From Bacteroidota bacterium (lineage in GTDB: Bacteria > Bacteroidota > Bacteroidia > NS11-12g > UBA955), in NCBI GenBank assembly GCA_018333525.1, contig JAGXTF010000043.1, forward strand, positions 1 through 64,000: 64,000 bases of DNA, in the 5' to 3' direction. The translations under genes and the position numbers were made by a program. Every line of letters starts with the position of its first letter. Position 1 is the first letter of the stretch. The notes below the pieces were generated by a model. That model worked only from the letters and a program-made list of their open reading frames with translations. It ran no database searches and was not told where the DNA came from. Below are positions 1-64,000 of the stretch, piece by piece.

Positions 1-138
1 GGTGGGGAAATTGGTGTCTTTTGCTTTCTTATTCATGGTCTACCTGCAAGCAATTATAAGCATTTTTAAAAGAATCTCTATTGAATTTGGAGATTCAGTT
101 TCTGCGATTTGTGGGTTACTTTTCCCAATTGAGCCCTG

Positions 139-2274
139 TTGTTGGCTAAATTTGCAGCATTGGGAAAGGAACTCTCATATGCTGAAAAAGTAGTACTGGC
201 AATTTTACAGGATCAGTCAAAAGGCATGATGAATGCCGGAAAAATTCGCAGCCGATTGCCGGATAATGCAAATCTGGACAATGATAAAATTTACAAAGCC
301 CTCTTATCACTTACTGCCAAAAAATTAGCAGAACAACCAACAAAAGGAAATTTCAGATTTGTTAAACCTTCTGTTTCCATGCAGGGTTTTATGGAATTCA
401 GTCGTTCCGGGGATTCCTGGGTAGTTCCGGAATCCAAAGAAATTACGGAAGACCTATACATTCCGGAAGAAATGCGCAACGGTGCTCTTCCAGGGGATTT
501 GGTTCAGGCGGAAACTATTAGTTCCAAACGCAAAACCATTGGACGCGTTACGCGGATTATAAAACGCTCTGAAAAGCCAATTGTTGGAACCATAGATATA
601 TTCGAAAATCAGGCCTGGTTGCAACCTGATAAGAAATTTATGGTACCCGAAATTCGAATTAAAAGCAAAGTTTCCAATGACGTTCATGGATATAAAGCCT
701 CAGTAAAAATTATTGAATTTGCAGGGAATCAAATTAATCCAACCGGAGAATTATTAGAGATTTTGGGAAAGGCCGGCACCAATGAGGGCGAGATGCACAG
801 CATTATTGCAGAATTTGGATTTTCAGTAAAATTTCCAGATTCTGTAATAGAAGAAACTCAATCTTTCGAAAATTATTCCATAGAAGGTAAGGAATTAAAT
901 TCCAGAAAAGACTTTCGTCAAACCCTTACCATCACTATTGATCCCGCCGATGCTAAAGATTTTGATGATGCGATTTCTTTTAGAAAAATAAGTGATAATT
1001 TATTTGAAATAGGGGTACATATCGCCGATGTTTCTCATTTTGTTCAACAGCGAACGGCCTTGGATAATGAGGCTTTGCGCAGAGGAACTTCAGTTTATCT
1101 GGCAGACAGAACCATACCCATGCTCCCTGAAATTCTGAGTAATAATTTATGTTCACTTAGGCCAAATGAAGACAAACTGGCCTTTTCTGTGATTATGGAA
1201 TTGGATGAAACTGGAACAGTTCAATCTAAATGGTTTGGCAAAACAATCATACACAGCAAAAGAAGATTCAGTTATGAAGAAGCACAGGAGCGCATTGAAA
1301 AAGGGACTGGTGATCTATGGGAGGAATTGCGTCAGTTAAACAGAATTGCAAAAAATCTCACCAAAGAACGCTTTGCAAAAGGTGCTATGTCCTTTGAAAG
1401 TGATGAAGTAAAATTTGAAATGGACCCGAATGGGAAACCATTGAAAGTATTTCTTAAAAAACGATTTGATGCGCATAAGTTAATTGAGGAATTTATGCTT
1501 TTGGCAAATAAGGAGGTGGCCCGTTTTGTTAAAACCAAACAAAAACCGGAATTGCCATTTATTTATCGCAGCCACGACAGTCCTACCAATGAAAAATTAG
1601 TTGAGTTGAGTAGGTTCTGCCAATTGTTTGGCTATAAACTGGATATTCAAAAAGAATCCAATTTCAGGCATTCTTTAAATAAGGTTTTAAAAGAAATTGA
1701 AGGAAAACCTGAAGAGGATGTGATTTTACAAATGGCTATCAGAAGCATGGCGAAAGCAATTTATACAGGGTTAAGATCCGACCACTTTGGTCTGGCTTTC
1801 GATTATTATTCCCATTTTACTTCTCCTATTCGAAGATACCCAGACTTACTTGCGCATCGTTTGTTGCACAGGTATTTAACTAATGAAACAGGCGGCTACA
1901 ATGAAATGGAAATAGAAGCCATTTCAAAACAGAGCAGTGCAACGGAACAAAAAGCAGCAGAAGCAGAAAGGGCAAGTACCAAATACAAAATGGCAGAATA
2001 TCTAAGTGAACGAATTGGTAATGTTTACGAAGCTGTTGTAAGCGGGGTTACAGAATGGGGCATATTTGCTGAAATTATAGAAAACCACTGCGAGGGAATG
2101 ATACGCATCAATGATATGCGCGGAGATAGATTTGTGTATTTGGAAAAAGAGAAAAAGGTAATGGGCATGCGCTCCAGAAAGTCTTATCATTTGGGGGATG
2201 TTATTTCCATCCGCATTAAAAATGCAAATCCCCAGCTCAGAATAATTGATTTTACCATTGCAGATAATTTTTAA
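139..2274 (+). CDS. rnr: Ribonuclease R (RNase II/RNB family 3'-5' exoribonuclease)
   Basis: A processive 3'-5' exoribonuclease that degrades structured RNA in the cytoplasm. The 711-residue product has the family order: an N-terminal winged-helix-like segment (about residues 10-70), cold-shock/OB domains, the RNB catalytic domain with the Asp-rich motif DPADAKDFDD at residues 268-277 (metal-binding Asp residues present), and a C-terminal S1 RNA-binding domain (about 625-705). No ATG precedes the conserved N-terminus. An in-frame stop lies at about 130-132, so the start must be TTG at 139 or the adjacent TTG at 142 (giving MAKFAAL). The length is normal for RNase R. The next gene begins 2 nt after the stop, so the two are almost certainly co-transcribed. 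Confident in the function, less so in the exact start. Confidence 0.95.
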   Translation: MLAKFAALGKELSYAEKVVLAILQDQSKGMMNAGKIRSRLPDNANLDNDKIYKALLSLTAKKLAEQPTKGNFRFVKPSVSMQGFMEFSRSGDSWVVPESKEITEDLYIPEEMRNGALPGDLVQAETISSKRKTIGRVTRIIKRSEKPIVGTIDIFENQAWLQPDKKFMVPEIRIKSKVSNDVHGYKASVKIIEFAGNQINPTGELLEILGKAGTNEGEMHSIIAEFGFSVKFPDSVIEETQSFENYSIEGKELNSRKDFRQTLTITIDPADAKDFDDAISFRKISDNLFEIGVHIADVSHFVQQRTALDNEALRRGTSVYLADRTIPMLPEILSNNLCSLRPNEDKLAFSVIMELDETGTVQSKWFGKTIIHSKRRFSYEEAQERIEKGTGDLWEELRQLNRIAKNLTKERFAKGAMSFESDEVKFEMDPNGKPLKVFLKKRFDAHKLIEEFMLLANKEVARFVKTKQKPELPFIYRSHDSPTNEKLVELSRFCQLFGYKLDIQKESNFRHSLNKVLKEIEGKPEEDVILQMAIRSMAKAIYTGLRSDHFGLAFDYYSHFTSPIRRYPDLLAHRLLHRYLTNETGGYNEMEIEAISKQSSATEQKAAEAERASTKYKMAEYLSERIGNVYEAVVSGVTEWGIFAEIIENHCEGMIRINDMRGDRFVYLEKEKKVMGMRSRKSYHLGDVISIRIKNANPQLRIIDFTIADNF

Positions 2275-2276
2275 AA

Positions 2277-3230
2277 ATGGATAGCGCTAAATTTTTAGCC
2301 GGGCAATTCGAAAAATATCTACAGGAGAATTTACCCGAAGGCAAACCGGATAATTTATATGCTCCAATCAGATATATTCTTAATCTGGGCGGAAAGCGTA
2401 CAAGACCTTTGTTGTGCATACTTTCAACAGAAGCAGCTGGAGCACAACCTGAAGAAGCGTTTCAATTGGCATATGCACTGGAGGTATTTCATAATTTCAG
2501 TTTGGTACATGACGATATTATGGACCAGGCCACCATGCGCAGAGGCCAATCCACTGTTCATATGAAATGGAATAGCCCAACTGCAATCCTAGCCGGAGAT
2601 AATATGTTGGTCTATTGTTACAGTTTGCTTATGGATTTGCGCCATCCCAAAAAGCAGGAAATTCTGGATTTGTTTAACAGGGTAGCCCGAGAAGTGTGCG
2701 AAGGCCAACAGATGGATATGGATTTTGCATCCAATGATAATGTGAAGATTTCCGAGTACATGGAAATGATACGTTTAAAGACGGCAGTTTTACTTGGATG
2801 TTGCAGTGCCGGAGGTGCTTTATTGGCAAATTCAGATAAAGAAAGAACTGCCCTTTATTACCAATTTGCCGAAAACTTGGGAATTGCTTTCCAACTTATG
2901 GATGATTATCTGGATACATTTGGCGATTCTAAAAAAACAGGTAAAAAGCAGGGTGGTGATATTGCTGAAGGGAAAAAAACGTGGTTGTATTTGCGGGCAC
3001 AGGAATCAGGTCTGAATATGAAACAAATTTACTCGGAAGAAAACGTAGAGACTCGCATTCAAAATGCAACGGAACTATATGCGAAATACCATCTGGATAA
3101 AGAGCTTCTTAAGTTAGCGCGGGAATATCACGATACTTCACTGCAATGTTTGGAAGAATTAAGGAATCTGGGCGAAAATACAGAATCTTTGAAAATCCTG
3201 ATGGACTCCCTGATTTCCCGATCGCATTAA
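2277..3230 (+). CDS. Polyprenyl (geranylgeranyl/farnesyl-type) diphosphate synthase
   Basis: A trans-isoprenyl diphosphate synthase that extends allylic diphosphates with isopentenyl diphosphate, supplying quinone side chains, carotenoids or the undecaprenyl precursor. The 317-residue protein has both Asp-rich metal-binding motifs: the first, DDIMD, at residues 79-83 and the second, DDYLD, at 209-213, followed by a K-K-x-G-K-x-x-G-G-D segment typical of the family. The N-terminal GGKRTRP substrate-binding motif is also present. Product chain length cannot be decided from sequence alone. It starts with ATG 2 nt after the RNase R stop, and its stop codon overlaps by 4 nt the stop of the convergent gene on the other strand (3227-3230). 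Family assignment is firm, and no gene symbol is given because ispA, ispB and crtE-like members cannot be told apart here. Confidence 0.93.
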   Translation: MDSAKFLAGQFEKYLQENLPEGKPDNLYAPIRYILNLGGKRTRPLLCILSTEAAGAQPEEAFQLAYALEVFHNFSLVHDDIMDQATMRRGQSTVHMKWNSPTAILAGDNMLVYCYSLLMDLRHPKKQEILDLFNRVAREVCEGQQMDMDFASNDNVKISEYMEMIRLKTAVLLGCCSAGGALLANSDKERTALYYQFAENLGIAFQLMDDYLDTFGDSKKTGKKQGGDIAEGKKTWLYLRAQESGLNMKQIYSEENVETRIQNATELYAKYHLDKELLKLAREYHDTSLQCLEELRNLGENTESLKILMDSLISRSH

Positions 3231-6200
3231 TGCAATAAAGTTACAGTACCTGTAATCTTATAGGTTTTGGAATCCCAACCGGTAAAGGTCACATACCAGG
3301 CAAAAACGCCATCTTCCGTTTGAATATCACGAACAAATCCATCCCATTGGCTGTATTTGTCTGTAGATTCCCAAACCTTTTGCCCCCAGCGGTTGTATAC
3401 GCGCATTTGATAATCTTTAACAAAAACAGGAACTGTACCCCAAACATCATTGAGATTGTCTCCGTTAATGGTAATGCCACTGGGTACGTATACTTCAGGT
3501 GGTTGAAACAGATAAATCCAATTGCTTTGGCTCGAATCCGGCTCTCGCGGTTGGGCTTTGATGTATTCGACAGCTGTAACCCGATACCAATAACCACCCC
3601 AGTCAAAATCCAGTTTATCGTCTCTGTGCATTAAAACACTTGTGGTTGTTGCTATGGAGGTCCATGGATAATTTTTGTATTGTCTTTCTAAAATCCACCT
3701 GTTAACTCCATTCTGCCAACTCTCGTAATCCTGCCAGTTCAGATCAAAATAATACTGCGGCTTTCCGGTTGCATTTCCCTGAATTACAATATTGCAGCCC
3801 TCGTTGCTTAACGTGCTGATATGGCCACAATTGTCGCTAACCAGAATCCGATAGCAATTGGAAACCGCATCGACATCAAACGATGTATCCAGGAATACGG
3901 TGTCTTTTGTATATTTCACAGGTACATTCCCGGCATTTTGTCCGCGAGGATACCTGTAAACTTCAAACTCTTTAAAATCCGGTTCTTCGCTGCTTTCCCA
4001 TTCCACTCTTACGCGTTTGTCAAAATCCACTGTGGCGAATTTCACCCTGACATCGCGGATAGGATCGGTAAGTTCCCGTATGGTACAGAATTTCTTAATG
4101 GAAGGAACCATTACACCACAGGTATTATAACCTTCCATGTAATAACAATAGTTTTCAGTTTCAGGATTTGAAACTCCTATATCCGTAAAGCTACCATCCA
4201 GGGTGTTATTTACAGTATCCAAAATCTTAATGCTATTGTCCGGATCGACCCTTTTCAATAAAAAATGGCTGAAGAATCTGGAGTCCTGAGTGGTGGAAGG
4301 CCAGGCGATTTTCAGGTTGCCAGTTGCCCTGTCGTAACTCACACAAACATTATCCGGTGGCGTTACTTTGGGCGGTTCCGTAACCAATATTTTAAATAAT
4401 GCATAAGTGGTGTCTGCTTTTGGACAACCCTTATCATACAGCATTACTTTAAAATATATAGTGTCTTTGGACCAGCTCTTACAGGTTGTTTGCCAGTAAA
4501 CCCGAACAGAGGCGGACCCGATTCCAAAATAAGAGTAAATTTCAGGGGTATCGTTACCTAAAATTCCTCCATTATTCAATCTAAATACTTTCGCATCTAC
4601 GGGATCCTGAGGATCAGGATCTATACCTAAGCGGGTGAAATCTACGATATCCGTTGCAACCACCTGAATAAATGTATCCCGCATTACCGGTTTCTTATTT
4701 AGATTTTCAAAATCAATTTTAAATAGAGCGTTGTTACAATTTTCACTGTTATTGGTTCTGCTGTATGCACCCGGTGTTGTTGGAAATAAATTATTGGCAC
4801 CGCATCCTGCACAAACAGCCTGATAAATAATTCCTTTTTTATCAAAGCGGCTCGTACCACCATCTACATGTTCATGTGCATCCTTGGTTAAACTCGAAAT
4901 TCCACCAAAGTAAGTCGAGTATAAAAGGGTGTACATGTTTTTCGCGAAAATGGCGATATAAAAATCACTGCCATCGGTTGTTTTTTGAAACGCGTCGGCA
5001 GTTATGGGTAAATTATTTGTAGTACCAGTATTCTGATGTGTCTTTTTACCGTTTTTATCATATAAATGACCATTAACCTCCCCACCCCATCCACTTACAA
5101 ATATTCTCTCGCACTGGTCCACCAGAAATGCAGATGGCGAAATATTCGGTCTGTTGTCATTTCCCCCAAACGATGTACTCAATGTAATCGCTGTTAAACC
5201 TGTATCCAACCTGAATATAAACTGCCCTGTTTCTTTTTGATAAAACGGAGAATTCAATTGCCCAACAGCACCTTCAGTTTGACCATATAAATATGGATTG
5301 CCTGAATTATCTGTCTGAACGAAATAGGCCTGTTCATATTCTTTTGTTCCAACATAGCTCGCCGAGAGCATATTGCCATTGGTTTTATTGAATCTGCAGA
5401 TGATTCCATCTGAAAGTCCACCCAAATAGGAATTTTGAAATTTCGGAAAGGAATTGGGTAAATCTGTACTTGTTGTCCCTCCACTGGTATAAATGTCCCC
5501 ACTTTTACCGAATGCCACACCGTAAAACGCATCGTAGCCTGATTTTCCAACCAATTGGGCCCAATTAAGAGTAGTAAGATCCGATGACAAGGAAAAAAGA
5601 CAACCATCTTCCTTACCACCAAACCAACCTGAATTATTAGATCTGGGAAAATTGATGCTATAGGTGGTGCCGCTCACATATACTGCATTACCATCGGTAA
5701 TAATTTCACCGCGAAACTCATCTGCATAATTGTATAATAATGGGAAATCGTTTATGGGAAATGCCTCCCGATCCGCACCTACTGCATCCAAACCCGAACC
5801 GCCAATATAAGTGGAAGCTAAAAGTTGTTTTCCATCCGGTGATATTTTGGAAATGAAGAAATCGTAATCTCCGGAATTTGAATTTTTGTAACACCCTCCG
5901 GTAACAGGAAAATTACTGCTTCTTGTGGAACCCATTACATATAAATCACCGGTAGCAGTTGTAACCATGGAATGTGGTTGTTCATTATTGTTACCACCCA
6001 GATAAGTGCCGAACAATAATTTTTTACCATCCGGACTAAACTTTAAAATAGCAGCATCTCTTCCATCACCATAGCCCAAATTTTCCTTGGTACCACCACC
6101 AAAACTGGTCTGAAACGCACCTAAGCTAAGGGGCAAACCAGGACCAAAAACCGTACCTCCGGCATATCCATTTCCAAGATCGTCGTATGTTCCGGTACAA

Positions 6201-6922
6201 CCGAAATTATCTGCCTTAGATCCGGAATAAGTACTGAATTCCAAAACAGGGTCAATAATGATTCTGGAATGTGAAATTCCCTTGTTCAAAGAGAGATTAA
6301 ATGTTAGCTCATTATTTATAAGTCGGTATGAGGAAGTTATTGGTGTTTTTTGGCCATTTACCTCTTCATAAACCAATGGAATGCTTTCTGAAAGGTTCTG
6401 AACTGATGTGTAAATATTCACTCTATCGTTGGTGACCGATATGTCGTTCACCCCGATATATTGCATCCGGATGGCAGCTATATCAGCCCCGGGCGCGCAT
6501 TCCAGATTATATTTCAATGTATTTCCATCACTAAACAACCGAAGATCTATTCCGGGATAAAGCTCTTTTACAAGCAATTCATCAGTGGGATGAATTTCGC
6601 TCGCCCATTTGGAAGCATCGTTTCCATAGAAATAATTATAATAAACTTCGGCTTTAATGCCGGAAGCCTGAATATTTTTGAAACTTCCCTCTTTAAAATG
6701 AAGGTAAAAAGCATGTCTTTGCAAGGTTAAAGTGTTTAAACCCCTGTCATGCATTTTTGCCGCAGCATTGGCATCCCACAGAGAAAACAGAATTCCTGAA
6801 TCCGTAAGCCAGATATGTCCATTTGACATTTCTGCCCTATAAAAGGCTTTGGAGCCCCACTGGCCTTTGTTTTGAATGAATTGTACCTGGGCCTGTGAGT
6901 GCAGAAATGTGCCAAATATCAA
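3227..6922 (-). CDS. Secreted SBBP-type beta-propeller protein with type B T9SS (gliding-motility-associated) C-terminal domain
   Basis: A large exported protein (1231 residues from this start). The N-terminal part matches the secreted domain that begins with an F-I-x-N-K-G-Q-W motif and precedes SBBP repeats in many Bacteroidota. Residues about 220-760 contain repeated stretches such as YLGG, STYIGG and TYFGG that mark SBBP/seven-bladed-propeller repeats. Fibronectin-like segments follow. The last 90 residues are a CHU_C/TIGR04131 domain (VYVPSGITINGDNLND...VYNRWGQKVWES...DGVFAWYV), the type B sorting signal of T9SS. Function is probably cell-surface adhesion or polymer binding; this is an inference. 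The start is uncertain. TTG at 6922 leaves only a short hydrophobic leader ending HSQA; the frame is open up to a non-canonical ATT at 7012, which would give a fuller signal peptide. It is convergent with the prenyl synthase. Confidence 0.85.
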   Translation of the reverse strand: MIFGTFLHSQAQVQFIQNKGQWGSKAFYRAEMSNGHIWLTDSGILFSLWDANAAAKMHDRGLNTLTLQRHAFYLHFKEGSFKNIQASGIKAEVYYNYFYGNDASKWASEIHPTDELLVKELYPGIDLRLFSDGNTLKYNLECAPGADIAAIRMQYIGVNDISVTNDRVNIYTSVQNLSESIPLVYEEVNGQKTPITSSYRLINNELTFNLSLNKGISHSRIIIDPVLEFSTYSGSKADNFGCTGTYDDLGNGYAGGTVFGPGLPLSLGAFQTSFGGGTKENLGYGDGRDAAILKFSPDGKKLLFGTYLGGNNNEQPHSMVTTATGDLYVMGSTRSSNFPVTGGCYKNSNSGDYDFFISKISPDGKQLLASTYIGGSGLDAVGADREAFPINDFPLLYNYADEFRGEIITDGNAVYVSGTTYSINFPRSNNSGWFGGKEDGCLFSLSSDLTTLNWAQLVGKSGYDAFYGVAFGKSGDIYTSGGTTSTDLPNSFPKFQNSYLGGLSDGIICRFNKTNGNMLSASYVGTKEYEQAYFVQTDNSGNPYLYGQTEGAVGQLNSPFYQKETGQFIFRLDTGLTAITLSTSFGGNDNRPNISPSAFLVDQCERIFVSGWGGEVNGHLYDKNGKKTHQNTGTTNNLPITADAFQKTTDGSDFYIAIFAKNMYTLLYSTYFGGISSLTKDAHEHVDGGTSRFDKKGIIYQAVCAGCGANNLFPTTPGAYSRTNNSENCNNALFKIDFENLNKKPVMRDTFIQVVATDIVDFTRLGIDPDPQDPVDAKVFRLNNGGILGNDTPEIYSYFGIGSASVRVYWQTTCKSWSKDTIYFKVMLYDKGCPKADTTYALFKILVTEPPKVTPPDNVCVSYDRATGNLKIAWPSTTQDSRFFSHFLLKRVDPDNSIKILDTVNNTLDGSFTDIGVSNPETENYCYYMEGYNTCGVMVPSIKKFCTIRELTDPIRDVRVKFATVDFDKRVRVEWESSEEPDFKEFEVYRYPRGQNAGNVPVKYTKDTVFLDTSFDVDAVSNCYRILVSDNCGHISTLSNEGCNIVIQGNATGKPQYYFDLNWQDYESWQNGVNRWILERQYKNYPWTSIATTTSVLMHRDDKLDFDWGGYWYRVTAVEYIKAQPREPDSSQSNWIYLFQPPEVYVPSGITINGDNLNDVWGTVPVFVKDYQMRVYNRWGQKVWESTDKYSQWDGFVRDIQTEDGVFAWYVTFTGWDSKTYKITGTVTLLH

Positions 6923-7058
6923 GGCAAAAAAAGTATAAGCGGTATTGGCAGACCGAAAAAAGAAGGAAATGATATGAAGAAAAACCCTGCCTATTATTTT
7001 GATAGACGCAATTTACGCAGAATTGTTGTTCCACTCTGTAAATTTTGCCTCATAAAAT

Positions 7059-7997
7059 GTGGAGATTTGCGGCGAATTGGAAAAGAAAAAACTTAGAATT
7101 GTATTTTTTGGAACTCCTGAATTTGCCGCATTTAGTCTGGAAAAACTTCTAACAACAGACCATGAAATTGTTGCTGTTGTTACAGCTCCGGATAAACCGG
7201 CAGGCAGGGGATTGAAACTCCAAACTACTGCCGTAAAGAAGGTGGCGGAGGCAAATGCATTATACATACTACAACCAAAGAATCTTAAAGATGCTTCTTT
7301 TCAAAATGAAATCCGGGAATTAAAAGCGGATCTGGGAATAGTGATCGCATTCCGAATGCTTCCCGAGGCAGTTTGGAGTACCCCGGCGCTTGGTACATTT
7401 AATTTACATGCTTCGCTTTTACCACAATATCGCGGAGCTGCGCCCATCAATCATGCAATAATAAATGGGGAAACAGAAACCGGAATAACCACCTTTTTTC
7501 TTAAACATGAAATAGATACCGGGGATATCATTAAGCAAAAGCGTGTCGCCATATTGGATGAAGAAGATGCAGGCTCGCTACACGACAAATTGATGAAAAA
7601 TGGGGCAGAACTCGTTTTAGAAACTCTGGAAGAGATTGCTACCAGTAGTTGGAAAGAGACACCTCAACCGGGAAATATGCCATTAAAATCCGCGCCTAAA
7701 TTGAATCGCCATTTTTGTGAATTACAAGTAGAACTGGACAGAATTTCCATGCACAATAAGATACGGGGACTATGTCCATATCCTGGCGCCTGGATTAAAA
7801 GTGAATTTGGAGAACTGAAGATTTATAAAAGTCGGATTTCTGATTTACCGGGAGGACCCGGTACCATTACTATTCAACAGGGAAAGGTATTCCTAAAATG
7901 TGCAGACGGATATTTGGAGGTGGAGGAATTACAACCTGCTGGCAAGCCCAGGATGGATGCCAAAAGTTTTGTGAACGGACAGGCAAATAAATCCTGA
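7059..7997 (+). CDS. fmt: Methionyl-tRNA formyltransferase
   Basis: Formylates the initiator Met-tRNA using 10-formyltetrahydrofolate. The 312-residue length is typical. The N-terminal catalytic domain begins LRIVFFGTPEFA, carries the formyltransferase core FNLHASLLPQYRG (catalytic Asn and His, and the SLLPxxRG signature) and the conserved Asp in DTGDI. The C-terminal tRNA-binding domain follows (about 210-310). The displayed start is GTG at 7059; TTG at 7077 is an alternative that would place only six residues before LRIVFF. No ATG is available upstream of the conserved start. It is divergent from the large secreted protein gene, and both genes of this divergent pair lack an ATG. Function is certain. 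Confidence 0.96.
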   Translation: MEICGELEKKKLRIVFFGTPEFAAFSLEKLLTTDHEIVAVVTAPDKPAGRGLKLQTTAVKKVAEANALYILQPKNLKDASFQNEIRELKADLGIVIAFRMLPEAVWSTPALGTFNLHASLLPQYRGAAPINHAIINGETETGITTFFLKHEIDTGDIIKQKRVAILDEEDAGSLHDKLMKNGAELVLETLEEIATSSWKETPQPGNMPLKSAPKLNRHFCELQVELDRISMHNKIRGLCPYPGAWIKSEFGELKIYKSRISDLPGGPGTITIQQGKVFLKCADGYLEVEELQPAGKPRMDAKSFVNGQANKS

Positions 7998-8172
7998 AAC
8001 AAAACTGTAAATTCAAAATTTTATTTAATTTTTCTGACAAAAACTTGTTTTTGTGCGATGGGTTTTGTTACTTGCATTTTACAAACCCTCGAAAAACACG
8101 CCTATCGATCCTAAAATTACCTAAGAAAACAAACAGTTTTCCTACTAACCACTCAATACAAAGGGGTAATTT

Positions 8173-8754
8173 ATGCAAAAGGATATCATAGCCGATGGCG
8201 TTCTTCTTAAAGTCTATTTAGAAGGCAACGAAAACGCATTAGAAACGCTTATTAAGCGCCACAAGAGCCGCATTTTTACCAGCATCCTGCTGTTGGTCAA
8301 TGATCGATATCTGGCTGAAGACATTTTTCAGGAGACATTTATCAAAGTGATTAACAGTCTGAAAAGCGGTAAGTACAAACACGAAGACAAATTTCTTCCA
8401 TGGGCATTGCGCATAGCGCGTAATCTGAGTATTGACTGCATTCGCCACCGTGGCAGAATTCCTATGATTTCAGACAATGATGGTCAGAATATCTTCGACT
8501 ATATTAAAGTAGTTCAGGATAGCTGTGAAAGAGGTATGATAGAAAAAGAAGAAAACATCAGCCTCCGTAAATTGGTTCACAGTCTTCCGGAAGAACAAAA
8601 AGAAGTGTTGATATTGCGTCATTATGCCGATTTAAGTTTTAAAGAAATTGCTGAGATCACCAACACGAACATCAACACCTGCATTGGGCGCATGCACTAT
8701 GCGTTGTTGAATTTGAGAAGAATGATCAAAAAAAATCCGGTTGTAATAAAATAA
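8173..8754 (+). CDS. RNA polymerase ECF sigma factor
   Basis: A 193-residue extracytoplasmic-function sigma-70 factor. Region 2 covers about residues 25-95, with the segment DRYLAEDIFQETFIKV and the conserved promoter-melting/-10 recognition helix ALRIARNLSIDCIRHRG. Region 4 lies at about 135-190 and includes the helix-turn-helix SFKEIAEITNTNINTCIGRM. The start is ATG at 8173. The 175-bp upstream region is gene-free. A small acidic ORF follows 44 nt downstream in the position where Bacteroidota often encode a short anti-sigma-like partner. No transmembrane anti-sigma factor is adjacent, so the signal this factor responds to is not evident. Confidence 0.92.
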   Translation: MQKDIIADGVLLKVYLEGNENALETLIKRHKSRIFTSILLLVNDRYLAEDIFQETFIKVINSLKSGKYKHEDKFLPWALRIARNLSIDCIRHRGRIPMISDNDGQNIFDYIKVVQDSCERGMIEKEENISLRKLVHSLPEEQKEVLILRHYADLSFKEIAEITNTNINTCIGRMHYALLNLRRMIKKNPVVIK

Positions 8755-8798
8755 AATCAGCTTGCTTTCGTTATTATTACTGAAAAACAATTCAGCCT

Positions 8799-9032
8799 AT
8801 GGACGAAAGCGTTACTCAACATCTGATTCTTCGTTACATTTATGGAGAGACGGGGCCTGCGGAAGATTTGAAAGTAAGAGGAATACTATCCTCAAATTCA
8901 GAAATGATGTCTTACTATAAAGATGCCATGGAAATCAAGGCCCAATTAAACGATGCAATGGAAGAACCACACCCTACCAGCGTAAGTATTATTTGTGAAC
9001 ATTCACATAACAGCCATACAGAAGCTGTCTGA
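8799..9032 (+). CDS. Small hypothetical protein downstream of ECF sigma factor
   Basis: A 77-residue soluble protein with no transmembrane segment and no signal peptide. The N-terminal part (about residues 5-55) looks helical, with a segment LRYIYGETGPAEDLKVRGIL that resembles the start of Bacteroidota anti-sigma N-terminal helices, in which a short 'YxxGE' helix is followed by acidic residues. The C-terminus holds a Cys and several His residues (CEHSHNSH), which might bind metal. It starts with ATG at 8799, 44 nt after the sigma gene, and is followed by a rho-independent terminator, so the pair probably forms one transcript. I do not recognise it as a named family; regulation of the sigma factor is an inference from position. 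Confidence 0.7.
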   Translation: MDESVTQHLILRYIYGETGPAEDLKVRGILSSNSEMMSYYKDAMEIKAQLNDAMEEPHPTSVSIICEHSHNSHTEAV

Positions 9033-9053
9033 TCGCTGAAGGACAAAAATTTC

Positions 9054-9080
9054 AACCCTGCCACAAGCAGGGTTTTTTTT
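9054..9080 (+). terminator. Rho-independent terminator after ECF sigma gene pair
   Basis: An 8-bp perfect stem (9054-9061 with 9067-9074), a 5-nt loop and a run of eight or more T at 9073-9081. It lies 21 nt after the stop of the small sigma-partner gene. Confidence 0.9.
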
Positions 9081-9110
9081 TATATCTTGCGCAGACTAAA
9101 TCATTATACT

Positions 9111-9656
9111 ATGAAAAGCAAAAACGTACATTTTTTTTCTGCAGCCTTAGCTGCCCTTATGCTCTTTGGTTGTGCCTCAGGTAACAAATATAGCAAAATA
9201 AGCTATGGTGGAGCCTGGGCTGAAGCGGCCAAAACTAACCCCAAAAATGAAATTAAATCAGAGGCTAAAGCTACTGAAACGACTGTTGCAGCTGCAGTGG
9301 AAACAGAAGTAATTTTAAACAAAACAAATGTTGAATTACTACCAGCTTCCAAAGCGGAAGTTTCTGAAAGCAATGTATCAACACCTAATCAGGTAGCTCC
9401 TGCAACTAAAGCACCATCCAAAATTGCGCAAAAAGTGATGAATAAAGTTACCAAGAAGCTCGTAAAAAAAGAATCAGGTAATGACATTGATAATAAGCTG
9501 GTATTGGTAATCATTGCAATATTTCTACCATGGTTGGCAGTATACCTCTACGAAGGTGAAATAACACTTAACTTTTGGTTATCGTTATTGCTGTGGTTCC
9601 TTTTTTGGATACCAGGATTTATATATGCCTTATTGGTAATCTTTGATGTAATTTAA
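9111..9656 (+). CDS. Lipoprotein with C-terminal YqaE/Pmp3-like membrane domain
   Basis: The product from ATG 9111 is 181 residues; an in-frame TTG at 9087 is rejected because the ATG gives a proper signal sequence. Residues 1-22 form a lipoprotein signal with lipobox LFGC. A low-complexity Ala/Lys/Glu/Thr linker spans about 35-125. The C-terminal 55 residues contain two hydrophobic segments (VIIAIFLPWLAVYLYEGE and FWLSLLLWFLFWIPGFIYALL) with the signature of the YqaE/Pmp3 (UPF0057) family of small membrane proteins. The role is unknown; Pmp3-like proteins are linked to membrane potential and stress tolerance in other organisms. The combination of lipid anchor and two membrane helices would tie the linker at both ends. 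It is a single-gene transcript with a terminator on each side. Confidence 0.8.
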   Translation: MKSKNVHFFSAALAALMLFGCASGNKYSKISYGGAWAEAAKTNPKNEIKSEAKATETTVAAAVETEVILNKTNVELLPASKAEVSESNVSTPNQVAPATKAPSKIAQKVMNKVTKKLVKKESGNDIDNKLVLVIIAIFLPWLAVYLYEGEITLNFWLSLLLWFLFWIPGFIYALLVIFDVI

Positions 9657-9664
9657 TAATAAAG

Positions 9665-9725
9665 AATCCGAATCATTCGGATTTATATATAGGCCGTTCC
9701 CATGAATAAAGGGAACGGCCTTTTT
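9665..9725 (+). terminator. Tandem hairpins / rho-independent terminator after YqaE-like gene
   Basis: The first hairpin is an 8-bp perfect stem (9665-9672 with 9676-9683). The second is a GC-rich 11-bp stem (9691-9701 with 9711-9721) followed by T5 at 9721-9725. The second is a strong intrinsic terminator; the first may be part of it. Confidence 0.88.
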
Positions 9726-10011
9726 GTTGGAATCCAATGACTTTATAATCGATAAAATGCAATAAGAAAAACCTTATTTCAACCTAACAATTAGAGAACC
9801 GGACACAGCCATTTGCTATTCAATTTGATCCTGTTGATGAAGTGAATAAATCAGAATTGGCAGATCAGTGCATTTGGAAGAAGTAAGGCTGGAATTCAAA
9901 GACTTGATTCTGATTTACAAGAAAGAATACCAATTTCATTATACCTAAAAAGATATTATATCCATAAAGGATTTGAAAACCTGGTATGGTTAACCAAATC
10001 CAAAATAAAAC
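9726..10011. other. Gene-free stretch with a start-less open frame
   Basis: This is the bulk of a gap of about 410 bp. No complete gene is visible. A plus-strand frame stays open from 9846 to 10058 (70 codons) but has no ATG, and reads SLYLKRYYIHKGFENLVWL in its middle, which looks more protein-like than random and could be the tail of a lost gene. Its last codons run through the palindromic terminator at 10012-10039. No homology can be claimed by eye. Confidence 0.4.
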
Positions 10012-10039
10012 AAAAGGGCGCCGAATTCGGCGCCCTTTT
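10012..10039. terminator. Palindromic intrinsic terminator (serves the minus-strand cargo gene)
   Basis: A perfect 12-bp inverted repeat (10012-10023 with 10028-10039) around an AATT loop, with A4/T4 at the ends, so it can act on either strand. It lies 28 nt beyond the stop of the minus-strand T9SS gene at 10068. Confidence 0.88.
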
Positions 10040-10067
10040 ACATATTCAGGTTTATTGACTTAATAAA

Positions 10068-12404
10068 TTATTTGATGCTCAGCCTTACAGTCTGTGGCAT
10101 ATCTTCATTTACCATGCCGAGCATGTAAATGCCTGATTTCACAGAGCTAAGGTCAATTTTAGAAGCACCTGTTGCATCGAAATGCAATACTTCACTTTTC
10201 ACCAGTCTTCCGGCCATATCGTAAAGGAACACAGTTCCGTCTGTAGAGGCATTCAGAGCAGAAGTCACGGTGAATTCACCTGCACCCGGGTTAGGATACA
10301 CGTTGAATACGAAAGGAAGATTGGTATTAGAACCATTGATATTGGTTACACAAGACTCAGAGTATGAAATCTGATCGGTACCTGCAGAATGCAAAGCAGC
10401 GCGGTAAACATTAGCCCCAGGGCTTGGTTTCTTATCTACAAATACATAATCCACAGTTTGATTGGAGTTGCCTTGTGCCATTACTTTACCGATGGATTGG
10501 TATTTCAAACCGTTCCATTTTTCGATATCGAAATAGGTTGAATTGATCTCAGAATATGTTTGCCAATTGATCTGAACACCATCAGGAGTTTTGGAACAAT
10601 GGAATTTGCCATATTCAACCGGGGTGAATACAAATGGTATAGGTGTAGTAGAACTGCAACCATTTCGTGTTTCGGTAATTGTAAAGTAATAACTACCAAT
10701 ACCATAAGCGGTAGCTACAACATTAAGTTGGTTGCTATTGAATCCGTTAGGACCGTCCCAGTCAAAAATGAAACTCTTGTGGGGACCGAAAGTTGCGGCA
10801 TTAGTTGCCATGCGGTTTTTAGATTGGGTAGTATCACCACCATATGCAACAATAAAATTAATTGAACCATCCATCAAAGTATCCACGACTCCAGAGTCGG
10901 ACCATTTTGCAACCGGTGCTGTAGTATCCTGAAGCACCACAAAAGTGTCTTTATGGATTTCGCATCCTTTTGTTGCATATTCTACCAAATATTTACCAGC
11001 TTTCGTAACTGACATGCTTGAATCAGCATTAATTGTGCCCATTTGCGCAGTGCCGGGTAAAGCACTCCACTGGAAGAATGCAAGATCATGCGTACCAGGT
11101 ATTTTCAGAGTAGCAGTTGTTTTATTGCATTTTAAGGTATCCGTGCCTTTGCCTAATATTTCTGTAGTTCTCCAGAAAGGGCGGGGACCAACAAAATCCT
11201 TCATATTTCCAATAAAAGGTCCTGAAGTCGTGGTATGGTAAACGATAGATCTAAATGAAGCTCCGCAAGGATTCTGATTTATTGCTGTGAATGAAACAGG
11301 ATCCACACCAAGAGTGGTCAAATTCATTCCTATTTCTACCATTTGGTCTGCAGCAAAAGTATTTGCAGATGTAGGACTTCCTCCTGGTTTTATAGTATAA
11401 TATACATTTGATTTTGACCCGGCAGCGCTCACTGTGCCATACGCAAATTCTTTACCAGTCTTTGGCAGAATTTTTTGCCAACCATAACCAGTAGAACCAT
11501 TCGCTTTCCATGGTGATCCTGTAGTTACCCATGCAAAATTGTTTGGGTTTTTGTATTCAGGCATAGAAATGTTTCTGTTTGAATCAGCTACCCAAATAAC
11601 AGGTTCTACAGTAAATAATTTTGTACTCGGTTCATATGTCCACATTATAGCCATGTCTCCGGCAACAATCACATCGTTCGCAGAATTGAACCTCCAGGCT
11701 TTTCTGCCACCTTCCGTTCCATAACCATCAAATTTATTAGGACTAACTGTGCGATCATACTTTAATTCATCCACAAAAAGCTCCATTGTTCCCACCTTTT
11801 GTCCATTGGTAGAATTGAAGCTCATTGCAAGGTACATCCAAAGCGAATCCTCCGCTGTTCCTCCATGTGAAGTGGTAGGGTCAGCATCACTTCTTCTCAC
11901 ATGGGATGCATAATCAACAATGTCAGATTTACCTGTACCTACAGTGGATTGGGTCAAAGTCCAACTTGCAGGTCCACCTATAAAGTCACCTGCAGCAATA
12001 ATTGTGTCAGTTGAACCAGTCGGATCCATTCCGTAAATGGCATCAATAAGCAAACTACTGTCTAATACATAGTTTTGCGGATAATGCATGTATTTTGTGT
12101 AGTAAAATGAACCGGGGAAAAGGTTAATGGAATCTCTAATTCTCCAGGAACCTAAGGTATCAATGATACCGTGTCCGTCACCTGCACTATCACCTTTAAA
12201 CCAATCATCCGAATTTTTTCCTGGCTTTGACATGCCTGTAAGGTTCCATCCATTCCTGGAGATGTTAGATTCGACATCACCATCGATGCCGAAATGGCCT
12301 TTGGTTCTGCCGCTCTGTACTGCCTGTGCGCTGGCCATGTTCATAGCCAAACAGGCGATAGCGAAAATGGTAAATAATTTTACCGGGTAGTTTTTATATT
12401 TCAT
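10068..12404 (-). CDS. Secreted protein with type A T9SS C-terminal sorting domain
   Basis: A 778-residue exported protein of unknown function. It has a clear signal peptide (cleavage after NMASAQA, about residue 27). Residues about 30-350 form a Trp/Tyr/Gly-rich beta domain beginning GHFGIDGDVESN. About 430-600 contain immunoglobulin/PKD-like segments with paired Cys residues. The last 80 residues are a type A sorting domain: VYPNPGAGEFTVTS, then LYDMAGRLV, then LSSVKSGIYMLG, ending VRLSIK. The presence of this domain means export by Sec and then T9SS, with attachment to or release from the cell surface. It is transcribed alone, with a promoter candidate at 12501-12527 and a terminator at 10012-10039. 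I do not recognise the N-terminal domain as a known enzyme. Confidence 0.88.
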   Translation of the reverse strand: MKYKNYPVKLFTIFAIACLAMNMASAQAVQSGRTKGHFGIDGDVESNISRNGWNLTGMSKPGKNSDDWFKGDSAGDGHGIIDTLGSWRIRDSINLFPGSFYYTKYMHYPQNYVLDSSLLIDAIYGMDPTGSTDTIIAAGDFIGGPASWTLTQSTVGTGKSDIVDYASHVRRSDADPTTSHGGTAEDSLWMYLAMSFNSTNGQKVGTMELFVDELKYDRTVSPNKFDGYGTEGGRKAWRFNSANDVIVAGDMAIMWTYEPSTKLFTVEPVIWVADSNRNISMPEYKNPNNFAWVTTGSPWKANGSTGYGWQKILPKTGKEFAYGTVSAAGSKSNVYYTIKPGGSPTSANTFAADQMVEIGMNLTTLGVDPVSFTAINQNPCGASFRSIVYHTTTSGPFIGNMKDFVGPRPFWRTTEILGKGTDTLKCNKTTATLKIPGTHDLAFFQWSALPGTAQMGTINADSSMSVTKAGKYLVEYATKGCEIHKDTFVVLQDTTAPVAKWSDSGVVDTLMDGSINFIVAYGGDTTQSKNRMATNAATFGPHKSFIFDWDGPNGFNSNQLNVVATAYGIGSYYFTITETRNGCSSTTPIPFVFTPVEYGKFHCSKTPDGVQINWQTYSEINSTYFDIEKWNGLKYQSIGKVMAQGNSNQTVDYVFVDKKPSPGANVYRAALHSAGTDQISYSESCVTNINGSNTNLPFVFNVYPNPGAGEFTVTSALNASTDGTVFLYDMAGRLVKSEVLHFDATGASKIDLSSVKSGIYMLGMVNEDMPQTVRLSIK

Positions 12405-12500
12405 AAACGTGTTTTTCTTTTAGAGGGAAAAGAATTTACCGAAGAACAATCGTTGAAAGGTTACCTTACGACAACCCTCCAGATTGTAACTTTGGTAACA

Positions 12501-12527
12501 CAAAAGTATATTGAATTACTTTTACAA
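12501..12527 (-). promoter_or_regulatory. Candidate Bacteroidota promoter for the 10068-12404 gene
   Basis: On the minus strand a TTG (12527-12525), a 16-nt spacer and TACTTTTG (12508-12501) match the Bacteroidota -33/-7 pattern. The spacer is slightly short. It would give a leader of roughly 90 nt before the ATG at 12404. Confidence 0.4.
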
Positions 12528-12594
12528 CACCAAGAAACAGCGTTCTAGTTTACGATGCGGCTGTTTGGGTTTACGAACAGCCTAATGTGATTTA

Positions 12595-13125
12595 TTAGAC
12601 AAATAAATTTTTCAACTCTGTAGCATCCTTGGGTTTCATCCTTCCGGCCAAAATTAAGCGAACTTGCCTCCTGCGTAAGGCTCCATCGTATTTTTGCTTT
12701 TGATCTTCGGTTTCAGGAATAAGCTCTGGAACTGCCACAGGTCTTTGCCTGCCGTCCAGTGCTACAAACGTGTAGTATGCCTCATTGCACTTGATACTCT
12801 CCCCCCTTGGAATGTTCTCAGCGTATACTTCAATGAACACTTCCATGGATGTTTGAAAAGCCCTGCTTACATATCCTTTTAAGGTTACAACGTCACCCAA
12901 TTTAATGGCTTCATTAAATGAAACGCTATCTACGCTTGCTGTAACTACAATCTGATTGCAGTGTTTTTGCGCAGAAATGGCGGCACAGATATCCATCCAA
13001 TGCAACAAGCGCCCTCCCATCAGATTACCAAGCGTATTGGTATCGTTGGGCAACACTATTTCATTCATAATAGTAGCGCTGTCCTGCGGAGATTTTGGGG
13101 GTCTGTTGGTTTTTGTGATGGTCAT
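12595..13125 (-). CDS. Hotdog-fold acyl-CoA thioesterase (YciA/BFIT-like)
   Basis: A 176-residue cytoplasmic thioesterase that hydrolyses acyl-CoA to free acid and CoA. The hotdog signature is clear near the N-terminus: NTLGNLMGGRLLHWMD, with the conserved Asn/Gly-Gly/Asp residues, followed by the strand pair VVTASVDSVSFNEAI and LGDVVTLKGYV typical of the YciA/ACOT group. A C-terminal extension rich in Arg/Lys ends the protein. ATG at 13125 is preferred; the frame is open to 13167, but that extension would run into the L27 terminator. Specific chain-length preference cannot be read from sequence. It lies downstream of, but is separated by a terminator from, the rplU-rpmA operon. Confidence 0.9.
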   Translation of the reverse strand: MTITKTNRPPKSPQDSATIMNEIVLPNDTNTLGNLMGGRLLHWMDICAAISAQKHCNQIVVTASVDSVSFNEAIKLGDVVTLKGYVSRAFQTSMEVFIEVYAENIPRGESIKCNEAYYTFVALDGRQRPVAVPELIPETEDQKQKYDGALRRRQVRLILAGRMKPKDATELKNLFV

Positions 13126-13150
13126 AATAGAAGGTGCAAAATAACAACAC

Positions 13151-13177
13151 AAAAAAAGGGGCACCAAGGCCCCTTTT
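13151..13177 (-). terminator. Rho-independent terminator of the rplU-rpmA operon
   Basis: A GC stem (13158-13162 with 13169-13173) extended by A4/T4. On the minus strand it ends in a run of seven T. It lies 21 nt after the rpmA stop. Confidence 0.88.
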
Positions 13178-13197
13178 CAACATAATACTTTTTTGGC

Positions 13198-13458
13198 TTA
13201 AGCTTCTGCCTGAACAACAGAAACCAGGCTGCGACCTTCGCGGGTCTTGCGGAACTGTACAACTCCTTCTTTTAAAGCAAAAAGAGTGTGGTCTTTGCCG
13301 ATTCCCACGTTCAGATCCGGATGGTGTTTGGTTCCACGCTGGCGAACAATAATGCTGCCTGCTTTTACATTTTGTCCACCGAATATCTTTACACCCAGTC
13401 TTTTACTGTGTGATTCCCTTCCGTTTTTGGTGCTACCCGCACCTTTTTTATGTGCCAT
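13198..13458 (-). CDS. rpmA: 50S ribosomal protein L27
   Basis: Component of the large ribosomal subunit near the peptidyl-transferase centre. At 86 residues it shows the canonical N-terminus [22 protein letters not shown] and the [17 protein letters not shown] block. It lies 21 nt downstream of rplU on the same strand. It has an AAGGAG Shine-Dalgarno sequence at 13474-13469, which is noteworthy because most genes here lack one. An intrinsic terminator follows. Confidence 0.98.
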
Positions 13459-13479
13459 TTATTTAATACTCCTTATCAA

Positions 13480-13791
13480 TTAACCTTTGATACTTTCAAT
13501 TTTCAATCTGGTCAGGTAATCTCTGTGACCATTCATTTTTTGATAACCCTTGCGGCGTTTTTTCTTGAAAACCAGAACCTTATCGCCTTTGCCATGCTTT
13601 TCAACAGTGGCAGTAACAACGGCACCCTTAACGGTAGGGGCACCAACGGTGGTTTTTCCTTTATCGCTTACAAGCAAAACATGATCGAATTTCAGTGAAT
13701 CGCCTTCACCTGCCTGAAGCCTGTTAACAATCAGGGACTTGTTTTCTTCAACCCTGTATTGTCTTCCTGCTATTTCTACAATGGCGTACAT
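13480..13791 (-). CDS. rplU: 50S ribosomal protein L21
   Basis: Large-subunit ribosomal protein that binds 23S rRNA. The 103-residue product begins [16 protein letters not shown] and ends with the conserved [22 protein letters not shown] segment. ATG at 13791 is chosen over the seven-codon upstream extension because it matches the family N-terminus and lies just downstream of a strong promoter match. First gene of the L21-L27 operon. Confidence 0.98.
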
Positions 13792-13809
13792 CTCTTTTAA
13801 ATTGGGCTG

Positions 13810-13840
13810 CAAAGATAGTTATTCAAAATATAAATTCAAA
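13810..13840 (-). promoter_or_regulatory. Bacteroidota-type promoter of rplU-rpmA
   Basis: On the minus strand TTTG (13840-13837), a 19-nt spacer and TATCTTTG (13817-13810) match the known Bacteroidota consensus (TTTG, 19-21 nt, TAnnTTTG) exactly. The expected start site leaves a very short leader before the ATG at 13791. Confidence 0.72.
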
Positions 13841-13994
13841 CTGAATTTAAACAATTCCTTACGCCGTTGAAATAAATAGACTATCCCGAACATAATAAGT
13901 ACTGTAGAATCGGCGTTTCCTTTAGAATACCAAACATATTGTGGAAATCCGAGACATGCATATACCCTTCCCCCCTATTTATATTTGCAATTCC

Positions 13995-15626
13995 ATGCGG
14001 AAACCACTGCTGCTTTTTGTAATTCTCGGCTATATCAGCGCTATAAGCGCACAGACTACCACTCAGGGTGGAATAAACGGGGATGGCGTTGCAATCAGCG
14101 ATTTAAAACCAAATTTGATCCCTTCGTCAAAACTTTTTCTGGATCCGGACATTCCCAAAAACATGGGAAGTAGCCTGGGCATTACCTATAATCCTCTTAA
14201 TTTTCAGTGGAATACACGCAAAATAGCGAAAATAGATCCACCTGTTGGGCATTTTGAACCAGGTCTGGACACGTCCTACAATCCAAACTACGTGAGACTT
14301 GGATATGGAAATTATTCCCACAAATTACTTGAAGGATATCTGGCCAACCGCGCCAATAACAAATGGGCTTACAATATGGCTGTTATGCACTTAAGTGCAG
14401 ATCAGAAAGACAGTATCCGCGATTTTAGCACAACTAAAGGATATCTTACCGGCGCACGATTTTTTAAACGCAGCAGTTTGGAAATGCGTTTGAACTACCA
14501 CCGGGACATGAACCGTTTTTTTGCCAAAGACACCGTTTATAAAGAAGATAAGGCACAAAAGAAAAAAATCGGACAGGACCTCGGATTTCAAGCCATGTAT
14601 GATTTGAAAGCCAATGATGCCAAACCCGGGTTTAAGACGGGATTTATGTTTCATAATTATTTCAACAACCTGTTGCAATCAGAAACAGAATTAGGCTTAC
14701 TCGGTGGATGGGATTTCGTGTTTCCGAAATTCAAGACTTTTGGAGATTTCGCAGCTTCCAATATCAAATTCAGACAATCCTACACCACTACCAACCAATG
14801 GTTTATAGACTTTTTGCCAAGAGTGCAATACCACGATAAAAAGAATGGACTGGAAGTAATTATAGGAGCAAATCTCTCCTGGGTATTTAAAGACACCAGC
14901 AAACCTGTATTTTATTTTAATCCTTATTTATATGGTGAGAAAAAGTTGGAAGGTTTGAAAATTAAAGTTTATGGTGGTATTGACGGAGGTCTGAAAAAGA
15001 ACTCCATTCGCAGGTTCAGTGAAAAAGTACCGTTTACCTTTGATACCATAAAAGTATTTAATACATACGAACAATTGAGGATGTACGCAGGATTAAAAGG
15101 CAGAATAACAGAAAATTCACAATTTAATGTGGAACTGGGTGGAAATTCCATTTCGGATATGCCATTGGTAGTTACTTCTGCAGATAGTATCAATGCGCTT
15201 CAATTGGTATATGACGATGTAAATAATGTGTATTTTATGGCCGATTTGCGGTTTAGTATCGGAGAGAATCTGAGGGTATCTGCAGGTGGCAAAATCAACA
15301 ATTATACTACGAAAACAGAAGCCAGAGCCTGGCATTTACCTGCACAGCAGTTTTCTTTAAATGCTTCCTATAACCTGCAACATAAATGGATTTTTGCTTT
15401 GGGTATAGACGGAATGGGAAAAAGAAGCAACCGCCAGATCGGTGGAAGTAATAATTTACAAATGAAGGGTTTTGCAGACTTGAATGTAAGGGTGGATTAT
15501 GTGTTAAAAGACATGGTGCGCTTATGGGTGCAAGGTTCCAATTTATTGAATCAGAGATACCAATTGTGGTATGGTTATGGAAGTTATCGCCTAAATGTTA
15601 TTGGAGGTATTTCCGCATCCTTTTAA
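13995..15626 (+). CDS. Outer-membrane beta-barrel protein (TonB-dependent-receptor-like barrel, no plug)
   Basis: The product from ATG 13995 is 543 residues; an in-frame GTG 54 nt upstream is rejected because the ATG gives a clean signal peptide (MRKPLLLFVILGYISAISAQ). The mature protein has alternating aromatic/polar strands over about residues 150-543 and ends in a strand with a C-terminal Phe (GGISASF), as outer-membrane barrels do. No TonB plug domain is visible. It starts an apparent operon with the HU/SPOR protein (34 nt downstream), the TonB-like protein and folC, suggesting an envelope role. A TATATTTG box sits at 13980-13987, immediately upstream. Exact family not recognised. Confidence 0.8.
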   Translation: MRKPLLLFVILGYISAISAQTTTQGGINGDGVAISDLKPNLIPSSKLFLDPDIPKNMGSSLGITYNPLNFQWNTRKIAKIDPPVGHFEPGLDTSYNPNYVRLGYGNYSHKLLEGYLANRANNKWAYNMAVMHLSADQKDSIRDFSTTKGYLTGARFFKRSSLEMRLNYHRDMNRFFAKDTVYKEDKAQKKKIGQDLGFQAMYDLKANDAKPGFKTGFMFHNYFNNLLQSETELGLLGGWDFVFPKFKTFGDFAASNIKFRQSYTTTNQWFIDFLPRVQYHDKKNGLEVIIGANLSWVFKDTSKPVFYFNPYLYGEKKLEGLKIKVYGGIDGGLKKNSIRRFSEKVPFTFDTIKVFNTYEQLRMYAGLKGRITENSQFNVELGGNSISDMPLVVTSADSINALQLVYDDVNNVYFMADLRFSIGENLRVSAGGKINNYTTKTEARAWHLPAQQFSLNASYNLQHKWIFALGIDGMGKRSNRQIGGSNNLQMKGFADLNVRVDYVLKDMVRLWVQGSNLLNQRYQLWYGYGSYRLNVIGGISASF

Positions 15627-15660
15627 CAAAATAAAGAGATATTGAATTAATTTTGAAGGC

Positions 15661-16827
15661 ATGGAATTGAGGGTAAAAGTAGAACAAATGGTTTTGGAAT
15701 TGTTGGGAGAGAATTCCTGTGTGACGCTGCCTGGTCTGGGTAGTTTCATTTATAGGGAGACACAAGCCGCATCCAATACTTTTACCTATGAAATTCGACC
15801 GGCAGTCAGAACAGTATTCTTTAACAGCGCCATTACTGCAGATGATGGATTGATGGCTAACGCACTTAGGGAGCAGGAAGGATTAAGTTTTTCCGGAGCG
15901 CAGGATTTTCTGAAACAGTTTGTTGAAGAAATAAAAGCCAGTCTAAAATCGCAACGCAATTTGGCCTTTGGCAAGCTTGGCAATTTCTTTCTTAATTCAG
16001 AAGATCAGGTATTTTTCTTTCCCAGTCCAACCCTGAATCTCAGCCATGAAACCTTTGGTTTGCCTGTGTTGAAATTGGATGAACTGGAAAAAACCAAAAC
16101 AGCGGAACCTGTTGCAGCAACCAAGATTTCTGCCGAAAAAGCACCTGAATTTGCAGTAACACCTGAAGAGGAATATGAAGAGGCCGAAGTTGTGCAGATA
16201 AAGGAAACAGAACACAAAGGGAGAAAAAACCGTTTGTGGAAAGTTGCAGCAGCAATTGCCATACTCATGCTCGCGGGAACCGGAGTGTATTTTGGAATGC
16301 GTTTTATTCAAAGTCCTGTAAGTGCCAGCATGAAAAGCAGTATCGATACACCTCAAAGTGCTCCGGTAGAAACCGTTCCTGCTGAAATTCCAATAACTCC
16401 GGATACTACAGCACCTGCACAAAATGAAGAAATGGTGCAGGATACCTGGAGCAGTAATACTTTAGAAACTACGAAATCGGAGCAAAGTCCCCAGATTTCG
16501 AGCACAGGTATTCCAATGCCTGAAGCGAAAACAGAAGCAATTGCAGAATCATCGGTTAAAAATCTGAATTTAAATTTACAGGAATTGAAGGGCAATTATT
16601 TTGTGATTGCCGGAAAATATTTAAATCCCAAACTGGCGGATATGGAATTGCAAAACTGGAATAATAACCAAATAGCAGCAGTAGTTTACAAATCAGAAAA
16701 CAGCAGTTTATACAAAGTAATTTTGGGTAGATTTAAAAGCATAGATGAGGCAAATACATACGCTGCATCTTTGCCGGCATTACAAGGTGTTAAATTCAAT
16801 GTGGGTCAAATTAAAAATTTTAAATAG
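15661..16827 (+). CDS. HU-CCDC81/SPOR domain protein
   Basis: A 388-residue inner-membrane protein. Residues 1-140 match the paired bacterial HU-CCDC81 domains found in Bacteroidota (for example LPGLGSFI, then RPAVRTVFFN, then FGKLGNFF). An acidic linker follows, then a single transmembrane helix at about 200-217 (VAAAIAILMLAGTGVYFG), a Ser/Thr/Pro-rich periplasmic linker, and a C-terminal SPOR domain (about 310-388, beginning GNYFVIAGKY) that would bind denuded peptidoglycan glycan strands. The topology is cytoplasmic HU-like domain, one helix, periplasmic SPOR. HU-like folds could bind nucleic acid or polymerise, so it may link the cytoplasm to the septal wall; this is inference. It is 2 nt upstream of the TonB-like gene. 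Confidence 0.87.
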   Translation: MELRVKVEQMVLELLGENSCVTLPGLGSFIYRETQAASNTFTYEIRPAVRTVFFNSAITADDGLMANALREQEGLSFSGAQDFLKQFVEEIKASLKSQRNLAFGKLGNFFLNSEDQVFFFPSPTLNLSHETFGLPVLKLDELEKTKTAEPVAATKISAEKAPEFAVTPEEEYEEAEVVQIKETEHKGRKNRLWKVAAAIAILMLAGTGVYFGMRFIQSPVSASMKSSIDTPQSAPVETVPAEIPITPDTTAPAQNEEMVQDTWSSNTLETTKSEQSPQISSTGIPMPEAKTEAIAESSVKNLNLNLQELKGNYFVIAGKYLNPKLADMELQNWNNNQIAAVVYKSENSSLYKVILGRFKSIDEANTYAASLPALQGVKFNVGQIKNFK

Positions 16828-16829
16828 CC

Positions 16830-17651
16830 ATGGCAACTTACATCGTTGAGAAAAATCTGACAACAACCAATGCGGAGAAAGCAACCAGTTGGGGAATTGC
16901 CCTGGTAATTTCTTCCGCTTTGATTTTTCTTCTGTGGTTTTTACATATTACAGTTCCAAACCCTCCATTTGAAGTGAAGCAAGGAGTGGTGGAACTGGAT
17001 TTTGGAATGGTGGATGGTGGCTTTGGCCAACCTGATCAGGGAGGTCCCTCTCCAACACCTCCAGCACAGGGTGGTGAAGTTAGCGATGGTGGAGCTCCCA
17101 ATGCGGCATCCGGTGGATATGGTGATATTGTAAATAATGATGCCGATAATTCCAACGTGAACCTGCCGCCTATTGAACCTCCACAAAGCTCACAACCCAG
17201 CGGTGACCCAAGATTGGGAAGATTGGGTAAAGTAGGGAGCAGAACCGGCAGCGGACAACCAGGCGATCCCAACGGATTTCCCGGTGGAAGCGGAAGAACC
17301 GGATCAGGGTCTGGTGGAAATAATGGCGGAGTCACAGGAATTGGCGGTCGCGTTCCCGGAACCAGAGGAAACGGTTTGTATTCTTACAACTTCGCCAATT
17401 TCAAATTACAGTCTGATGTTACCAAAGTAAATGCAGATGGAGAAGGGGATATCGTTTGCCGCGTATCTGTGGATTGCGGCGGAAGAAGCAGCGTAATTGA
17501 ATACGGATCCAGAGGCACCACATATTCCGGCTCACTTGGGAATATGCGACAGGTATTTGATTATTTTTTGAGCAAATCTACCTTTGTCAAAATAGGGGAA
17601 AAATGCCCTGAAAGTGGATATGTTACGCTGAAAGTAAGGCGAACCATTTAA
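16830..17651 (+). CDS. TonB-like energy-transducer protein
   Basis: A 273-residue protein with a short cytoplasmic tail, one transmembrane helix (about residues 22-41), a Gly/Pro/Gln/Asn-rich periplasmic linker (about 55-190) and a C-terminal alpha/beta domain of about 75 residues (GEGDIVCRVSVDCGGRSSVI...GYVTLKVRRTI) that fits the Bacteroidota TonB-like pattern. TonB proteins carry proton-motive energy from ExbB/ExbD to outer-membrane receptors. The usual Bacteroidota order exbB-exbD-tonB-folC is only partly kept: folC follows at 5 nt, but upstream are the HU/SPOR and barrel genes instead of exbB/exbD. The linker is Gly-rich rather than the classical Pro-Lys/Pro-Glu type. Two Cys in the C-terminal domain may form a disulfide. 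Confidence 0.78.
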   Translation: MATYIVEKNLTTTNAEKATSWGIALVISSALIFLLWFLHITVPNPPFEVKQGVVELDFGMVDGGFGQPDQGGPSPTPPAQGGEVSDGGAPNAASGGYGDIVNNDADNSNVNLPPIEPPQSSQPSGDPRLGRLGKVGSRTGSGQPGDPNGFPGGSGRTGSGSGGNNGGVTGIGGRVPGTRGNGLYSYNFANFKLQSDVTKVNADGEGDIVCRVSVDCGGRSSVIEYGSRGTTYSGSLGNMRQVFDYFLSKSTFVKIGEKCPESGYVTLKVRRTI

Positions 17652-17655
17652 TGCC

Positions 17656-18882
17656 GTGAATCGGAATTATCAGGATACGCTGCAGTATTTATTTAGCAGG
17701 TTACCTGTGTTTCAACATATTGGCAAAGCCGCTTATAAAGCTAACCTGGATAATACTATTTCGCTGGCAAAGTATTTCCAAAATCCTGAAAACAGTTTTA
17801 AATCCATACATGTTGCGGGTACCAACGGCAAAGGTTCTGTGAGCAGCATGCTCGCAGCTATTTTTACAACCCATGGATATAAAACAGGATTATATACTTC
17901 CCCACATTTAAAAGATTTTACAGAGCGAATTCGCATTGATGGAAAACCGGTACCGGAACAATTTGTAATCGACTTTACAGAAAAAGCAGAACCGATTATT
18001 GAAGAAATATCTCCGAGTTTTTTCGAATTAACGGTTGCCATGGCATTTGATTATTTCCGACAGGAAAAAGTAGATATAGCCATCATTGAAACCGGCATGG
18101 GAGGCCGGCTCGACAGCACCAACATTATAACCCCTGTCCTATCCGTCATTACCAATATCGGTTACGATCATATGGAATTTCTTGGAGATACTATTGCAAA
18201 AATAGCATCTGAAAAAGCTGGAATTATAAAGCCTGGAATTCCCGTGGTTATTGGCGAATCCAATGATGAAAGCCTTCCGGTTTTTGTTGAAAAAGCACTG
18301 CAGGAAAATGCAGAATTATTTTTGGCAGATAATTTCCCTGAAATATGGGAAGCAGCACTGGAACTGAAAGGGGCTTATCAAAAAAAGAATCTCGCAACCC
18401 TGACAAAATGCATAGAAGTCTTACGAGTTAAAGGCTATAAGTTGCAGGATGAACTTATTTCAAATGCTTTACAGCATGTAAAAACGCTCAGTGGAATTCG
18501 CGGAAGATGGGAAATTATTCAGGAAAATCCCATGGTAATTACAGATACCGGCCATAATGAACACGGATTAAAATATGTAACACAACAGTTACATGATTTA
18601 AATCCTGCAAAATTGCATATGGTTTTGGGTGTGGTAAATGATAAAGATTTAAGTAAAATATTGCCCCTATTCCCAACTGAAGCTGTTTATTATTTTGCCC
18701 GACCCAATATTTTACGCGGCCTGGATGCGAATATTTTAAGAGAGAAAGCAATGGAATATCATCTTTACGGGCAAAGCTATAACAGCGTAAACCAGGCTTT
18801 GATTGCGGCTAAAAATGCTTCAACTCCTAAGGATATAATCTTTGTTGGTGGTAGCACCTTTGTCGTAGCAGAGGTACTCTAA
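17656..18882 (+). CDS. folC: Bifunctional folylpolyglutamate synthase / dihydrofolate synthase
   Basis: Adds glutamate to dihydropteroate and to folates in the cytoplasm. The 408-residue protein has the family P-loop and signature: VAGTNGKGSVSSMLA (about residues 52-66), TSPHLKDFTERIRI, and the ETGMGGRLDSTN block, as well as the C-terminal ligase domain with TDTGHNEHGL. The start is GTG at 17656, 5 nt after the stop of the TonB-like gene; no in-frame ATG lies nearby. folP of the same pathway is at 40941. Confidence 0.96.
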   Translation: MNRNYQDTLQYLFSRLPVFQHIGKAAYKANLDNTISLAKYFQNPENSFKSIHVAGTNGKGSVSSMLAAIFTTHGYKTGLYTSPHLKDFTERIRIDGKPVPEQFVIDFTEKAEPIIEEISPSFFELTVAMAFDYFRQEKVDIAIIETGMGGRLDSTNIITPVLSVITNIGYDHMEFLGDTIAKIASEKAGIIKPGIPVVIGESNDESLPVFVEKALQENAELFLADNFPEIWEAALELKGAYQKKNLATLTKCIEVLRVKGYKLQDELISNALQHVKTLSGIRGRWEIIQENPMVITDTGHNEHGLKYVTQQLHDLNPAKLHMVLGVVNDKDLSKILPLFPTEAVYYFARPNILRGLDANILREKAMEYHLYGQSYNSVNQALIAAKNASTPKDIIFVGGSTFVVAEVL

Positions 18883-18889
18883 AATTCAT

Positions 18890-20191
18890 TTAAAGAGAAC
18901 TGTATTCCAGACCGGTTAGCGCTTTTCTGTCCCGGTAAATTCCTTTGAGATCAATCAAAAAACCATCTGGTTTGCAATGCTCTCCATACCACTGGGGAGC
19001 CAGAGTCAGATACTCGTTATGCGAAACAGCGAGTATGATGCCATCATATGGTCCCTGAATTACCGGATTCAATTCAAATCCATATTCATGTTTGAGTTCT
19101 TCTGAATCGGCGTGTGGATCCACTACATCCACATTAACGGAATAGGATTTTAATTCATTTACAATATCTACAATTTTAGAATTGCGGATATCGGCTACAT
19201 TTTCTTTAAACGTTGCGCCCATAATCAGTATGTGGCAATCCTTTACCACCTTTCCTCTTTTATTCAATTTTTTTATCGCTGCCTGTGCAATATGTGCAGC
19301 CATGGAATCATTGGTAAAGCGACCTGCAGCAATCACACGTGGGTGCAAACCCATAGACTCTGCCTTATGCAACAGATAATACGGATCCACACCTATGCAG
19401 TGCCCACCAACCAAACCAGGAGTATATTTATGAAAATTCCATTTGGTACCTGCAGCTTCAATTACATCGTAAGTATTAATTCCCACTTTGTCGAAAATCA
19501 TACTCAGCTCATTCATTAGCGAAATATTCACGTCCCTTTGGGTATTTTCTATGATTTTAGCTGCTTCTGCCACCTTTATACTGGCAGCGCGATATACACC
19601 CGGTTCAATGATGCTCTCATACAATTTGGCAATTTCATTTAATGATTCTTCATCGCAACCACTCACAATTTTCAGAATTTTGGTAAGGGGTCTTTCTTTA
19701 TCGCCAGGATTGATACGTTCCGGAGAATAACCTACTTTAAAATCCGTATACATTTTTAAACCGCTGATTTCTTCAATTACAGGAACACAATCCTCTTCCG
19801 TGCAACCAGGGTAAGTGGTACTCTCATAAATCACATAATCTCCTTTACTAATTGCACGGCCTACCGCAGTGCTGGAACCAATCAAGGGTTTTAAATCAGG
19901 CTCATTGGCTTCATTAATTGGAGTTGGTACTGCAACGATATATACGCTGCATGATTTAATAGTTTCGGGATCTGAAGTAAAAACGATCTTGCGATTTGCA
20001 AACTCCGATGCATCCATCTCCTTGCTCGGATCTATTCCCTGTTGCATCAATGCAACTCTGGATGCATTGATATCAAAACCTACCACGTTGAATTTCTTTG
20101 CAAACTCCAGTGCAATCGGCAGACCTACGTAACCGAGTCCGATTACGCAAATACTCTTTTCACCGCTCTCAATCTGTTGAAAAAGCCCCAT
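18890..20191 (-). CDS. Nucleotide-sugar dehydrogenase (UDP-N-acetylhexosamine 6-dehydrogenase, WbpA/TviB type)
   Basis: Oxidises the C6 hydroxyl of a UDP-N-acetylhexosamine to the uronic acid, using NAD, for surface polysaccharide synthesis. The 433-residue protein has the N-terminal NAD fold CVIGLGYVGLPIALEFA, the ESTTYPGCTEE segment, and the catalytic loop GGHCIGVDPYYL with the nucleophilic Cys265. The C-terminal UDP-binding domain includes MGATFKENVADIRNSK. It resembles TviB/WbpA more than UDP-glucose dehydrogenases because of the ESTTYPG and KWNFHKYTPGLVGGH segments. It is alone, with no other polysaccharide gene adjacent, and has its own promoter match (20200-20228). Confidence 0.92.
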   Translation of the reverse strand: MGLFQQIESGEKSICVIGLGYVGLPIALEFAKKFNVVGFDINASRVALMQQGIDPSKEMDASEFANRKIVFTSDPETIKSCSVYIVAVPTPINEANEPDLKPLIGSSTAVGRAISKGDYVIYESTTYPGCTEEDCVPVIEEISGLKMYTDFKVGYSPERINPGDKERPLTKILKIVSGCDEESLNEIAKLYESIIEPGVYRAASIKVAEAAKIIENTQRDVNISLMNELSMIFDKVGINTYDVIEAAGTKWNFHKYTPGLVGGHCIGVDPYYLLHKAESMGLHPRVIAAGRFTNDSMAAHIAQAAIKKLNKRGKVVKDCHILIMGATFKENVADIRNSKIVDIVNELKSYSVNVDVVDPHADSEELKHEYGFELNPVIQGPYDGIILAVSHNEYLTLAPQWYGEHCKPDGFLIDLKGIYRDRKALTGLEYSSL

Positions 20192-20199
20192 AAAGGGCG

Positions 20200-20228
20200 C
20201 AAAAATACTGATTTGCGCTGAAACCCAA
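20200..20228 (-). promoter_or_regulatory. Candidate promoter of the nucleotide-sugar dehydrogenase gene
   Basis: On the minus strand TTG (20228-20226), an 18-nt spacer and TATTTTTG (20207-20200) fit the Bacteroidota -33/-7 pattern. The ATG is only 9 nt past the -7 box, predicting a very short leader. Confidence 0.5.
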
Positions 20229-20266
20229 GGATTACATTTCCCACCTTGTGGATTAAGCTGTTTTCT

Positions 20267-23200
20267 TCAATAACGCATATAATCCAATCCGTAATTTCGC
20301 CGCCTTCCTTCATCTTCCAAAATCAAAGGCTGCCAAAGGGAATGTTTCCAATAGGTAAGTTTGGAAACCTCCATGGCCATGATATCCTTCACAGATTGTT
20401 TTTTTGGCAATTCCGAATTGAACTGGTAATAACGGGGATGTTTCATGGTGGCCAAAGTATCTTTTTCGCCTATCCAGATTAATGAATACAACCACTTTTC
20501 ATCTGCTTTATTTTCAACTTTTACATCTTTATTCCGGTGTTTGTAAAAGTACATATTGCCTTCTTCACCTTCAATACCCACAGCCTTCTTGCCGAGAAAT
20601 ACCACAGTATCTTTCTTTTCGAAATGCCTGTAATACATAAATGAATTAACCAGGTTTTTTTCTTCAAAATAATTCTTTGGTATGGAGTCTTTTTGTTTGT
20701 GCTTTTTAAGCAACTGAACAAATCCGTATTGGCTTTCATTAGAACCCAGATAGTAGTGGTACATGGTATCCGGAATTCTGATTTTATGCGTCATATACAA
20801 ATGTAAAAACTGCATTTTCTCTGCGCGATCCTGCAATTTATAAACCCGCTGCATGCGCTTTGCCACATCTGCATCCTGTTTATAAAAACGAACCAGAATT
20901 TTTGCCTTTTGATACAATGTATTTGAACTGCTGCTATAGCCGGAATACGCAGGTGCTGCATAATCATACATGTAATCTGAATTTTGACGGATACTTCGGA
21001 TATCATTTAGATGGTAACCTTCCTCTTCATATTCATAGGATTGGCTTTCCTCAATGCCAAAGTTGCTGCCCATGCCCATTCCATGGGAATAATGGGAATT
21101 CGAAAACAGGGTATTGTTTGAAGAACCATAATCAAAATTATCTGCATCCATGTTTCCATATGTATCATATGAAGTTTCACCATAATATTCATATCCATTA
21201 TCAGAGTTTGCGGCTTTAGATAATTTTCTTTTGAGATCATCGCGGAATGCAAGCGCCAAATCTCCAACCAAAGCTGCAAACACGGTGGAATCTATCATTG
21301 CACTATCCAACATGGTAACACCGAGTGACATAATTGCATCTTCATATTCCTTATACCGCATTAAAGGCAATAGTTTTTTATAAATAGGTTTCCATAGTTT
21401 TAAGGAATCATATGCACTTTGAATAATTCCTGAATACACGTAATTGTTATAACTATTTTCTGGTGCAAGAGGTGTTTCTTCCAATAGCCAATAAATCAGC
21501 GAATCCAAAGCTGCAGAATTTTTCAATTTACCCAGGTTTTGCAGCATTTCTGCCTGTATTTCACTGGTATCTCCTCCCCTGCGGTATTTGTCCATATAAA
21601 AGCCAATCAATGGCAGATAATTGTCTTCTCTCAATTTGCGTTCAATGCGATTGGTAAATTGCTTTCCGTACAATTTATTCTTGTCCTTTTTCTTCATGAT
21701 TTGCATCAGCGTATCATTGAAGCTTTTGGGAATTGTGCTATAATATTCCCTGTAGTCAGCAGCTCTGAAGATATCAATGCTATCCTCCGATGAAAGCAAA
21801 TGAACCATCAGTTTTCCAAATTGTGCGCTATCCAAACCACGAATTTTGGGTTCCTGAAATTCAACGGAATTAAATATTTCGCCAACAATCGGAGATAGTC
21901 CCCTATTCTTGTCATACTTGGTGGAAACATAATAATTAACGTGATTTCCGGTTGCATATTTATCATAATAAATAACGGAGGAACCTTTAATACTTTTTCG
22001 GGTTTCATATACTGCTATTCCATTGCGCATATAAACAGTATCCAGTAAAACCACTTCCGGATCTTCTGTTTTATACGTGGATTTGTTATATCTGTTATAT
22101 AGAGAATCCGCAATTTTCTCCATAGAATCTCTATAGAATTTAATCCGTTTTTGATTCAATTCTCCATTCTTTAAAAATCCCAGTTTCTCCATTCTTTTGA
22201 AATTGCTCACCGGAGCAATGCCGCCATGCCTGTTTAAAGCGATGGAAACGGATTCTCCGGAAGGCAAATTGATTGGATTTATATATTCATAATTGGACAA
22301 TAAGGTATCCTTAAAATATTCATTTAGAGCGCTATATCCATATCGTGAATTTGCGGGATATACAATTTCTTTATGAGCGATTACTTTTTCCTCTTCGCGA
22401 ATTTTATAATAATGCTCAATCTCAGACCAATCCGGGCGTTTGTAAGTAACTTCATTTAACGGATCCTTTTTCTTTACCGGTAAATATTTGTACCGAAAAG
22501 AAGTAAAAGTAAATTTATTTAAGAAGTCTTGCGGAGCATGTTTGTCTTTATTAAATACCCCCATTGCATAATAAATATCGCCATCTGCAGCGAGCATCAG
22601 GTGCAGGTATTCATCCTTTTTATTGAATTTAATGAGACATTCTACAGCTTCATGATCATTGATTTTTTTGAAACTTATTTTCTCCAGTTTTCCTTTGTTA
22701 TAAAACGCATAATTTTCAGCAATCTGGTGCATGTGAAAAGTATCTTCATCCGAACTGTAAAAAGGAAGATTGATCGTTTTCAGAAAATAGTAATTTCTGT
22801 TTTCATCGGTAAATTCCAAATTGGTATGGCCTTTATAATTGGTACTTGTATCAAATGAAACCGGGTTCTGCACTACGGTTGTAGGCCAGTATACACGGTA
22901 TCCACCGGCATCAGGTTCGTAAAAATTCCATTTTGTTTTTGAAGGTTGCAGATTGATGGATTTGAAAAAATCTCTTGCTTCCTTACCTTCTGCATAATCT
23001 CCTGCTGCATTTAATTTGATATACCACAAATAATCCGGCATCAGAATGTACATATGCCTTTGTGTTTCACCTGTTTTGGTTCGGTTGCTCACATCAATTG
23101 CAGGGAAGCCATTTACCGTAGTCTTGGATCTCGCAGTAATATCACCTGGAATATTTTCATATAAAGCGCTATCTATTTGCTTCAGCAATTTTTCTTGTGA

Positions 23201-24364
23201 AAGATCCCCTGCTTTGCCATAATAATGGATTTTTTTAAGTACGTAATATGCACCATTTGCAACATCCGCATAGAAAATATCTTCGTTGCTTCCATAACTC
23301 CTGTCGAGGGGTACACCTGGCAATTCGAAGCTCAATTCACCATTATGGGAGGTGTATTTTTTGAAGGAAACAGGTGAATTGGTAGTTTCCAATTTTTGTT
23401 TTTGTTTAAAAGCATAATCTCCCACATTATCATATACCGGTGTAAGCGTATAACCCTTTCTGCGCAGGAATTCAATAACACCGCTATCGCCTGGTAAATG
23501 AGCACAACCTACCGCAGCAAACAACTTTTTGGTTTTTACAATTTCATCAATTTTATCCGCCATGATTTTGTTGCGTTCATACAACATCCATTTCAGGAAA
23601 TGTACATCCGCACCTTTTTTCTCGAGAGAATCTATCATATCCAGATCCCCTTCCCGGTAAGCCTTTTCGGTAGGATGCTCACCGTAACCATAATAACTGC
23701 CGCCGTATCTTCTTTCTCTTGGAAGCTCCCGGTTACGCCAATCACTGCGAGAAACCATGCGTCTGGAAATTTCAAAATCTTCCAAACCGGTGCAATATTT
23801 ATTTAATTTTTTTCCAATTTGGTGGATGTAGAGATCCACATAAGTTTTTTCAGAAAAATCCGGGCTCTGATATCCCTGGCGGTACAGCAAAAAATTACTC
23901 ATGTAATCCTCGCTGCGCAATTCACTCAAAATTCCGGACAGTTCTGTGCCTTCAAAACTCAATGCCGTTTTATAAAAACCTTCATACCCTTTGTATTCTC
24001 CAAAACGGTACCTGCCAAATCCAAAGGAATAATTTTCCTTGTTGCGGCCAATGTTACTCAGCCAGCTGTCAATAGCCAATTCCAGAGCCACAACATCTGC
24101 GGATTGCAATGCTTTATAAAAAGTATCACCGAGATTGAATGCGAGTTTTTTACTTACATGCATCGTTCCATACAGGTAACTTGGCTGCTTCAGTCCATTG
24201 CCGGTTATTTCCCACAATCGAGCAGGGTATTTCCGAACCCTCGGTATTTCTTGTTCTACAGTGGTATCGTCTTCGTAATAAGCTGTAGTGTCTAAATCAA
24301 TTTGTGAAAAGGCATTAGACCAGGCAGCCAGGGCCAAAGAAATGGTTAAAAAATATTTAATCAT
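20267..24364 (-). CDS. Giant TraB/GumN-family protein with a large unknown C-terminal region
   Basis: A 1365-residue exported protein. It has a signal peptide (residues 1-21, ending SNAFSQ). Residues about 48-320 form a TraB/GumN domain with the two hallmark motifs: GTMHVS at 66-71 and GCAHLPGD around His289. TraB/GumN proteins are thought to be metal-dependent hydrolases related to Tiki proteases, and usually are about 280-400 residues. The remaining 1000 or so residues are unlike the family: two regions (about 340-490 and 500-640) look like PsbP-type or lipoprotein-like beta folds, and about 880-1050 looks like helical repeats. A Tyr/Ser/Gly-rich linker then precedes a final helical part. 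No T9SS signal is visible, so a periplasmic location is likely. The function of the C-terminal part is unknown. Confidence 0.82.
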   Translation of the reverse strand: MIKYFLTISLALAAWSNAFSQIDLDTTAYYEDDTTVEQEIPRVRKYPARLWEITGNGLKQPSYLYGTMHVSKKLAFNLGDTFYKALQSADVVALELAIDSWLSNIGRNKENYSFGFGRYRFGEYKGYEGFYKTALSFEGTELSGILSELRSEDYMSNFLLYRQGYQSPDFSEKTYVDLYIHQIGKKLNKYCTGLEDFEISRRMVSRSDWRNRELPRERRYGGSYYGYGEHPTEKAYREGDLDMIDSLEKKGADVHFLKWMLYERNKIMADKIDEIVKTKKLFAAVGCAHLPGDSGVIEFLRRKGYTLTPVYDNVGDYAFKQKQKLETTNSPVSFKKYTSHNGELSFELPGVPLDRSYGSNEDIFYADVANGAYYVLKKIHYYGKAGDLSQEKLLKQIDSALYENIPGDITARSKTTVNGFPAIDVSNRTKTGETQRHMYILMPDYLWYIKLNAAGDYAEGKEARDFFKSINLQPSKTKWNFYEPDAGGYRVYWPTTVVQNPVSFDTSTNYKGHTNLEFTDENRNYYFLKTINLPFYSSDEDTFHMHQIAENYAFYNKGKLEKISFKKINDHEAVECLIKFNKKDEYLHLMLAADGDIYYAMGVFNKDKHAPQDFLNKFTFTSFRYKYLPVKKKDPLNEVTYKRPDWSEIEHYYKIREEEKVIAHKEIVYPANSRYGYSALNEYFKDTLLSNYEYINPINLPSGESVSIALNRHGGIAPVSNFKRMEKLGFLKNGELNQKRIKFYRDSMEKIADSLYNRYNKSTYKTEDPEVVLLDTVYMRNGIAVYETRKSIKGSSVIYYDKYATGNHVNYYVSTKYDKNRGLSPIVGEIFNSVEFQEPKIRGLDSAQFGKLMVHLLSSEDSIDIFRAADYREYYSTIPKSFNDTLMQIMKKKDKNKLYGKQFTNRIERKLREDNYLPLIGFYMDKYRRGGDTSEIQAEMLQNLGKLKNSAALDSLIYWLLEETPLAPENSYNNYVYSGIIQSAYDSLKLWKPIYKKLLPLMRYKEYEDAIMSLGVTMLDSAMIDSTVFAALVGDLALAFRDDLKRKLSKAANSDNGYEYYGETSYDTYGNMDADNFDYGSSNNTLFSNSHYSHGMGMGSNFGIEESQSYEYEEEGYHLNDIRSIRQNSDYMYDYAAPAYSGYSSSSNTLYQKAKILVRFYKQDADVAKRMQRVYKLQDRAEKMQFLHLYMTHKIRIPDTMYHYYLGSNESQYGFVQLLKKHKQKDSIPKNYFEEKNLVNSFMYYRHFEKKDTVVFLGKKAVGIEGEEGNMYFYKHRNKDVKVENKADEKWLYSLIWIGEKDTLATMKHPRYYQFNSELPKKQSVKDIMAMEVSKLTYWKHSLWQPLILEDEGRRRNYGLDYMRY

Positions 24365-24486
24365 GCGAGTAATTGCAAATATGTAACATACGGATTAGTA
24401 AACGAAGGGAATTCGTGAATTATTCTTCGCTTTGTGTAAAGCGACAATATTGGTGCCATAACCATGAAAACTTACCAATTCGGTGT

Positions 24487-26205
24487 TTATTTCACCGTAC
24501 CCATGAGTTTTCGAAGAAATGGCGATAAAACTACCAGAAGTACACCTGCGGCAATAGCAATATATCCAATATCCCGGTATCCGTTGGTATACAATTCCAG
24601 TTTTTGAATATTACTCAGGTTGCCACCGTTTTCTCCGGATGCAAGGCTTGCGCCAATTATTCCGGCACCGTATTGACCATAGGCACTTGCAAGAAACCAA
24701 GTTCCCATCATCATGCCCACAAAGCGTTTTGGCGAAAGTTTCGTAACCATGGAGAGTCCGATTGGCGACAAACACAATTCACCTATGGTAACCACCAGAT
24801 ATGCCAAAATAAAAAACATTAGCGGTGTTTTGCCCATTGGATTCGCAGAAAATCTACTCATATAAAAAACAAGAAAACCAAGGCCAAGAAATAAAAATCC
24901 AAGGCCGAATTTCACCACGGTATTTGGTTCCATTTTTTTTCTGGCGAGAAAAACCCAGAGCAATCCAACAAGCGGACTCAATAACACTACACTCAGCGAA
25001 TTGATGGAATTATTTACCGAGGTCATATTCAAACCATGGCTTTCCACATTGCCGTTGGCAAAAAAGTTCAGCGAGCCCCCACCCTGTTCAAAAAAGGACC
25101 AAAACAATACGGAAAAAAGTATCAGAACAATGGCAGCAATCATTTTTCCCAATTCTTCCCTTGCCAGTTGCACCAGAGTATATATCAAATAGATGAAAAT
25201 AATGCATGCGAGAGAAATCATAAATATATCAGAAAATGCAACCATGTTTTTAAATCCATTTTCAACATTCATCGGGTCCTGACCCAACAACCAGGTCATA
25301 TCCAATTCAAAAGGAAAATAAATCAAAAGGAAAAAACCCGGAATCAATAAAAGGGTTAGTGCCATTATCATCCATCCCCTTTTAATTCCCATCCATTTCA
25401 TATTGAATTTTGCCAGATCCGGCACTTTGCCAATAGGTCCTAAACTTTTTTGGGTAAATACAAATAGTCCCAATCCAAGTAGCATACAAATACCGGCAAG
25501 TGCAAATCCCAAAGACCAACTATAGGATGTACCTATCCAGGCAATGGTTAATCCACTCAGCAGGGCCCCGATATTAATTCCCGAATAAAATAAACCGTAG
25601 CCGGCATCTCTTCTCGGGTCGCCAGGCTTATAGAGGTCACCTATCATGGTGGAAATATTTGGTTTGAAAAACCCATTGCCCACAATGAGCACACTTACCC
25701 CAAAATAAAATGCAAAACTCCCCGGCATTGCCATAAAAAATGTGCCTATGGCCATTAAAATTCCACCCCAGAAAATGGATCGGCGGAAACCAAAAAGTCT
25801 GTCGGCAAAAAGTCCACCTAAAAAAGCCATGGCATAAATAAATGCCTGAATTAGTCCATACCGTTTATTTGAAACTTTTTCAGCCTTATCCCGAAATTGC
25901 TGTTGCGAAGTTTCGATATAATATCTTGGATGATTTTCGTTTAATTCTTCTTTGCTTTCTGCATAAAAAGCCTGCTTTTTAGCGTTGAGCTCATTGGCGG
26001 GGAGCGGATTGTAATTAACTGAAAGGATCAAATGCGAAATATACAATCCCAGCAATGCCCGCATGCCGTAAAAACAGAACCTCTCCCACATTTCAACCAA
26101 GAAGAGATACCACAATTGCCTGGGATATGTCCCTTTAAAGTCCTGTATTTTTTCCAGTTCCGTACGGTTTTGATGCTGCTCTGAATTGTCCAGAATATTT
26201 TCCAT
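24487..26205 (-). CDS. POT/PTR-family proton-coupled peptide transporter (copy 1)
   Basis: A 572-residue inner-membrane importer of di- and tripeptides using the proton gradient. The proton-coupling motif ExxER is present as EMWERFCFYGMR (about residues 38-49). The second signature, GNGFFKPNIST, is in the first half, and YSGINIGALL follows in TM5. About 12-14 transmembrane helices can be traced. An unusual charged insertion of roughly 50 residues (about 65-115) separates TM1 and TM2. It lies 3 nt downstream of copy 2 on the same strand and is the last of three tandem paralogues. Confidence 0.93.
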   Translation of the reverse strand: MENILDNSEQHQNRTELEKIQDFKGTYPRQLWYLFLVEMWERFCFYGMRALLGLYISHLILSVNYNPLPANELNAKKQAFYAESKEELNENHPRYYIETSQQQFRDKAEKVSNKRYGLIQAFIYAMAFLGGLFADRLFGFRRSIFWGGILMAIGTFFMAMPGSFAFYFGVSVLIVGNGFFKPNISTMIGDLYKPGDPRRDAGYGLFYSGINIGALLSGLTIAWIGTSYSWSLGFALAGICMLLGLGLFVFTQKSLGPIGKVPDLAKFNMKWMGIKRGWMIMALTLLLIPGFFLLIYFPFELDMTWLLGQDPMNVENGFKNMVAFSDIFMISLACIIFIYLIYTLVQLAREELGKMIAAIVLILFSVLFWSFFEQGGGSLNFFANGNVESHGLNMTSVNNSINSLSVVLLSPLVGLLWVFLARKKMEPNTVVKFGLGFLFLGLGFLVFYMSRFSANPMGKTPLMFFILAYLVVTIGELCLSPIGLSMVTKLSPKRFVGMMMGTWFLASAYGQYGAGIIGASLASGENGGNLSNIQKLELYTNGYRDIGYIAIAAGVLLVVLSPFLRKLMGTVK

Positions 26206-26208
26206 GTA

Positions 26209-27822
26209 TTATTTTATTGCCTGATTCAATCGTTTTAACATTGCGAGAAGTAGCAGAGCTGCGAATAAGAGCAGTGCAAAATTGAGCCAGAAATAATTCG
26301 CTTTATTTTCATAAGAATCCCACTGGCTTGCCAAAATACCACTCAATTTATTGCCGATGGAAGTTGCGAGGAACCAGCCACCCATCATTAATGACGTGAA
26401 ACGCTGCGGACTGAGCTTGGATACCATAGACAGGCCCATGGGGCTTAACATTAATTCCCCGATGGTAATTACAAAATAAGAACCAAATAACCATAACCAA
26501 CTCACTTTTTCACTTCCATTATGACCGGAATAAACTGCAGCCACCATTACCAAAACAGACAATGCAGAAACAAAAATTCCCAATGTAATTTTTGACGGAA
26601 TGGAAGGTTCTTTTTTTCTCTTGCGAAGAAGTGTAAAAAAGAAAACCACAACCGGTGTCAAAACAATTACCCAAAATGGATTAAAAGACTGACTAATATT
26701 GGTACTCCACACCGAGATCCCTTCCCCTTCTTTCAGTTCTTTTTTTTCCGGATAATTATTAAAATAGGAAGGATAATCTACATGTTTTACCACTACATTG
26801 TTTTCTTTTTTCTTTCTGAATTGTGCATCAATTACTGCAGTGGAATCTTTTGCATACACCACTTTGGCTGTAAGTTTCAGGTTAGATAAAACCGTTTCCG
26901 TATTCCCGGTAACCCGTCTTTCGGTATAATTATCTGCCCAGGTATTCATAGCAGATCCGTTCTGCTTAAAAACAGCCCAGAACATCACCACAACTGCAAA
27001 AATAACGAGCATTACACCCATGGGTTTGCGCTCCGTTTCACCGGCTTTAAAATACAGCGAAGTGTAATAAATAATTACCGGAATACATGCAAAAATGAAT
27101 GCATCTGTACTGTCTGAATCGAATATTTTACCCGGAATAAACCAACCGATAATTCCACAAATTAATGAAGGCAATAAAACAATTCCGAGTATTTTCCCAA
27201 TACTCATATCGCCCTGTTTCATTGGCACACGAACATCAAATTGTTTGTAATGTCTGGTTCCGGCAAGAAAAACAATAACGCCTATGAACATTCCAACACC
27301 TGCTGCAAAAAATGCGGCATACCATCCGCTGGTAATATAGAGTGCAGCACCAAAAAAATTGCAGATAAAAGCACCCACATTAATTCCCATATAAAAGATA
27401 TTATATCCTTCATCTTTTTGATGGGAATGTTCGGGCACAGAATACACATTTCCCAACAAAGTAGAAATGTTCGGTTTAAAAAATCCATTTCCAATAATTA
27501 CCATTGACATGGCCACATAAAGGTATTGGATATTGTGTACACCCATGAGGCAATAACCGACCCCCATTAAGAGACCGCCAAAGATTACAGAAACCCTATA
27601 TCCCAGAATTCTGTCGGCCAACAGGCCTCCTATAAAAGGAGTAAAAAACACCAGAGCTATGAAAGTTCCATATAAATTGGATGCCTCTTTTTCAGACATT
27701 TCAAAACCAGCTTTGTCTTTCAGGTACAGGGTAAAAATACCTATCATCAGGTAATACCCGAACCTCTCCCACATTTCAGAAAAGAAAAGGTAGGGAAGCG
27801 CTCTTGGATGTTTCTTCCACAT
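26209..27822 (-). CDS. POT/PTR-family proton-coupled peptide transporter (copy 2)
   Basis: A 537-residue paralogue of its neighbours. It has EMWERFGYYLM near the N-terminus (ExxER kept, the usual YG replaced by YL), GNGFFKPNISTLLG and FYMGINVGAFI. A hydrophilic insertion of about 85 residues (about 285-370) sits between helices in the second half and contains many Lys/Glu/Val residues; it is absent from copies 1 and 3. The start is ATG at 27822, 33 nt after copy 3, and the stop is 3 nt before copy 1. Probably transcribed with both. Confidence 0.92.
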   Translation of the reverse strand: MWKKHPRALPYLFFSEMWERFGYYLMIGIFTLYLKDKAGFEMSEKEASNLYGTFIALVFFTPFIGGLLADRILGYRVSVIFGGLLMGVGYCLMGVHNIQYLYVAMSMVIIGNGFFKPNISTLLGNVYSVPEHSHQKDEGYNIFYMGINVGAFICNFFGAALYITSGWYAAFFAAGVGMFIGVIVFLAGTRHYKQFDVRVPMKQGDMSIGKILGIVLLPSLICGIIGWFIPGKIFDSDSTDAFIFACIPVIIYYTSLYFKAGETERKPMGVMLVIFAVVVMFWAVFKQNGSAMNTWADNYTERRVTGNTETVLSNLKLTAKVVYAKDSTAVIDAQFRKKKENNVVVKHVDYPSYFNNYPEKKELKEGEGISVWSTNISQSFNPFWVIVLTPVVVFFFTLLRKRKKEPSIPSKITLGIFVSALSVLVMVAAVYSGHNGSEKVSWLWLFGSYFVITIGELMLSPMGLSMVSKLSPQRFTSLMMGGWFLATSIGNKLSGILASQWDSYENKANYFWLNFALLLFAALLLLAMLKRLNQAIK

Positions 27823-27855
27823 AAATTTAAAGAATGAACAAACCGAAAAAACGGT

Positions 27856-29421
27856 TTATTTAATTCCGTGCATTTGTTTTTTCAGATACGGAGATACCAG
27901 AAAAAGCAGGATGGCAGCAACTCCGCTGAAAATAACGAATACCATAAAATAAGTATATAATCCGTCTATTTTGAATCCGAAAATTTCAGGAACTCTATTG
28001 GATTTTGGATCGGGATAAAGGGAACTCATGAATCCGGCAAGTTTATTTCCGGTAGCAATGGCAAGGAACCAAATCCCCATCATTAAAGACGTAAAACGCG
28101 CAGGAGTTAATTTGTTTACCATAGACAAGCCAATTGGGCTTAAAAATAATTCTCCAATGGTATGAATAAAATACAAACCTGTGAGCCAGATTACACTTGC
28201 ACCTGCTGCAGGAATAGACCTTGTTCCCAACGCTATAAAAAGAAAACCGAGAGACAATAATGCCAATCCCATGGATTGTTTGTATGGGGCTGCAAGATCA
28301 AAACCTTTTCTTCCCAAACGGGTCCACATGGTTGCAAATAACGGAGCAAGCAGTATAATAAATACAGGATTAAAACTCTGAAAAAAACTTGCAGGCATTA
28401 CCCAGCTACCGAATAAATTTCGATTGGTTTGTTCATCTGCAAAAAAGGTGAGCGAAGCACCCGCCTGTTCAAAACACATCCAAAAGAAAATTACGAAAAT
28501 CATGATGATAATAATCACAGCCAATCTGCTCTTTTCTATTTTAGTGAGGGTGTTATCGGTTAGGATGGTAATAGGCGCAACCAGTGTCATTCCATAAATC
28601 AGGGAACCCCAAATATCTAATTTTGCAACAAAAAACAGCAGGCAAAAAGTAGAAACAATTCCACCTATTAAGATGATCAATTGTTTTTGACTAAATCCAC
28701 CAGCAGTTTTTGCAACCTCAGCCATATCCACTTCTGCATCATCTTCTTTAGTTAATGTCGCTTTATTTGGAGCCACACCTAATTGTGTTCCATCCGGAGA
28801 AACCACGTATTTATTTTTTGTAGTATAGAAAATAATTAAACCAAGTAACATACCCAATCCGGCGGCCAGAAATCCCCATTTGAAATCTACTTTTTCTCCC
28901 AAATACCCGCAAACCAGAGGTGCTAAAAAGGCACCAGCGTTTATACCCATATAGAAAATGGTATATGCCGCATCCTTGCGCACATCTTTTTCGGTATATA
29001 GTTGACCAACCATGGTGGAAATATTTGGTTTGAAAAATCCGTTTCCAAAAATCAATGCAGTTAAACCAACCCACATCATCGTAATCCCGAGTCCCTGATT
29101 GCTGGAAGCGACAGTTGCAGAAAAGAACATAAAAAACTGACCGATTGCCATTAATATTCCTCCGACGAAAATGGATTTGCGGTTACCCCAATAACGATCT
29201 GCCATGTATCCGCCTATTAATGGAGTAAGGTAGACCAAACCGGTATAGCTTCCATAAATATTGGAAGCCAGTTCTTTGTTTCCATCAAAGAGCATTTTTA
29301 CCATGAACAAGGTAAAAATTGCGCGCATTCCGTAGTAACTAAACCGCTCCCAGAATTCCGTTGCAAAAAGCACGTACAAACCGGCTGGATGTCCTTTGGT
29401 TGAATTGGTTGTATTATTCAT
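27856..29421 (-). CDS. POT/PTR-family proton-coupled peptide transporter (copy 3)
   Basis: A 521-residue peptide symporter and the first of the three tandem genes in the direction of transcription. It shows EFWERFSYYGMRAIF, GNGFFKPNISTMVG and FYMGINAGAFLAPL. A cytoplasmic loop of about 45 residues with many acidic residues (TKEDDAEVDMAEV) separates the two six-helix bundles. ATG at 29421. The transporter copies have different loop insertions, which suggests different substrates or partners rather than recent duplication. Confidence 0.93.
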   Translation of the reverse strand: MNNTTNSTKGHPAGLYVLFATEFWERFSYYGMRAIFTLFMVKMLFDGNKELASNIYGSYTGLVYLTPLIGGYMADRYWGNRKSIFVGGILMAIGQFFMFFSATVASSNQGLGITMMWVGLTALIFGNGFFKPNISTMVGQLYTEKDVRKDAAYTIFYMGINAGAFLAPLVCGYLGEKVDFKWGFLAAGLGMLLGLIIFYTTKNKYVVSPDGTQLGVAPNKATLTKEDDAEVDMAEVAKTAGGFSQKQLIILIGGIVSTFCLLFFVAKLDIWGSLIYGMTLVAPITILTDNTLTKIEKSRLAVIIIIMIFVIFFWMCFEQAGASLTFFADEQTNRNLFGSWVMPASFFQSFNPVFIILLAPLFATMWTRLGRKGFDLAAPYKQSMGLALLSLGFLFIALGTRSIPAAGASVIWLTGLYFIHTIGELFLSPIGLSMVNKLTPARFTSLMMGIWFLAIATGNKLAGFMSSLYPDPKSNRVPEIFGFKIDGLYTYFMVFVIFSGVAAILLFLVSPYLKKQMHGIK

Positions 29422-29504
29422 TCGTTAAGATTTTTGTTGTGGTTGTTTTTTAATTGGTTGGCTAAAATAGGAAATTCCCTGTTTCGGAAATCAATTTCTG
29501 TGGT

Positions 29505-30002
29505 TTAGTTCAAATAAACCTTTAGAGCAGAATTGTCTGAATTATCGTAAACCACGTGCTCCTGCAAAGTGGTAGCCAGTGAAATGCCCACATAGTCTGC
29601 TTTCACAGGATAATTGCGATGCTCTCTTTTGGCGAGAAATGCAGTTTCTATATTGGTCGGATTTTCGTTAAAAATTCGCTGCAGTACTGACATTAATGTT
29701 CTTCCGGTATTAATTACATCGTCAACAACCAGTACTTGTTGCCCTTCAAAAGAAATTTTGGGAAGAAATTCAGGAATTTCGGATTGTGTAGTATCTACCT
29801 GTAACAGCTGAATTTTCAATTCGGGAAGTACGTCCTGCATCTTCAGGCGAATTCTACCTGCAATATCAAATCCTCTGGAATTCATTCCGCAAATGATTAA
29901 CTGACCGCCGGCAGTATGTTTTTCGCATATTTCACAAGCAATGCGATCTATTTTAATCAGGATTTCCTGGTGGTCCAGAATTGGAGTAATGGTTGCAGCC
30001 AT
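29505..30002 (-). CDS. PyrR-like phosphoribosyltransferase
   Basis: A 165-residue cytoplasmic type I phosphoribosyltransferase. The PRPP-binding motif is VLVVDDVINTGRTL (about residues 90-103), and the C-terminal segment HRNYPVKADYVGISLATTLQEHV matches PyrR (in PyrR: HRELPIRADYVGK). PyrR acts as a uracil phosphoribosyltransferase and, in Gram-positive bacteria, as an RNA-binding attenuator of pyr genes. No pyr gene or attenuator is visible nearby, so the regulatory role cannot be assumed. It sits between hscB and the POT cluster on the same strand. Confidence 0.82.
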   Translation of the reverse strand: MAATITPILDHQEILIKIDRIACEICEKHTAGGQLIICGMNSRGFDIAGRIRLKMQDVLPELKIQLLQVDTTQSEIPEFLPKISFEGQQVLVVDDVINTGRTLMSVLQRIFNENPTNIETAFLAKREHRNYPVKADYVGISLATTLQEHVVYDNSDNSALKVYLN

Positions 30003-30064
30003 GATGCAATTTTAACTATTTGCATCCATACTGTATCAGGTAAATTAAAAACTATCCGATGTAG

Positions 30065-30583
30065 TCAGGCAATTTCACTCAGATTCCTTCTCAGTCGCGC
30101 GAGATAGCGATGCTGCTGATATAAGGTTTTCAGGGTTCCCATAACCTCTGCATTCCAATCATCGAGCATTTCCAGCTTAATGCTTTCTGTTTGCATGGCC
30201 AGTTCATTAGACCTTTCGTAATCTGTGAGCATTTTATCGGCATTTGCCTTTGCAATGGAATCCCCCATGGCCGCATCGCCAATCAAATCATTTAAATCCA
30301 GCATATCCGATAAAAATGCGGGTGGAAGCAGATTTTTTTCACCTTCTTCTAAAAGATTATAAGTGCGCAAAACATAATCCACTATGGAAATAAAATTCTG
30401 AAGAGATTTATATGCTTCATTGTTTTCAGCAGATTTCTGCAAGGCTTCCAAATATTTTTCATCATTGCCCACAAAAAAATCGGGATGCCATTCGCGCTGA
30501 ATTCGCAAATACTCTTGTCTCACAGCCTCCGGAGCCGGATGGAAAGTAGGTTTTATCTGATATAATTCAAAAAAATCAGGCAT
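30065..30583 (-). CDS. hscB: Fe-S cluster assembly co-chaperone HscB (J-domain protein)
   Basis: Delivers the IscU scaffold to the HscA-type Hsp70. From ATG 30583 the protein is 172 residues, as expected. The N-terminal J domain (about 1-75) begins MPDFFELYQIKPTFHP and keeps the His-Pro-Asp tripeptide in EWHPDFFVG, where the usual next residues KF are FF. The C-terminal helical bundle (about 90-170) is the IscU-binding domain. The ATG overlaps the rseP stop by one base (TAATG), indicating translational coupling. The frame is open further upstream inside rseP, but that extension is rejected. No hscA, iscU or fdx gene is adjacent. Confidence 0.88.
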   Translation of the reverse strand: MPDFFELYQIKPTFHPAPEAVRQEYLRIQREWHPDFFVGNDEKYLEALQKSAENNEAYKSLQNFISIVDYVLRTYNLLEEGEKNLLPPAFLSDMLDLNDLIGDAAMGDSIAKANADKMLTDYERSNELAMQTESIKLEMLDDWNAEVMGTLKTLYQQHRYLARLRRNLSEIA

Positions 30584-31917
30584 TAAAATCCGAGAGCTCT
30601 GGAAATATCTACCCAGAAAATAAAGACAAACAAAGCAGCCAGCAACAACATTCCTATCAGCTGACCAACATATAATACTTTTTGGTTCACAGGCCTGCCT
30701 GTAACAATTTCCCATAAAAGGAACATTACATGCCCACCATCCAATGCCGGAATCGGTAAAATATTCATGAATGCCAGAACCAATGACAAGGTGGATGTGA
30801 GCAACCAGAATTTCACCCAATCCCATTCAGGACCAAACATCTGTGCAATACCAATTGGACCTGCGACTGATTTTTTTGCATCCAGTTTTCCGGTAACTAC
30901 CTTTTTCAAAGCACTGATATTGGCACCCAAAGTTCCAAAAGCCTCTCCTGTTCCCTGATTTACGGCTGCACCAAAAGAATAATCCACTTTTTTGGAAATT
31001 TCTTTTAAACCAATTGGTTTCACATCCATACCCAAAGTTCCAGCTGAAGAAATAGTGGCGTCCAATTCCACATTTTTATTTTCTCTTTCAATAACCAGTT
31101 TTACTTTTTTATCTTTTTTAGACATCATCAATTCACGGAATTCCCAATAAATTCTCGCATCCTGTCCATCAATAGAAACAAACTTATCGCCTTTTTTAAT
31201 TCCTGCTTTGGAAGCTGCAGAACCCGCCATTACAGTACGAATTTCAAATCGGTTGCGGATTCCGAAAAATGGCAGATCACTTTTTTTACCTCCCATTTCT
31301 TCAAAATTATCCGGTAAAATTACTGTGGTATCTTTATCCCCTCTATGTATTTGAATTTCTCTCTTTTTTGAAGAAAATAAAGCGATCATTTCATCACTTA
31401 CATCTTCAAATTCATGTCCATTTATAGAAACAATCTGATCGCCGGTTTTAAAACCTAGTTTTCTCGCTTCCGGACTAAAGTAATAACCTCCGTTGGCATT
31501 TACTGCCTTATTGGGTACATATTCTTTTCCATTTACCCAAAGCAACATTACCATGATGCCTATACCCAAAATCAGATTTACGGTTACACCGCCAACCATA
31601 ACAATTAATCTTTGCCATGCCGGTTTGCTGCGAAATTCCCAGGGTTCTGGTTCTGTCGCCATTTGTTTGGTATCCAGACTTTCATCAATCATACCTGAAA
31701 TTTTCACATATCCACCCAGCGGTAACCACCCTACTCCATATTCGGTATCTCCTTTTTTGAATTTGAAAAGTTTGAAACCAAATGCATCAAAAAACAAATA
31801 GAATTTTTCTACGCGAATTCCGAAAATACGTGCTGCGATAAAATGTCCCAGTTCATGTAGTGTAACCAGAATTGCCAATGCAAGAATGAATTGGGATAAT
31901 ATGATGATGGTGCCCAT
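30583..31917 (-). CDS. rseP: RIP metalloprotease RseP (site-2 protease)
   Basis: Intramembrane zinc protease that cleaves anti-sigma factors and remnant signal peptides. The 444-residue protein has the zinc motif HELGH at residues 21-25 in its first transmembrane helix, two PDZ domains (about 115-190 and 205-285), and the C-terminal LDG motif (NILPIPALDGGH) that supplies the third zinc ligand. Four membrane segments fit the family. It is coupled to hscB by a one-base overlap. The window contains two ECF sigma factors, one with a probable membrane anti-sigma factor (47927), a possible RseP substrate. Confidence 0.95.
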   Translation of the reverse strand: MGTIIILSQFILALAILVTLHELGHFIAARIFGIRVEKFYLFFDAFGFKLFKFKKGDTEYGVGWLPLGGYVKISGMIDESLDTKQMATEPEPWEFRSKPAWQRLIVMVGGVTVNLILGIGIMVMLLWVNGKEYVPNKAVNANGGYYFSPEARKLGFKTGDQIVSINGHEFEDVSDEMIALFSSKKREIQIHRGDKDTTVILPDNFEEMGGKKSDLPFFGIRNRFEIRTVMAGSAASKAGIKKGDKFVSIDGQDARIYWEFRELMMSKKDKKVKLVIERENKNVELDATISSAGTLGMDVKPIGLKEISKKVDYSFGAAVNQGTGEAFGTLGANISALKKVVTGKLDAKKSVAGPIGIAQMFGPEWDWVKFWLLTSTLSLVLAFMNILPIPALDGGHVMFLLWEIVTGRPVNQKVLYVGQLIGMLLLAALFVFIFWVDISRALGF

Positions 31918-32000
31918 TTATAGTATAAACTGCAAAAATAGGTGTAAAAATCCGATGTACTTCTTTTATCGACAAGGCCCCGAATTTCAGGGCTAAAATT

Positions 32001-32435
32001 TTATAGATCTTTTTTCATCGCCAGATGGGGAATTCCAACTTCAGTAAATGGATTTCCAAAGACCTGGTATTGGTGGTTGAGATAAAATTTAACTGCTGTA
32101 TCTCTTGCATGCAATTCTATACATTTATATCCCGCATTTCTGCACCATTCTTCAGCAAATTGAACCATTGCATTTCCAATTCCAAATGATTGAAGATGTT
32201 TGGCCACAGCAACCTGCCTCATTTTAACCACTTCGTTATGGAGTGGTTTTAAAAGCATGCATCCGCAAACCAAATGGTCTGTGATTGCCAGAATATGCGT
32301 TTCACTATTTTCTGTAAGCAATTCTTCTGCAGTAAATTTTAAACCCAATGGCTTCCGGAGAATTTCGTAACGAAGGCCAATGCTTTGAATTTGCAAATTG
32401 CTGCCAAATTCCGCTACAATGACCTTTGCACTCAT
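32001..32435 (-). CDS. GNAT-family N-acetyltransferase
   Basis: A 144-residue acetyl-CoA-dependent acyltransferase. The acetyl-CoA-binding motif A is RQVAVAKHLQSFGIGNAMVQFAE (about residues 73-95; the Q/RxxGxG/A signature is QSFGIG), followed by the C-terminal strand ELHARDTAVKFYLNHQYQVFG typical of the ElaA-like branch. The substrate is unknown. Its ATG overlaps the malic enzyme stop by 4 nt (ATGA), so its translation is probably coupled to that gene. Confidence 0.87.
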   Translation of the reverse strand: MSAKVIVAEFGSNLQIQSIGLRYEILRKPLGLKFTAEELLTENSETHILAITDHLVCGCMLLKPLHNEVVKMRQVAVAKHLQSFGIGNAMVQFAEEWCRNAGYKCIELHARDTAVKFYLNHQYQVFGNPFTEVGIPHLAMKKDL

Positions 32436-34699
32436 CCGTTTTCTATATCCTGGGCTTCACAAACTGCAAGTGCAGTCATATTTACAATTTCGCGCACCGT
32501 GCTGGTATGGTGCAGAATATGCACTGATTTTTCAAATCCCAATAAAATTGGACCGATAATGTCCACAATACCCATACCACGCATTAACTGAAATGCAGCG
32601 TTTCCGCTGTTCAAACCAGGGAATATCAATGTGTTTGCATTTTGATCGCCCAATTTGTTAAACGGATATTGGCGCATTCTGGTTTCTCCATCCAAAGCAT
32701 AGGTGGTCTGCATTTCCCCATCCACCATAATTTCCGGATAATTGGCATGCAACATTTCCACTGCTTTTTTCATCTGCTGGGGTGCCGGACCTTTGCTGCT
32801 TCCAAAGTTTGAATAAGTCACCAACGCGATTTTTGGCTCCATGCGAAATTGTCTTACACGGTCATGGACTTTTAAAACCAAATCAACCAATTCTTCTGGT
32901 TTATAATCAATATTTACTGTGGTATCTGCCAGGAATAGCGGTCCATTTTTGGTCATTACAACATGCATACCGGCAACGCGTTTGCTATGTCCGGTGATTC
33001 CAATGCATTCCAACGATGGACGCAAGGCAATTGGATAGTTTCGGGTAAGTCCGGAAATAAATGCATCTGCCATTCCGGCTTCCAGCATCATGTTTCCAAA
33101 GTAATTCCGGTTGCGCATTTGCTTGATGGCCTCAAACAATGTGAATCCATGTCTTTGTCTTTTTTCATACAACATGGTGCCAAATTTGTTGCAAAGTTCA
33201 TCCTCTTCCCAGGGATCCATAATAGTTGCGTCATCCAGATCGATGTTGTATTCTTCCATCAATTCTCTGATTGCAACTTTGTTTCCCAATAAAATAGGTT
33301 CAGCAATTTTCTCAGCCAACACCAATTGAGCTGCACGTAAAATTTTAACATCATTTGCTTCAGCGAATACCACGCGTTTTGGATTTTTTCTCGCGCGCTG
33401 TACCAATCGGTTCACAAAATCATTATCAATTCCCAACCTCTTGCGCAATTCTGCTTTGTATACATCCCAATCTGCAATTGGGTTGCGCGCAACACCGCTT
33501 TCCATTGCAGCTTTTGCCACTGCAGGTGCCACTGCTGTAAGCAATCGCGGATCCATGGGTTTGGGAATGATGTAATTGCGGCCAAAAGACAAATCAAAAT
33601 CGTTATATGCAAGCATTACTACTTCAGGAACAGGTTCCAGGGCGAGATCCGCAATAGCGCGGACTGCAGCCAGTTTCATTTCTTCATTTATGGTTGTTGC
33701 ACGAACATCCAATGCTCCGCGAAAAATAAACGGAAAGCCAAGAACATTATTCACCTGATTGGGAAAATCACTGCGACCTGTAGCCACCAAAACATCATCT
33801 CTGGTTGCCATAGCCAGATTGTAATCAATTTCGGGATCCGGATTTGCCATTGCAAATACAATAGGATCCGGAGCCATGCTTTTGATCATTTCGGGGGTTA
33901 AAATATTCCCTTTGCTCAGGCCCACAAAAACGTCGGCACCGACCATTGACTCTTCCAGTGTTCTTGCTGCTCTATCGGTAATAAACTGTCGCTTGTATTT
34001 GTCCAGATCTGTGCGTCCTGCATGGATCACACCCTTGCTATCCAGCATGGTGATATTTTCGATTTTTACACCAAGACTTACGAATAATTTGGTACAGGCA
34101 ATCGCGCTTGCACCTGCGCCATTTACCACCAGTTTTATTTCTTCAATACGCTTGTCTACTACCCGCAACGCATTAATCAAACCAGCGCCGGAAATGATGG
34201 CCGTTCCATGCTGGTCATCATGCATGATAGGAATATTGAGTTCTGCTTTCAGTCTTTCTTCAATTTCAAAACTTTCAGGTGCTTTAATATCTTCCAGGTT
34301 AATTCCACCAAATGTGGGTTCCATGGCTTTTACGGTGCGCACGAATTCATCTACATCCTTGCAATTCAATTCAATGTCAAATACATCTATATCTGCAAAT
34401 ATTTTAAATAGTACTCCTTTACCTTCCATTACCGGCTTGGATGCTTCCGGGCCAATATCACCCAGTCCCAAAACAGCTGTGCCATTGCTGATTACAGCTA
34501 CTAAATTTCCTTTTGCCGTATATTTATAAACGTCGTCTGTATTTTCTGCAATTTTTAAACAGGGAACCGCCACACCCGGGCTATAAGCCAAAGCCAGATC
34601 GAATTGGGTTTGGGTGGGCTTGGTGGTGATTACTTCAATTTTACCAGGTCTTCCGTCTGCATGGTAGCTCAATGCGTCCAAATGCTTCTTATCACTCAT
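32432..34699 (-). CDS. maeB: NADP-dependent malic enzyme with C-terminal phosphotransacetylase-like domain
   Basis: Decarboxylates malate to pyruvate, yielding NADPH. The 755-residue protein (ATG 34699; a 12-codon upstream extension is rejected) has the N-terminal malic domain (YSPGVAVPCLKI), the NAD(P) domain with VNGAGASAIACT, and from about residue 430 a phosphate acetyl/butyryltransferase-like domain (RVVFAEANDVKILRAAQ...). This fusion is standard for MaeB; the PTA domain is regulatory and binds acetyl-CoA. It overlaps the GNAT gene downstream (ATGA). A promoter match is at 34709-34735. Confidence 0.96.
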   Translation of the reverse strand: MSDKKHLDALSYHADGRPGKIEVITTKPTQTQFDLALAYSPGVAVPCLKIAENTDDVYKYTAKGNLVAVISNGTAVLGLGDIGPEASKPVMEGKGVLFKIFADIDVFDIELNCKDVDEFVRTVKAMEPTFGGINLEDIKAPESFEIEERLKAELNIPIMHDDQHGTAIISGAGLINALRVVDKRIEEIKLVVNGAGASAIACTKLFVSLGVKIENITMLDSKGVIHAGRTDLDKYKRQFITDRAARTLEESMVGADVFVGLSKGNILTPEMIKSMAPDPIVFAMANPDPEIDYNLAMATRDDVLVATGRSDFPNQVNNVLGFPFIFRGALDVRATTINEEMKLAAVRAIADLALEPVPEVVMLAYNDFDLSFGRNYIIPKPMDPRLLTAVAPAVAKAAMESGVARNPIADWDVYKAELRKRLGIDNDFVNRLVQRARKNPKRVVFAEANDVKILRAAQLVLAEKIAEPILLGNKVAIRELMEEYNIDLDDATIMDPWEEDELCNKFGTMLYEKRQRHGFTLFEAIKQMRNRNYFGNMMLEAGMADAFISGLTRNYPIALRPSLECIGITGHSKRVAGMHVVMTKNGPLFLADTTVNIDYKPEELVDLVLKVHDRVRQFRMEPKIALVTYSNFGSSKGPAPQQMKKAVEMLHANYPEIMVDGEMQTTYALDGETRMRQYPFNKLGDQNANTLIFPGLNSGNAAFQLMRGMGIVDIIGPILLGFEKSVHILHHTSTVREIVNMTALAVCEAQDIENG

Positions 34700-34708
34700 A
34701 AAGGGCAG

Positions 34709-34735
34709 CAAATATAAGATATGCCAGGCAGACAA
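34709..34735 (-). promoter_or_regulatory. Candidate promoter of maeB
   Basis: On the minus strand TTG (34735-34733), a 16-nt spacer and TATATTTG (34716-34709). It lies 9 nt before the maeB ATG, so any leader would be very short. The spacer is below the usual 19 nt. Confidence 0.42.
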
Positions 34736-34897
34736 TTCCCTGCAACAATATGAGCATACTTATTCATTAGCATGATAGATTTAACAATTGGCAAATCATT
34801 ATGGAAAAATAATTTGATGAAAATCTGTAAAAAAAAATCACCTCGGCCGTTTACTAAATGTCTAAGAGAAGTATGAAGGGTTAATTAAGTGCTTAAT

Positions 34898-36931
34898 ATG
34901 AAGAATTTTTTACTTGTCGCAGCTGCATCCACCATCATCTTTATCGGATCCAGCGCTTACGTGAATAATGTAGCTTTCCACCAATCAGAGCAAATAATGG
35001 CATATGCCATGGATACTTCCGGAAAAATTATTGATAATGCTACTGTGGATGGTTCCGGGAATTACTTTTTTCCATCGCTATCCGATGGAACGTACCAGAT
35101 AGTATTTAAAAGAGATGGATATGATGATATTAAGGTGGCTAATGTGGATCATATCAAAGGAATAAATTATCATGCCAACCTGGATTTTAAACCTATGCCA
35201 ATAGAGCTAGTTGGAAATGGTACCGTTTCAGATGAAGACCTGTTGCGAAGTGGCCATCGTGGTGTGGAAGGAGAAAAAATCACTTATTCCAAAGAGGATG
35301 TTGAATTAAAAGCTACAGACAAGGATGACGATGCAATTGAAATTACTCCGGCAAAATCTCCTGAAATGAAATGGACAAGTGGTACACCAGCCACTTCAGA
35401 TCCCAGTCGTGATTATTCCCGCAGAACTGCTTCAGGTACGGGAACCATTAAAACTGCAGAAGTGCGAGTAAGAAAATCTGCCAAAATGATTACTCTGGGA
35501 GATGGTTATTCAGATGATGCCACTGCTACCAGAGGCGAAACCAAAAGCATGGCCATGATAAAAACTTCAGGTGGAGGTTCTTCGAGTACTACCAATTTAA
35601 AACCCGGACAAATTACTGTTGGTTTTTGGCGCGATTTAGACAATTGGAATAAGTGGAAAGAAACCAATAAAGACCCCAATGTTGCTGTGCATAGAAATAC
35701 CTGGGGGTTTTATCCTGATAACAACAGATTTAGTGTGAAATTTTTGGACTCAGATGGAAAACCGGTAATTGGTAAAAAAGTAGAATTATGGAGTAACGAC
35801 AGCAGGCTGGAATGGGAAGCGGTAACAGATAACACAGGAGTTGCAGAATTTTTTGCCGGATTGAATGCTGCCATGCAAACCAAAGAATTGCGCAGTTATA
35901 AAGTTAAAATGAAAATTTCAGAAAGGTCATTTGAATTTAAAATGAATCCATTTAATGGCAGTACCGATGTGGTGAATATTCCTGTGAAATATGAAGTGAA
36001 ACCAATTGCGGACATTGCGTTTGTTGTGGATGCAACCGGAAGTATGGGGGATGAAATTCAATATTTGCAAACCGAATTGTTAGATGTAATTACCAGGGTA
36101 AAAAAGAGCAATAATTGTCTTGATATTCGCATGGGGAGTGTTTTTTACAGAGACAACACCGATGATTATATTACTAAATTCAGCAATTTTAGCAGCAACC
36201 CCGGAGATATTGTGAATTTCATTTTCGATCAGGCGGCAGGCGGTGGAGGCGATTTTCCTGAAGCTGTAGATGCGGCAATGGAAACCACCATGGAGTCATT
36301 AAGCTGGTCTGAAAATGCAGTGGCGAAGATGATGTTTTTGGTATTGGATGCGCCACCACATAGTGATAGTGCGAGTGCAGAAAAAATGAGAAAATACACC
36401 AAAATTGCTGCAGCAAAAGGAATTAAAATCATTCCAATTACTGCAAGTGGAATTGATCAAAGTACCGAATTTTTAATGAAATATCTGGCGATAGCAACCA
36501 ATGGAAATTATGTGTATATCACGGATCACAGCGGTATTGGTGGCGGACACGCAAAACCCACCGGCGTAAAGGAAAATGTACAGTATTTAAATGAATTGTT
36601 GATTGATATTATCAACCAAAATATTGCGTGGAATGGATGTAAAGACAGCACACCAAATAAGCAACCCGGCACGGTAGAAATTGTGAGCAACGGCCAATGG
36701 CAGGTACAGATATATCCAAACCCTGCAACCGATTATATCAAAATAAAAAGCAGTGAATTACCGGATGCAATTGGCATATATGATTTAAACGGTAATTTGG
36801 TACAAAGTGTGGCACAAATTGCGAAAGAGTCAAATACAATTGAAATTAAAAATTTGAGTACCGGAGTATATATTGTAAAGTGTAGCAAAGGCTCGGAGAG
36901 TGTGAGTTGCCGGATACTGGTGATGAAATAA
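34898..36931 (+). CDS. Secreted von Willebrand factor A domain protein with type A T9SS sorting domain
   Basis: A 677-residue exported protein. ATG 34898 gives a signal peptide (MKNFLLVAAASTIIFIGSSAY); an upstream GTG is rejected. Residues about 30-100 look like a carboxypeptidase-regulatory-like (prealbumin) fold. After a low-complexity linker another beta domain (about 255-365) precedes a vWA domain (about 372-590) with the MIDAS motif DATGSMG starting at Asp378. Thr and Asp residues that could complete the metal site follow in the domain. The C-terminal 80 residues are a type A sorting domain (IYPNPATDYIKI...GIYDLNGNLV...LSTGVYIVKC). Surface metal-dependent adhesion is the likely role; this is inference. 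It is alone on its transcript, with a terminator downstream. Confidence 0.88.
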   Translation: MKNFLLVAAASTIIFIGSSAYVNNVAFHQSEQIMAYAMDTSGKIIDNATVDGSGNYFFPSLSDGTYQIVFKRDGYDDIKVANVDHIKGINYHANLDFKPMPIELVGNGTVSDEDLLRSGHRGVEGEKITYSKEDVELKATDKDDDAIEITPAKSPEMKWTSGTPATSDPSRDYSRRTASGTGTIKTAEVRVRKSAKMITLGDGYSDDATATRGETKSMAMIKTSGGGSSSTTNLKPGQITVGFWRDLDNWNKWKETNKDPNVAVHRNTWGFYPDNNRFSVKFLDSDGKPVIGKKVELWSNDSRLEWEAVTDNTGVAEFFAGLNAAMQTKELRSYKVKMKISERSFEFKMNPFNGSTDVVNIPVKYEVKPIADIAFVVDATGSMGDEIQYLQTELLDVITRVKKSNNCLDIRMGSVFYRDNTDDYITKFSNFSSNPGDIVNFIFDQAAGGGGDFPEAVDAAMETTMESLSWSENAVAKMMFLVLDAPPHSDSASAEKMRKYTKIAAAKGIKIIPITASGIDQSTEFLMKYLAIATNGNYVYITDHSGIGGGHAKPTGVKENVQYLNELLIDIINQNIAWNGCKDSTPNKQPGTVEIVSNGQWQVQIYPNPATDYIKIKSSELPDAIGIYDLNGNLVQSVAQIAKESNTIEIKNLSTGVYIVKCSKGSESVSCRILVMK

Positions 36932-36980
36932 TTATTGGTGATTTTTATTATAAATTAAGAGAAGTCGTTTCATTTCTGTT

Positions 36981-37015
36981 AAGCCCTGATGGATAAAACC
37001 GGAGGGGCTTTTTTT
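36981..37015 (+). terminator. Probable intrinsic terminator after the vWA gene
   Basis: A 6-bp GC stem (36981-36986 with 37005-37010), a longer loop and a T run to 37015, 50 nt past the stop codon. Confidence 0.65.
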
Positions 37016-37113
37016 GTGAATTTATTAATTGAATTCAAATTCATTGGGATTGAATTAAATATCCATATGTTTTGAAGAAATTGCATTGTGATAAAACGCA
37101 TGTGTTTTAGATG

Positions 37114-37510
37114 TACGACCCCTACAGGGTCGTAGTCTCAGAGCAATGCTGTTCCAGCATTGTGCGACCCCTACAGGGTCGCATTCTTCTTCGTTTGTTT
37201 TTTTTTAAGCACATTCGAATCCTTCGGATTCGTTTTATCAATCTCTTATTTCACAGTTTGTGTCAGCATATTTCTTGCAAAAAATGTTACGCATGTAAAC
37301 TGTTTCTAGTCGCTTTTTATTTTTCATTGGATTTAAACAATTTCGAATCTTTCAAATTCATTACCAGGATTCAGATGTAAATATAGGTTCCATATTCTTA
37401 ATCCCGAAGGGATTACATGTTCTTAAAAAAAAATGTCCCTGGTATTCGACCCTGAAGGGGTCGCATTCTACTTCGTTAGTTTTTAAGAATATTCGAATCC
37501 TTCCGATTCG
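37114..37510. repeat. Cluster of REP-like palindromes in a 660-bp gene-free region
   Basis: The gap 36932-37591 contains no gene but at least six short palindromes: 37114-37134 (tacgaccc arms), 37144-37162 (caatgctg arms), 37163-37183 (tgcgaccc arms), 37216-37232 (cgaatcc arms), 37399-37415 (taatccc arms), 37447-37463 (cgaccc arms), plus an imperfect copy at 37494-37510. Loops are 3-5 nt, most containing ttc, gaa or tac-like triplets. Such 'gaccc..gggtc' and 'aatcc..ggatt' elements are scattered repeats in Bacteroidota genomes and resemble REP elements mobilised by Y1-type transposases. No transposase gene is in the window. Confidence 0.8.
37176..37242 (+). repeat. Direct repeat, copy 1
   Basis: Block beginning gggtcgcattct and ending cgttttatcaat, containing a T-rich run and the cgaatcc palindrome. 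It matches copy 2 at 37458-37520 with few substitutions; the T run is longer in this copy. Confidence 0.78.
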
Positions 37511-37520
37511 TTTTATCAAT
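37458..37520 (+). repeat. Direct repeat, copy 2
   Basis: Second copy of the block at 37176-37242, offset by about 280 bp. Weak similarity continues beyond both copies (for example catatttct near 37268 and ttatatttct near 37545), so the original duplication was larger and has decayed. Confidence 0.78.
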
Positions 37521-37591
37521 TATAGAATTCGCATACATGGTCATTATATTTCTGTCAAACAATTTCTGATCATTTTACGTTTCTTTCTTTC

Positions 37592-38638
37592 ATGGAATTC
37601 GGAATCAGCACATTTGGAGATATCAGGCCCGATTTTGGGGCGGGAAATGCTAAAAATGCACACAAACGCATGCAGGAAATCCTGGAACTTGCCAGCCATG
37701 CAGAGAATGTTGGATTGGATGTAATTGCACTTGGGGAGCACCACCGCCCGGATTTTATGATTTCTGCACCGGAGGTAATTCTTGCTGCCATTGCAGCCAA
37801 AACCAGTAAAATAAAATTGAGCAGTGCGGTGACCGTTCTGAGTTCTGCAGATCCTGTGCGGGTATATCAGAATTTCGCCAGTCTGGATTTAATTTCCAAT
37901 GGCAGGGCTGAAATTATGGCCGGTCGCGGTTCTTTTATTGAATCGTTTCCTTTATTCGGATATGACCTGCAGGATTATGATTCCCTTTTTACAGAGAAAT
38001 TGGAACTGTTGATTCAAATTAATGAAAATGAACGCGTAAAATGGAAAGGAAAACATAGAGCAGACATTCAAAATCTTGGCGTTTATCCCAGAGCGTTTCA
38101 GGGAAAATTACCCATATGGATTGCAGTTGGTGGAACACCGGAATCCGCACAGCGAGCGGGCAGGCTGAATTTACCCATGACACTGGCAATCATCGGAGGT
38201 TATCCCGATCGTTTTGTGCCATTTACGGAAATGAATAAACGCAGTTATATGGAAGCAGGGCACAATCCGGAGAAATATGAACTCGCCATTAACTCCCATT
38301 TTTATATTGCCGAAACCGATGAACAGGCGGCAAATGATTTCTATCCTTCTTTTCAAATGCTGATGAACCGCATTGGCAAAGAGCGTGGCTGGGCTCCGGT
38401 TGGCCGTGATTATTTTGATGAAATGCGCTCTCCGATGGGTTCTTTATTTGTAGGTAGTGCGGAATCTGTGGCAGAAAAAATCCTCTACCAACATAGTATT
38501 TTTGGGCATACCAGATTTACAGCGCAAATATTGCATGGTGAAATAGAACATGAGAAAATAATGCGTTCTGTGGAATTATTTGGAACTGTGGTTAAGCCAA
38601 TGGTGCAAAGTGCGTTGCAAAATAAAAGACCAACTTAA
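37592..38638 (+). CDS. LLM-class flavin-dependent oxidoreductase (luciferase-like)
   Basis: A 348-residue cytoplasmic TIM-barrel monooxygenase of the bacterial luciferase superfamily, using reduced FMN or F420. The N-terminus MEFGISTFGDIRPD, the segment LDVIALGEHHRPDF, the repeat strand KIKLSSAVTVLSSADPVRVYQ and AEIMAGRGSF fit the group annotated as 'LLM class flavin-dependent oxidoreductase'. The substrate is unknown. The start is ATG at 37592, immediately after the palindrome cluster, which may therefore lie in its leader or promoter region. Confidence 0.92.
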   Translation: MEFGISTFGDIRPDFGAGNAKNAHKRMQEILELASHAENVGLDVIALGEHHRPDFMISAPEVILAAIAAKTSKIKLSSAVTVLSSADPVRVYQNFASLDLISNGRAEIMAGRGSFIESFPLFGYDLQDYDSLFTEKLELLIQINENERVKWKGKHRADIQNLGVYPRAFQGKLPIWIAVGGTPESAQRAGRLNLPMTLAIIGGYPDRFVPFTEMNKRSYMEAGHNPEKYELAINSHFYIAETDEQAANDFYPSFQMLMNRIGKERGWAPVGRDYFDEMRSPMGSLFVGSAESVAEKILYQHSIFGHTRFTAQILHGEIEHEKIMRSVELFGTVVKPMVQSALQNKRPT

Positions 38639-38760
38639 ATCACTTCTTTTTTGCTTCATTTAAATCCAAATTAACTGTTTTTAGTTCAAATCGGATTTCT
38701 ATTCTGGAATGAAAATTGTGTATACTTGTATATATTAAAAGTATCAGGATTCAAATAGAA

Positions 38761-38979
38761 ATGGAGAATTTCAATAAACTCGGACATCAAGATACGAAGT
38801 TAGAAAAAAAGAATTCGATAAACATTTTTCAGTCGCTTGAAGAGCAAAGAGAATATTATTTATCTGAATCCGCAAAACGAAGTGCAATTGAGAATTTCCG
38901 AATCGCGCATGTATTAATAAAGAAAATTTATCCCATCAATCCAGATGCCAAATTGATTCGAAAAATCAAAATGAAATAG
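38761..38979 (+). CDS. Small hypothetical protein upstream of the MNT-like pseudogene
   Basis: A 72-residue, highly charged soluble protein (many Lys, Glu, Asn), predicted mostly helical, with the central segment EEQREYYLSESAKRSAIENFR. ATG 38761 is preferred over an upstream alternative start in the same frame. It has no recognised family. It lies directly upstream of the decayed nucleotidyltransferase locus, in the arrangement of a two-gene toxin-antitoxin-like (HEPN/MNT-style) module; whether it is the partner is inference, and no HEPN motif (R-x4-6-H) is obvious. It may be an orphan now. Confidence 0.6.
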   Translation: MENFNKLGHQDTKLEKKNSINIFQSLEEQREYYLSESAKRSAIENFRIAHVLIKKIYPINPDAKLIRKIKMK

Positions 38980-39002
38980 TCTGATTTTTTGAATATTTTT
39001 TT

Positions 39003-39454
39003 GATAAGCACATCCTTGTATTAAAGGCTATGCAATCCAAAAACGTGAGGTTTTTTAGTAGGTGGATATGCTGTTATTCATTATGGGTATCGAAGAACAA
39101 CAGGAGATATGGACATCTGGCTCGAACCCAGCAATGAATAAATCAAATTTTATTGCAGCACTGGAATCCATGGATTTCGATGCAGAAAGTCTCAAACAAG
39201 TGCAATCGTTGGATTTCACAAAACAAATGGCATTTACAATTGGTGAGGAACCGCAGCAGGTCGACTTTATGACTTTTGTGAATATGGTAAAATTTGAAGA
39301 AGCGTTCGACGACAAAGTACTTACAGAAATGGATGATATCAAACTGCCTGTGGTGCATTTAAATGATTTAATCCTCATGAAAATGAATACTGGTCGCGCT
39401 CAGGATAAAGCAGATATTGAAGAATTACAGCGGATTCAAAATTCCCGCGAATAA
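39003..39454 (+). pseudogene. Frameshifted MNT-like nucleotidyltransferase (DUF6036-like)
   Basis: Reading all frames together restores a nucleotidyltransferase-fold protein. Upstream codons read LVLKAMQSKNVRF; then, after a run of six T at 39051-39056 (one base too many), frame 39061 reads GGYAVIHYGYRRTTGDMDIW, including the GG...DxD catalytic signature. That frame stops at TAA 39139-39141, two bases out of phase with the remaining frame, which continues to 39454 (NKSNFIAALESMDF... to NSRE). At least two frameshifts are therefore present, plus an unclear start. The continuous reading that begins at 39062 has a false N-terminus. Intact relatives are antitoxin-like or MNT proteins. A sequencing error in the T run cannot be excluded, but two independent lesions make decay more likely. 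Confidence 0.82.
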
Positions 39455-39496
39455 GCAATAATTTACCCTTGCAGGCCTTAACTTCGCGCCTTGATT

Positions 39497-40909
39497 ATGG
39501 CAGACTACCGTATAGAACACGATACCATGGGCGAGGTAAAAGTACCCGCCGACAGATATTGGGGAGCTCAAACCGAAAGAAGCAGAAATAACTTTAAGAT
39601 TGGTCCTGAAGGCTCCATGCCTGTTGAGATCATCAGGGCATTTGGCGTTTTGAAAAAATGTGCTGCTATGGCCAATCACCAACTCGGAATTTTGTCTGAA
39701 GACAAAATGAAGCTGATTTCCCAGGTAGCGGATGAGATTATTGAAGGTAAACTGGACAAAGAGTTTCCGCTTGTAATCTGGCAAACCGGAAGCGGTACCC
39801 AGAGCAACATGAATGTGAATGAGGTAATTGCAAATCGCGCTCATGTGTTGCAAGGTGGAAAATTAACAGATGAAACTAAAGTGCTGCATCCCAATGATGA
39901 TGTAAATAAAAGCCAAAGCAGCAATGACACTTTCCCCACAGCAATGAGCATTGCAGTGTTTCAGCAGGTGGTAGATTATACCCTGCCGGGATTACAGGCA
40001 TTAAAAACAACACTCAAACACAAAGCGAGAGAATTTAAAAATATTGTAAAAATTGGTCGTACGCATTTAATGGATGCAACACCACTAACATTAGGACAAG
40101 AATTTAGTGGTTATACGGCGCAATTGGATAATGGAATTGCATCATTGAACCGTGCCATGGTTCCGGCAAGAGAACTTGCACTTGGCGGAACAGCTGTGGG
40201 TACAGGTTTAAATGCGCCAAAAGGATATGCAGAACTGGTTGCGAAATTGATAGCACAGGAAACCGGACTGCCACTAACAACTGCTGAAAACAAATTTGAA
40301 GCATTAGCTGCACATGATGCCATGGTAGAATTACATGGTGCCATTAAACGCGCTGCAGTGAGTTGTTTTAAAATAGCGAATGATATTCGCATCATGAGCA
40401 GTGGGCCCAGAAGTGGAATTGGTGAAATTATGATTCCGGAAAATGAGCCGGGTTCGTCCATCATGCCCGGTAAAGTAAATCCAACACAGCCCGAAGCGTT
40501 AACCATGGTTTGTGCACAGATTCTGGGCAACGATGTTACTGTTTCATTCGCAGGTTCTCAAGGACATTTTGAATTGAATGTTTTTAAACCTGTAATTGCC
40601 GCAAATTTGTTGCAAAGCGCCAGATTACTGGGGCAAGCGTGTTTGAGTTTCGACACCCATTGCGCACAGGGAATAATTGCAAATACTGACAGAATTCAGG
40701 AATTACTGGATCAAAGTCTGATGTTGGTTACTGCATTAAATACCCATATTGGTTATGAAAATGCGGCTAAAATTGCAAAAAAAGCGCATAAGGAAAATAA
40801 GACTTTGCGAGAAGCTGCTCTTGAGTTGAAACTCCTTACCAACGAGCAATTTGACCAGTGGATACAACCTGCAAATATGGTTGGAAATCCGGATGAAAGT
40901 GTGAAATAA
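39497..40909 (+). CDS. fumC: Class II fumarate hydratase
   Basis: Interconverts fumarate and malate in the TCA cycle without an iron-sulfur cluster. The 470-residue protein has the aspartase/fumarase signature [15 protein letters not shown] at residues 319-333, the N-terminal [18 protein letters not shown] block and the active-site segment around [13 protein letters not shown] 39497 is chosen over TTG 39491. folP follows after 31 nt on the same strand. Confidence 0.97.
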
Positions 40910-40940
40910 AATTTCATTTTTCCCAATAGGAAACAATTAC

Positions 40941-41813
40941 ATGCAACCCCCTAAAACTCTGAGGTCCAAAGGAAGGTTGCTGGAATTAAATCAGCCATTG
41001 GTAATGGGAATTATCAATGCAACTCCCGACAGTTTTTTTGAGGGTAGCAGAAACCTTATTTCTGAAAACGCGCTTATTCATGCTGAAAAAATGCTGGCAG
41101 ATGGTGCTGATATTTTGGATATTGGCGGGCAGAGTACCAGACCCGGAGCAACACTTGTAGCGCAGGAGGAAGAAATTTCCCGGGTAATTCCGATTTTGAA
41201 GGGCATACGCAACAGATTTCCGGATGCCTGGTTGAGTATAGATACATTTTACGCAGAAGTTGCCAGGCAGGCAGTGGAGGAAGGCGCAGACATCATTAAT
41301 GATATTTCTGCCGGAGACTTTGATGCTAATATGTTGCCATTAATTTCCGAAAAGAAAGTCATTTTTGTAGCCATGCATAAAAAAGGGGAACCTTCTAATA
41401 TGCAGGTAAATCCAAGCTATTTGGATGTATTGGATGAAATTATCCGGTATTTCCGTTCAAAAAAAAATCAATTGGAATCCCTGGGTATTTATGATTGGAT
41501 TTTGGATCCCGGATTTGGTTTTGGTAAAAGTCTGGAGCACAACTATACATTAATAGCAGGATTAAACAGCTTACATTTATTTGATGTACCTGTTCTGGTA
41601 GGACTAAGCAGAAAAGGTATGATTCAAAAATTGCTTGGGGTTACCGCAGATACTGCACTGAATGGCACTACTGCGGCTAATATGGCAGCATTGGAAAGAG
41701 GCGCAAATATTTTGCGTGTGCACGATGTTCTTGAAGCCAGGCAGTGCATTGATATCTTTCTTAAGGTTCAAAAATCCATTCCGATTTTTTTACATCCTCA
41801 AAATCCTTTATAA
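40941..41813 (+). CDS. folP: Dihydropteroate synthase
   Basis: Condenses p-aminobenzoate with dihydropterin pyrophosphate in folate synthesis. The 290-residue TIM-barrel enzyme has the signatures VMGIINATPDSFFEG and ADILDIGGQSTRPGA, the central NDISAGDFD block, and VGLSRKGMI containing the conserved Ser-Arg-Lys. Located 31 nt after fumC, probably co-transcribed. Confidence 0.96.
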   Translation: MQPPKTLRSKGRLLELNQPLVMGIINATPDSFFEGSRNLISENALIHAEKMLADGADILDIGGQSTRPGATLVAQEEEISRVIPILKGIRNRFPDAWLSIDTFYAEVARQAVEEGADIINDISAGDFDANMLPLISEKKVIFVAMHKKGEPSNMQVNPSYLDVLDEIIRYFRSKKNQLESLGIYDWILDPGFGFGKSLEHNYTLIAGLNSLHLFDVPVLVGLSRKGMIQKLLGVTADTALNGTTAANMAALERGANILRVHDVLEARQCIDIFLKVQKSIPIFLHPQNPL

Positions 41814-41868
41814 TTGCAACAATCTTTACAATCCAAATTCAGGAGGGAGGCGGTTGTAAATCATATTC

Positions 41869-42726
41869 ATGCTTAAGAACGAAATTGAAGACATCAGCTT
41901 GTCCTGTGTTCGCAATGGGAAAGTTTTATTCTATCTGAAGGTAAGTAAAACCGGAACAATGACGCGAATTGGCTTTGGGCGCGAAACAGCATCTGAAGTA
42001 AAACTGGAGATGAAAGATAAAGCGCAGGGACTTTATAACGAGGTGTGCGCACAAATACCAGAGGAATTTTCCAGACTCATTCTTACCCCACAAAAAATTG
42101 CTGAAAATGAAACAGAATACGCGATGGTATTGGGAGGTGGAGCATTCAAAAAAAATGAAAATGGGGAAATGGTCAGAGAGTTAGTAAATGGAATCCGAAT
42201 TTCCCATCAGCAATTTAATGGATATAAACATCCATTAATGCCGGCTGTGGAGCAAATTTTTAAACATGCGGAAAGAATCAGTAACCCTTATTATTTTGAT
42301 GCGGTGATTAACCACGCGTTCCAAACCAAAAGTAATGTAATGAACGGCAGTGCTATTATCTCCGGACCAATTGCTTTTTCAGAAAGACAACACATCATTC
42401 AGGATTTTAGTGCGTATCTGAAAGAAACAGGGCAATTTAATTCTATAGTTAAAGGAGCAGCGGATCGCATTTATACCGATGAAAATGGTAAAAAATACAA
42501 ATTGGAAAAACAGATGAAAAATTTGCAAACCAATTTGTTTCTGGCACCTGTAACAGGCTCGGAGCATACGCAAGAAAACCAGCATAAATCGGATATCCGA
42601 TACGAGAAAAGAAAACCTTCCGGAAATGCTATAGCAGACAAGGTAGTTGGCTTTTTTTCTTCCATTAGTGTTGTGATGTTTATTTTAATGCTTGCTATTA
42701 TTATTTACCTTACATTTTATTTGTGA
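41869..42726 (+). CDS. Hypothetical protein with C-terminal membrane anchor
   Basis: A 285-residue protein of unknown function. No signal peptide; the first 240 residues are soluble and charged, and a single hydrophobic helix lies at the extreme C-terminus (about 262-283, VVMFILMLAIIIYLTFYL). This looks like a tail-anchored inner-membrane protein with a cytoplasmic domain. It has no motif I recognise. It follows folP by 55 nt and precedes a DUF1801-like gene by 27 nt, on the same strand. Codon use looks like its neighbours. Confidence 0.72.
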   Translation: MLKNEIEDISLSCVRNGKVLFYLKVSKTGTMTRIGFGRETASEVKLEMKDKAQGLYNEVCAQIPEEFSRLILTPQKIAENETEYAMVLGGGAFKKNENGEMVRELVNGIRISHQQFNGYKHPLMPAVEQIFKHAERISNPYYFDAVINHAFQTKSNVMNGSAIISGPIAFSERQHIIQDFSAYLKETGQFNSIVKGAADRIYTDENGKKYKLEKQMKNLQTNLFLAPVTGSEHTQENQHKSDIRYEKRKPSGNAIADKVVGFFSSISVVMFILMLAIIIYLTFYL

Positions 42727-42753
42727 AAAAGTTATTTTTGTTTTTTCTACATC

Positions 42754-43146
42754 ATGGAAAAAATACAATTTGAAATTTCAGATTCAGATAAGAAAATTCT
42801 TTCAGAATACAGGGATGTCATTTTAAAGCAGGATAAAAATGTCCGGTTATCTACCGGTTCTGTAATGGGCGCACAGCATGGTTTTGCATTTACAGAAGAA
42901 GGTGTTTTTAAATATGGAATTGTAAAAAACAAGGACTATTTCAGTTTTCATTCCATGGTAATTTACAGTAGCCCGGCAATGATGGAAGATTTGAAATCCA
43001 GAATGAAAGGCACCAAATTTCAAAAAGGTTGTGCGAATTTTAAGAGTCCGGAATCCTTTCCTATACATGAGTTTGACGCGCATATGAAGGCATCGGCGAA
43101 GGCTGATTTTTCCATTGTAATTCAGCATTACAAAAAGAAGAATTAA
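42754..43146 (+). CDS. Small hypothetical protein, possibly DUF1801-like
   Basis: A 130-residue cytoplasmic protein. The segment FAFTEEGVFKYGIVKNKDYFSFHSMVIY followed by KGTKFQKGCANFKSPESFPI resembles in order and spacing the DUF1801/YdhG fold (a beta strand with a conserved Phe, then a K-x-x-K-G-x motif before the last helix). The match is by eye only. The function of DUF1801 proteins is not established. A clearer family member lies at 60750-61169. Confidence 0.6.
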   Translation: MEKIQFEISDSDKKILSEYRDVILKQDKNVRLSTGSVMGAQHGFAFTEEGVFKYGIVKNKDYFSFHSMVIYSSPAMMEDLKSRMKGTKFQKGCANFKSPESFPIHEFDAHMKASAKADFSIVIQHYKKKN

Positions 43147-43199
43147 AATACCCAAAAAGTAGTATTTACATTGGGTAATGCGGCATCTAATTTTCCTGC

Positions 43200-43970
43200 A
43201 TGAAAAAATCATGGTCTGGAATCATGTTGTTTGTCTTACTAATTGTAATAGGTAAAACTGCGAAAGCCCAGGAATACATTTATATCAGTGAAGACGGTTT
43301 GTACCGCTTTTTGAGGGTAAATGCAGCTATCACCTCCATGTCGATGCGGTTTAAAGATAGCACAGGCTATACAGCCTATGGAATTCATCTTAGTAATGAG
43401 GTAAAAATAATTTCCGCAGCCTGGGACGTAGATAACAAATGGACGGTACACGATGGATTTTATTTGGATTTAAGCTTTGGAAGAGGCCCTGAACATGCCG
43501 ATAAAACTGTGGCCCGGACATACAGCAATACTCGCAGCAGAGGCGCCTTTACCACAAATTTCGGATATTATGGAATGTTTGGTTACCGCACCCAACCCTG
43601 GGGTGTTCTCGGAGGAATTGATTTTAGGGTACATCAAGCTTCGGTGGCAAAATTTACCATGCCGGATTTAAACGGACCATTAATGTACTTCTGTACCCCG
43701 CTGATGTTGCGTTTGGAAAAAGGTTTGGATAAAGAAAATCCGAACCAAAGAATTGCCCTGACGCTCAGTTCTACCCTCTCTTCCAAAAAACGAGCCCCAA
43801 TTCAAAATATGCAACTGGAATACGGACTTAGCGACAATGGAAGGTGGAATCTCTTTGCACAATGGATTCATCAGAAAGCCAATGCAGAAGACGTTTATAA
43901 ATTTACCGGTGTTCATACTGCGGTATTCAATCAATTGACGGTAGGCCTGCGTGTGGGCAATCTACCTTGA
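43200..43970 (+). CDS. Exported hypothetical protein, probable outer-membrane beta-barrel
   Basis: A 256-residue protein with a signal peptide (MKKSWSGIMLFVLLIVIGKTAKAQ). The mature part is rich in Tyr, Phe, Gly and alternating hydrophobic residues typical of a small outer-membrane barrel, with strands such as GAFTTNFGYYGMFGYR and FNQLTVGLRVGNLP at the end. No known family recognised. Single gene between the DUF1801-like gene and rpe. Confidence 0.65.
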   Translation: MKKSWSGIMLFVLLIVIGKTAKAQEYIYISEDGLYRFLRVNAAITSMSMRFKDSTGYTAYGIHLSNEVKIISAAWDVDNKWTVHDGFYLDLSFGRGPEHADKTVARTYSNTRSRGAFTTNFGYYGMFGYRTQPWGVLGGIDFRVHQASVAKFTMPDLNGPLMYFCTPLMLRLEKGLDKENPNQRIALTLSSTLSSKKRAPIQNMQLEYGLSDNGRWNLFAQWIHQKANAEDVYKFTGVHTAVFNQLTVGLRVGNLP

Positions 43971-44033
43971 TTTACTTTTAACTACCGGCAATTAACGGAA
44001 GGCAAATTTGATGAAATAAACTAAATTTGCCAC

Positions 44034-44708
44034 ATGCCTGTAATAATTGCGCCTTCCATACTTTCAGCAGATTTCGGCAATCTTAACAGAGATTGTCAAA
44101 TGATCAATGAAAGCGAAGCAGAATGGTTTCATGTGGATATCATGGATGGTGTTTTTGTACCCAATATATCCTTCGGATTTCCTGTAATTAAGGCAATTAA
44201 AAAAGCCGCCCAAAAACCTTTGGATGTGCATTTAATGATAGTGGACCCCGACAGATATATAACCCATTTTGCAGAAGCCGGAGCAAATATATTATCTGTC
44301 CACATCGAAGCATGCAACCATTTACACCGCACCATTCACGAAATAAAAAGACAGGGAATGAAAGCGGGTGTCGCAATCAATCCGCATACCGGAATTTCAT
44401 TGCTCCATGATATTATAGCGGATATTGATTTGGTTTGTATGATGAGTGTAAACCCCGGTTTTGGCGGACAAAAATTTATTGAAAACACTTACCATAAAAT
44501 AGCAGATTTAAAAGAATTGATTATTTCTAAAAACAGCCAGGCGCTTATTGAAATTGACGGTGGTGTGGCAACCGGAAACGCATTGAAGCTGGTACAACAG
44601 GGTGCGGATGTTTTGGTAGCAGGTAATACTGTTTTCTCTGCACCGGATCCAAAGGCAATGGTGAGTGAGTTGAAAAAAATAACTTCCTCTGACATTATTT
44701 CTGCCTGA
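44034..44708 (+). CDS. rpe: Ribulose-phosphate 3-epimerase
   Basis: Interconverts ribulose-5-phosphate and xylulose-5-phosphate in the pentose phosphate pathway. The 224-residue TIM barrel shows IIAPSILSADFGNL, HVDIMDGVFVPNIS, LDVHLMI, MSVNPGFGGQKFI and EIDGGVATGNA, with the metal-binding His and Asp residues. A TAAATTTG box lies just upstream (44021-44028), compatible with a very short leader. It is followed after 13 nt by the TonB-dependent receptor gene. Confidence 0.97.
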   Translation: MPVIIAPSILSADFGNLNRDCQMINESEAEWFHVDIMDGVFVPNISFGFPVIKAIKKAAQKPLDVHLMIVDPDRYITHFAEAGANILSVHIEACNHLHRTIHEIKRQGMKAGVAINPHTGISLLHDIIADIDLVCMMSVNPGFGGQKFIENTYHKIADLKELIISKNSQALIEIDGGVATGNALKLVQQGADVLVAGNTVFSAPDPKAMVSELKKITSSDIISA

Positions 44709-44721
44709 TATTCGTTCTGTT

Positions 44722-47196
44722 TTGCGAGTGATATTGAGACCCCTTCTACTTTTGGCCTTGGGCCTTCCCACTTTTTTATCTGCGCAAATTACTTTTCAGG
44801 GAACCTTGATTGGAAAGAGCGGTAAACCCTTTGCAGGAGCCCAGGTACATCGGGGAATCGGAAAAAATCTGGCTGTTACCGATGCAAATGGAAATTTTAA
44901 AATTCAAATTCCATGGAATGAGGAATATGCATTCGTAGGTTATACCGGAGATAAAAAAATATTTGGATACCATCTGCAACCAATAATGAGAGATAGTTTG
45001 ATTGTGGATACCATTCATGAAGGGCAGGGAATGGAAATTATACCAGTGGTGGAAATTGGAGGTGGAAGTACGCGCTATCCAATTGATGAAATCAATCCAA
45101 GAGACATTTGGCAAAACCCCAGTACAGGGAGCGGTATAGAAAGTATTATTAAGTCTCTTGGCGGAGTTAGCAGTGGAAATGAACTATCATCCACATATAA
45201 TGTGCGCGGCGGAAACTATGACGAAAATCTAATTTATGTAAACGATATTGAGATATACAGACCACAACTCATTCATAGCGGACAACAGGAAGGACTATCG
45301 TTTATTAATCCGGATTTGGTAAAAACCCTGCGATTTTCTGCCGGTGGATTCGAAGCCCAATACGGAGATAAAATGAGCAGTGTTCTGGATGTAGAATATT
45401 ACAGGCCCGATAGTTTTGCAGCCAGGACTAATGTAGGCGTTTTGTTGAATACACTGGCGATAGAAAATTCCAATAAAAAATGGAGTTGGATTTTTGGAGT
45501 TCGATATTTCAGCAATAGTCTTCTCACCAAAAGTCTGGATATTCAGGGTGCATATCGAATGCATTTTGCAGATGCACAAACCATGATTTCCTATCGGTTT
45601 AATCCACGCTGGCAATTGGAATTTCTCGGTAATCTGGCGCTAAACCGATATTCATTAATTCCCCAGAGCCGCAGAACTGAATTTGGAACGGTGCAATCCG
45701 CTTACCAACTGGAAGTTTTTATGGGTGGAGCAGAAAATATGCGATATGATTATGGCATGGGTGCCCTTACGTTAAAATTCAACATTGACAAACACCGCGA
45801 ATTGAAGTGGATTTTTTCTGCTACCGGAAGTAACGAACAAGAATATTTTGATGTTGAAGGAGCTTATTTTCTGAGTTTGCTGGACAACAATCTCGGTTCT
45901 AAGGATAATCTTGGCAAACCATTGAAAACACTGGGATTTGGATATTTCCTGGACCATGGTCGAAACAGGCTTCAAACTTCTATTTACAATTTCAGCCACA
46001 TAGGCACATTTGGAACATCCGGAGATAAAAATATTTTTAAATATGGCGTTCGTGTAAATTATGAAAGCATTCTGGATAAGTACAAAGAATGGCGGTATAA
46101 CGATTCAGACGGGTACAACATTCCACCGTTTGGATTTGCTACAGATTCCATCATTCTGGATGATGCAGTTTACGCAAAAAACACTTTACAAAGTTTTCGC
46201 GCACAGGGTTTTATTCAGGACAGGTACAGACTAAATAAGGCCAAAAACATGTGGGTTGGCGCTGGATTGCGATTTCATTGGTGGGAAATTAACCAACAAT
46301 TATTTGTGACACCCCGTGTTAATTTTTCATTTGAACCCAACAAACAACGAAACAAAAATTTGCCGGATAGTTTGAAGCGAAATGATATGATTTTGCGAAT
46401 TGCGGCAGGTGGATATTACCAACCTGGATTTTATAGAGAGTTGCGCGATTTTTCGGGAAAACTGAATACAAAATTAAAGGCACAGGAAAGTTGGCATGTG
46501 GTTGCCGGAATGGACAGGTTTTTTAATATGTGGGACAGACGTTTTAAACTCACCACCGAAGCCTATTACAAATCCATGTCCAATTTGGATCCGTATCTGT
46601 ATGATAATATTCGAATCCGGTATTATGCGCAGAACAGCAGCAGAGGTTATGCCTATGGTGTTGACAATCGCATAAACGGGGAATTTGTAAAGGGATTGGA
46701 AAGTTGGTTTACCATGAGTGTTTTACAGACGCGTGAAAAAATTACTTATACGGATGAAAATGGAAATATTGTCGTGAGCGATTGGCTGCGCAGGCCTACG
46801 GATCGCAGGGTGAATTTTGCGGCAATTTTTCAGGATGAGCTGCCAACCAATCCGAGTTTCAGAGCTAATCTGAACCTGATTGTAGGTACAGGTCTCCCCT
46901 ATTTTCTAAACGGCAAAGCCAGGTATACAACCACACCAAATGTTATACCCGCATATCGCAGATTGGATTTGGGTTTAAGCAAAGTATTGTTCACCGATAG
47001 TATGGGAATTCGATTAAAACGCAAGTACTTCAAAAATGTTAAAGAAGCCTGGATTTCATTGGAAGTATTCAACTTGCTTGGAATCAACAATGTGATTGCT
47101 TACAGTTGGGTAAAAGATGTAAATAACAATACCTATGGGGTACCGGAGTATCTTACCGGAAGGAGGTTGAACCTTAGATTGCATTTGAGTTTCTGA
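44722..47196 (+). CDS. TonB-dependent outer-membrane receptor with N-terminal carboxypeptidase-like domain
   Basis: An 824-residue outer-membrane receptor. After a signal peptide (ending PTFLSAQ) comes a carboxypeptidase-regulatory-like domain (about 25-105: FQGTLIGKSGKPFAGAQV...DANGNFKI), then a plug domain (about 125-230: SGIESIIKSLGGVSSG, YNVRGGNYDENLIYVNDIE), and a barrel ending in a C-terminal Phe (LNLRLHLSF). No ATG is available: TTG 44722, GTG 44728 or TTG 44734 must be used. It has no SusD partner, so a non-glycan substrate is possible. The ECF sigma and its overlapping anti-sigma gene follow 128 nt downstream, but cotranscription is not shown. Confidence 0.9.
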   Translation: MRVILRPLLLLALGLPTFLSAQITFQGTLIGKSGKPFAGAQVHRGIGKNLAVTDANGNFKIQIPWNEEYAFVGYTGDKKIFGYHLQPIMRDSLIVDTIHEGQGMEIIPVVEIGGGSTRYPIDEINPRDIWQNPSTGSGIESIIKSLGGVSSGNELSSTYNVRGGNYDENLIYVNDIEIYRPQLIHSGQQEGLSFINPDLVKTLRFSAGGFEAQYGDKMSSVLDVEYYRPDSFAARTNVGVLLNTLAIENSNKKWSWIFGVRYFSNSLLTKSLDIQGAYRMHFADAQTMISYRFNPRWQLEFLGNLALNRYSLIPQSRRTEFGTVQSAYQLEVFMGGAENMRYDYGMGALTLKFNIDKHRELKWIFSATGSNEQEYFDVEGAYFLSLLDNNLGSKDNLGKPLKTLGFGYFLDHGRNRLQTSIYNFSHIGTFGTSGDKNIFKYGVRVNYESILDKYKEWRYNDSDGYNIPPFGFATDSIILDDAVYAKNTLQSFRAQGFIQDRYRLNKAKNMWVGAGLRFHWWEINQQLFVTPRVNFSFEPNKQRNKNLPDSLKRNDMILRIAAGGYYQPGFYRELRDFSGKLNTKLKAQESWHVVAGMDRFFNMWDRRFKLTTEAYYKSMSNLDPYLYDNIRIRYYAQNSSRGYAYGVDNRINGEFVKGLESWFTMSVLQTREKITYTDENGNIVVSDWLRRPTDRRVNFAAIFQDELPTNPSFRANLNLIVGTGLPYFLNGKARYTTTPNVIPAYRRLDLGLSKVLFTDSMGIRLKRKYFKNVKEAWISLEVFNLLGINNVIAYSWVKDVNNNTYGVPEYLTGRRLNLRLHLSF

Positions 47197-47324
47197 GAAT
47201 CAACACCTTACACCGGGTTTGAAAATTGCCTGCTTCAGGTATCGGAGAACTTGTTAAAAATTCAGAAGATTATTTCGTAAATTACATGTAACATACGCTT
47301 TGTTTTGCGTTACATTTACAAACC

Positions 47325-47930
47325 TTGGGAACCTTGCTCACCCATATAGATACCCTGCATTCCGGTCTGGACACAAAAAAAGTTCAGTTGGAAGAAGAAG
47401 CAGAATGGATCATGGCCGCACAACAGGATTTACAATTTTTTGAACCCCTGTACAAACGGTATTACGGTCCGATTTACGAATTTATCTATAGAAGGTGTGC
47501 AGATGCAGATAGCTGTGTAGATATAACATCCGTAGTTTTTGAAAAGGCGATGTTGAATATCCGCAAATTCCGCTTACAGGGATTTCCGTTTGGAAGCTGG
47601 TTATACAGGATTGCTTCCAGCGAAGTGGGAAATTACTATCGGTTGAAAAAGAAAGAGCGCAAGGTATGGGTTCAAACCGATGGCATTAAAGATATTGCCC
47701 ATGAGGTGGAATCTAAACTTGCCGATGAAGACAACTTACATTTATTGCTACACGCAATGGAACAATTAAAACCTGAAGACCTGGAACTGGTGGTAATGCG
47801 TTATTTTGAGAAACGCAATTTTACTGAGATTGCAGGAATTCTGGATACTACGGAATCCAATACCAGAGTGCGATTGCACCGGGTTTTGGGAAAATTAAAA
47901 GATACTTTTAAAAAGGAAGCGAGAATATGA
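47325..47930 (+). CDS. RNA polymerase ECF sigma factor
   Basis: A 201-residue sigma-70 factor of the ECF type. Region 2 (about 30-105) includes FEPLYKRYYGPIYEFIYRR and the helix GSWLYRIASSEVGNYYRLKK. Region 4 (about 140-195) includes RNFTEIAGILDTTESNTRVRLHR. The displayed start is TTG at 47325; a later ATG (near 47410) would remove about 28 residues but keep region 2, so the N-terminus is uncertain. The stop overlaps the ATG of the next gene by 4 nt (ATGA), typical for a sigma/anti-sigma pair. Confidence 0.9.
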   Translation: MGTLLTHIDTLHSGLDTKKVQLEEEAEWIMAAQQDLQFFEPLYKRYYGPIYEFIYRRCADADSCVDITSVVFEKAMLNIRKFRLQGFPFGSWLYRIASSEVGNYYRLKKKERKVWVQTDGIKDIAHEVESKLADEDNLHLLLHAMEQLKPEDLELVVMRYFEKRNFTEIAGILDTTESNTRVRLHRVLGKLKDTFKKEARI

Positions 47931-49360
47931 CGGAGCGTAAATACAAATTTCATGTAGATGAAGCCAGACCTAAAATTCCGGCACCAAAGGAATTTGCTTC
48001 GGTTTTGGCCGCTGTGAAAGTGAAATTACCCTGGTATGCAAATCCTGCATTTTGGGGTGGTGCCGCTACCGTTGCTATTTCCGGTGTTGCCACTTTTTGG
48101 TGGGTTAAAGATCAGAATCAAACCCAAAACAAATGGGTGGATGAACATTACAAAGAAAGTCCTATTGTACAACCGGCAGTTTCCAATAAAGATACACAGC
48201 CGGGGGAAGTAACCGGTGTGTCAACCACCGTTCAGTATAAGGCCATTCCGGTGATTCAGGATGACATCATTGAAGTTGAATCTGACTTTAATGTTAGCAC
48301 ACGTGAAGTTGTGGATATTGCTCAGGAAACAGAACAGATAACTGCCCCGGAAATAAATAATGATTTATCGGACCGTGGTTGGAATTTGCATGTTCCTTTT
48401 GATACCATTCGTGTAAATCCGGATATGCTACCCAGAACTTTTGTATTGCGCAATGGAAGTAAACTGATTGTGCCTGCAAATGCATTCTCTGACGAAAATG
48501 GGGCGAGTATTACGGAAGAATTTATTATTCTATTCAGAGAATTTACGGATCAGGCTCAAATGTTGGCTACATCCCTTTATATGGAAGGCAAGGGTAAAAC
48601 CGGTGTAAAGCCGTTGATTAATAATGGCACCTTTGAAATACAGGCCATGCAAAATAATAAGTTGCTAAAAATCAAGCCGGAAAACCCTGTTGTAATGCAA
48701 TTTTTCACCTTAGATCCGGCATTGGTTTTTAGTGGGTATTATGCACAAAATTCCAATGAGATTTTCGAACCACTGGTATATTCTGAGGATCATTTTATTG
48801 GAATAAGCGGCGTAAATAAAAGTTGGTCTTACATGGAAAGAAAACGTTCTTTCTGGCAATGGCTGGGCGATCTAGTACACCGCAGAAAGATAAAATACGA
48901 TTCATTTGAAAGGGTTGAAACTACCTATTACGATTACGGAACATATAAAAATATTCGCACATTCGAAATTCAACAAACCGGATTTTACGCATCCGGCAGG
49001 GCAATGGAAATGGGCTTTACAAATGAAGCAACAATTGCAGTTAGCACAGAAGGAAACGAACACATTGAAGCAACATTATACCAGGTATTTTTAAACACCA
49101 ATATGATCCGCAAATACGATATTTTAAATGGAAGATGCGCGGTGCAGTATAGTGCAAATGACAAATGTATGTTACTGGCATTACAAAAGAACAGTGACAA
49201 GGTGTTATACCTGGATGCATATAGTTTTGACAACCATGTGAAAGGAAGCAAATCCAATGTAGATATTTCATTAAAATCACATCCGAATTCCATTCAAAAA
49301 ATCAGCGATTTGCAGAACCTTATCAAGGCTTCCAATAACATGCGCAGCAGAAGAATTTAG
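47927..49360 (+). CDS. Putative membrane anti-sigma factor with extracytoplasmic beta domain
   Basis: A 477-residue protein overlapping the ECF sigma gene by 4 nt. The N-terminal 35 residues would be cytoplasmic (sigma-binding), followed by one transmembrane helix (about residues 42-62, FWGGAATVAISGVATFWWV). The periplasmic part begins with a Gln/Thr/Glu-rich linker. Residues about 175-255 match a Bacteroidota module with the motif LRNGSKLIVPANAFSDENG, then IILFREFTD. A charged segment (FWQWLGDLVHRRKIKYDSFERVE) and a further beta domain follow. The sigma partnership is inferred from overlap and topology. No zinc-binding HxxxCxxC anti-sigma motif is visible in the short N-terminus. Confidence 0.72.
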   Translation: MTERKYKFHVDEARPKIPAPKEFASVLAAVKVKLPWYANPAFWGGAATVAISGVATFWWVKDQNQTQNKWVDEHYKESPIVQPAVSNKDTQPGEVTGVSTTVQYKAIPVIQDDIIEVESDFNVSTREVVDIAQETEQITAPEINNDLSDRGWNLHVPFDTIRVNPDMLPRTFVLRNGSKLIVPANAFSDENGASITEEFIILFREFTDQAQMLATSLYMEGKGKTGVKPLINNGTFEIQAMQNNKLLKIKPENPVVMQFFTLDPALVFSGYYAQNSNEIFEPLVYSEDHFIGISGVNKSWSYMERKRSFWQWLGDLVHRRKIKYDSFERVETTYYDYGTYKNIRTFEIQQTGFYASGRAMEMGFTNEATIAVSTEGNEHIEATLYQVFLNTNMIRKYDILNGRCAVQYSANDKCMLLALQKNSDKVLYLDAYSFDNHVKGSKSNVDISLKSHPNSIQKISDLQNLIKASNNMRSRRI

Positions 49361-49600
49361 GATTTTAATTCATCCGATTAATTGGTATTTTCCTTGAGGA
49401 TTTGGAATTATTTATTTACTCCTCCATCTGTTCATTTTATTTAAATCCATTGGGTGTGAACCAGTTAATTCAATAAATCGAAAATCAAAATACACATCGC
49501 AAAAAAAAATGATTTCAAATAGGAATTTATTCATTTTCGGGAGGTGAAAAATATGGAATTGGGTACCAGATTTGTTTTGAATTAAATGGCCATTGTACAT

Positions 49601-49630
49601 AAAAAAGGCCGGAAATTCCGGCCTTTTTTA
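49601..49630 (-). terminator. Intrinsic terminator of the barrel/coiled-coil gene
   Basis: A GC-rich stem (ggccgg at 49607-49612 with ccggcc at 49618-49623) flanked by six A on one side and six T on the other, so it terminates on the minus strand and possibly on the plus. The rest of the 285-bp gap 49361-49645 shows no gene. Confidence 0.85.
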
Positions 49631-49645
49631 TGTTTCATTTTTGAA

Positions 49646-52600
49646 TTAGTTACCGCCACCTCCGGAAGTGCTGTCCTGGCACTCCTTTAATTTGGCTTCC
49701 AAATCTGCAACCTGCTTTTTCAAAGATGTAACCTGCGAATTCAGGGAAGTAACCTGTTTTTCCAAAGTGGCTTTTTCTGCAACCACTTTATCATAATCCT
49801 CCTGCAAGTCATCCATGGATTTTTGTTTGTTGGTCAATTCACTTTGCAATGCACCTATGGTTTGTTTTAACTCGGTTATCTGTGCCTGTAATTTGCTGAT
49901 ATCCTCGGAACTGCTGCTGCAGTTTTTCAGTTTTTCCTGGCAATCTGCAAGCTTGGATTTCAACTGGTTTCTCTCTTCCAACAAAGCATTGTATTCGGCG
50001 TTTAGATTGTCGTACTTGGTTGACATGGTTTCATACTTGTATTTGTATTCTGCCAACTGTGCCTCAAGTTCACTGCAGTCTTTGGATTTGCATTCCTTCA
50101 ACTGACTTTCCAAATCTGTAATTTTCGCTTTCGCATCAGAGAGATCCAATTCCAGTTTTGCTTTATCTGCTTTCAACGCAGTTATGGTTGCATCTTTTTC
50201 AGAATTGGATTTATTCAATTCATCCAATTGAATTTTCAATTTTTCCAACTCCTCTGTGTTACCACATTTTTTCAGATCTTCTGTGAGATCCAGGATTTTC
50301 TGATTGGCATCATTCAATTTGGCTTTGGTATCGTCCAGGTCTTTTTGAACAGAACTTACCTTAGCTTTCAATGTGCTATTTTCAGTAACCAAAGCAGCCT
50401 TTTCAGATTCGAGTGTTTTTACACGCAAATCCAACTCATCACATTTCTTTCTCTGAGCTTCCAGATCGGATTTCAATTTTGCCAACTCTTCGGAATTGCC
50501 ACAATTTTTCAATTGTTCTTCCAGTTGTTTTTGCTTATCCAGCGCAACCTGATATTTGGCTTTGGTATCATCCAACTCCTTTTGCAATCCTGCGGATTTT
50601 GCTTTTTCAACAGCTAACTGATCCTGCAATTCTTTAATGGTTTTCTCATAAGCAGCTTTATCAGTAGCAGCGGATTTGCATTTTGCCAATTCTGTTTCCA
50701 AATCGCTGATGCGTTTTTTCAAATCATCATTGTCTTTCTGCAAGGAACCGATTTCTGTTTTTTGTTTGCTATTGGTTTTTTGCAATTCCAAATTCTTACT
50801 TTGTTCCAACGCTAACAGAGAATCCAGGGTTTTTACCTGAGCACCGCAAGGAATATTTCCGGATTTTAATCTGGTAATTTCAGCGCGCAACCTGTCAATT
50901 TCCAGTTTTAAAGATGCATTTTCATCACTAGTAACTTTCAAATCGCCTTTGGCTTTTGCCAAATCTCTTTCCAGTTCAGAAATACGCAGGCGCATTCTCT
51001 CTCTTTCATCTTTACAATCCTGGTATTGGGTATTTAATTTTACATAAATATCGCGTTCTTTTTTCAATTGGTCTTCCAGTTCTGCAACCCTTTTTGCGCA
51101 CTCATCCTTGGTACTCATGTCTGTGTTTTGTCTCTCCCTCTCAGTCACAGCCAGCTCTCTTTTCTTCAATGCATCTTCACGAGCTTTTAAATCTGCTTCT
51201 TTTCTACGCAAATCATAGTCTGTAGAAACATCCACAGGAACTTCAGAATTTTTATATTTAATGATGGTATCGTGTTTCTCAATCCGAATGGTATCGCGAA
51301 TAATTTTCTCCTTTATAATGGTATCCTTTTTTACCAGGGTATCTTTTTCCCAAAAATTTACAGTATCCGCCTTGTAGATGGTATCGTGAGTATTTGAATC
51401 CACCTCATAATAATGATACCTGCTCCAGCCACATGCCGCAATTTGGAAACGCACTCCAAAATATACATTGGCAGATTTGTAAGCGTCATTCCCCACAAAT
51501 TTCGCAAGACCTGCAAGGTTATCGGTTCCAACTATTACAGGTCCCAATCTGCCGTATAATCCCACATTTAAATTGGTGTAATCCTGATTTAATGTAATAG
51601 GAATTCCAAGTTCCGCATGTTCGCCTTCCCAACGCGGAACCAGATTGATGTATGAAGATTTTTTAATTCCGGAAGCCGATGCACTTTTTAAATTTTGCTG
51701 CCAGTTTAATCCAATGTAAAAATTCTTACTCAGATTTACATCGAATTGTGCTTTTAATGCTACAGGTGTCGTTGTTGTGAAACGATCGTTGGGTTTTGCC
51801 TGAACAGAAGATTGATCAAAAAATGCTGTATCCACTTTCTGAAAACGATCATACCCACCCTGATAATTGTAATTATCTATCGCTGCAGTATTGATATTCC
51901 AAACTGTAGTTTTTGTGCCCTGAATCTGCCTTCTGCTGCCATTGTATGCAATAAATCCAAGATCTGTAACACTCGCACCAAATTTCCAATCGTAGCCATT
52001 GCGTTGTTCATCGGCACAGGTCCACCAATCGGATACTGTTTTACGCTTGGAATCCGGGCGATATTCATACACAAACCCCAAATCCATTCCGGCACCCAAT
52101 CCCTGAACAAAATCAAATTTGAGACCCAGTGGTGAAGAAAGTGCGCTGGAAGCGCTTTCATCATTGGTATGGTAGAACGATAAATCTGTGGTTTTGCCGG
52201 TTAACTGGTTGTTGGAATTCACCGAAAAATCCAGTCCGTTACCCTGAAGCCCTGCTGCGCCCATTCCAAGTAAAACTTTACCTGAACCTCCCCATTTTAC
52301 AAAATGAGGCCCTTTGTCTTTGGTAACACCAGCAAGGGAGAAATACCATTCCTGGTATTTTTCTGTATGTAGTCCGAATTTGCCATTGCTGTAATTTGTA
52401 TTGGTTTTCAATCCATCTGTTCCCTGAAATGCCAAAGACAAGGTATCCATTCCATATCGCAACATGCGAGCGGCATCAGAATTAATACCATCGATATTAA
52501 ATCCACTTACACCGCGAATTCCAAATCCAATTGCAGTGCTTCTGGAAGTTCTAAAACTGATTGAGGGGCCATAAACTTCATTTAAATAATACAGTTTACC

Positions 52601-52930
52601 ATTGTTTGCCTTGTTCAGCTCCAGCCAATTCTGGTCAAATGCCAGAGCGCTATTCGATGCTGTGTATTGCGTTGGATAATCCCCTGAAGCCATTCGGATT
52701 AATCCAAAAGGTGCATTGTAAGTAAGAAAATTGTTGGTGAACCCAATCTGCGCTCCCCAAACATTTACATAAACCCTGTTGCGATCCGAATAGGTGTTAG
52801 CCGGATTTTGAAACACGGAATAAGGTGCGTTGTGGTTGCCGGCGGATAGGCCGATTGCTTGCTGTGCTTGCGTTGTGGTGGTAAAAGCACATAGTGCAAT
52901 TGCCAGTGTAATTGTAAGTTTCTGTTTCAT
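49646..52930 (-). CDS. DUF5723-like outer-membrane barrel fused to a very long coiled coil
   Basis: A 1094-residue exported protein. Signal peptide MKQKLTITLAIALCAFTTTTQAQ. Residues about 24-510 resemble the DUF5723 barrel of Bacteroidota (GNHNAPYSVFQNPANTYSDRNRVYVN near the start). A short segment with repeated D-T-I and D-T-V units (about 520-565, such as DTIYKADTV and KDTIIKEKIIRDTIRIEKHDTI) marks the transition. From about 580 to 1085 it is an almost unbroken, strongly heptad-patterned coiled coil. Cys residues recur, often in L-K-x-C at segment ends (for example EQLKNC, DLKKC, QLKEC). It ends in a Ser/Gly tail (STSGGGGN), with no OmpA domain and no T9SS signal. Transcribed alone; an AAGGAG sequence precedes the ATG. 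It probably spans from the outer membrane into the periplasm or outside; this is inference. Confidence 0.82.
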   Translation of the reverse strand: MKQKLTITLAIALCAFTTTTQAQQAIGLSAGNHNAPYSVFQNPANTYSDRNRVYVNVWGAQIGFTNNFLTYNAPFGLIRMASGDYPTQYTASNSALAFDQNWLELNKANNGKLYYLNEVYGPSISFRTSRSTAIGFGIRGVSGFNIDGINSDAARMLRYGMDTLSLAFQGTDGLKTNTNYSNGKFGLHTEKYQEWYFSLAGVTKDKGPHFVKWGGSGKVLLGMGAAGLQGNGLDFSVNSNNQLTGKTTDLSFYHTNDESASSALSSPLGLKFDFVQGLGAGMDLGFVYEYRPDSKRKTVSDWWTCADEQRNGYDWKFGASVTDLGFIAYNGSRRQIQGTKTTVWNINTAAIDNYNYQGGYDRFQKVDTAFFDQSSVQAKPNDRFTTTTPVALKAQFDVNLSKNFYIGLNWQQNLKSASASGIKKSSYINLVPRWEGEHAELGIPITLNQDYTNLNVGLYGRLGPVIVGTDNLAGLAKFVGNDAYKSANVYFGVRFQIAACGWSRYHYYEVDSNTHDTIYKADTVNFWEKDTLVKKDTIIKEKIIRDTIRIEKHDTIIKYKNSEVPVDVSTDYDLRRKEADLKAREDALKKRELAVTERERQNTDMSTKDECAKRVAELEDQLKKERDIYVKLNTQYQDCKDERERMRLRISELERDLAKAKGDLKVTSDENASLKLEIDRLRAEITRLKSGNIPCGAQVKTLDSLLALEQSKNLELQKTNSKQKTEIGSLQKDNDDLKKRISDLETELAKCKSAATDKAAYEKTIKELQDQLAVEKAKSAGLQKELDDTKAKYQVALDKQKQLEEQLKNCGNSEELAKLKSDLEAQRKKCDELDLRVKTLESEKAALVTENSTLKAKVSSVQKDLDDTKAKLNDANQKILDLTEDLKKCGNTEELEKLKIQLDELNKSNSEKDATITALKADKAKLELDLSDAKAKITDLESQLKECKSKDCSELEAQLAEYKYKYETMSTKYDNLNAEYNALLEERNQLKSKLADCQEKLKNCSSSSEDISKLQAQITELKQTIGALQSELTNKQKSMDDLQEDYDKVVAEKATLEKQVTSLNSQVTSLKKQVADLEAKLKECQDSTSGGGGN

Positions 52931-52933
52931 AAT

Positions 52934-52941
52934 CTCTCCTT
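52934..52941 (-). promoter_or_regulatory. Strong Shine-Dalgarno sequence upstream of the barrel/coiled-coil gene
   Basis: AAGGAGAG on the minus strand, 5 nt before the ATG at 52930. Most genes in this window have no such site, so this gene is probably translated strongly. Confidence 0.7.
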
Positions 52942-53243
52942 TTGTCTACCTTTTTGAACATTATTTCTGTTTTATTTACTGAACACAATACTCAAAACTA
53001 TGTCCACTTAATACAACACCAAAAATGTACCAGACCCCTAAAGAGGAATTCAGGTAGTCAAAATCCGCTGCAAAAATCCAGAAAAGGGACGAAGACTTTT
53101 TTTGGCGTCCAATATTCTGCCCAATACATGGTTTTTACCGATGGAAATTCGGGGTAATCTACTTAGTCGCAGGCTTTTGCAAATTGAACGAATTGAAAAC
53201 AACACCTATACTTGCACACTGTTAATTTGAAAATCAATCTGAC
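52942..53243. other. Gene-free divergent intergenic region
   Basis: The 313-bp gap between the barrel/coiled-coil gene (-) and sppA (+) must hold both promoters. I see no gene and no convincing consensus promoter. A degenerate pair of motifs (ggaattcaggtagtc near 53046 and ggtaatctacttagtc near 53152) may be a binding site. Confidence 0.35.
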
Positions 53244-55010
53244 ATGAATTTTCTGAAATCTATTTTGGCCAGCATCATTGGCTTTATTGTGGGACTGGGT
53301 TTGGTGGTATTGTTATTCTTTATCATTATCGCCGGAATTGTAAGCAACATCAATAAAAAACCGGAGGTGAAAGGCAACACTGTGCTTGAACTCCGAATAG
53401 CAGGAGCGGTCCCCGAAAGACTGGCGGAGAATCCCTTTGCTAATTTTGGTCAGGGACAAGCACAAGATTTAAATCCGACTGTGGGTTTGGATAAAATTAT
53501 TTCAGGATTGGAATATGCTGCAAAAGACAAGCATATAAAAGGAGTAATTCTTCGGCCGGATTTATATGCAGGAGGGCTTGCCACTGCTGAAGAAATCCGT
53601 TCACAGATTCTGAAATTCAGAAAAAGCGGAAAATTTGTTTATGCATATGCAGAAGTGCTTACCGACGGGGGCTATTTTATTGCTACTGCCTGTGATAAGA
53701 TTTACCTGAACCCAAAAGGATTTCTGGAATTCAACGGATTCAGCGGTAAGGTTGCTTTTTATAAAGGAATGCTTGACAAAATCGGAGTAAAATTCGAAGT
53801 TTTTAAAGCAGGCAAATACAAAGGTGCGGTTGAACCTTTCATTCAAACATCGTTAAGCGAGCCCAACCGACAGCAAATACGCGATTATGTAAACCAATTG
53901 TTTGGTTACCATATTAAATCTATAAGTGAAGCACGTAAAATAGATTCAGCTGAACTGGCAGATATCGCTAATAAATTTTTAGCCAGAACTGCGGCCAAAG
54001 CCCTGCAATATAAATTGGTAGATGGTTTGAAATATGAGGATGAAGTAGAAGCAGAAATCCGATCAAAAATTGGATTAAAAAAAGAAGACAAATACAAGCC
54101 AATGGCTTTCGCCAGCTATGTAAAATCTGATTTAGATGAAAAATATCATAGCGATAAAATAGCAGTGATTTACGCCACAGGTGACATCAATATGGGTAAA
54201 AATGAAAGTGGCGATGGAATTGGAAGTGAAACACTAGCCGCGAATATTCGCAAAGCCAGACTGGATGAAAAAATCAAAGCGGTTGTATTGCGCGTAAATA
54301 GCCCGGGTGGCAGCAGCAATGCGAGCGACATCATTGCAAGAGAAATAGAAATGTGCAAAAAAGTAAAACCTGTAATCATTTCTTTCGGAGATGTGGCGGC
54401 TAGCGGCGGATATTATATATCCTGTGTTGGCGACAGCATTTTTGCATACCACAACAGTGTAACCGGTTCTATTGGAGTTTTTGCATTAGTACCGAATACT
54501 TCAGGTCTGTATAAGGATAAATTGGGATTGAGTTTTGAAACCGTGCCTACAGGAGAATTTGCTGCAGGATGGCGTCCGGATGAGGCACTGAGTGAAGGAA
54601 TGCGCCAATATTTTCAGGAAATGGTAAATGAAGTTTATGGTGATTTTATTGGAATAGTTGCGAAAGGAAGAAAGCTGGATACATCGGTAGTTGCAGGCCT
54701 TGCAGAAGGACATGTTTATACTGCTATTGCTGCAAAAAAACTTGGATTGATTGACAATTACGGCGGTATTCAAAGAGCTATTCAAAGTGCAGCCTGGAAG
54801 GCAAAACTCAAGGAATACAGGGTTGTAAGTCTACCGGATTTAAAATCACCATGGGAAATGTTTTTTGGTAATCCGGATGATGAAGATATGAGCAGTAAAA
54901 TTTTAGCTTCTCAATTGGGAGAATTTTATGCGCCAATTAAAGAACTTAAAAGGATACAGAGCAAAAGTGGTCTTCAAATGATCATGCCCTGGGAAGTAAA
55001 AATCGATTAG
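53244..55010 (+). CDS. sppA: Signal peptide peptidase SppA, 67-kDa type
   Basis: Membrane-bound serine protease that degrades cleaved signal peptides. The 588-residue protein has one N-terminal transmembrane helix (about 10-35) and two tandem ClpP-like domains. The Lys/Ser dyad of the 67K type is present: Lys193 in GKYKGAVEPF and Ser387 in DVAASGGYYIS, preceded by VNSPGGSS. ATG at 53244. A strong intrinsic terminator follows. Confidence 0.96.
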   Translation: MNFLKSILASIIGFIVGLGLVVLLFFIIIAGIVSNINKKPEVKGNTVLELRIAGAVPERLAENPFANFGQGQAQDLNPTVGLDKIISGLEYAAKDKHIKGVILRPDLYAGGLATAEEIRSQILKFRKSGKFVYAYAEVLTDGGYFIATACDKIYLNPKGFLEFNGFSGKVAFYKGMLDKIGVKFEVFKAGKYKGAVEPFIQTSLSEPNRQQIRDYVNQLFGYHIKSISEARKIDSAELADIANKFLARTAAKALQYKLVDGLKYEDEVEAEIRSKIGLKKEDKYKPMAFASYVKSDLDEKYHSDKIAVIYATGDINMGKNESGDGIGSETLAANIRKARLDEKIKAVVLRVNSPGGSSNASDIIAREIEMCKKVKPVIISFGDVAASGGYYISCVGDSIFAYHNSVTGSIGVFALVPNTSGLYKDKLGLSFETVPTGEFAAGWRPDEALSEGMRQYFQEMVNEVYGDFIGIVAKGRKLDTSVVAGLAEGHVYTAIAAKKLGLIDNYGGIQRAIQSAAWKAKLKEYRVVSLPDLKSPWEMFFGNPDDEDMSSKILASQLGEFYAPIKELKRIQSKSGLQMIMPWEVKID

Positions 55011-55030
55011 AAGCTTCCTCAAAATATTTT

Positions 55031-55058
55031 AAAAAGGCCTGCAATTGCAGGCCTTTTT
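55031..55058 (+). terminator. Intrinsic terminator of sppA
   Basis: A perfect 12-bp inverted repeat (55031-55042 with 55047-55058) around AATT, with A5/T5 ends; effective on either strand. It starts 20 nt after the sppA stop. Confidence 0.92.
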
Positions 55059-55121
55059 TGTAACCCTGAAGATTGGTATTCGTATAGCAATTGTAACTTT
55101 ACAAAAATCTCAAAGTCTGCT

Positions 55122-55799
55122 GTGAAATTGACCAGCCAACTTTTTCGAAGCCAAATCTTTAATGCTGTAAGTGTTTTATCTCTGATTTTTGTTCAGGAAC
55201 AAAAGCTAACTGCCCAATTGGACACGCTGCGTTTCCCTTCAGTTTGGATAGATAACAATCCATTTCAAACCATATTCAATGGCATGGCTAATCTGGGTTT
55301 CAACTTTGGAATCAAACAGAAATATGCGGTTGGAATAGGTTTGGTTCAATACCACGACTGGTGGAATAAAAATTATCATGAGAACCAAAACTACTGGGGT
55401 TATAGTCTGCGGTTCAGACACCGTTATTCGCGCATGCACTCCATTGCACAATATGGAATTGCAGAATTCAATTCTGTATACAATACGTTTAACCAGCAAT
55501 TTCAATTTCAATCCGGCAGCACACAATGGAACAAAACGATTCTGATATCAGAACGGTTTCAATCCTTGTCATATGGGTTTGGTTTGTTTGGTACAGGTAA
55601 GAGAAATCGTTTTCCACTGGAAGTATCACTGGGATTAGGTTTTGGCATTCGCAAGGTGCAATATTTGGGATTGACCGATTTTGAAAACAGATATATAATG
55701 GAACACCCTGGAATGCAACCTCCACAATTTGAACCCGGCCGTAAAAACAAGGTTATTTTAGCCGGGGGCTTTCGTTTTGGAGTTATATTGTTTCGATAA
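55122..55799 (+). CDS. Exported hypothetical protein, probable outer-membrane beta-barrel
   Basis: A 225-residue protein with a signal peptide-like N-terminus (NAVSVLSLIFVQEQKLTAQ) and a mature part rich in Phe, Tyr, Gly and Gln, with alternating strands (YAVGIGLVQYHDWW, YWGYSLRFRHRYSRM) and a C-terminal strand ending in Phe-Arg (FRFGVILFR). The displayed start is GTG at 55122; no ATG gives a fuller signal peptide. Unknown family. It lies between sppA and the paa regulator and is transcribed in the same direction as both. Confidence 0.62.
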   Translation: MKLTSQLFRSQIFNAVSVLSLIFVQEQKLTAQLDTLRFPSVWIDNNPFQTIFNGMANLGFNFGIKQKYAVGIGLVQYHDWWNKNYHENQNYWGYSLRFRHRYSRMHSIAQYGIAEFNSVYNTFNQQFQFQSGSTQWNKTILISERFQSLSYGFGLFGTGKRNRFPLEVSLGLGFGIRKVQYLGLTDFENRYIMEHPGMQPPQFEPGRKNKVILAGGFRFGVILFR

Positions 55800-55863
55800 C
55801 GGACATGAAATTTTAAACCATTCCAAATAGCAAAAATCGAGAACCATGTTGTATATTTTTTGC

Positions 55864-55896
55864 TATATTTGCATAAAAACTAACGATCGTTAGTTT
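55864..55896 (+). promoter_or_regulatory. paa operon promoter box with overlapping 20-bp TetR-type operator palindrome
   Basis: A TATATTTG -7-like box (55864-55871) is followed 5 nt later by a perfect 20-bp palindrome (55877-55896; half-site aaactaacga). The ATG of the tetR gene is at 55905. A repressor bound there would cover the expected transcription start. Perfect palindromes of the form taacg/cgtta are typical TetR operators, including those of phenylacetate regulators. No good -33 element is visible at the usual spacing. Confidence 0.75.
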
Positions 55897-55904
55897 CGAT
55901 TTTT

Positions 55905-56474
55905 ATGGAACAAAGCAGGAGAAATCAGATTTTGGAAGTGGCACAGAAAATGATGCGTGACAGCGGTTTTCATGGCACATCCATGCGGGATATAGCGGCA
56001 GCAATGAATATGGAAGCTGCGAGCTTATACAACCATATTTCCGGTAAGGAAGAAATTTTGAAAAGCACCTGTTTTGGACTGGCTGAAAAATTCCAAAGTG
56101 GCATTGATGAAGTTAACGATATTTACTTTAATGCAGTAGAAAAGCTTCAAATGGCAGTTAAAAGCCACGTGCAACTGCTAACTGAAAATCTGGATGCCAG
56201 TTTTGTATTTATACATGAATGGCGAAACCTCAATGAGCCATATAGAGCCGAATTTGTGCATTTAAGGGATAAGTATGAAAATGCCTTTCGTGTCATTCTT
56301 CAAAACGGAGAAGATGAAGGTCTGTTTAAGGAAGTAGACTACAAATTTGCTGTACTTACCATACTTTCCTCCATGAACTGGGTAGTAGAATGGTACAAGC
56401 CGGATGGCGGAATGACACCAGTTCAAATTGCAGAAAAACTCACTGATTTTATCCTCAGCGGACTTAAAAAATAA
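55905..56474 (+). CDS. TetR-family transcriptional regulator (probable paa repressor)
   Basis: A 189-residue regulator. The N-terminal helix-turn-helix (about residues 5-50: ILEVAQKMMRDSGFHGTSMRDIAAAMNMEAASLYNHISGKEEIL) is classical TetR. The C-terminal domain (about 70-185) would bind an inducer. First gene of the paa transcript, 14 nt before paaA, and it has a palindromic operator directly upstream, so it probably represses itself and the operon and is released by phenylacetyl-CoA, as PaaR-type regulators are in other bacteria. The inducer is inferred. Confidence 0.92.
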   Translation: MEQSRRNQILEVAQKMMRDSGFHGTSMRDIAAAMNMEAASLYNHISGKEEILKSTCFGLAEKFQSGIDEVNDIYFNAVEKLQMAVKSHVQLLTENLDASFVFIHEWRNLNEPYRAEFVHLRDKYENAFRVILQNGEDEGLFKEVDYKFAVLTILSSMNWVVEWYKPDGGMTPVQIAEKLTDFILSGLKK

Positions 56475-56488
56475 AGAAACCAAATCCT

Positions 56489-57481
56489 ATGTACGGAAAC
56501 GCCTATATTGAAAACGATGGCAAACAGACCAATAGCATGTTTGCAGATGAAGATCCGATAAAACTTGCGGAATTTGAAGCGCGAATTGCAGCCGGAGAGA
56601 AAATTGAACCTCAGGACTGGATGCCGAAGGAATATCGCAAACAACTGATTCGGATGATTGAACAGCATGCCCATTCCGAAATTATCGGTGCTTTGCCGGA
56701 AGGAACATGGATTACCCGGGCACCGGGATTTCGCCGCAAACTGGCTTTGATGGCCAAAGTGCAGGATGAAGTAGGGCACGCACAATTGCTCTATTCCGCT
56801 TGTGAAACATTGGGCAAAAGCAGAGAGCAAATGGTAAATGACTTAATTGACGGAAAAAGCAAATACAGCAATGTATTCAATTATCCTGCAGTTACCTGGG
56901 CAGATAGCGCTGTAATCGCCTGGCTTATTGATGCCGGTGCAATTGTAAACCAGATTGCGAACAGTAAAGGTAGTTATGGGCCTTATTGCAGGGCTTTGGA
57001 GCGGATTTGTGCAGAAGAATCCTTTCATCTGAAATATGGGCATGACAATGTTGTTTTTCTGGCAACCGGAACACCCATTCAACGACAAATGGTACAGGAA
57101 GCATTAACACGCTGGTGGCCTCCAATAATGCATTTTTTCGGTCCTTCCGATAAAATTTCAGTCCATACAGAAACATTGATGAAATGGAAGGTAAAAATGG
57201 CTTCCAATGATGACATGCGCCAACAGTTTCTGAATATGTATGTGCCAAAAATCTGGGATTTGGGATTGGTTATACCGGATCCGAATCTGAAGAAAAATGA
57301 AGCTACCGGCAAATGGGATTATACCGAACCGGATTGGGAAGTTTTCAAACAGGTAATCAACGGAAATGGCCCATGCAATGCAGAAAGACTGGCAGTTCGC
57401 AGAATGGCAGAAGAGAAAGGACGTTGGGTGCGTCGGGCTATTCTTTCGAAAGAGAAAAAATATGTGGCTCCTTTGGCATAA
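56489..57481 (+). CDS. paaA: 1,2-phenylacetyl-CoA epoxidase subunit A (catalytic)
   Basis: Catalytic subunit of the di-iron epoxidase that converts phenylacetyl-CoA to its ring-1,2-epoxide. The 330-residue protein has both ExxH metal motifs: Glu94/His97 in DEVGHAQ and Glu177/His180 in EESFHLKYGH, and the N-terminal QDWMPKEYRKQLIRMIEQHAHSE block. It forms a complex with PaaC, with PaaB and PaaE completing the enzyme. Located 14 nt after the tetR gene and 50 nt before the unusual T9SS cargo gene. Confidence 0.97.
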   Translation: MYGNAYIENDGKQTNSMFADEDPIKLAEFEARIAAGEKIEPQDWMPKEYRKQLIRMIEQHAHSEIIGALPEGTWITRAPGFRRKLALMAKVQDEVGHAQLLYSACETLGKSREQMVNDLIDGKSKYSNVFNYPAVTWADSAVIAWLIDAGAIVNQIANSKGSYGPYCRALERICAEESFHLKYGHDNVVFLATGTPIQRQMVQEALTRWWPPIMHFFGPSDKISVHTETLMKWKVKMASNDDMRQQFLNMYVPKIWDLGLVIPDPNLKKNEATGKWDYTEPDWEVFKQVINGNGPCNAERLAVRRMAEEKGRWVRRAILSKEKKYVAPLA

Positions 57482-57531
57482 ATCTGCGCAACTAAAAACA
57501 CAAAATACCGTCTAAGAGGAAAATCCAATTT

Positions 57532-58980
57532 ATGCTCCAAAAACTCCTTTTAAACACCGTATTGTGTTCTACTTTTTGTGTTTCGGCACAGATCATACCA
57601 AATAACAATTTCGAAAATTGGAAAAGCACTTCAGAAATATCTCCGGAGAACTGGAAAACATTTGGAGCTGTTCAAAAAGTTGCCGGAAAAAGCAGCGGAT
57701 TTTCAATTAAACTGAGCAATAACAGTAGTACAGGTCAATTGAGTGTAATGGCTCAAATGCGCATCGATTCTTCCATATTTTACAAACCTGCATTTTCGTA
57801 TGCGGCAAATCCGGATAGCGTTACCATTGTTTACAGACCTTTATTAGGAACGGACACCGCTTATTTCAAATTTGGATTTACCACCACCGGCGAGGAAATA
57901 CCAGTGCTTGCTTTAGAATTTGCTTTGGGAGGCAATAGTGGACAATGGACAAGTGCCACCTTCCCTATTCCATACACCAACCCCACTCCATTGCTTTCTG
58001 CCGATTCAGGTTATGCCATTATTTCCAGTGCAGATGAAGTTTTTGGACCCTTTGGTTCAGGTAGTATTGAAATTGATCAAATATCCTTTAAATACACAAA
58101 CAACAATCCTGCACCAGATATTCCAAACGGCGCTTTGGAGAACTGGCATTCCTATGCTGTAGAACACCCTGACGCATGGGCAACCACTCCATTGTTTTTA
58201 CAAAAACAGGGCTTTCAAATCAATGAAAGTTCTAAAACTACCGATGCATATTCCGGAAGCAGTGGAATTGTGCTGCGAGGAATAACTATAGACAATCCAC
58301 TTACACAAAGCATAGATTCTTTACCCGGACAGGCCATCACCTTGCGGGATCCTCAAAATCCCATTATGAGTGACCTGGATATTTTTAGTCCCACCTTTGC
58401 TGTTTCTGCTAGATACAGCAGCCTTCGTGGTTACGTGAAATCTGATTTGAAAGGCGGGGACCGGGCTGTTGCATGGGTAAACTTCTTTAGCGGTGATAGC
58501 GTGGTTGGTTCTGCCATTTTTAGTGATCCCAACAACCATAGTAACTACATATCCTTTTCAGAAGACATTACCTGGGACAGTACATTTTCCGGCATTCCAG
58601 ACAGTGCAACTGTTCTGTTAATGCTCACCGATTCTATGTATTTTGGGTTTAGTGATGCACAGAGTTTTGCTCAATTTGACAATCTTTCATTTGAAAACTG
58701 GAATTCATCGGTTAAAAAAGTAAGTACTGCATATAAAACTGCTGTGTTCCCGAATCCAAGCAATGGTACCATCGGTTTCCGGGGACAGGTGCCATCTGGC
58801 AACTACACACTGACAATTACATCGTCAAATGGCGCTGAAGTTTATACTGAATGCGGAGAAACACCAAATGGCAAATTGATTCGTTCCCTGAATCTGAGCC
58901 ATTTACAAAATGGAATTTATACACTTACCCTTATATCCAATCAAGAAAAGTTCAATCAAAAATTAATCATCATTAAATGA
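57532..58980 (+). CDS. T9SS type A sorted protein with two tandem modules, inside the paa operon
   Basis: A 482-residue exported protein between paaA and paaB. It has a signal peptide (MLQKLLLNTVLCSTFCVSAQ) and two tandem beta-rich modules of about 190 residues, each starting with an N-x-x-ENW segment (NNFENWKST near residue 23 and GALENWHSY near 200) and ending with an I-D-Q-I-S-F / F-D-N-L-S-F strand. This resembles PCMD-type (putative carbohydrate-binding) modules of Bacteroidota. The C-terminal 75 residues are a type A sorting domain (FPNPSNGTIGF...SHLQNGIYTLTL...IIIK). Its TGA overlaps the paaB ATG by 4 nt (ATGA), so paaB translation is probably coupled to it. No known role in phenylacetate catabolism. 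Surface binding of a substrate is one possibility. Confidence 0.85.
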   Translation: MLQKLLLNTVLCSTFCVSAQIIPNNNFENWKSTSEISPENWKTFGAVQKVAGKSSGFSIKLSNNSSTGQLSVMAQMRIDSSIFYKPAFSYAANPDSVTIVYRPLLGTDTAYFKFGFTTTGEEIPVLALEFALGGNSGQWTSATFPIPYTNPTPLLSADSGYAIISSADEVFGPFGSGSIEIDQISFKYTNNNPAPDIPNGALENWHSYAVEHPDAWATTPLFLQKQGFQINESSKTTDAYSGSSGIVLRGITIDNPLTQSIDSLPGQAITLRDPQNPIMSDLDIFSPTFAVSARYSSLRGYVKSDLKGGDRAVAWVNFFSGDSVVGSAIFSDPNNHSNYISFSEDITWDSTFSGIPDSATVLLMLTDSMYFGFSDAQSFAQFDNLSFENWNSSVKKVSTAYKTAVFPNPSNGTIGFRGQVPSGNYTLTITSSNGAEVYTECGETPNGKLIRSLNLSHLQNGIYTLTLISNQEKFNQKLIIIK

Positions 58981-59357
58981 CAATTCATTCCCTCGATCCA
59001 AGAGTTAACCGGGCAGAAATTGATGGAGAAGCCAAAATTGGGCATCTCGACGAATTCGATTACTGGCAAACCTATGAAGTTTTTGTACAGATCAAAAGAG
59101 GAACCCACCACAGTCACGTTGGCAGCGTTCATGCACCAGACCCGGAAATGGCAATATTATTTGCGAAAGAACAATACACCAGAAGAGGTGTCTGTGTGAA
59201 CCTTTGGGTAGTTAAAACTTCGGACATTTTTACGACGGAATATAACGATTCAGACATTTTTGAAACCACACCGGAGAAGTATCATAGAGATCCGGAAAGC
59301 TATAAAGTGATGGACAGAATTAAGGCTTACAAAGAAAAACATAACTCCCAATCTTAA
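58977..59357 (+). CDS. paaB: 1,2-phenylacetyl-CoA epoxidase subunit B
   Basis: Small structural/regulatory subunit required for epoxidase activity. The 126-residue protein contains the family core WQTYEVFVQIKRGTHHSHVGSVHAPDPEMAILFAKEQYTRR followed by a C-terminal helical tail. The N-terminus is somewhat longer than in some PaaB proteins. ATG overlaps the stop of the T9SS cargo gene (ATGA), and paaC starts 12 nt downstream. Confidence 0.95.
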   Translation: MTIHSLDPRVNRAEIDGEAKIGHLDEFDYWQTYEVFVQIKRGTHHSHVGSVHAPDPEMAILFAKEQYTRRGVCVNLWVVKTSDIFTTEYNDSDIFETTPEKYHRDPESYKVMDRIKAYKEKHNSQS

Positions 59358-59369
59358 TAAACTTAACAA

Positions 59370-60140
59370 ATGGAATTTACAGAAAAACACGTAGAAGGTC
59401 TGAAAGACCTGTTGTACAAAATGGCTGATGATCTGTTGATTATCGGACACAGAAACAGCGAATGGACAGGACTTGGTCCTGTTTTGGAAGAAGACATTGC
59501 TTTTAGCAGCATGGCTCAGGATAAACTTGGACAGGCAAATGCACTTTACGGGTTGTTGCATGAATTGGGGGAAAGCGACCCCGATACCATCGCATTTATG
59601 CGTAACGACAAACAGTTTCATTGCTGCCAATTGGTAGAAATGCCAATCGGAGGTTACGACTTCAGTCTCACCCGACATTTCTTTTATGATCATGCCGATG
59701 CTATTCGCTTCGAAATGTTGAAAGACTCGGTATTTGAGCCCTTAGCAATGGTTGCCAATAAATTCCGTGGTGAAGTTAAATACCACACCATGCATGCAGA
59801 CACCTGGATGAGACATTTGGGAAAAGGCGATGAAACCAGCAAGGCACGTATGCAAAATGCAATAAACGAAACTTTTCCTATGGCATTGGGCATTTTTGAG
59901 GAAAGCATTTACGAACAAGAATTGATGGAATCTGGAATATTTGCAGGTGAAAAAACATTGAAAGAGATGTGGCTTACCAAGGTAGAACAGATAATTGAGT
60001 CCGCGGGACTTACACTTCCTGATATAAATTCGGTTACTCCGGTTTATGGTGGCAGAAAAGGCCAGCATAGCCAATATCTGCAACCGCTGTTGGAGGAAAT
60101 GACAGAGGTATTTCGGATAGATCCGGGAGCGGAATGGTAA
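59370..60140 (+). CDS. paaC: 1,2-phenylacetyl-CoA epoxidase subunit C (structural)
   Basis: Structural partner of PaaA in the heterotetramer; a ferritin-like fold without a functional di-iron site. The 256-residue protein has LLYKMADDLLIIGHRNSEWTGLGPVLEEDIAFSSMAQDKLGQANALYG and the later EVKYHTMHADTWMRHLG segment typical of PaaC. It follows paaB by 12 nt and is followed by a 103-nt gap with a tandem repeat before paaD. Confidence 0.95.
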   Translation: MEFTEKHVEGLKDLLYKMADDLLIIGHRNSEWTGLGPVLEEDIAFSSMAQDKLGQANALYGLLHELGESDPDTIAFMRNDKQFHCCQLVEMPIGGYDFSLTRHFFYDHADAIRFEMLKDSVFEPLAMVANKFRGEVKYHTMHADTWMRHLGKGDETSKARMQNAINETFPMALGIFEESIYEQELMESGIFAGEKTLKEMWLTKVEQIIESAGLTLPDINSVTPVYGGRKGQHSQYLQPLLEEMTEVFRIDPGAEW

Positions 60141-60150
60141 GGAAGAAGAA

Positions 60151-60187
60151 GTTACGGGTTACGAGTTACGAGTTACGAGTTACGGGT
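60151..60187 (+). repeat. 7-bp tandem repeat between paaC and paaD
   Basis: Five units of gttacga/gttacgg (60151-60185) plus a partial unit. It begins 10 nt after the paaC stop. No hairpin or promoter is evident in it; the unit number could vary by slippage. Confidence 0.9.
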
Positions 60188-60243
60188 AAAAAGGTGAACA
60201 CAAAGACACTATACTTTTGTTTGAATTGAGATAAGGCGGCACT

Positions 60244-60753
60244 TTGGATAGAGATATAACTATATTAAAAAATCTGGAAACAGAAATATTGGAGATGCTT
60301 TCTGAAGTGAAAGACCCTGAAATTCCGACTATTTCCATTGTGGATCTGGGTATAGTTACCGGGATTTCCGAGGATTCAGAAGGTACTATTCAGGTGAAGC
60401 TCACTCCTACTTTCAGCGGTTGTCCTGCATTAAAAATTATGGAGGAATTGGTTTCTCAAAAACTGAAAGAGAAGGGCATTTTAAAGCACCAGGTTATAAC
60501 AAGTTTTGAAGTACCCTGGAATACCAACCGCATAACAGAAAAGGGCCTGGAGGCTTTAAAAAAGCACGGTTTGGCACCACCTCCCAGGCATAAAGGTTAT
60601 ATAGAACTGGATGTGTTGAGCGATACACCCTGTCCTCTTTGTGGCAGTAGAAATACAACCATGCAAACTCCTTTTGGGCCTACACTTTGCAGAAGTATGC
60701 ACTACTGCAACAATTGCAAAAATGCCTTTGAGGCATTCAAACCTGTAACCTAA
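60244..60753 (+). CDS. paaD: 1,2-phenylacetyl-CoA epoxidase assembly protein PaaD (DUF59 + zinc-ribbon)
   Basis: Required for epoxidase maturation, probably in iron-cluster delivery. The 169-residue protein has an N-terminal DUF59/MIP18-like domain (about 10-85: EVKDPEIPTISIVDLGIVTGI, FSGCPALKIMEE) and a C-terminal zinc-binding region (CPLCGS at about 129-134, then CNNCKNAFE). The start is TTG at 60244; a later ATG would cut into the DUF59 domain. No paaE (reductase) gene follows; the next gene is convergent, and the two stop codons overlap by 4 nt. Confidence 0.93.
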   Translation: MDRDITILKNLETEILEMLSEVKDPEIPTISIVDLGIVTGISEDSEGTIQVKLTPTFSGCPALKIMEELVSQKLKEKGILKHQVITSFEVPWNTNRITEKGLEALKKHGLAPPPRHKGYIELDVLSDTPCPLCGSRNTTMQTPFGPTLCRSMHYCNNCKNAFEAFKPVT

Positions 60754-61169
60754 GCAGGGTATTTCGACTTCATATACGCCACAGAACCTTTAATCAGTTC
60801 GTTTAGTACACTTACATTTACGTCGGCAAGTTTTTTAATATAGAGGCAGCCTTTGCCTGTTTTGAATTTGCCCAAATTTTCCAATAGGTCATCTCTTCTG
60901 TTAAATTCACCCATCAGGTATAGGGTAATATTTTGTTTTCTGGGTGAAAACCCTACCAAACACATGTCTCCTTCCCTACCGCTGTCGTATTTATAATGGT
61001 AACTTCCAAATCCAATAATGCTGCTTCCCCACATTACCGGAGATTCCCCTGTAACCGCCGACATGGTATCGGCTATTGCCAAACAATCCTTGCGAATACC
61101 TTCATCGGCAATTGTATTTAAAAAAGCATCTACACTGAGCTTGGATGCTTTTGTTTTATTCTCTGCCAT
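60750..61169 (-). CDS. DUF1801 domain-containing protein
   Basis: A 139-residue cytoplasmic protein of the DUF1801/YdhG-like fold. The hallmarks are VMWGSSIIGFGSYHYKYDSGREG, the LVGFSPRKQNITLYLM strand pair and LGKFKTGKGCLYIKKLADVNVSVL near the C-terminus. The molecular function of the family is not established. Convergent with paaD with overlapping stops, so it does not belong to the paa operon. Confidence 0.9.
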   Translation of the reverse strand: MAENKTKASKLSVDAFLNTIADEGIRKDCLAIADTMSAVTGESPVMWGSSIIGFGSYHYKYDSGREGDMCLVGFSPRKQNITLYLMGEFNRRDDLLENLGKFKTGKGCLYIKKLADVNVSVLNELIKGSVAYMKSKYPA

Positions 61170-61240
61170 AAGGCAAATTAGAAGTTAAATCTTATCAATA
61201 TCAAGTGAGAATTCCTTCTAAAACCACCAATTTCAAAAAA

Positions 61241-64000
61241 TCACCTTAAAAGATGAATGGTTCCCGAGAAAGTGAATTCCTTACCCTTCATATCCCAGGC
61301 TTTTATGTAATATGCATACACCCCATCCTGAGCTATTTCTCCATTATAGGTTCCGTTCCATGCATTCAGGCATTCATCTCTGTCGTATACTTTTTGGCCG
61401 TAACGGTTATAAATTTTCATATCGTATTTATAGAAGTAAATACCATCGGGATGAAAAGTCTCGTTGAGGTTATTGCGATTAGGCGTATATGCATTCGGGA
61501 TGAAAAAACGCATTGGTGGCGCAAACTCCGCGTAATTGGAAACTGACTGTGCATCATGGCTGCTGTCTTTTTGCAGAGGTTGATTTCTTATCGCGGTTAC
61601 ACGATAAACGAAGTCTTTTTCGCAGTATTTAGGCAGATTCTCATCTACATAATTCAAAGTTTCTCCGTCTACGTTTCCAATTTGTTCAAATGCGCTGCTG
61701 CCAATACTGCGCTCTATTCTGTATTCCTGAACACCTTCATTCCAGTAAACATAAGGGGTCCATGTCAATTCTGCATTTCCGGAAGCTGTGTATTCCTGTA
61801 TTTTCAATAAGATACTTCTGCCCACATTGCTCAATTCACTCTTCACGCCGCATTTATCGGTCATTTGCACCGAATAAGTATAGTATTGTCTGTTAACTTC
61901 AGTTTGGAAATCGTTGATCTGAAAAGAATCCGCAGAAATATGATTTTTAAATGTTTCCCAACCCATATTTCCATATTTATACACGGTATAATAATCAATA
62001 CCAAACTTTGGTTTGCGCGGTGCAATCCATTCTGTGTGGGTATACAAATTGTCATTAACAGTGGTACGCCAAACCTCAGGCGCAGGCACAACAATCAGAT
62101 GGAGCGGTTTTGCTCTGGCGGTGTCACTCCAGCTATTTTCCAAATTTCCGGCTTGCTCAAAAGCTTCAATTCTGTAATCATATATTACATGGCAATAAAT
62201 AGCAGTATCCAGATAATGGGTAATATTTCCAGGAACAGAATCCAACAAGGTAAATGTGTTTTCCTTATCGGTTTTTCTCCAAATGTGGTATTTTTTTACG
62301 TTCCAGCCGCTATAGGGACTCCAAACCACCCTGGCCGCGTTACTGTCACCTTGGGCTCTAACTTCTACTGTGCAGTGTGGAACTATTATAGTACTATCCG
62401 TTTCCATACCGCAATAATTTACCTGTGAAATGCGATGGCAATAGGAACGTGCCAATGTATTTAGTTGGGTAACAAATAAATTGGTATCATTTTTATTCTC
62501 GGAATATGCCCTGAGCTGCCATGAATTTTGCATCCAAACATACAGTTTGTATGCCTTAAAATCCGGCTCAATGGAGGCGTTGAATTTGGTTTCCGTAGTA
62601 AAATCGTTAACAACCGATGTTCTAAGCATGGTCAACGGTTTAGTTGGCAACGTATCCCCAACTTTTATAAATATCGGGAATTCTGCAGTATCCCTGCAGC
62701 CTAACACATCTTCTACTACCAGCATTGCCGGAATCTTACCTCTGCGATTGGCTGGAACCAATACTTCATTTCCCGTAGGCATAAGTATACCGTCTAACCA
62801 CAATTGTCGGCTTGCAAGAAATGTATCTCCAACCGAGGTATGTTTTACAATTGCGTCTTCACCGAGGCAATACTCTGATTTTCCAGGCTCCATTGCCGGT
62901 GTAATTGTAAATACGCGGAATTGACCTGTAGTGGTATCTGTGCACCCGTGGTTGCTTTTGACTATCAACTCCACATTTCTGTTTTTAACACCCTTAAATC
63001 CAAGTGTTAACGGATTTAAAGAGCCGGCAGAATTACCATCCACTATCCATTGCATTGCAGAAAGAGAATCCCCCTTCATGTCCGATTTCTGATAAATATC
63101 ATAAACCTGGTTATCGCAAACATTTTTGCTTTCAAAGTTTGCATCCGGATTTGCATATACCTGAATCGTGTCAGTTGGATCCGGAGAAAACCTGCAGCCG
63201 TTGGAATCCACTATTATTAATCTCGGGATATAAATACCGGGTCTGGTGTATTTATGTTTTTTTCCATCCAGATCCAGCACAGCGCCGTCCCCCATATCGA
63301 ATTCGAGGTTTTTAATTTTACCTTGTAAATGGGTAGTAAGATTCAACTCCAAAGGTGTGCATCCTTCTTTTTTATCAAATTCGTAAGTTCCATTCGGACC
63401 GTTTATTACAACAAGGTTTGGTATAAACGCAGTATCCATGCAGCCTGCAGAATTGGCTATTATCAGTTTTACCGAATACTTTCCGGGATAAATGTACAAT
63501 TTACCGGGTTGCAATTTGTTTGAAAAGGTATTGTCGCCAAAGCTCCAAAGTCTTTGCACAATTGGGTATTCGGGAGAAACACTGAGATCTGTAAAAAACA
63601 CATCCAATGGCGGGCAGGCAGCTGTGGTGTCACTTACAGTAAATGCCGCAACAGGTTTGCCATTTTTCGCAAATACGGAAAGTGTATCTATGCTTTCACA
63701 ACCCTGATCATCGCGAATCGTCAATTTTGCTGTTACTTTTCTCGAACCTTTTACTATCGCCGTATCAAATAATCCGGTAGAAATACGATAGCCCATATCC
63801 CATTCATAACTATAATTTGCAGCTCCTTTTTTGAGGATTTCCCCATCAAAACGAATGAGACTTTCGGTGCAAATATCCCCAGTGGTTTTTGATTTGATTT
63901 TAGTTCTGAAACCATGAACTACATATCTAAAAGTATCCATGGTTCCACAACCAGCTGAATCTTCGCGTACCAAATAAATGTTTAAAGAATCGAAGTGAGA
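61241..64000 (-). CDS. Secreted PKD/fibronectin-like protein with type B T9SS C-terminal domain (5' end outside window)
   Basis: The C-terminal 919 or so residues of a large exported protein; the frame is open to the right edge, so the start and signal peptide lie beyond the window. Upstream codons to the edge read SHFDSLNIYLVREDSAGCG, continuing a PKD-like repeat pattern. Several PKD domains follow (for example FTDLSVSPEYPIVQRLWSFGD). About 500 residues from the end, fibronectin-like segments with W-x-x-Y strands begin. The last 90 residues are a CHU_C/gliding-motility-associated domain (FIPNAYTPNRNNLNETF...IYNRYGQKVYDRD...DGVYAYYIKA). Surface adhesion or gliding-related function is probable. 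Its architecture parallels the protein at 3227-6922. Confidence 0.86.
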   Translation of the reverse strand, partial: SHFDSLNIYLVREDSAGCGTMDTFRYVVHGFRTKIKSKTTGDICTESLIRFDGEILKKGAANYSYEWDMGYRISTGLFDTAIVKGSRKVTAKLTIRDDQGCESIDTLSVFAKNGKPVAAFTVSDTTAACPPLDVFFTDLSVSPEYPIVQRLWSFGDNTFSNKLQPGKLYIYPGKYSVKLIIANSAGCMDTAFIPNLVVINGPNGTYEFDKKEGCTPLELNLTTHLQGKIKNLEFDMGDGAVLDLDGKKHKYTRPGIYIPRLIIVDSNGCRFSPDPTDTIQVYANPDANFESKNVCDNQVYDIYQKSDMKGDSLSAMQWIVDGNSAGSLNPLTLGFKGVKNRNVELIVKSNHGCTDTTTGQFRVFTITPAMEPGKSEYCLGEDAIVKHTSVGDTFLASRQLWLDGILMPTGNEVLVPANRRGKIPAMLVVEDVLGCRDTAEFPIFIKVGDTLPTKPLTMLRTSVVNDFTTETKFNASIEPDFKAYKLYVWMQNSWQLRAYSENKNDTNLFVTQLNTLARSYCHRISQVNYCGMETDSTIIVPHCTVEVRAQGDSNAARVVWSPYSGWNVKKYHIWRKTDKENTFTLLDSVPGNITHYLDTAIYCHVIYDYRIEAFEQAGNLENSWSDTARAKPLHLIVVPAPEVWRTTVNDNLYTHTEWIAPRKPKFGIDYYTVYKYGNMGWETFKNHISADSFQINDFQTEVNRQYYTYSVQMTDKCGVKSELSNVGRSILLKIQEYTASGNAELTWTPYVYWNEGVQEYRIERSIGSSAFEQIGNVDGETLNYVDENLPKYCEKDFVYRVTAIRNQPLQKDSSHDAQSVSNYAEFAPPMRFFIPNAYTPNRNNLNETFHPDGIYFYKYDMKIYNRYGQKVYDRDECLNAWNGTYNGEIAQDGVYAYYIKAWDMKGKEFTFSGTIHLLR

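Follow-up and report, generated by a model that had tools for sequence, protein, structure and literature searches.

Here we describe gene X, a T9SS cargo gene that lies between paaA and paaB of a phenylacetyl-CoA epoxidase operon in a Bacteroidota bacterium and that is most likely a real member of that operon, an argument built from its position, its overlap with paaB, the selection acting on it and the single operator that precedes the operon. Our preferred reading, to which we give roughly even odds (about 0.5), is that X encodes a PaaR-controlled surface lectin or adhesin with a role tied to phenylacetyl-CoA catabolism. The window, meaning the whole stretch of 64,000 nucleotides of contig JAGXTF010000043.1 that was analysed, contains the following features.

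55864-55871, + strand: TATATTTG, a Bacteroidota -7-like element (TAnnTTTG) upstream of the TetR gene, from a pattern scan
55877-55896, no strand assigned: AAACTAACGATCGTTAGTTT, a perfect 20-bp palindrome just before the TetR gene, predicted PaaR operator
55905-56474, + strand: TetR-family regulator (PF17932/PF00440), PaaR-like by position and operator
56489-57481, + strand: paaA, phenylacetyl-CoA epoxidase subunit A (TIGR02156, 446 bits, above cut-off)
57532-58980, + strand: gene X, T9SS type A cargo of 482 aa with an ATG start, between paaA and paaB
57532-57591, + strand: signal peptide of X, 20 aa, ending CVSAQ, read by eye; the N-termini of relatives show the same pattern in the alignment
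57592-58104, + strand: module 1, a beta-sandwich in the AlphaFold model, beginning IPNNNFENW, homologous to module 2
58105-58713, + strand: module 2, a PCMD/CBM16-like beta-sandwich, beginning IPNGALENW, from structure and profile matches
58744-58971, + strand: type A T9SS C-terminal sorting domain (PF18962, 1.9e-10)
58977-58980, + strand: ATGA, the last four bases of X, shared by the X stop and the paaB start
58977-59357, + strand: paaB (PF06243, 5.8e-27, well above cut-off)
59370-60140, + strand: paaC (TIGR02158, 229 bits, above cut-off)
60244-60753, + strand: paaD, the final operon gene (TIGR02159, 156 bits, above cut-off)

The first-pass annotation had placed an exported-protein gene between paaA and paaB with its stop overlapping the paaB start, and both statements hold: the coordinates are exact, NCBIfam and Pfam confirm that the flanking genes are true epoxidase genes, in the order paaA, paaB, paaC, paaD with X interposed after paaA, and the overlap is conserved in relatives. 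PaaB also scores 85.1 bits against TIGR02157, where the cut-off is 85.45. The next gene downstream of paaD is convergent, and the gap between paaC and paaD holds five copies of a 7-bp repeat, AGTTACG (60150-60184). The composition of X gives no sign of foreign DNA, its GC content (0.409) being close to that of its neighbours (0.41-0.44). The arrangement resembles the PaaR-paaABCD operon of Thermus thermophilus (TTHA0973-0969; PMC6651687), in which a TetR gene also comes first, followed by paaA, paaB, paaC and paaD, and in which the palindromic operator has the same form. The Thermus operon differs in that no T9SS cargo gene separates paaA from paaB, and in that it carries an aldehyde dehydrogenase/enoyl-CoA hydratase gene after paaD.

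A single operator appears to serve the whole operon. The palindrome core CTAACGATCGTTAG fits the Thermus PaaR consensus operator CNAACGNNCGTTNG quoted in PMC6651687, and this consensus has one exact match in the window (55880-55893), where 0.01 would be expected. In 67 of 81 loci the 120 bp that precede the TetR gene contain the TAAC-n-GTTA pattern, whose frequency elsewhere in the loci is 0.0096 per 120 bp, and the TetR gene of the relatives is likewise upstream of paaA. Only two CTAACNNNNGTTAG sites occur in the genome, the second behind an rpoC-like gene. No second operator was found inside the operon; pattern scans found neither an operator nor a -7-like element in the gap between paaA and X, nor a -7-like element at the end of X, and no terminator-like sites were seen on the + strand from paaA to paaD. 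Since there is one operator at the head, no internal terminator or operator and tight spacing, co-transcription of X with the paa genes has good, though indirect, support and is presumed here. The Bacteroidota -33/-7 pattern with fixed spacing had no match within the window, and no RNA families were found within 55000-61500. An internal sigma-70-type promoter that would explain the spacing was considered and rejected, X containing one weak + strand site and the region fewer such sites than its shuffles. The PaaR of Thermus responds to phenylacetyl-CoA (Sakamoto et al. 2011, as cited in PMC6651687), and by analogy the TetR protein of the window may do the same.

The first-pass annotation had allowed that X might be a chance insertion. 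This finds no support, because X is kept at the same site across three families under purifying selection, and an insertion in one genome is ruled out by the many relatives that share the site. In the window's order, 108 genomes were surveyed, 72 of which have the long-PaaB type of paa operon, with adjacency judged by the match coordinates of X and paaB and by direct reading of loci. X is at the same site in 37 of these 72 genomes, drawn from 13 of 21 genera and from both families (one carrier, G001, is counted although its contig end falls between X and paaB), so that comparison of the paaA-paaB interval, which could have shown the gene to be absent from all close relatives, shows the opposite. 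In a class survey of 395 genomes, which compared hit coordinates, took paaB from the matches listed and covered short-PaaB operons in part, X stood beside paaB outside the window's order, among those matches, only in G387 and G315 of family f12. Of the 21 genera of the order, 8 lack the gene at this junction, as does most of family f12, and where it is missing the spacing between paaA and paaB is usually 0-60 bp. All carriers that could be named are metagenome-assembled genomes, and hence we know of no cultured strain with X. Tandem X pairs occur in four loci (L084, L254, L263 and L270, the second copy in L270 being cut by the contig end), with the first X overlapping the second by 4 nt where this could be read. 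One locus (L075, in G031) has an in-frame stop inside X, either a possible pseudogene or an assembly error, and one genome bin (G069) has two paa operons, each with its own X (L257 and L258).

The conserved overlap raises the reading that X acts mainly in cis, as a translated spacer that sets the level of PaaB or brings paaB translation near the membrane. With starts taken from the longest ORF, an overlap with the following gene is present in 35 of the 41 paa-embedded copies of X that could be read and in none of 30 homologues located elsewhere; it is mostly 4 nt, or 28 nt where paaB has an upstream ATG. Such a role would also suit the solved epoxidase complex, in which PaaB bridges PaaAC pairs (PMC9493321). 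Against it, the protein sequence of X is under purifying selection, its sorting domain is present in all 26 of the 26 relatives scanned, and many relatives do without X. We know of no case of such a cis-acting spacer, and we regard this reading as highly improbable.

Selection and phylogeny point to a protein with a long history in the operon. Between close relatives, dN/dS of X is mostly 0.05-0.15 (two pairs reach 0.18 and 0.30), against about 0.02-0.04 for paaA, and from these rates X is a working protein under purifying selection that changes faster than PaaA; identity is about 20-39% for X and 80-90% for PaaA. A tree was built of 71 X homologues, comprising 23 from other places, 41 embedded in paa operons and seven now elsewhere, with the root assumed on the side of the 23. 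Those 23 form one group (99/97). Among the other 48, the seven copies that are not embedded come from genera g4, g5 and g6 (five copies) and from g164 of family f12 (two copies). The embedded label needs 3 changes on this tree, against 23 in shuffles. A strict single clade of all embedded copies was rejected (AU test, p 1e-6), with the g4/g5/g6 copies nesting inside, and we read this as relocation of those copies out of the operon; the tree is thus consistent with a single ancient entry into the operon, followed by two exits. The tree of PaaA, PaaB, PaaC and TetR groups members of the three families, with and without X, in a single clade of 68 rows, on which the presence of X needs 6 changes against 28.5 in shuffles. 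The simple story would be entry before the three families split, followed by vertical descent and about six losses.

The relocated copies of g4/g5/g6 adjoin a PKD-repeat T9SS protein and the operator is absent, while those of f12 g164 come after a dihydropteroate-synthase-like gene (named by eye), again with the operator absent. In five genomes of three genera (L127, L128, L129, L131 and L132), the relocated X follows a PKD-repeat protein of 616-724 aa, which has its own sorting domain in the members scanned. The genome of the window also has two tandem X paralogues elsewhere (L130, G000:C58:77761-80644), flanked by genes named by eye as a TerC-like membrane protein gene and a carA-like gene. 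Because the g4/g5/g6 copies persist elsewhere while nested among embedded ones, the tie of X to paa is not obligatory, and the exits from the operon together with the fast divergence of the sequence lead to the same conclusion.

This loose tie bears on a plausible competitor, which we place somewhat short of even odds: that X is an operon passenger, a useful surface lectin whose job is unrelated to phenylacetyl-CoA, which landed once, is co-expressed and stays by inertia because the overlap hinders clean excision. X-like genes of the same architecture are found at many places in the class, the copies that moved out in g4/g5/g6 and f12 g164 have survived in the absence of the operator, and dN/dS is 0.11 in one relocated pair. 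Unrelated genes have also invaded operon junctions in other lineages, so the paa operon seems open to insertion. The paaA-paaB junction itself holds a gene for a 23S rRNA-intervening-sequence protein in nine loci (L143, L146, L147, L174, L179, L181, L188, L192 and L219), a four-helix bundle of about 125 aa that is unrelated to X (PF05635, tested on L147), and the paaB-paaC junction (L218, L221, L223) or the paaC-paaD junction (L263) holds other genes, a polytopic membrane protein of about 470 aa and a cytochrome-c-peroxidase-like protein (by eye). However, loss of X that left a clean paaA-paaB junction has occurred several times, which makes inertia alone a weak explanation, and X has been retained in 13 genera while relocating only about twice.

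The protein itself has the architecture of type A T9SS cargo (Por_Secre_tail), with a signal peptide and a C-terminal sorting domain, although its gene, unlike those of such cargo, sits within a conserved cytoplasmic-enzyme operon with a 4-nt overlap. The type A sorting domain reported at first pass is borne out: PF18962 and TIGR04183 match at 41.3 and 34.5 bits, above both cut-offs, the C-terminal fold matches the T9SS sorting domains 8glk and 8qb1, and the T9SS translocon SprA/Sov is present in the genome (SprA, 2206 bits, above cut-off). X is thus presumably exported as a surface protein. The full-length AlphaFold model (pLDDT 86.9) has two beta-sandwiches and the sorting domain. The two tandem modules that had been described as N-x-x-ENW are truly homologous (hhalign probability 99.8, 1.7e-30), but the motif is really N-x-x-[F/L]-E-N-W.

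Modelled alone, module 2 (pLDDT 91) is predicted to have the PCMD fold and the jelly-roll beta-sandwich of known carbohydrate-binding modules (CBMs). Its best fold matches are the PCMD-type structures 4jrl, 3hbz, 3s30 and 4het (Z 15.6-17.0 over 188-189 residues), of which we take 4jrl and 4het to be PCMD members, followed by CBM16 (Z 14.0), a porphyran-binding CBM (8xmz, Z 13.2), and CBM61 and CBM4 (about 12). Searching the modules by profile, as had been proposed, succeeded in part: the sequence profile of module 2 reaches 3s30 and 3hbz with a weak match, whereas the Pfam PCMD model PF13201 does not match the window protein and matches 3 of 26 relatives weakly (best 1.7e-05). X therefore resembles the Bacteroides PCMD proteins in the fold of module 2 and in this weak profile match, and differs in that most X members are unmatched by the Pfam model and that X has two tandem modules and a T9SS domain. 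The predicted fold likewise resembles CBM16, the porphyran-binding CBM and CBM4 (Z 12-14), at a sequence identity of 7-19%. Because the best folds are PCMD and then carbohydrate-binding modules, glycan binding by the X modules is our leading guess; a CBM-like fold is no proof of sugar binding.

The same folds bear on the earlier speculation that X captures an aromatic compound or polymer outside the cell and so feeds the epoxidase. Membership of the operon favours capture, as does the inclusion of indole-compound-binding Stig cyclases in the CBM-like fold family. The speculation fares poorly nonetheless: the best matches are carbohydrate-binding modules, the operon has no uptake gene, homologues persist outside the operon, and the PaaK phenylacetate-CoA ligase (TIGR02155) was not found in the 97.8% complete genome, the same search giving matches in 10 of 14 control genomes. 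Since no such ligase was found, the substrate of the epoxidase may arise within the cell, phenylalanine being one candidate source, and the capture of external phenylacetate fits badly; we consider aromatic capture by X unlikely. A PaaE-like reductase encoded on another contig matches its family model over the full length, at 308.9 bits where the cut-off is 420.8.

Our preferred reading, that of a PaaR-controlled lectin or adhesin, would work as follows. X would have belonged for a long time, as the fifth structural gene, to a compact paaR-paaA-X-paaB-paaC-paaD operon, which a PaaR-like TetR protein would repress at one palindromic operator until a build-up of phenylacetyl-CoA relieves the repression, as in Thermus. 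X and the cytoplasmic epoxidase would then both be made from a single transcript, and ribosomes that finish X would probably go on to start paaB. The X protein would be exported via Sec and T9SS and either fixed to the cell surface or released, and its two CBM-like domains would bind a glycan or glycoconjugate at the surface, so that X would serve as a lectin or adhesin during growth on material that yields phenylacetyl-CoA, candidates being phenylalanine-rich protein or algal particles. We infer both the ligand and the reason for the tie to phenylacetyl-CoA. A bolder proposal, which we put forward tentatively and think rather doubtful, is a metabolite-controlled surface switch, in which phenylacetyl-CoA, acting through PaaR, induces a single transcript with overlapping genes that yields both a T9SS lectin and the ring-opening enzyme.

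Searches of the open literature brought up no account of a paa operon that contains a T9SS gene. X provides a clear example, open to testing, of a surface protein long kept inside an operon for cytoplasmic enzymes, and it brings together aromatic catabolism, a known regulator and T9SS export. It offers a starting point for working out what a large, unnamed family of T9SS proteins with two modules does, and it tests whether operon membership predicts the function of T9SS cargo, much of which is uncharacterised. The place of X in the operon suggests that sensing phenylacetyl-CoA may change the cell surface; were the surface switch true, aromatic amino-acid catabolism would directly remodel the cell surface in a large uncultured group of Bacteroidota.
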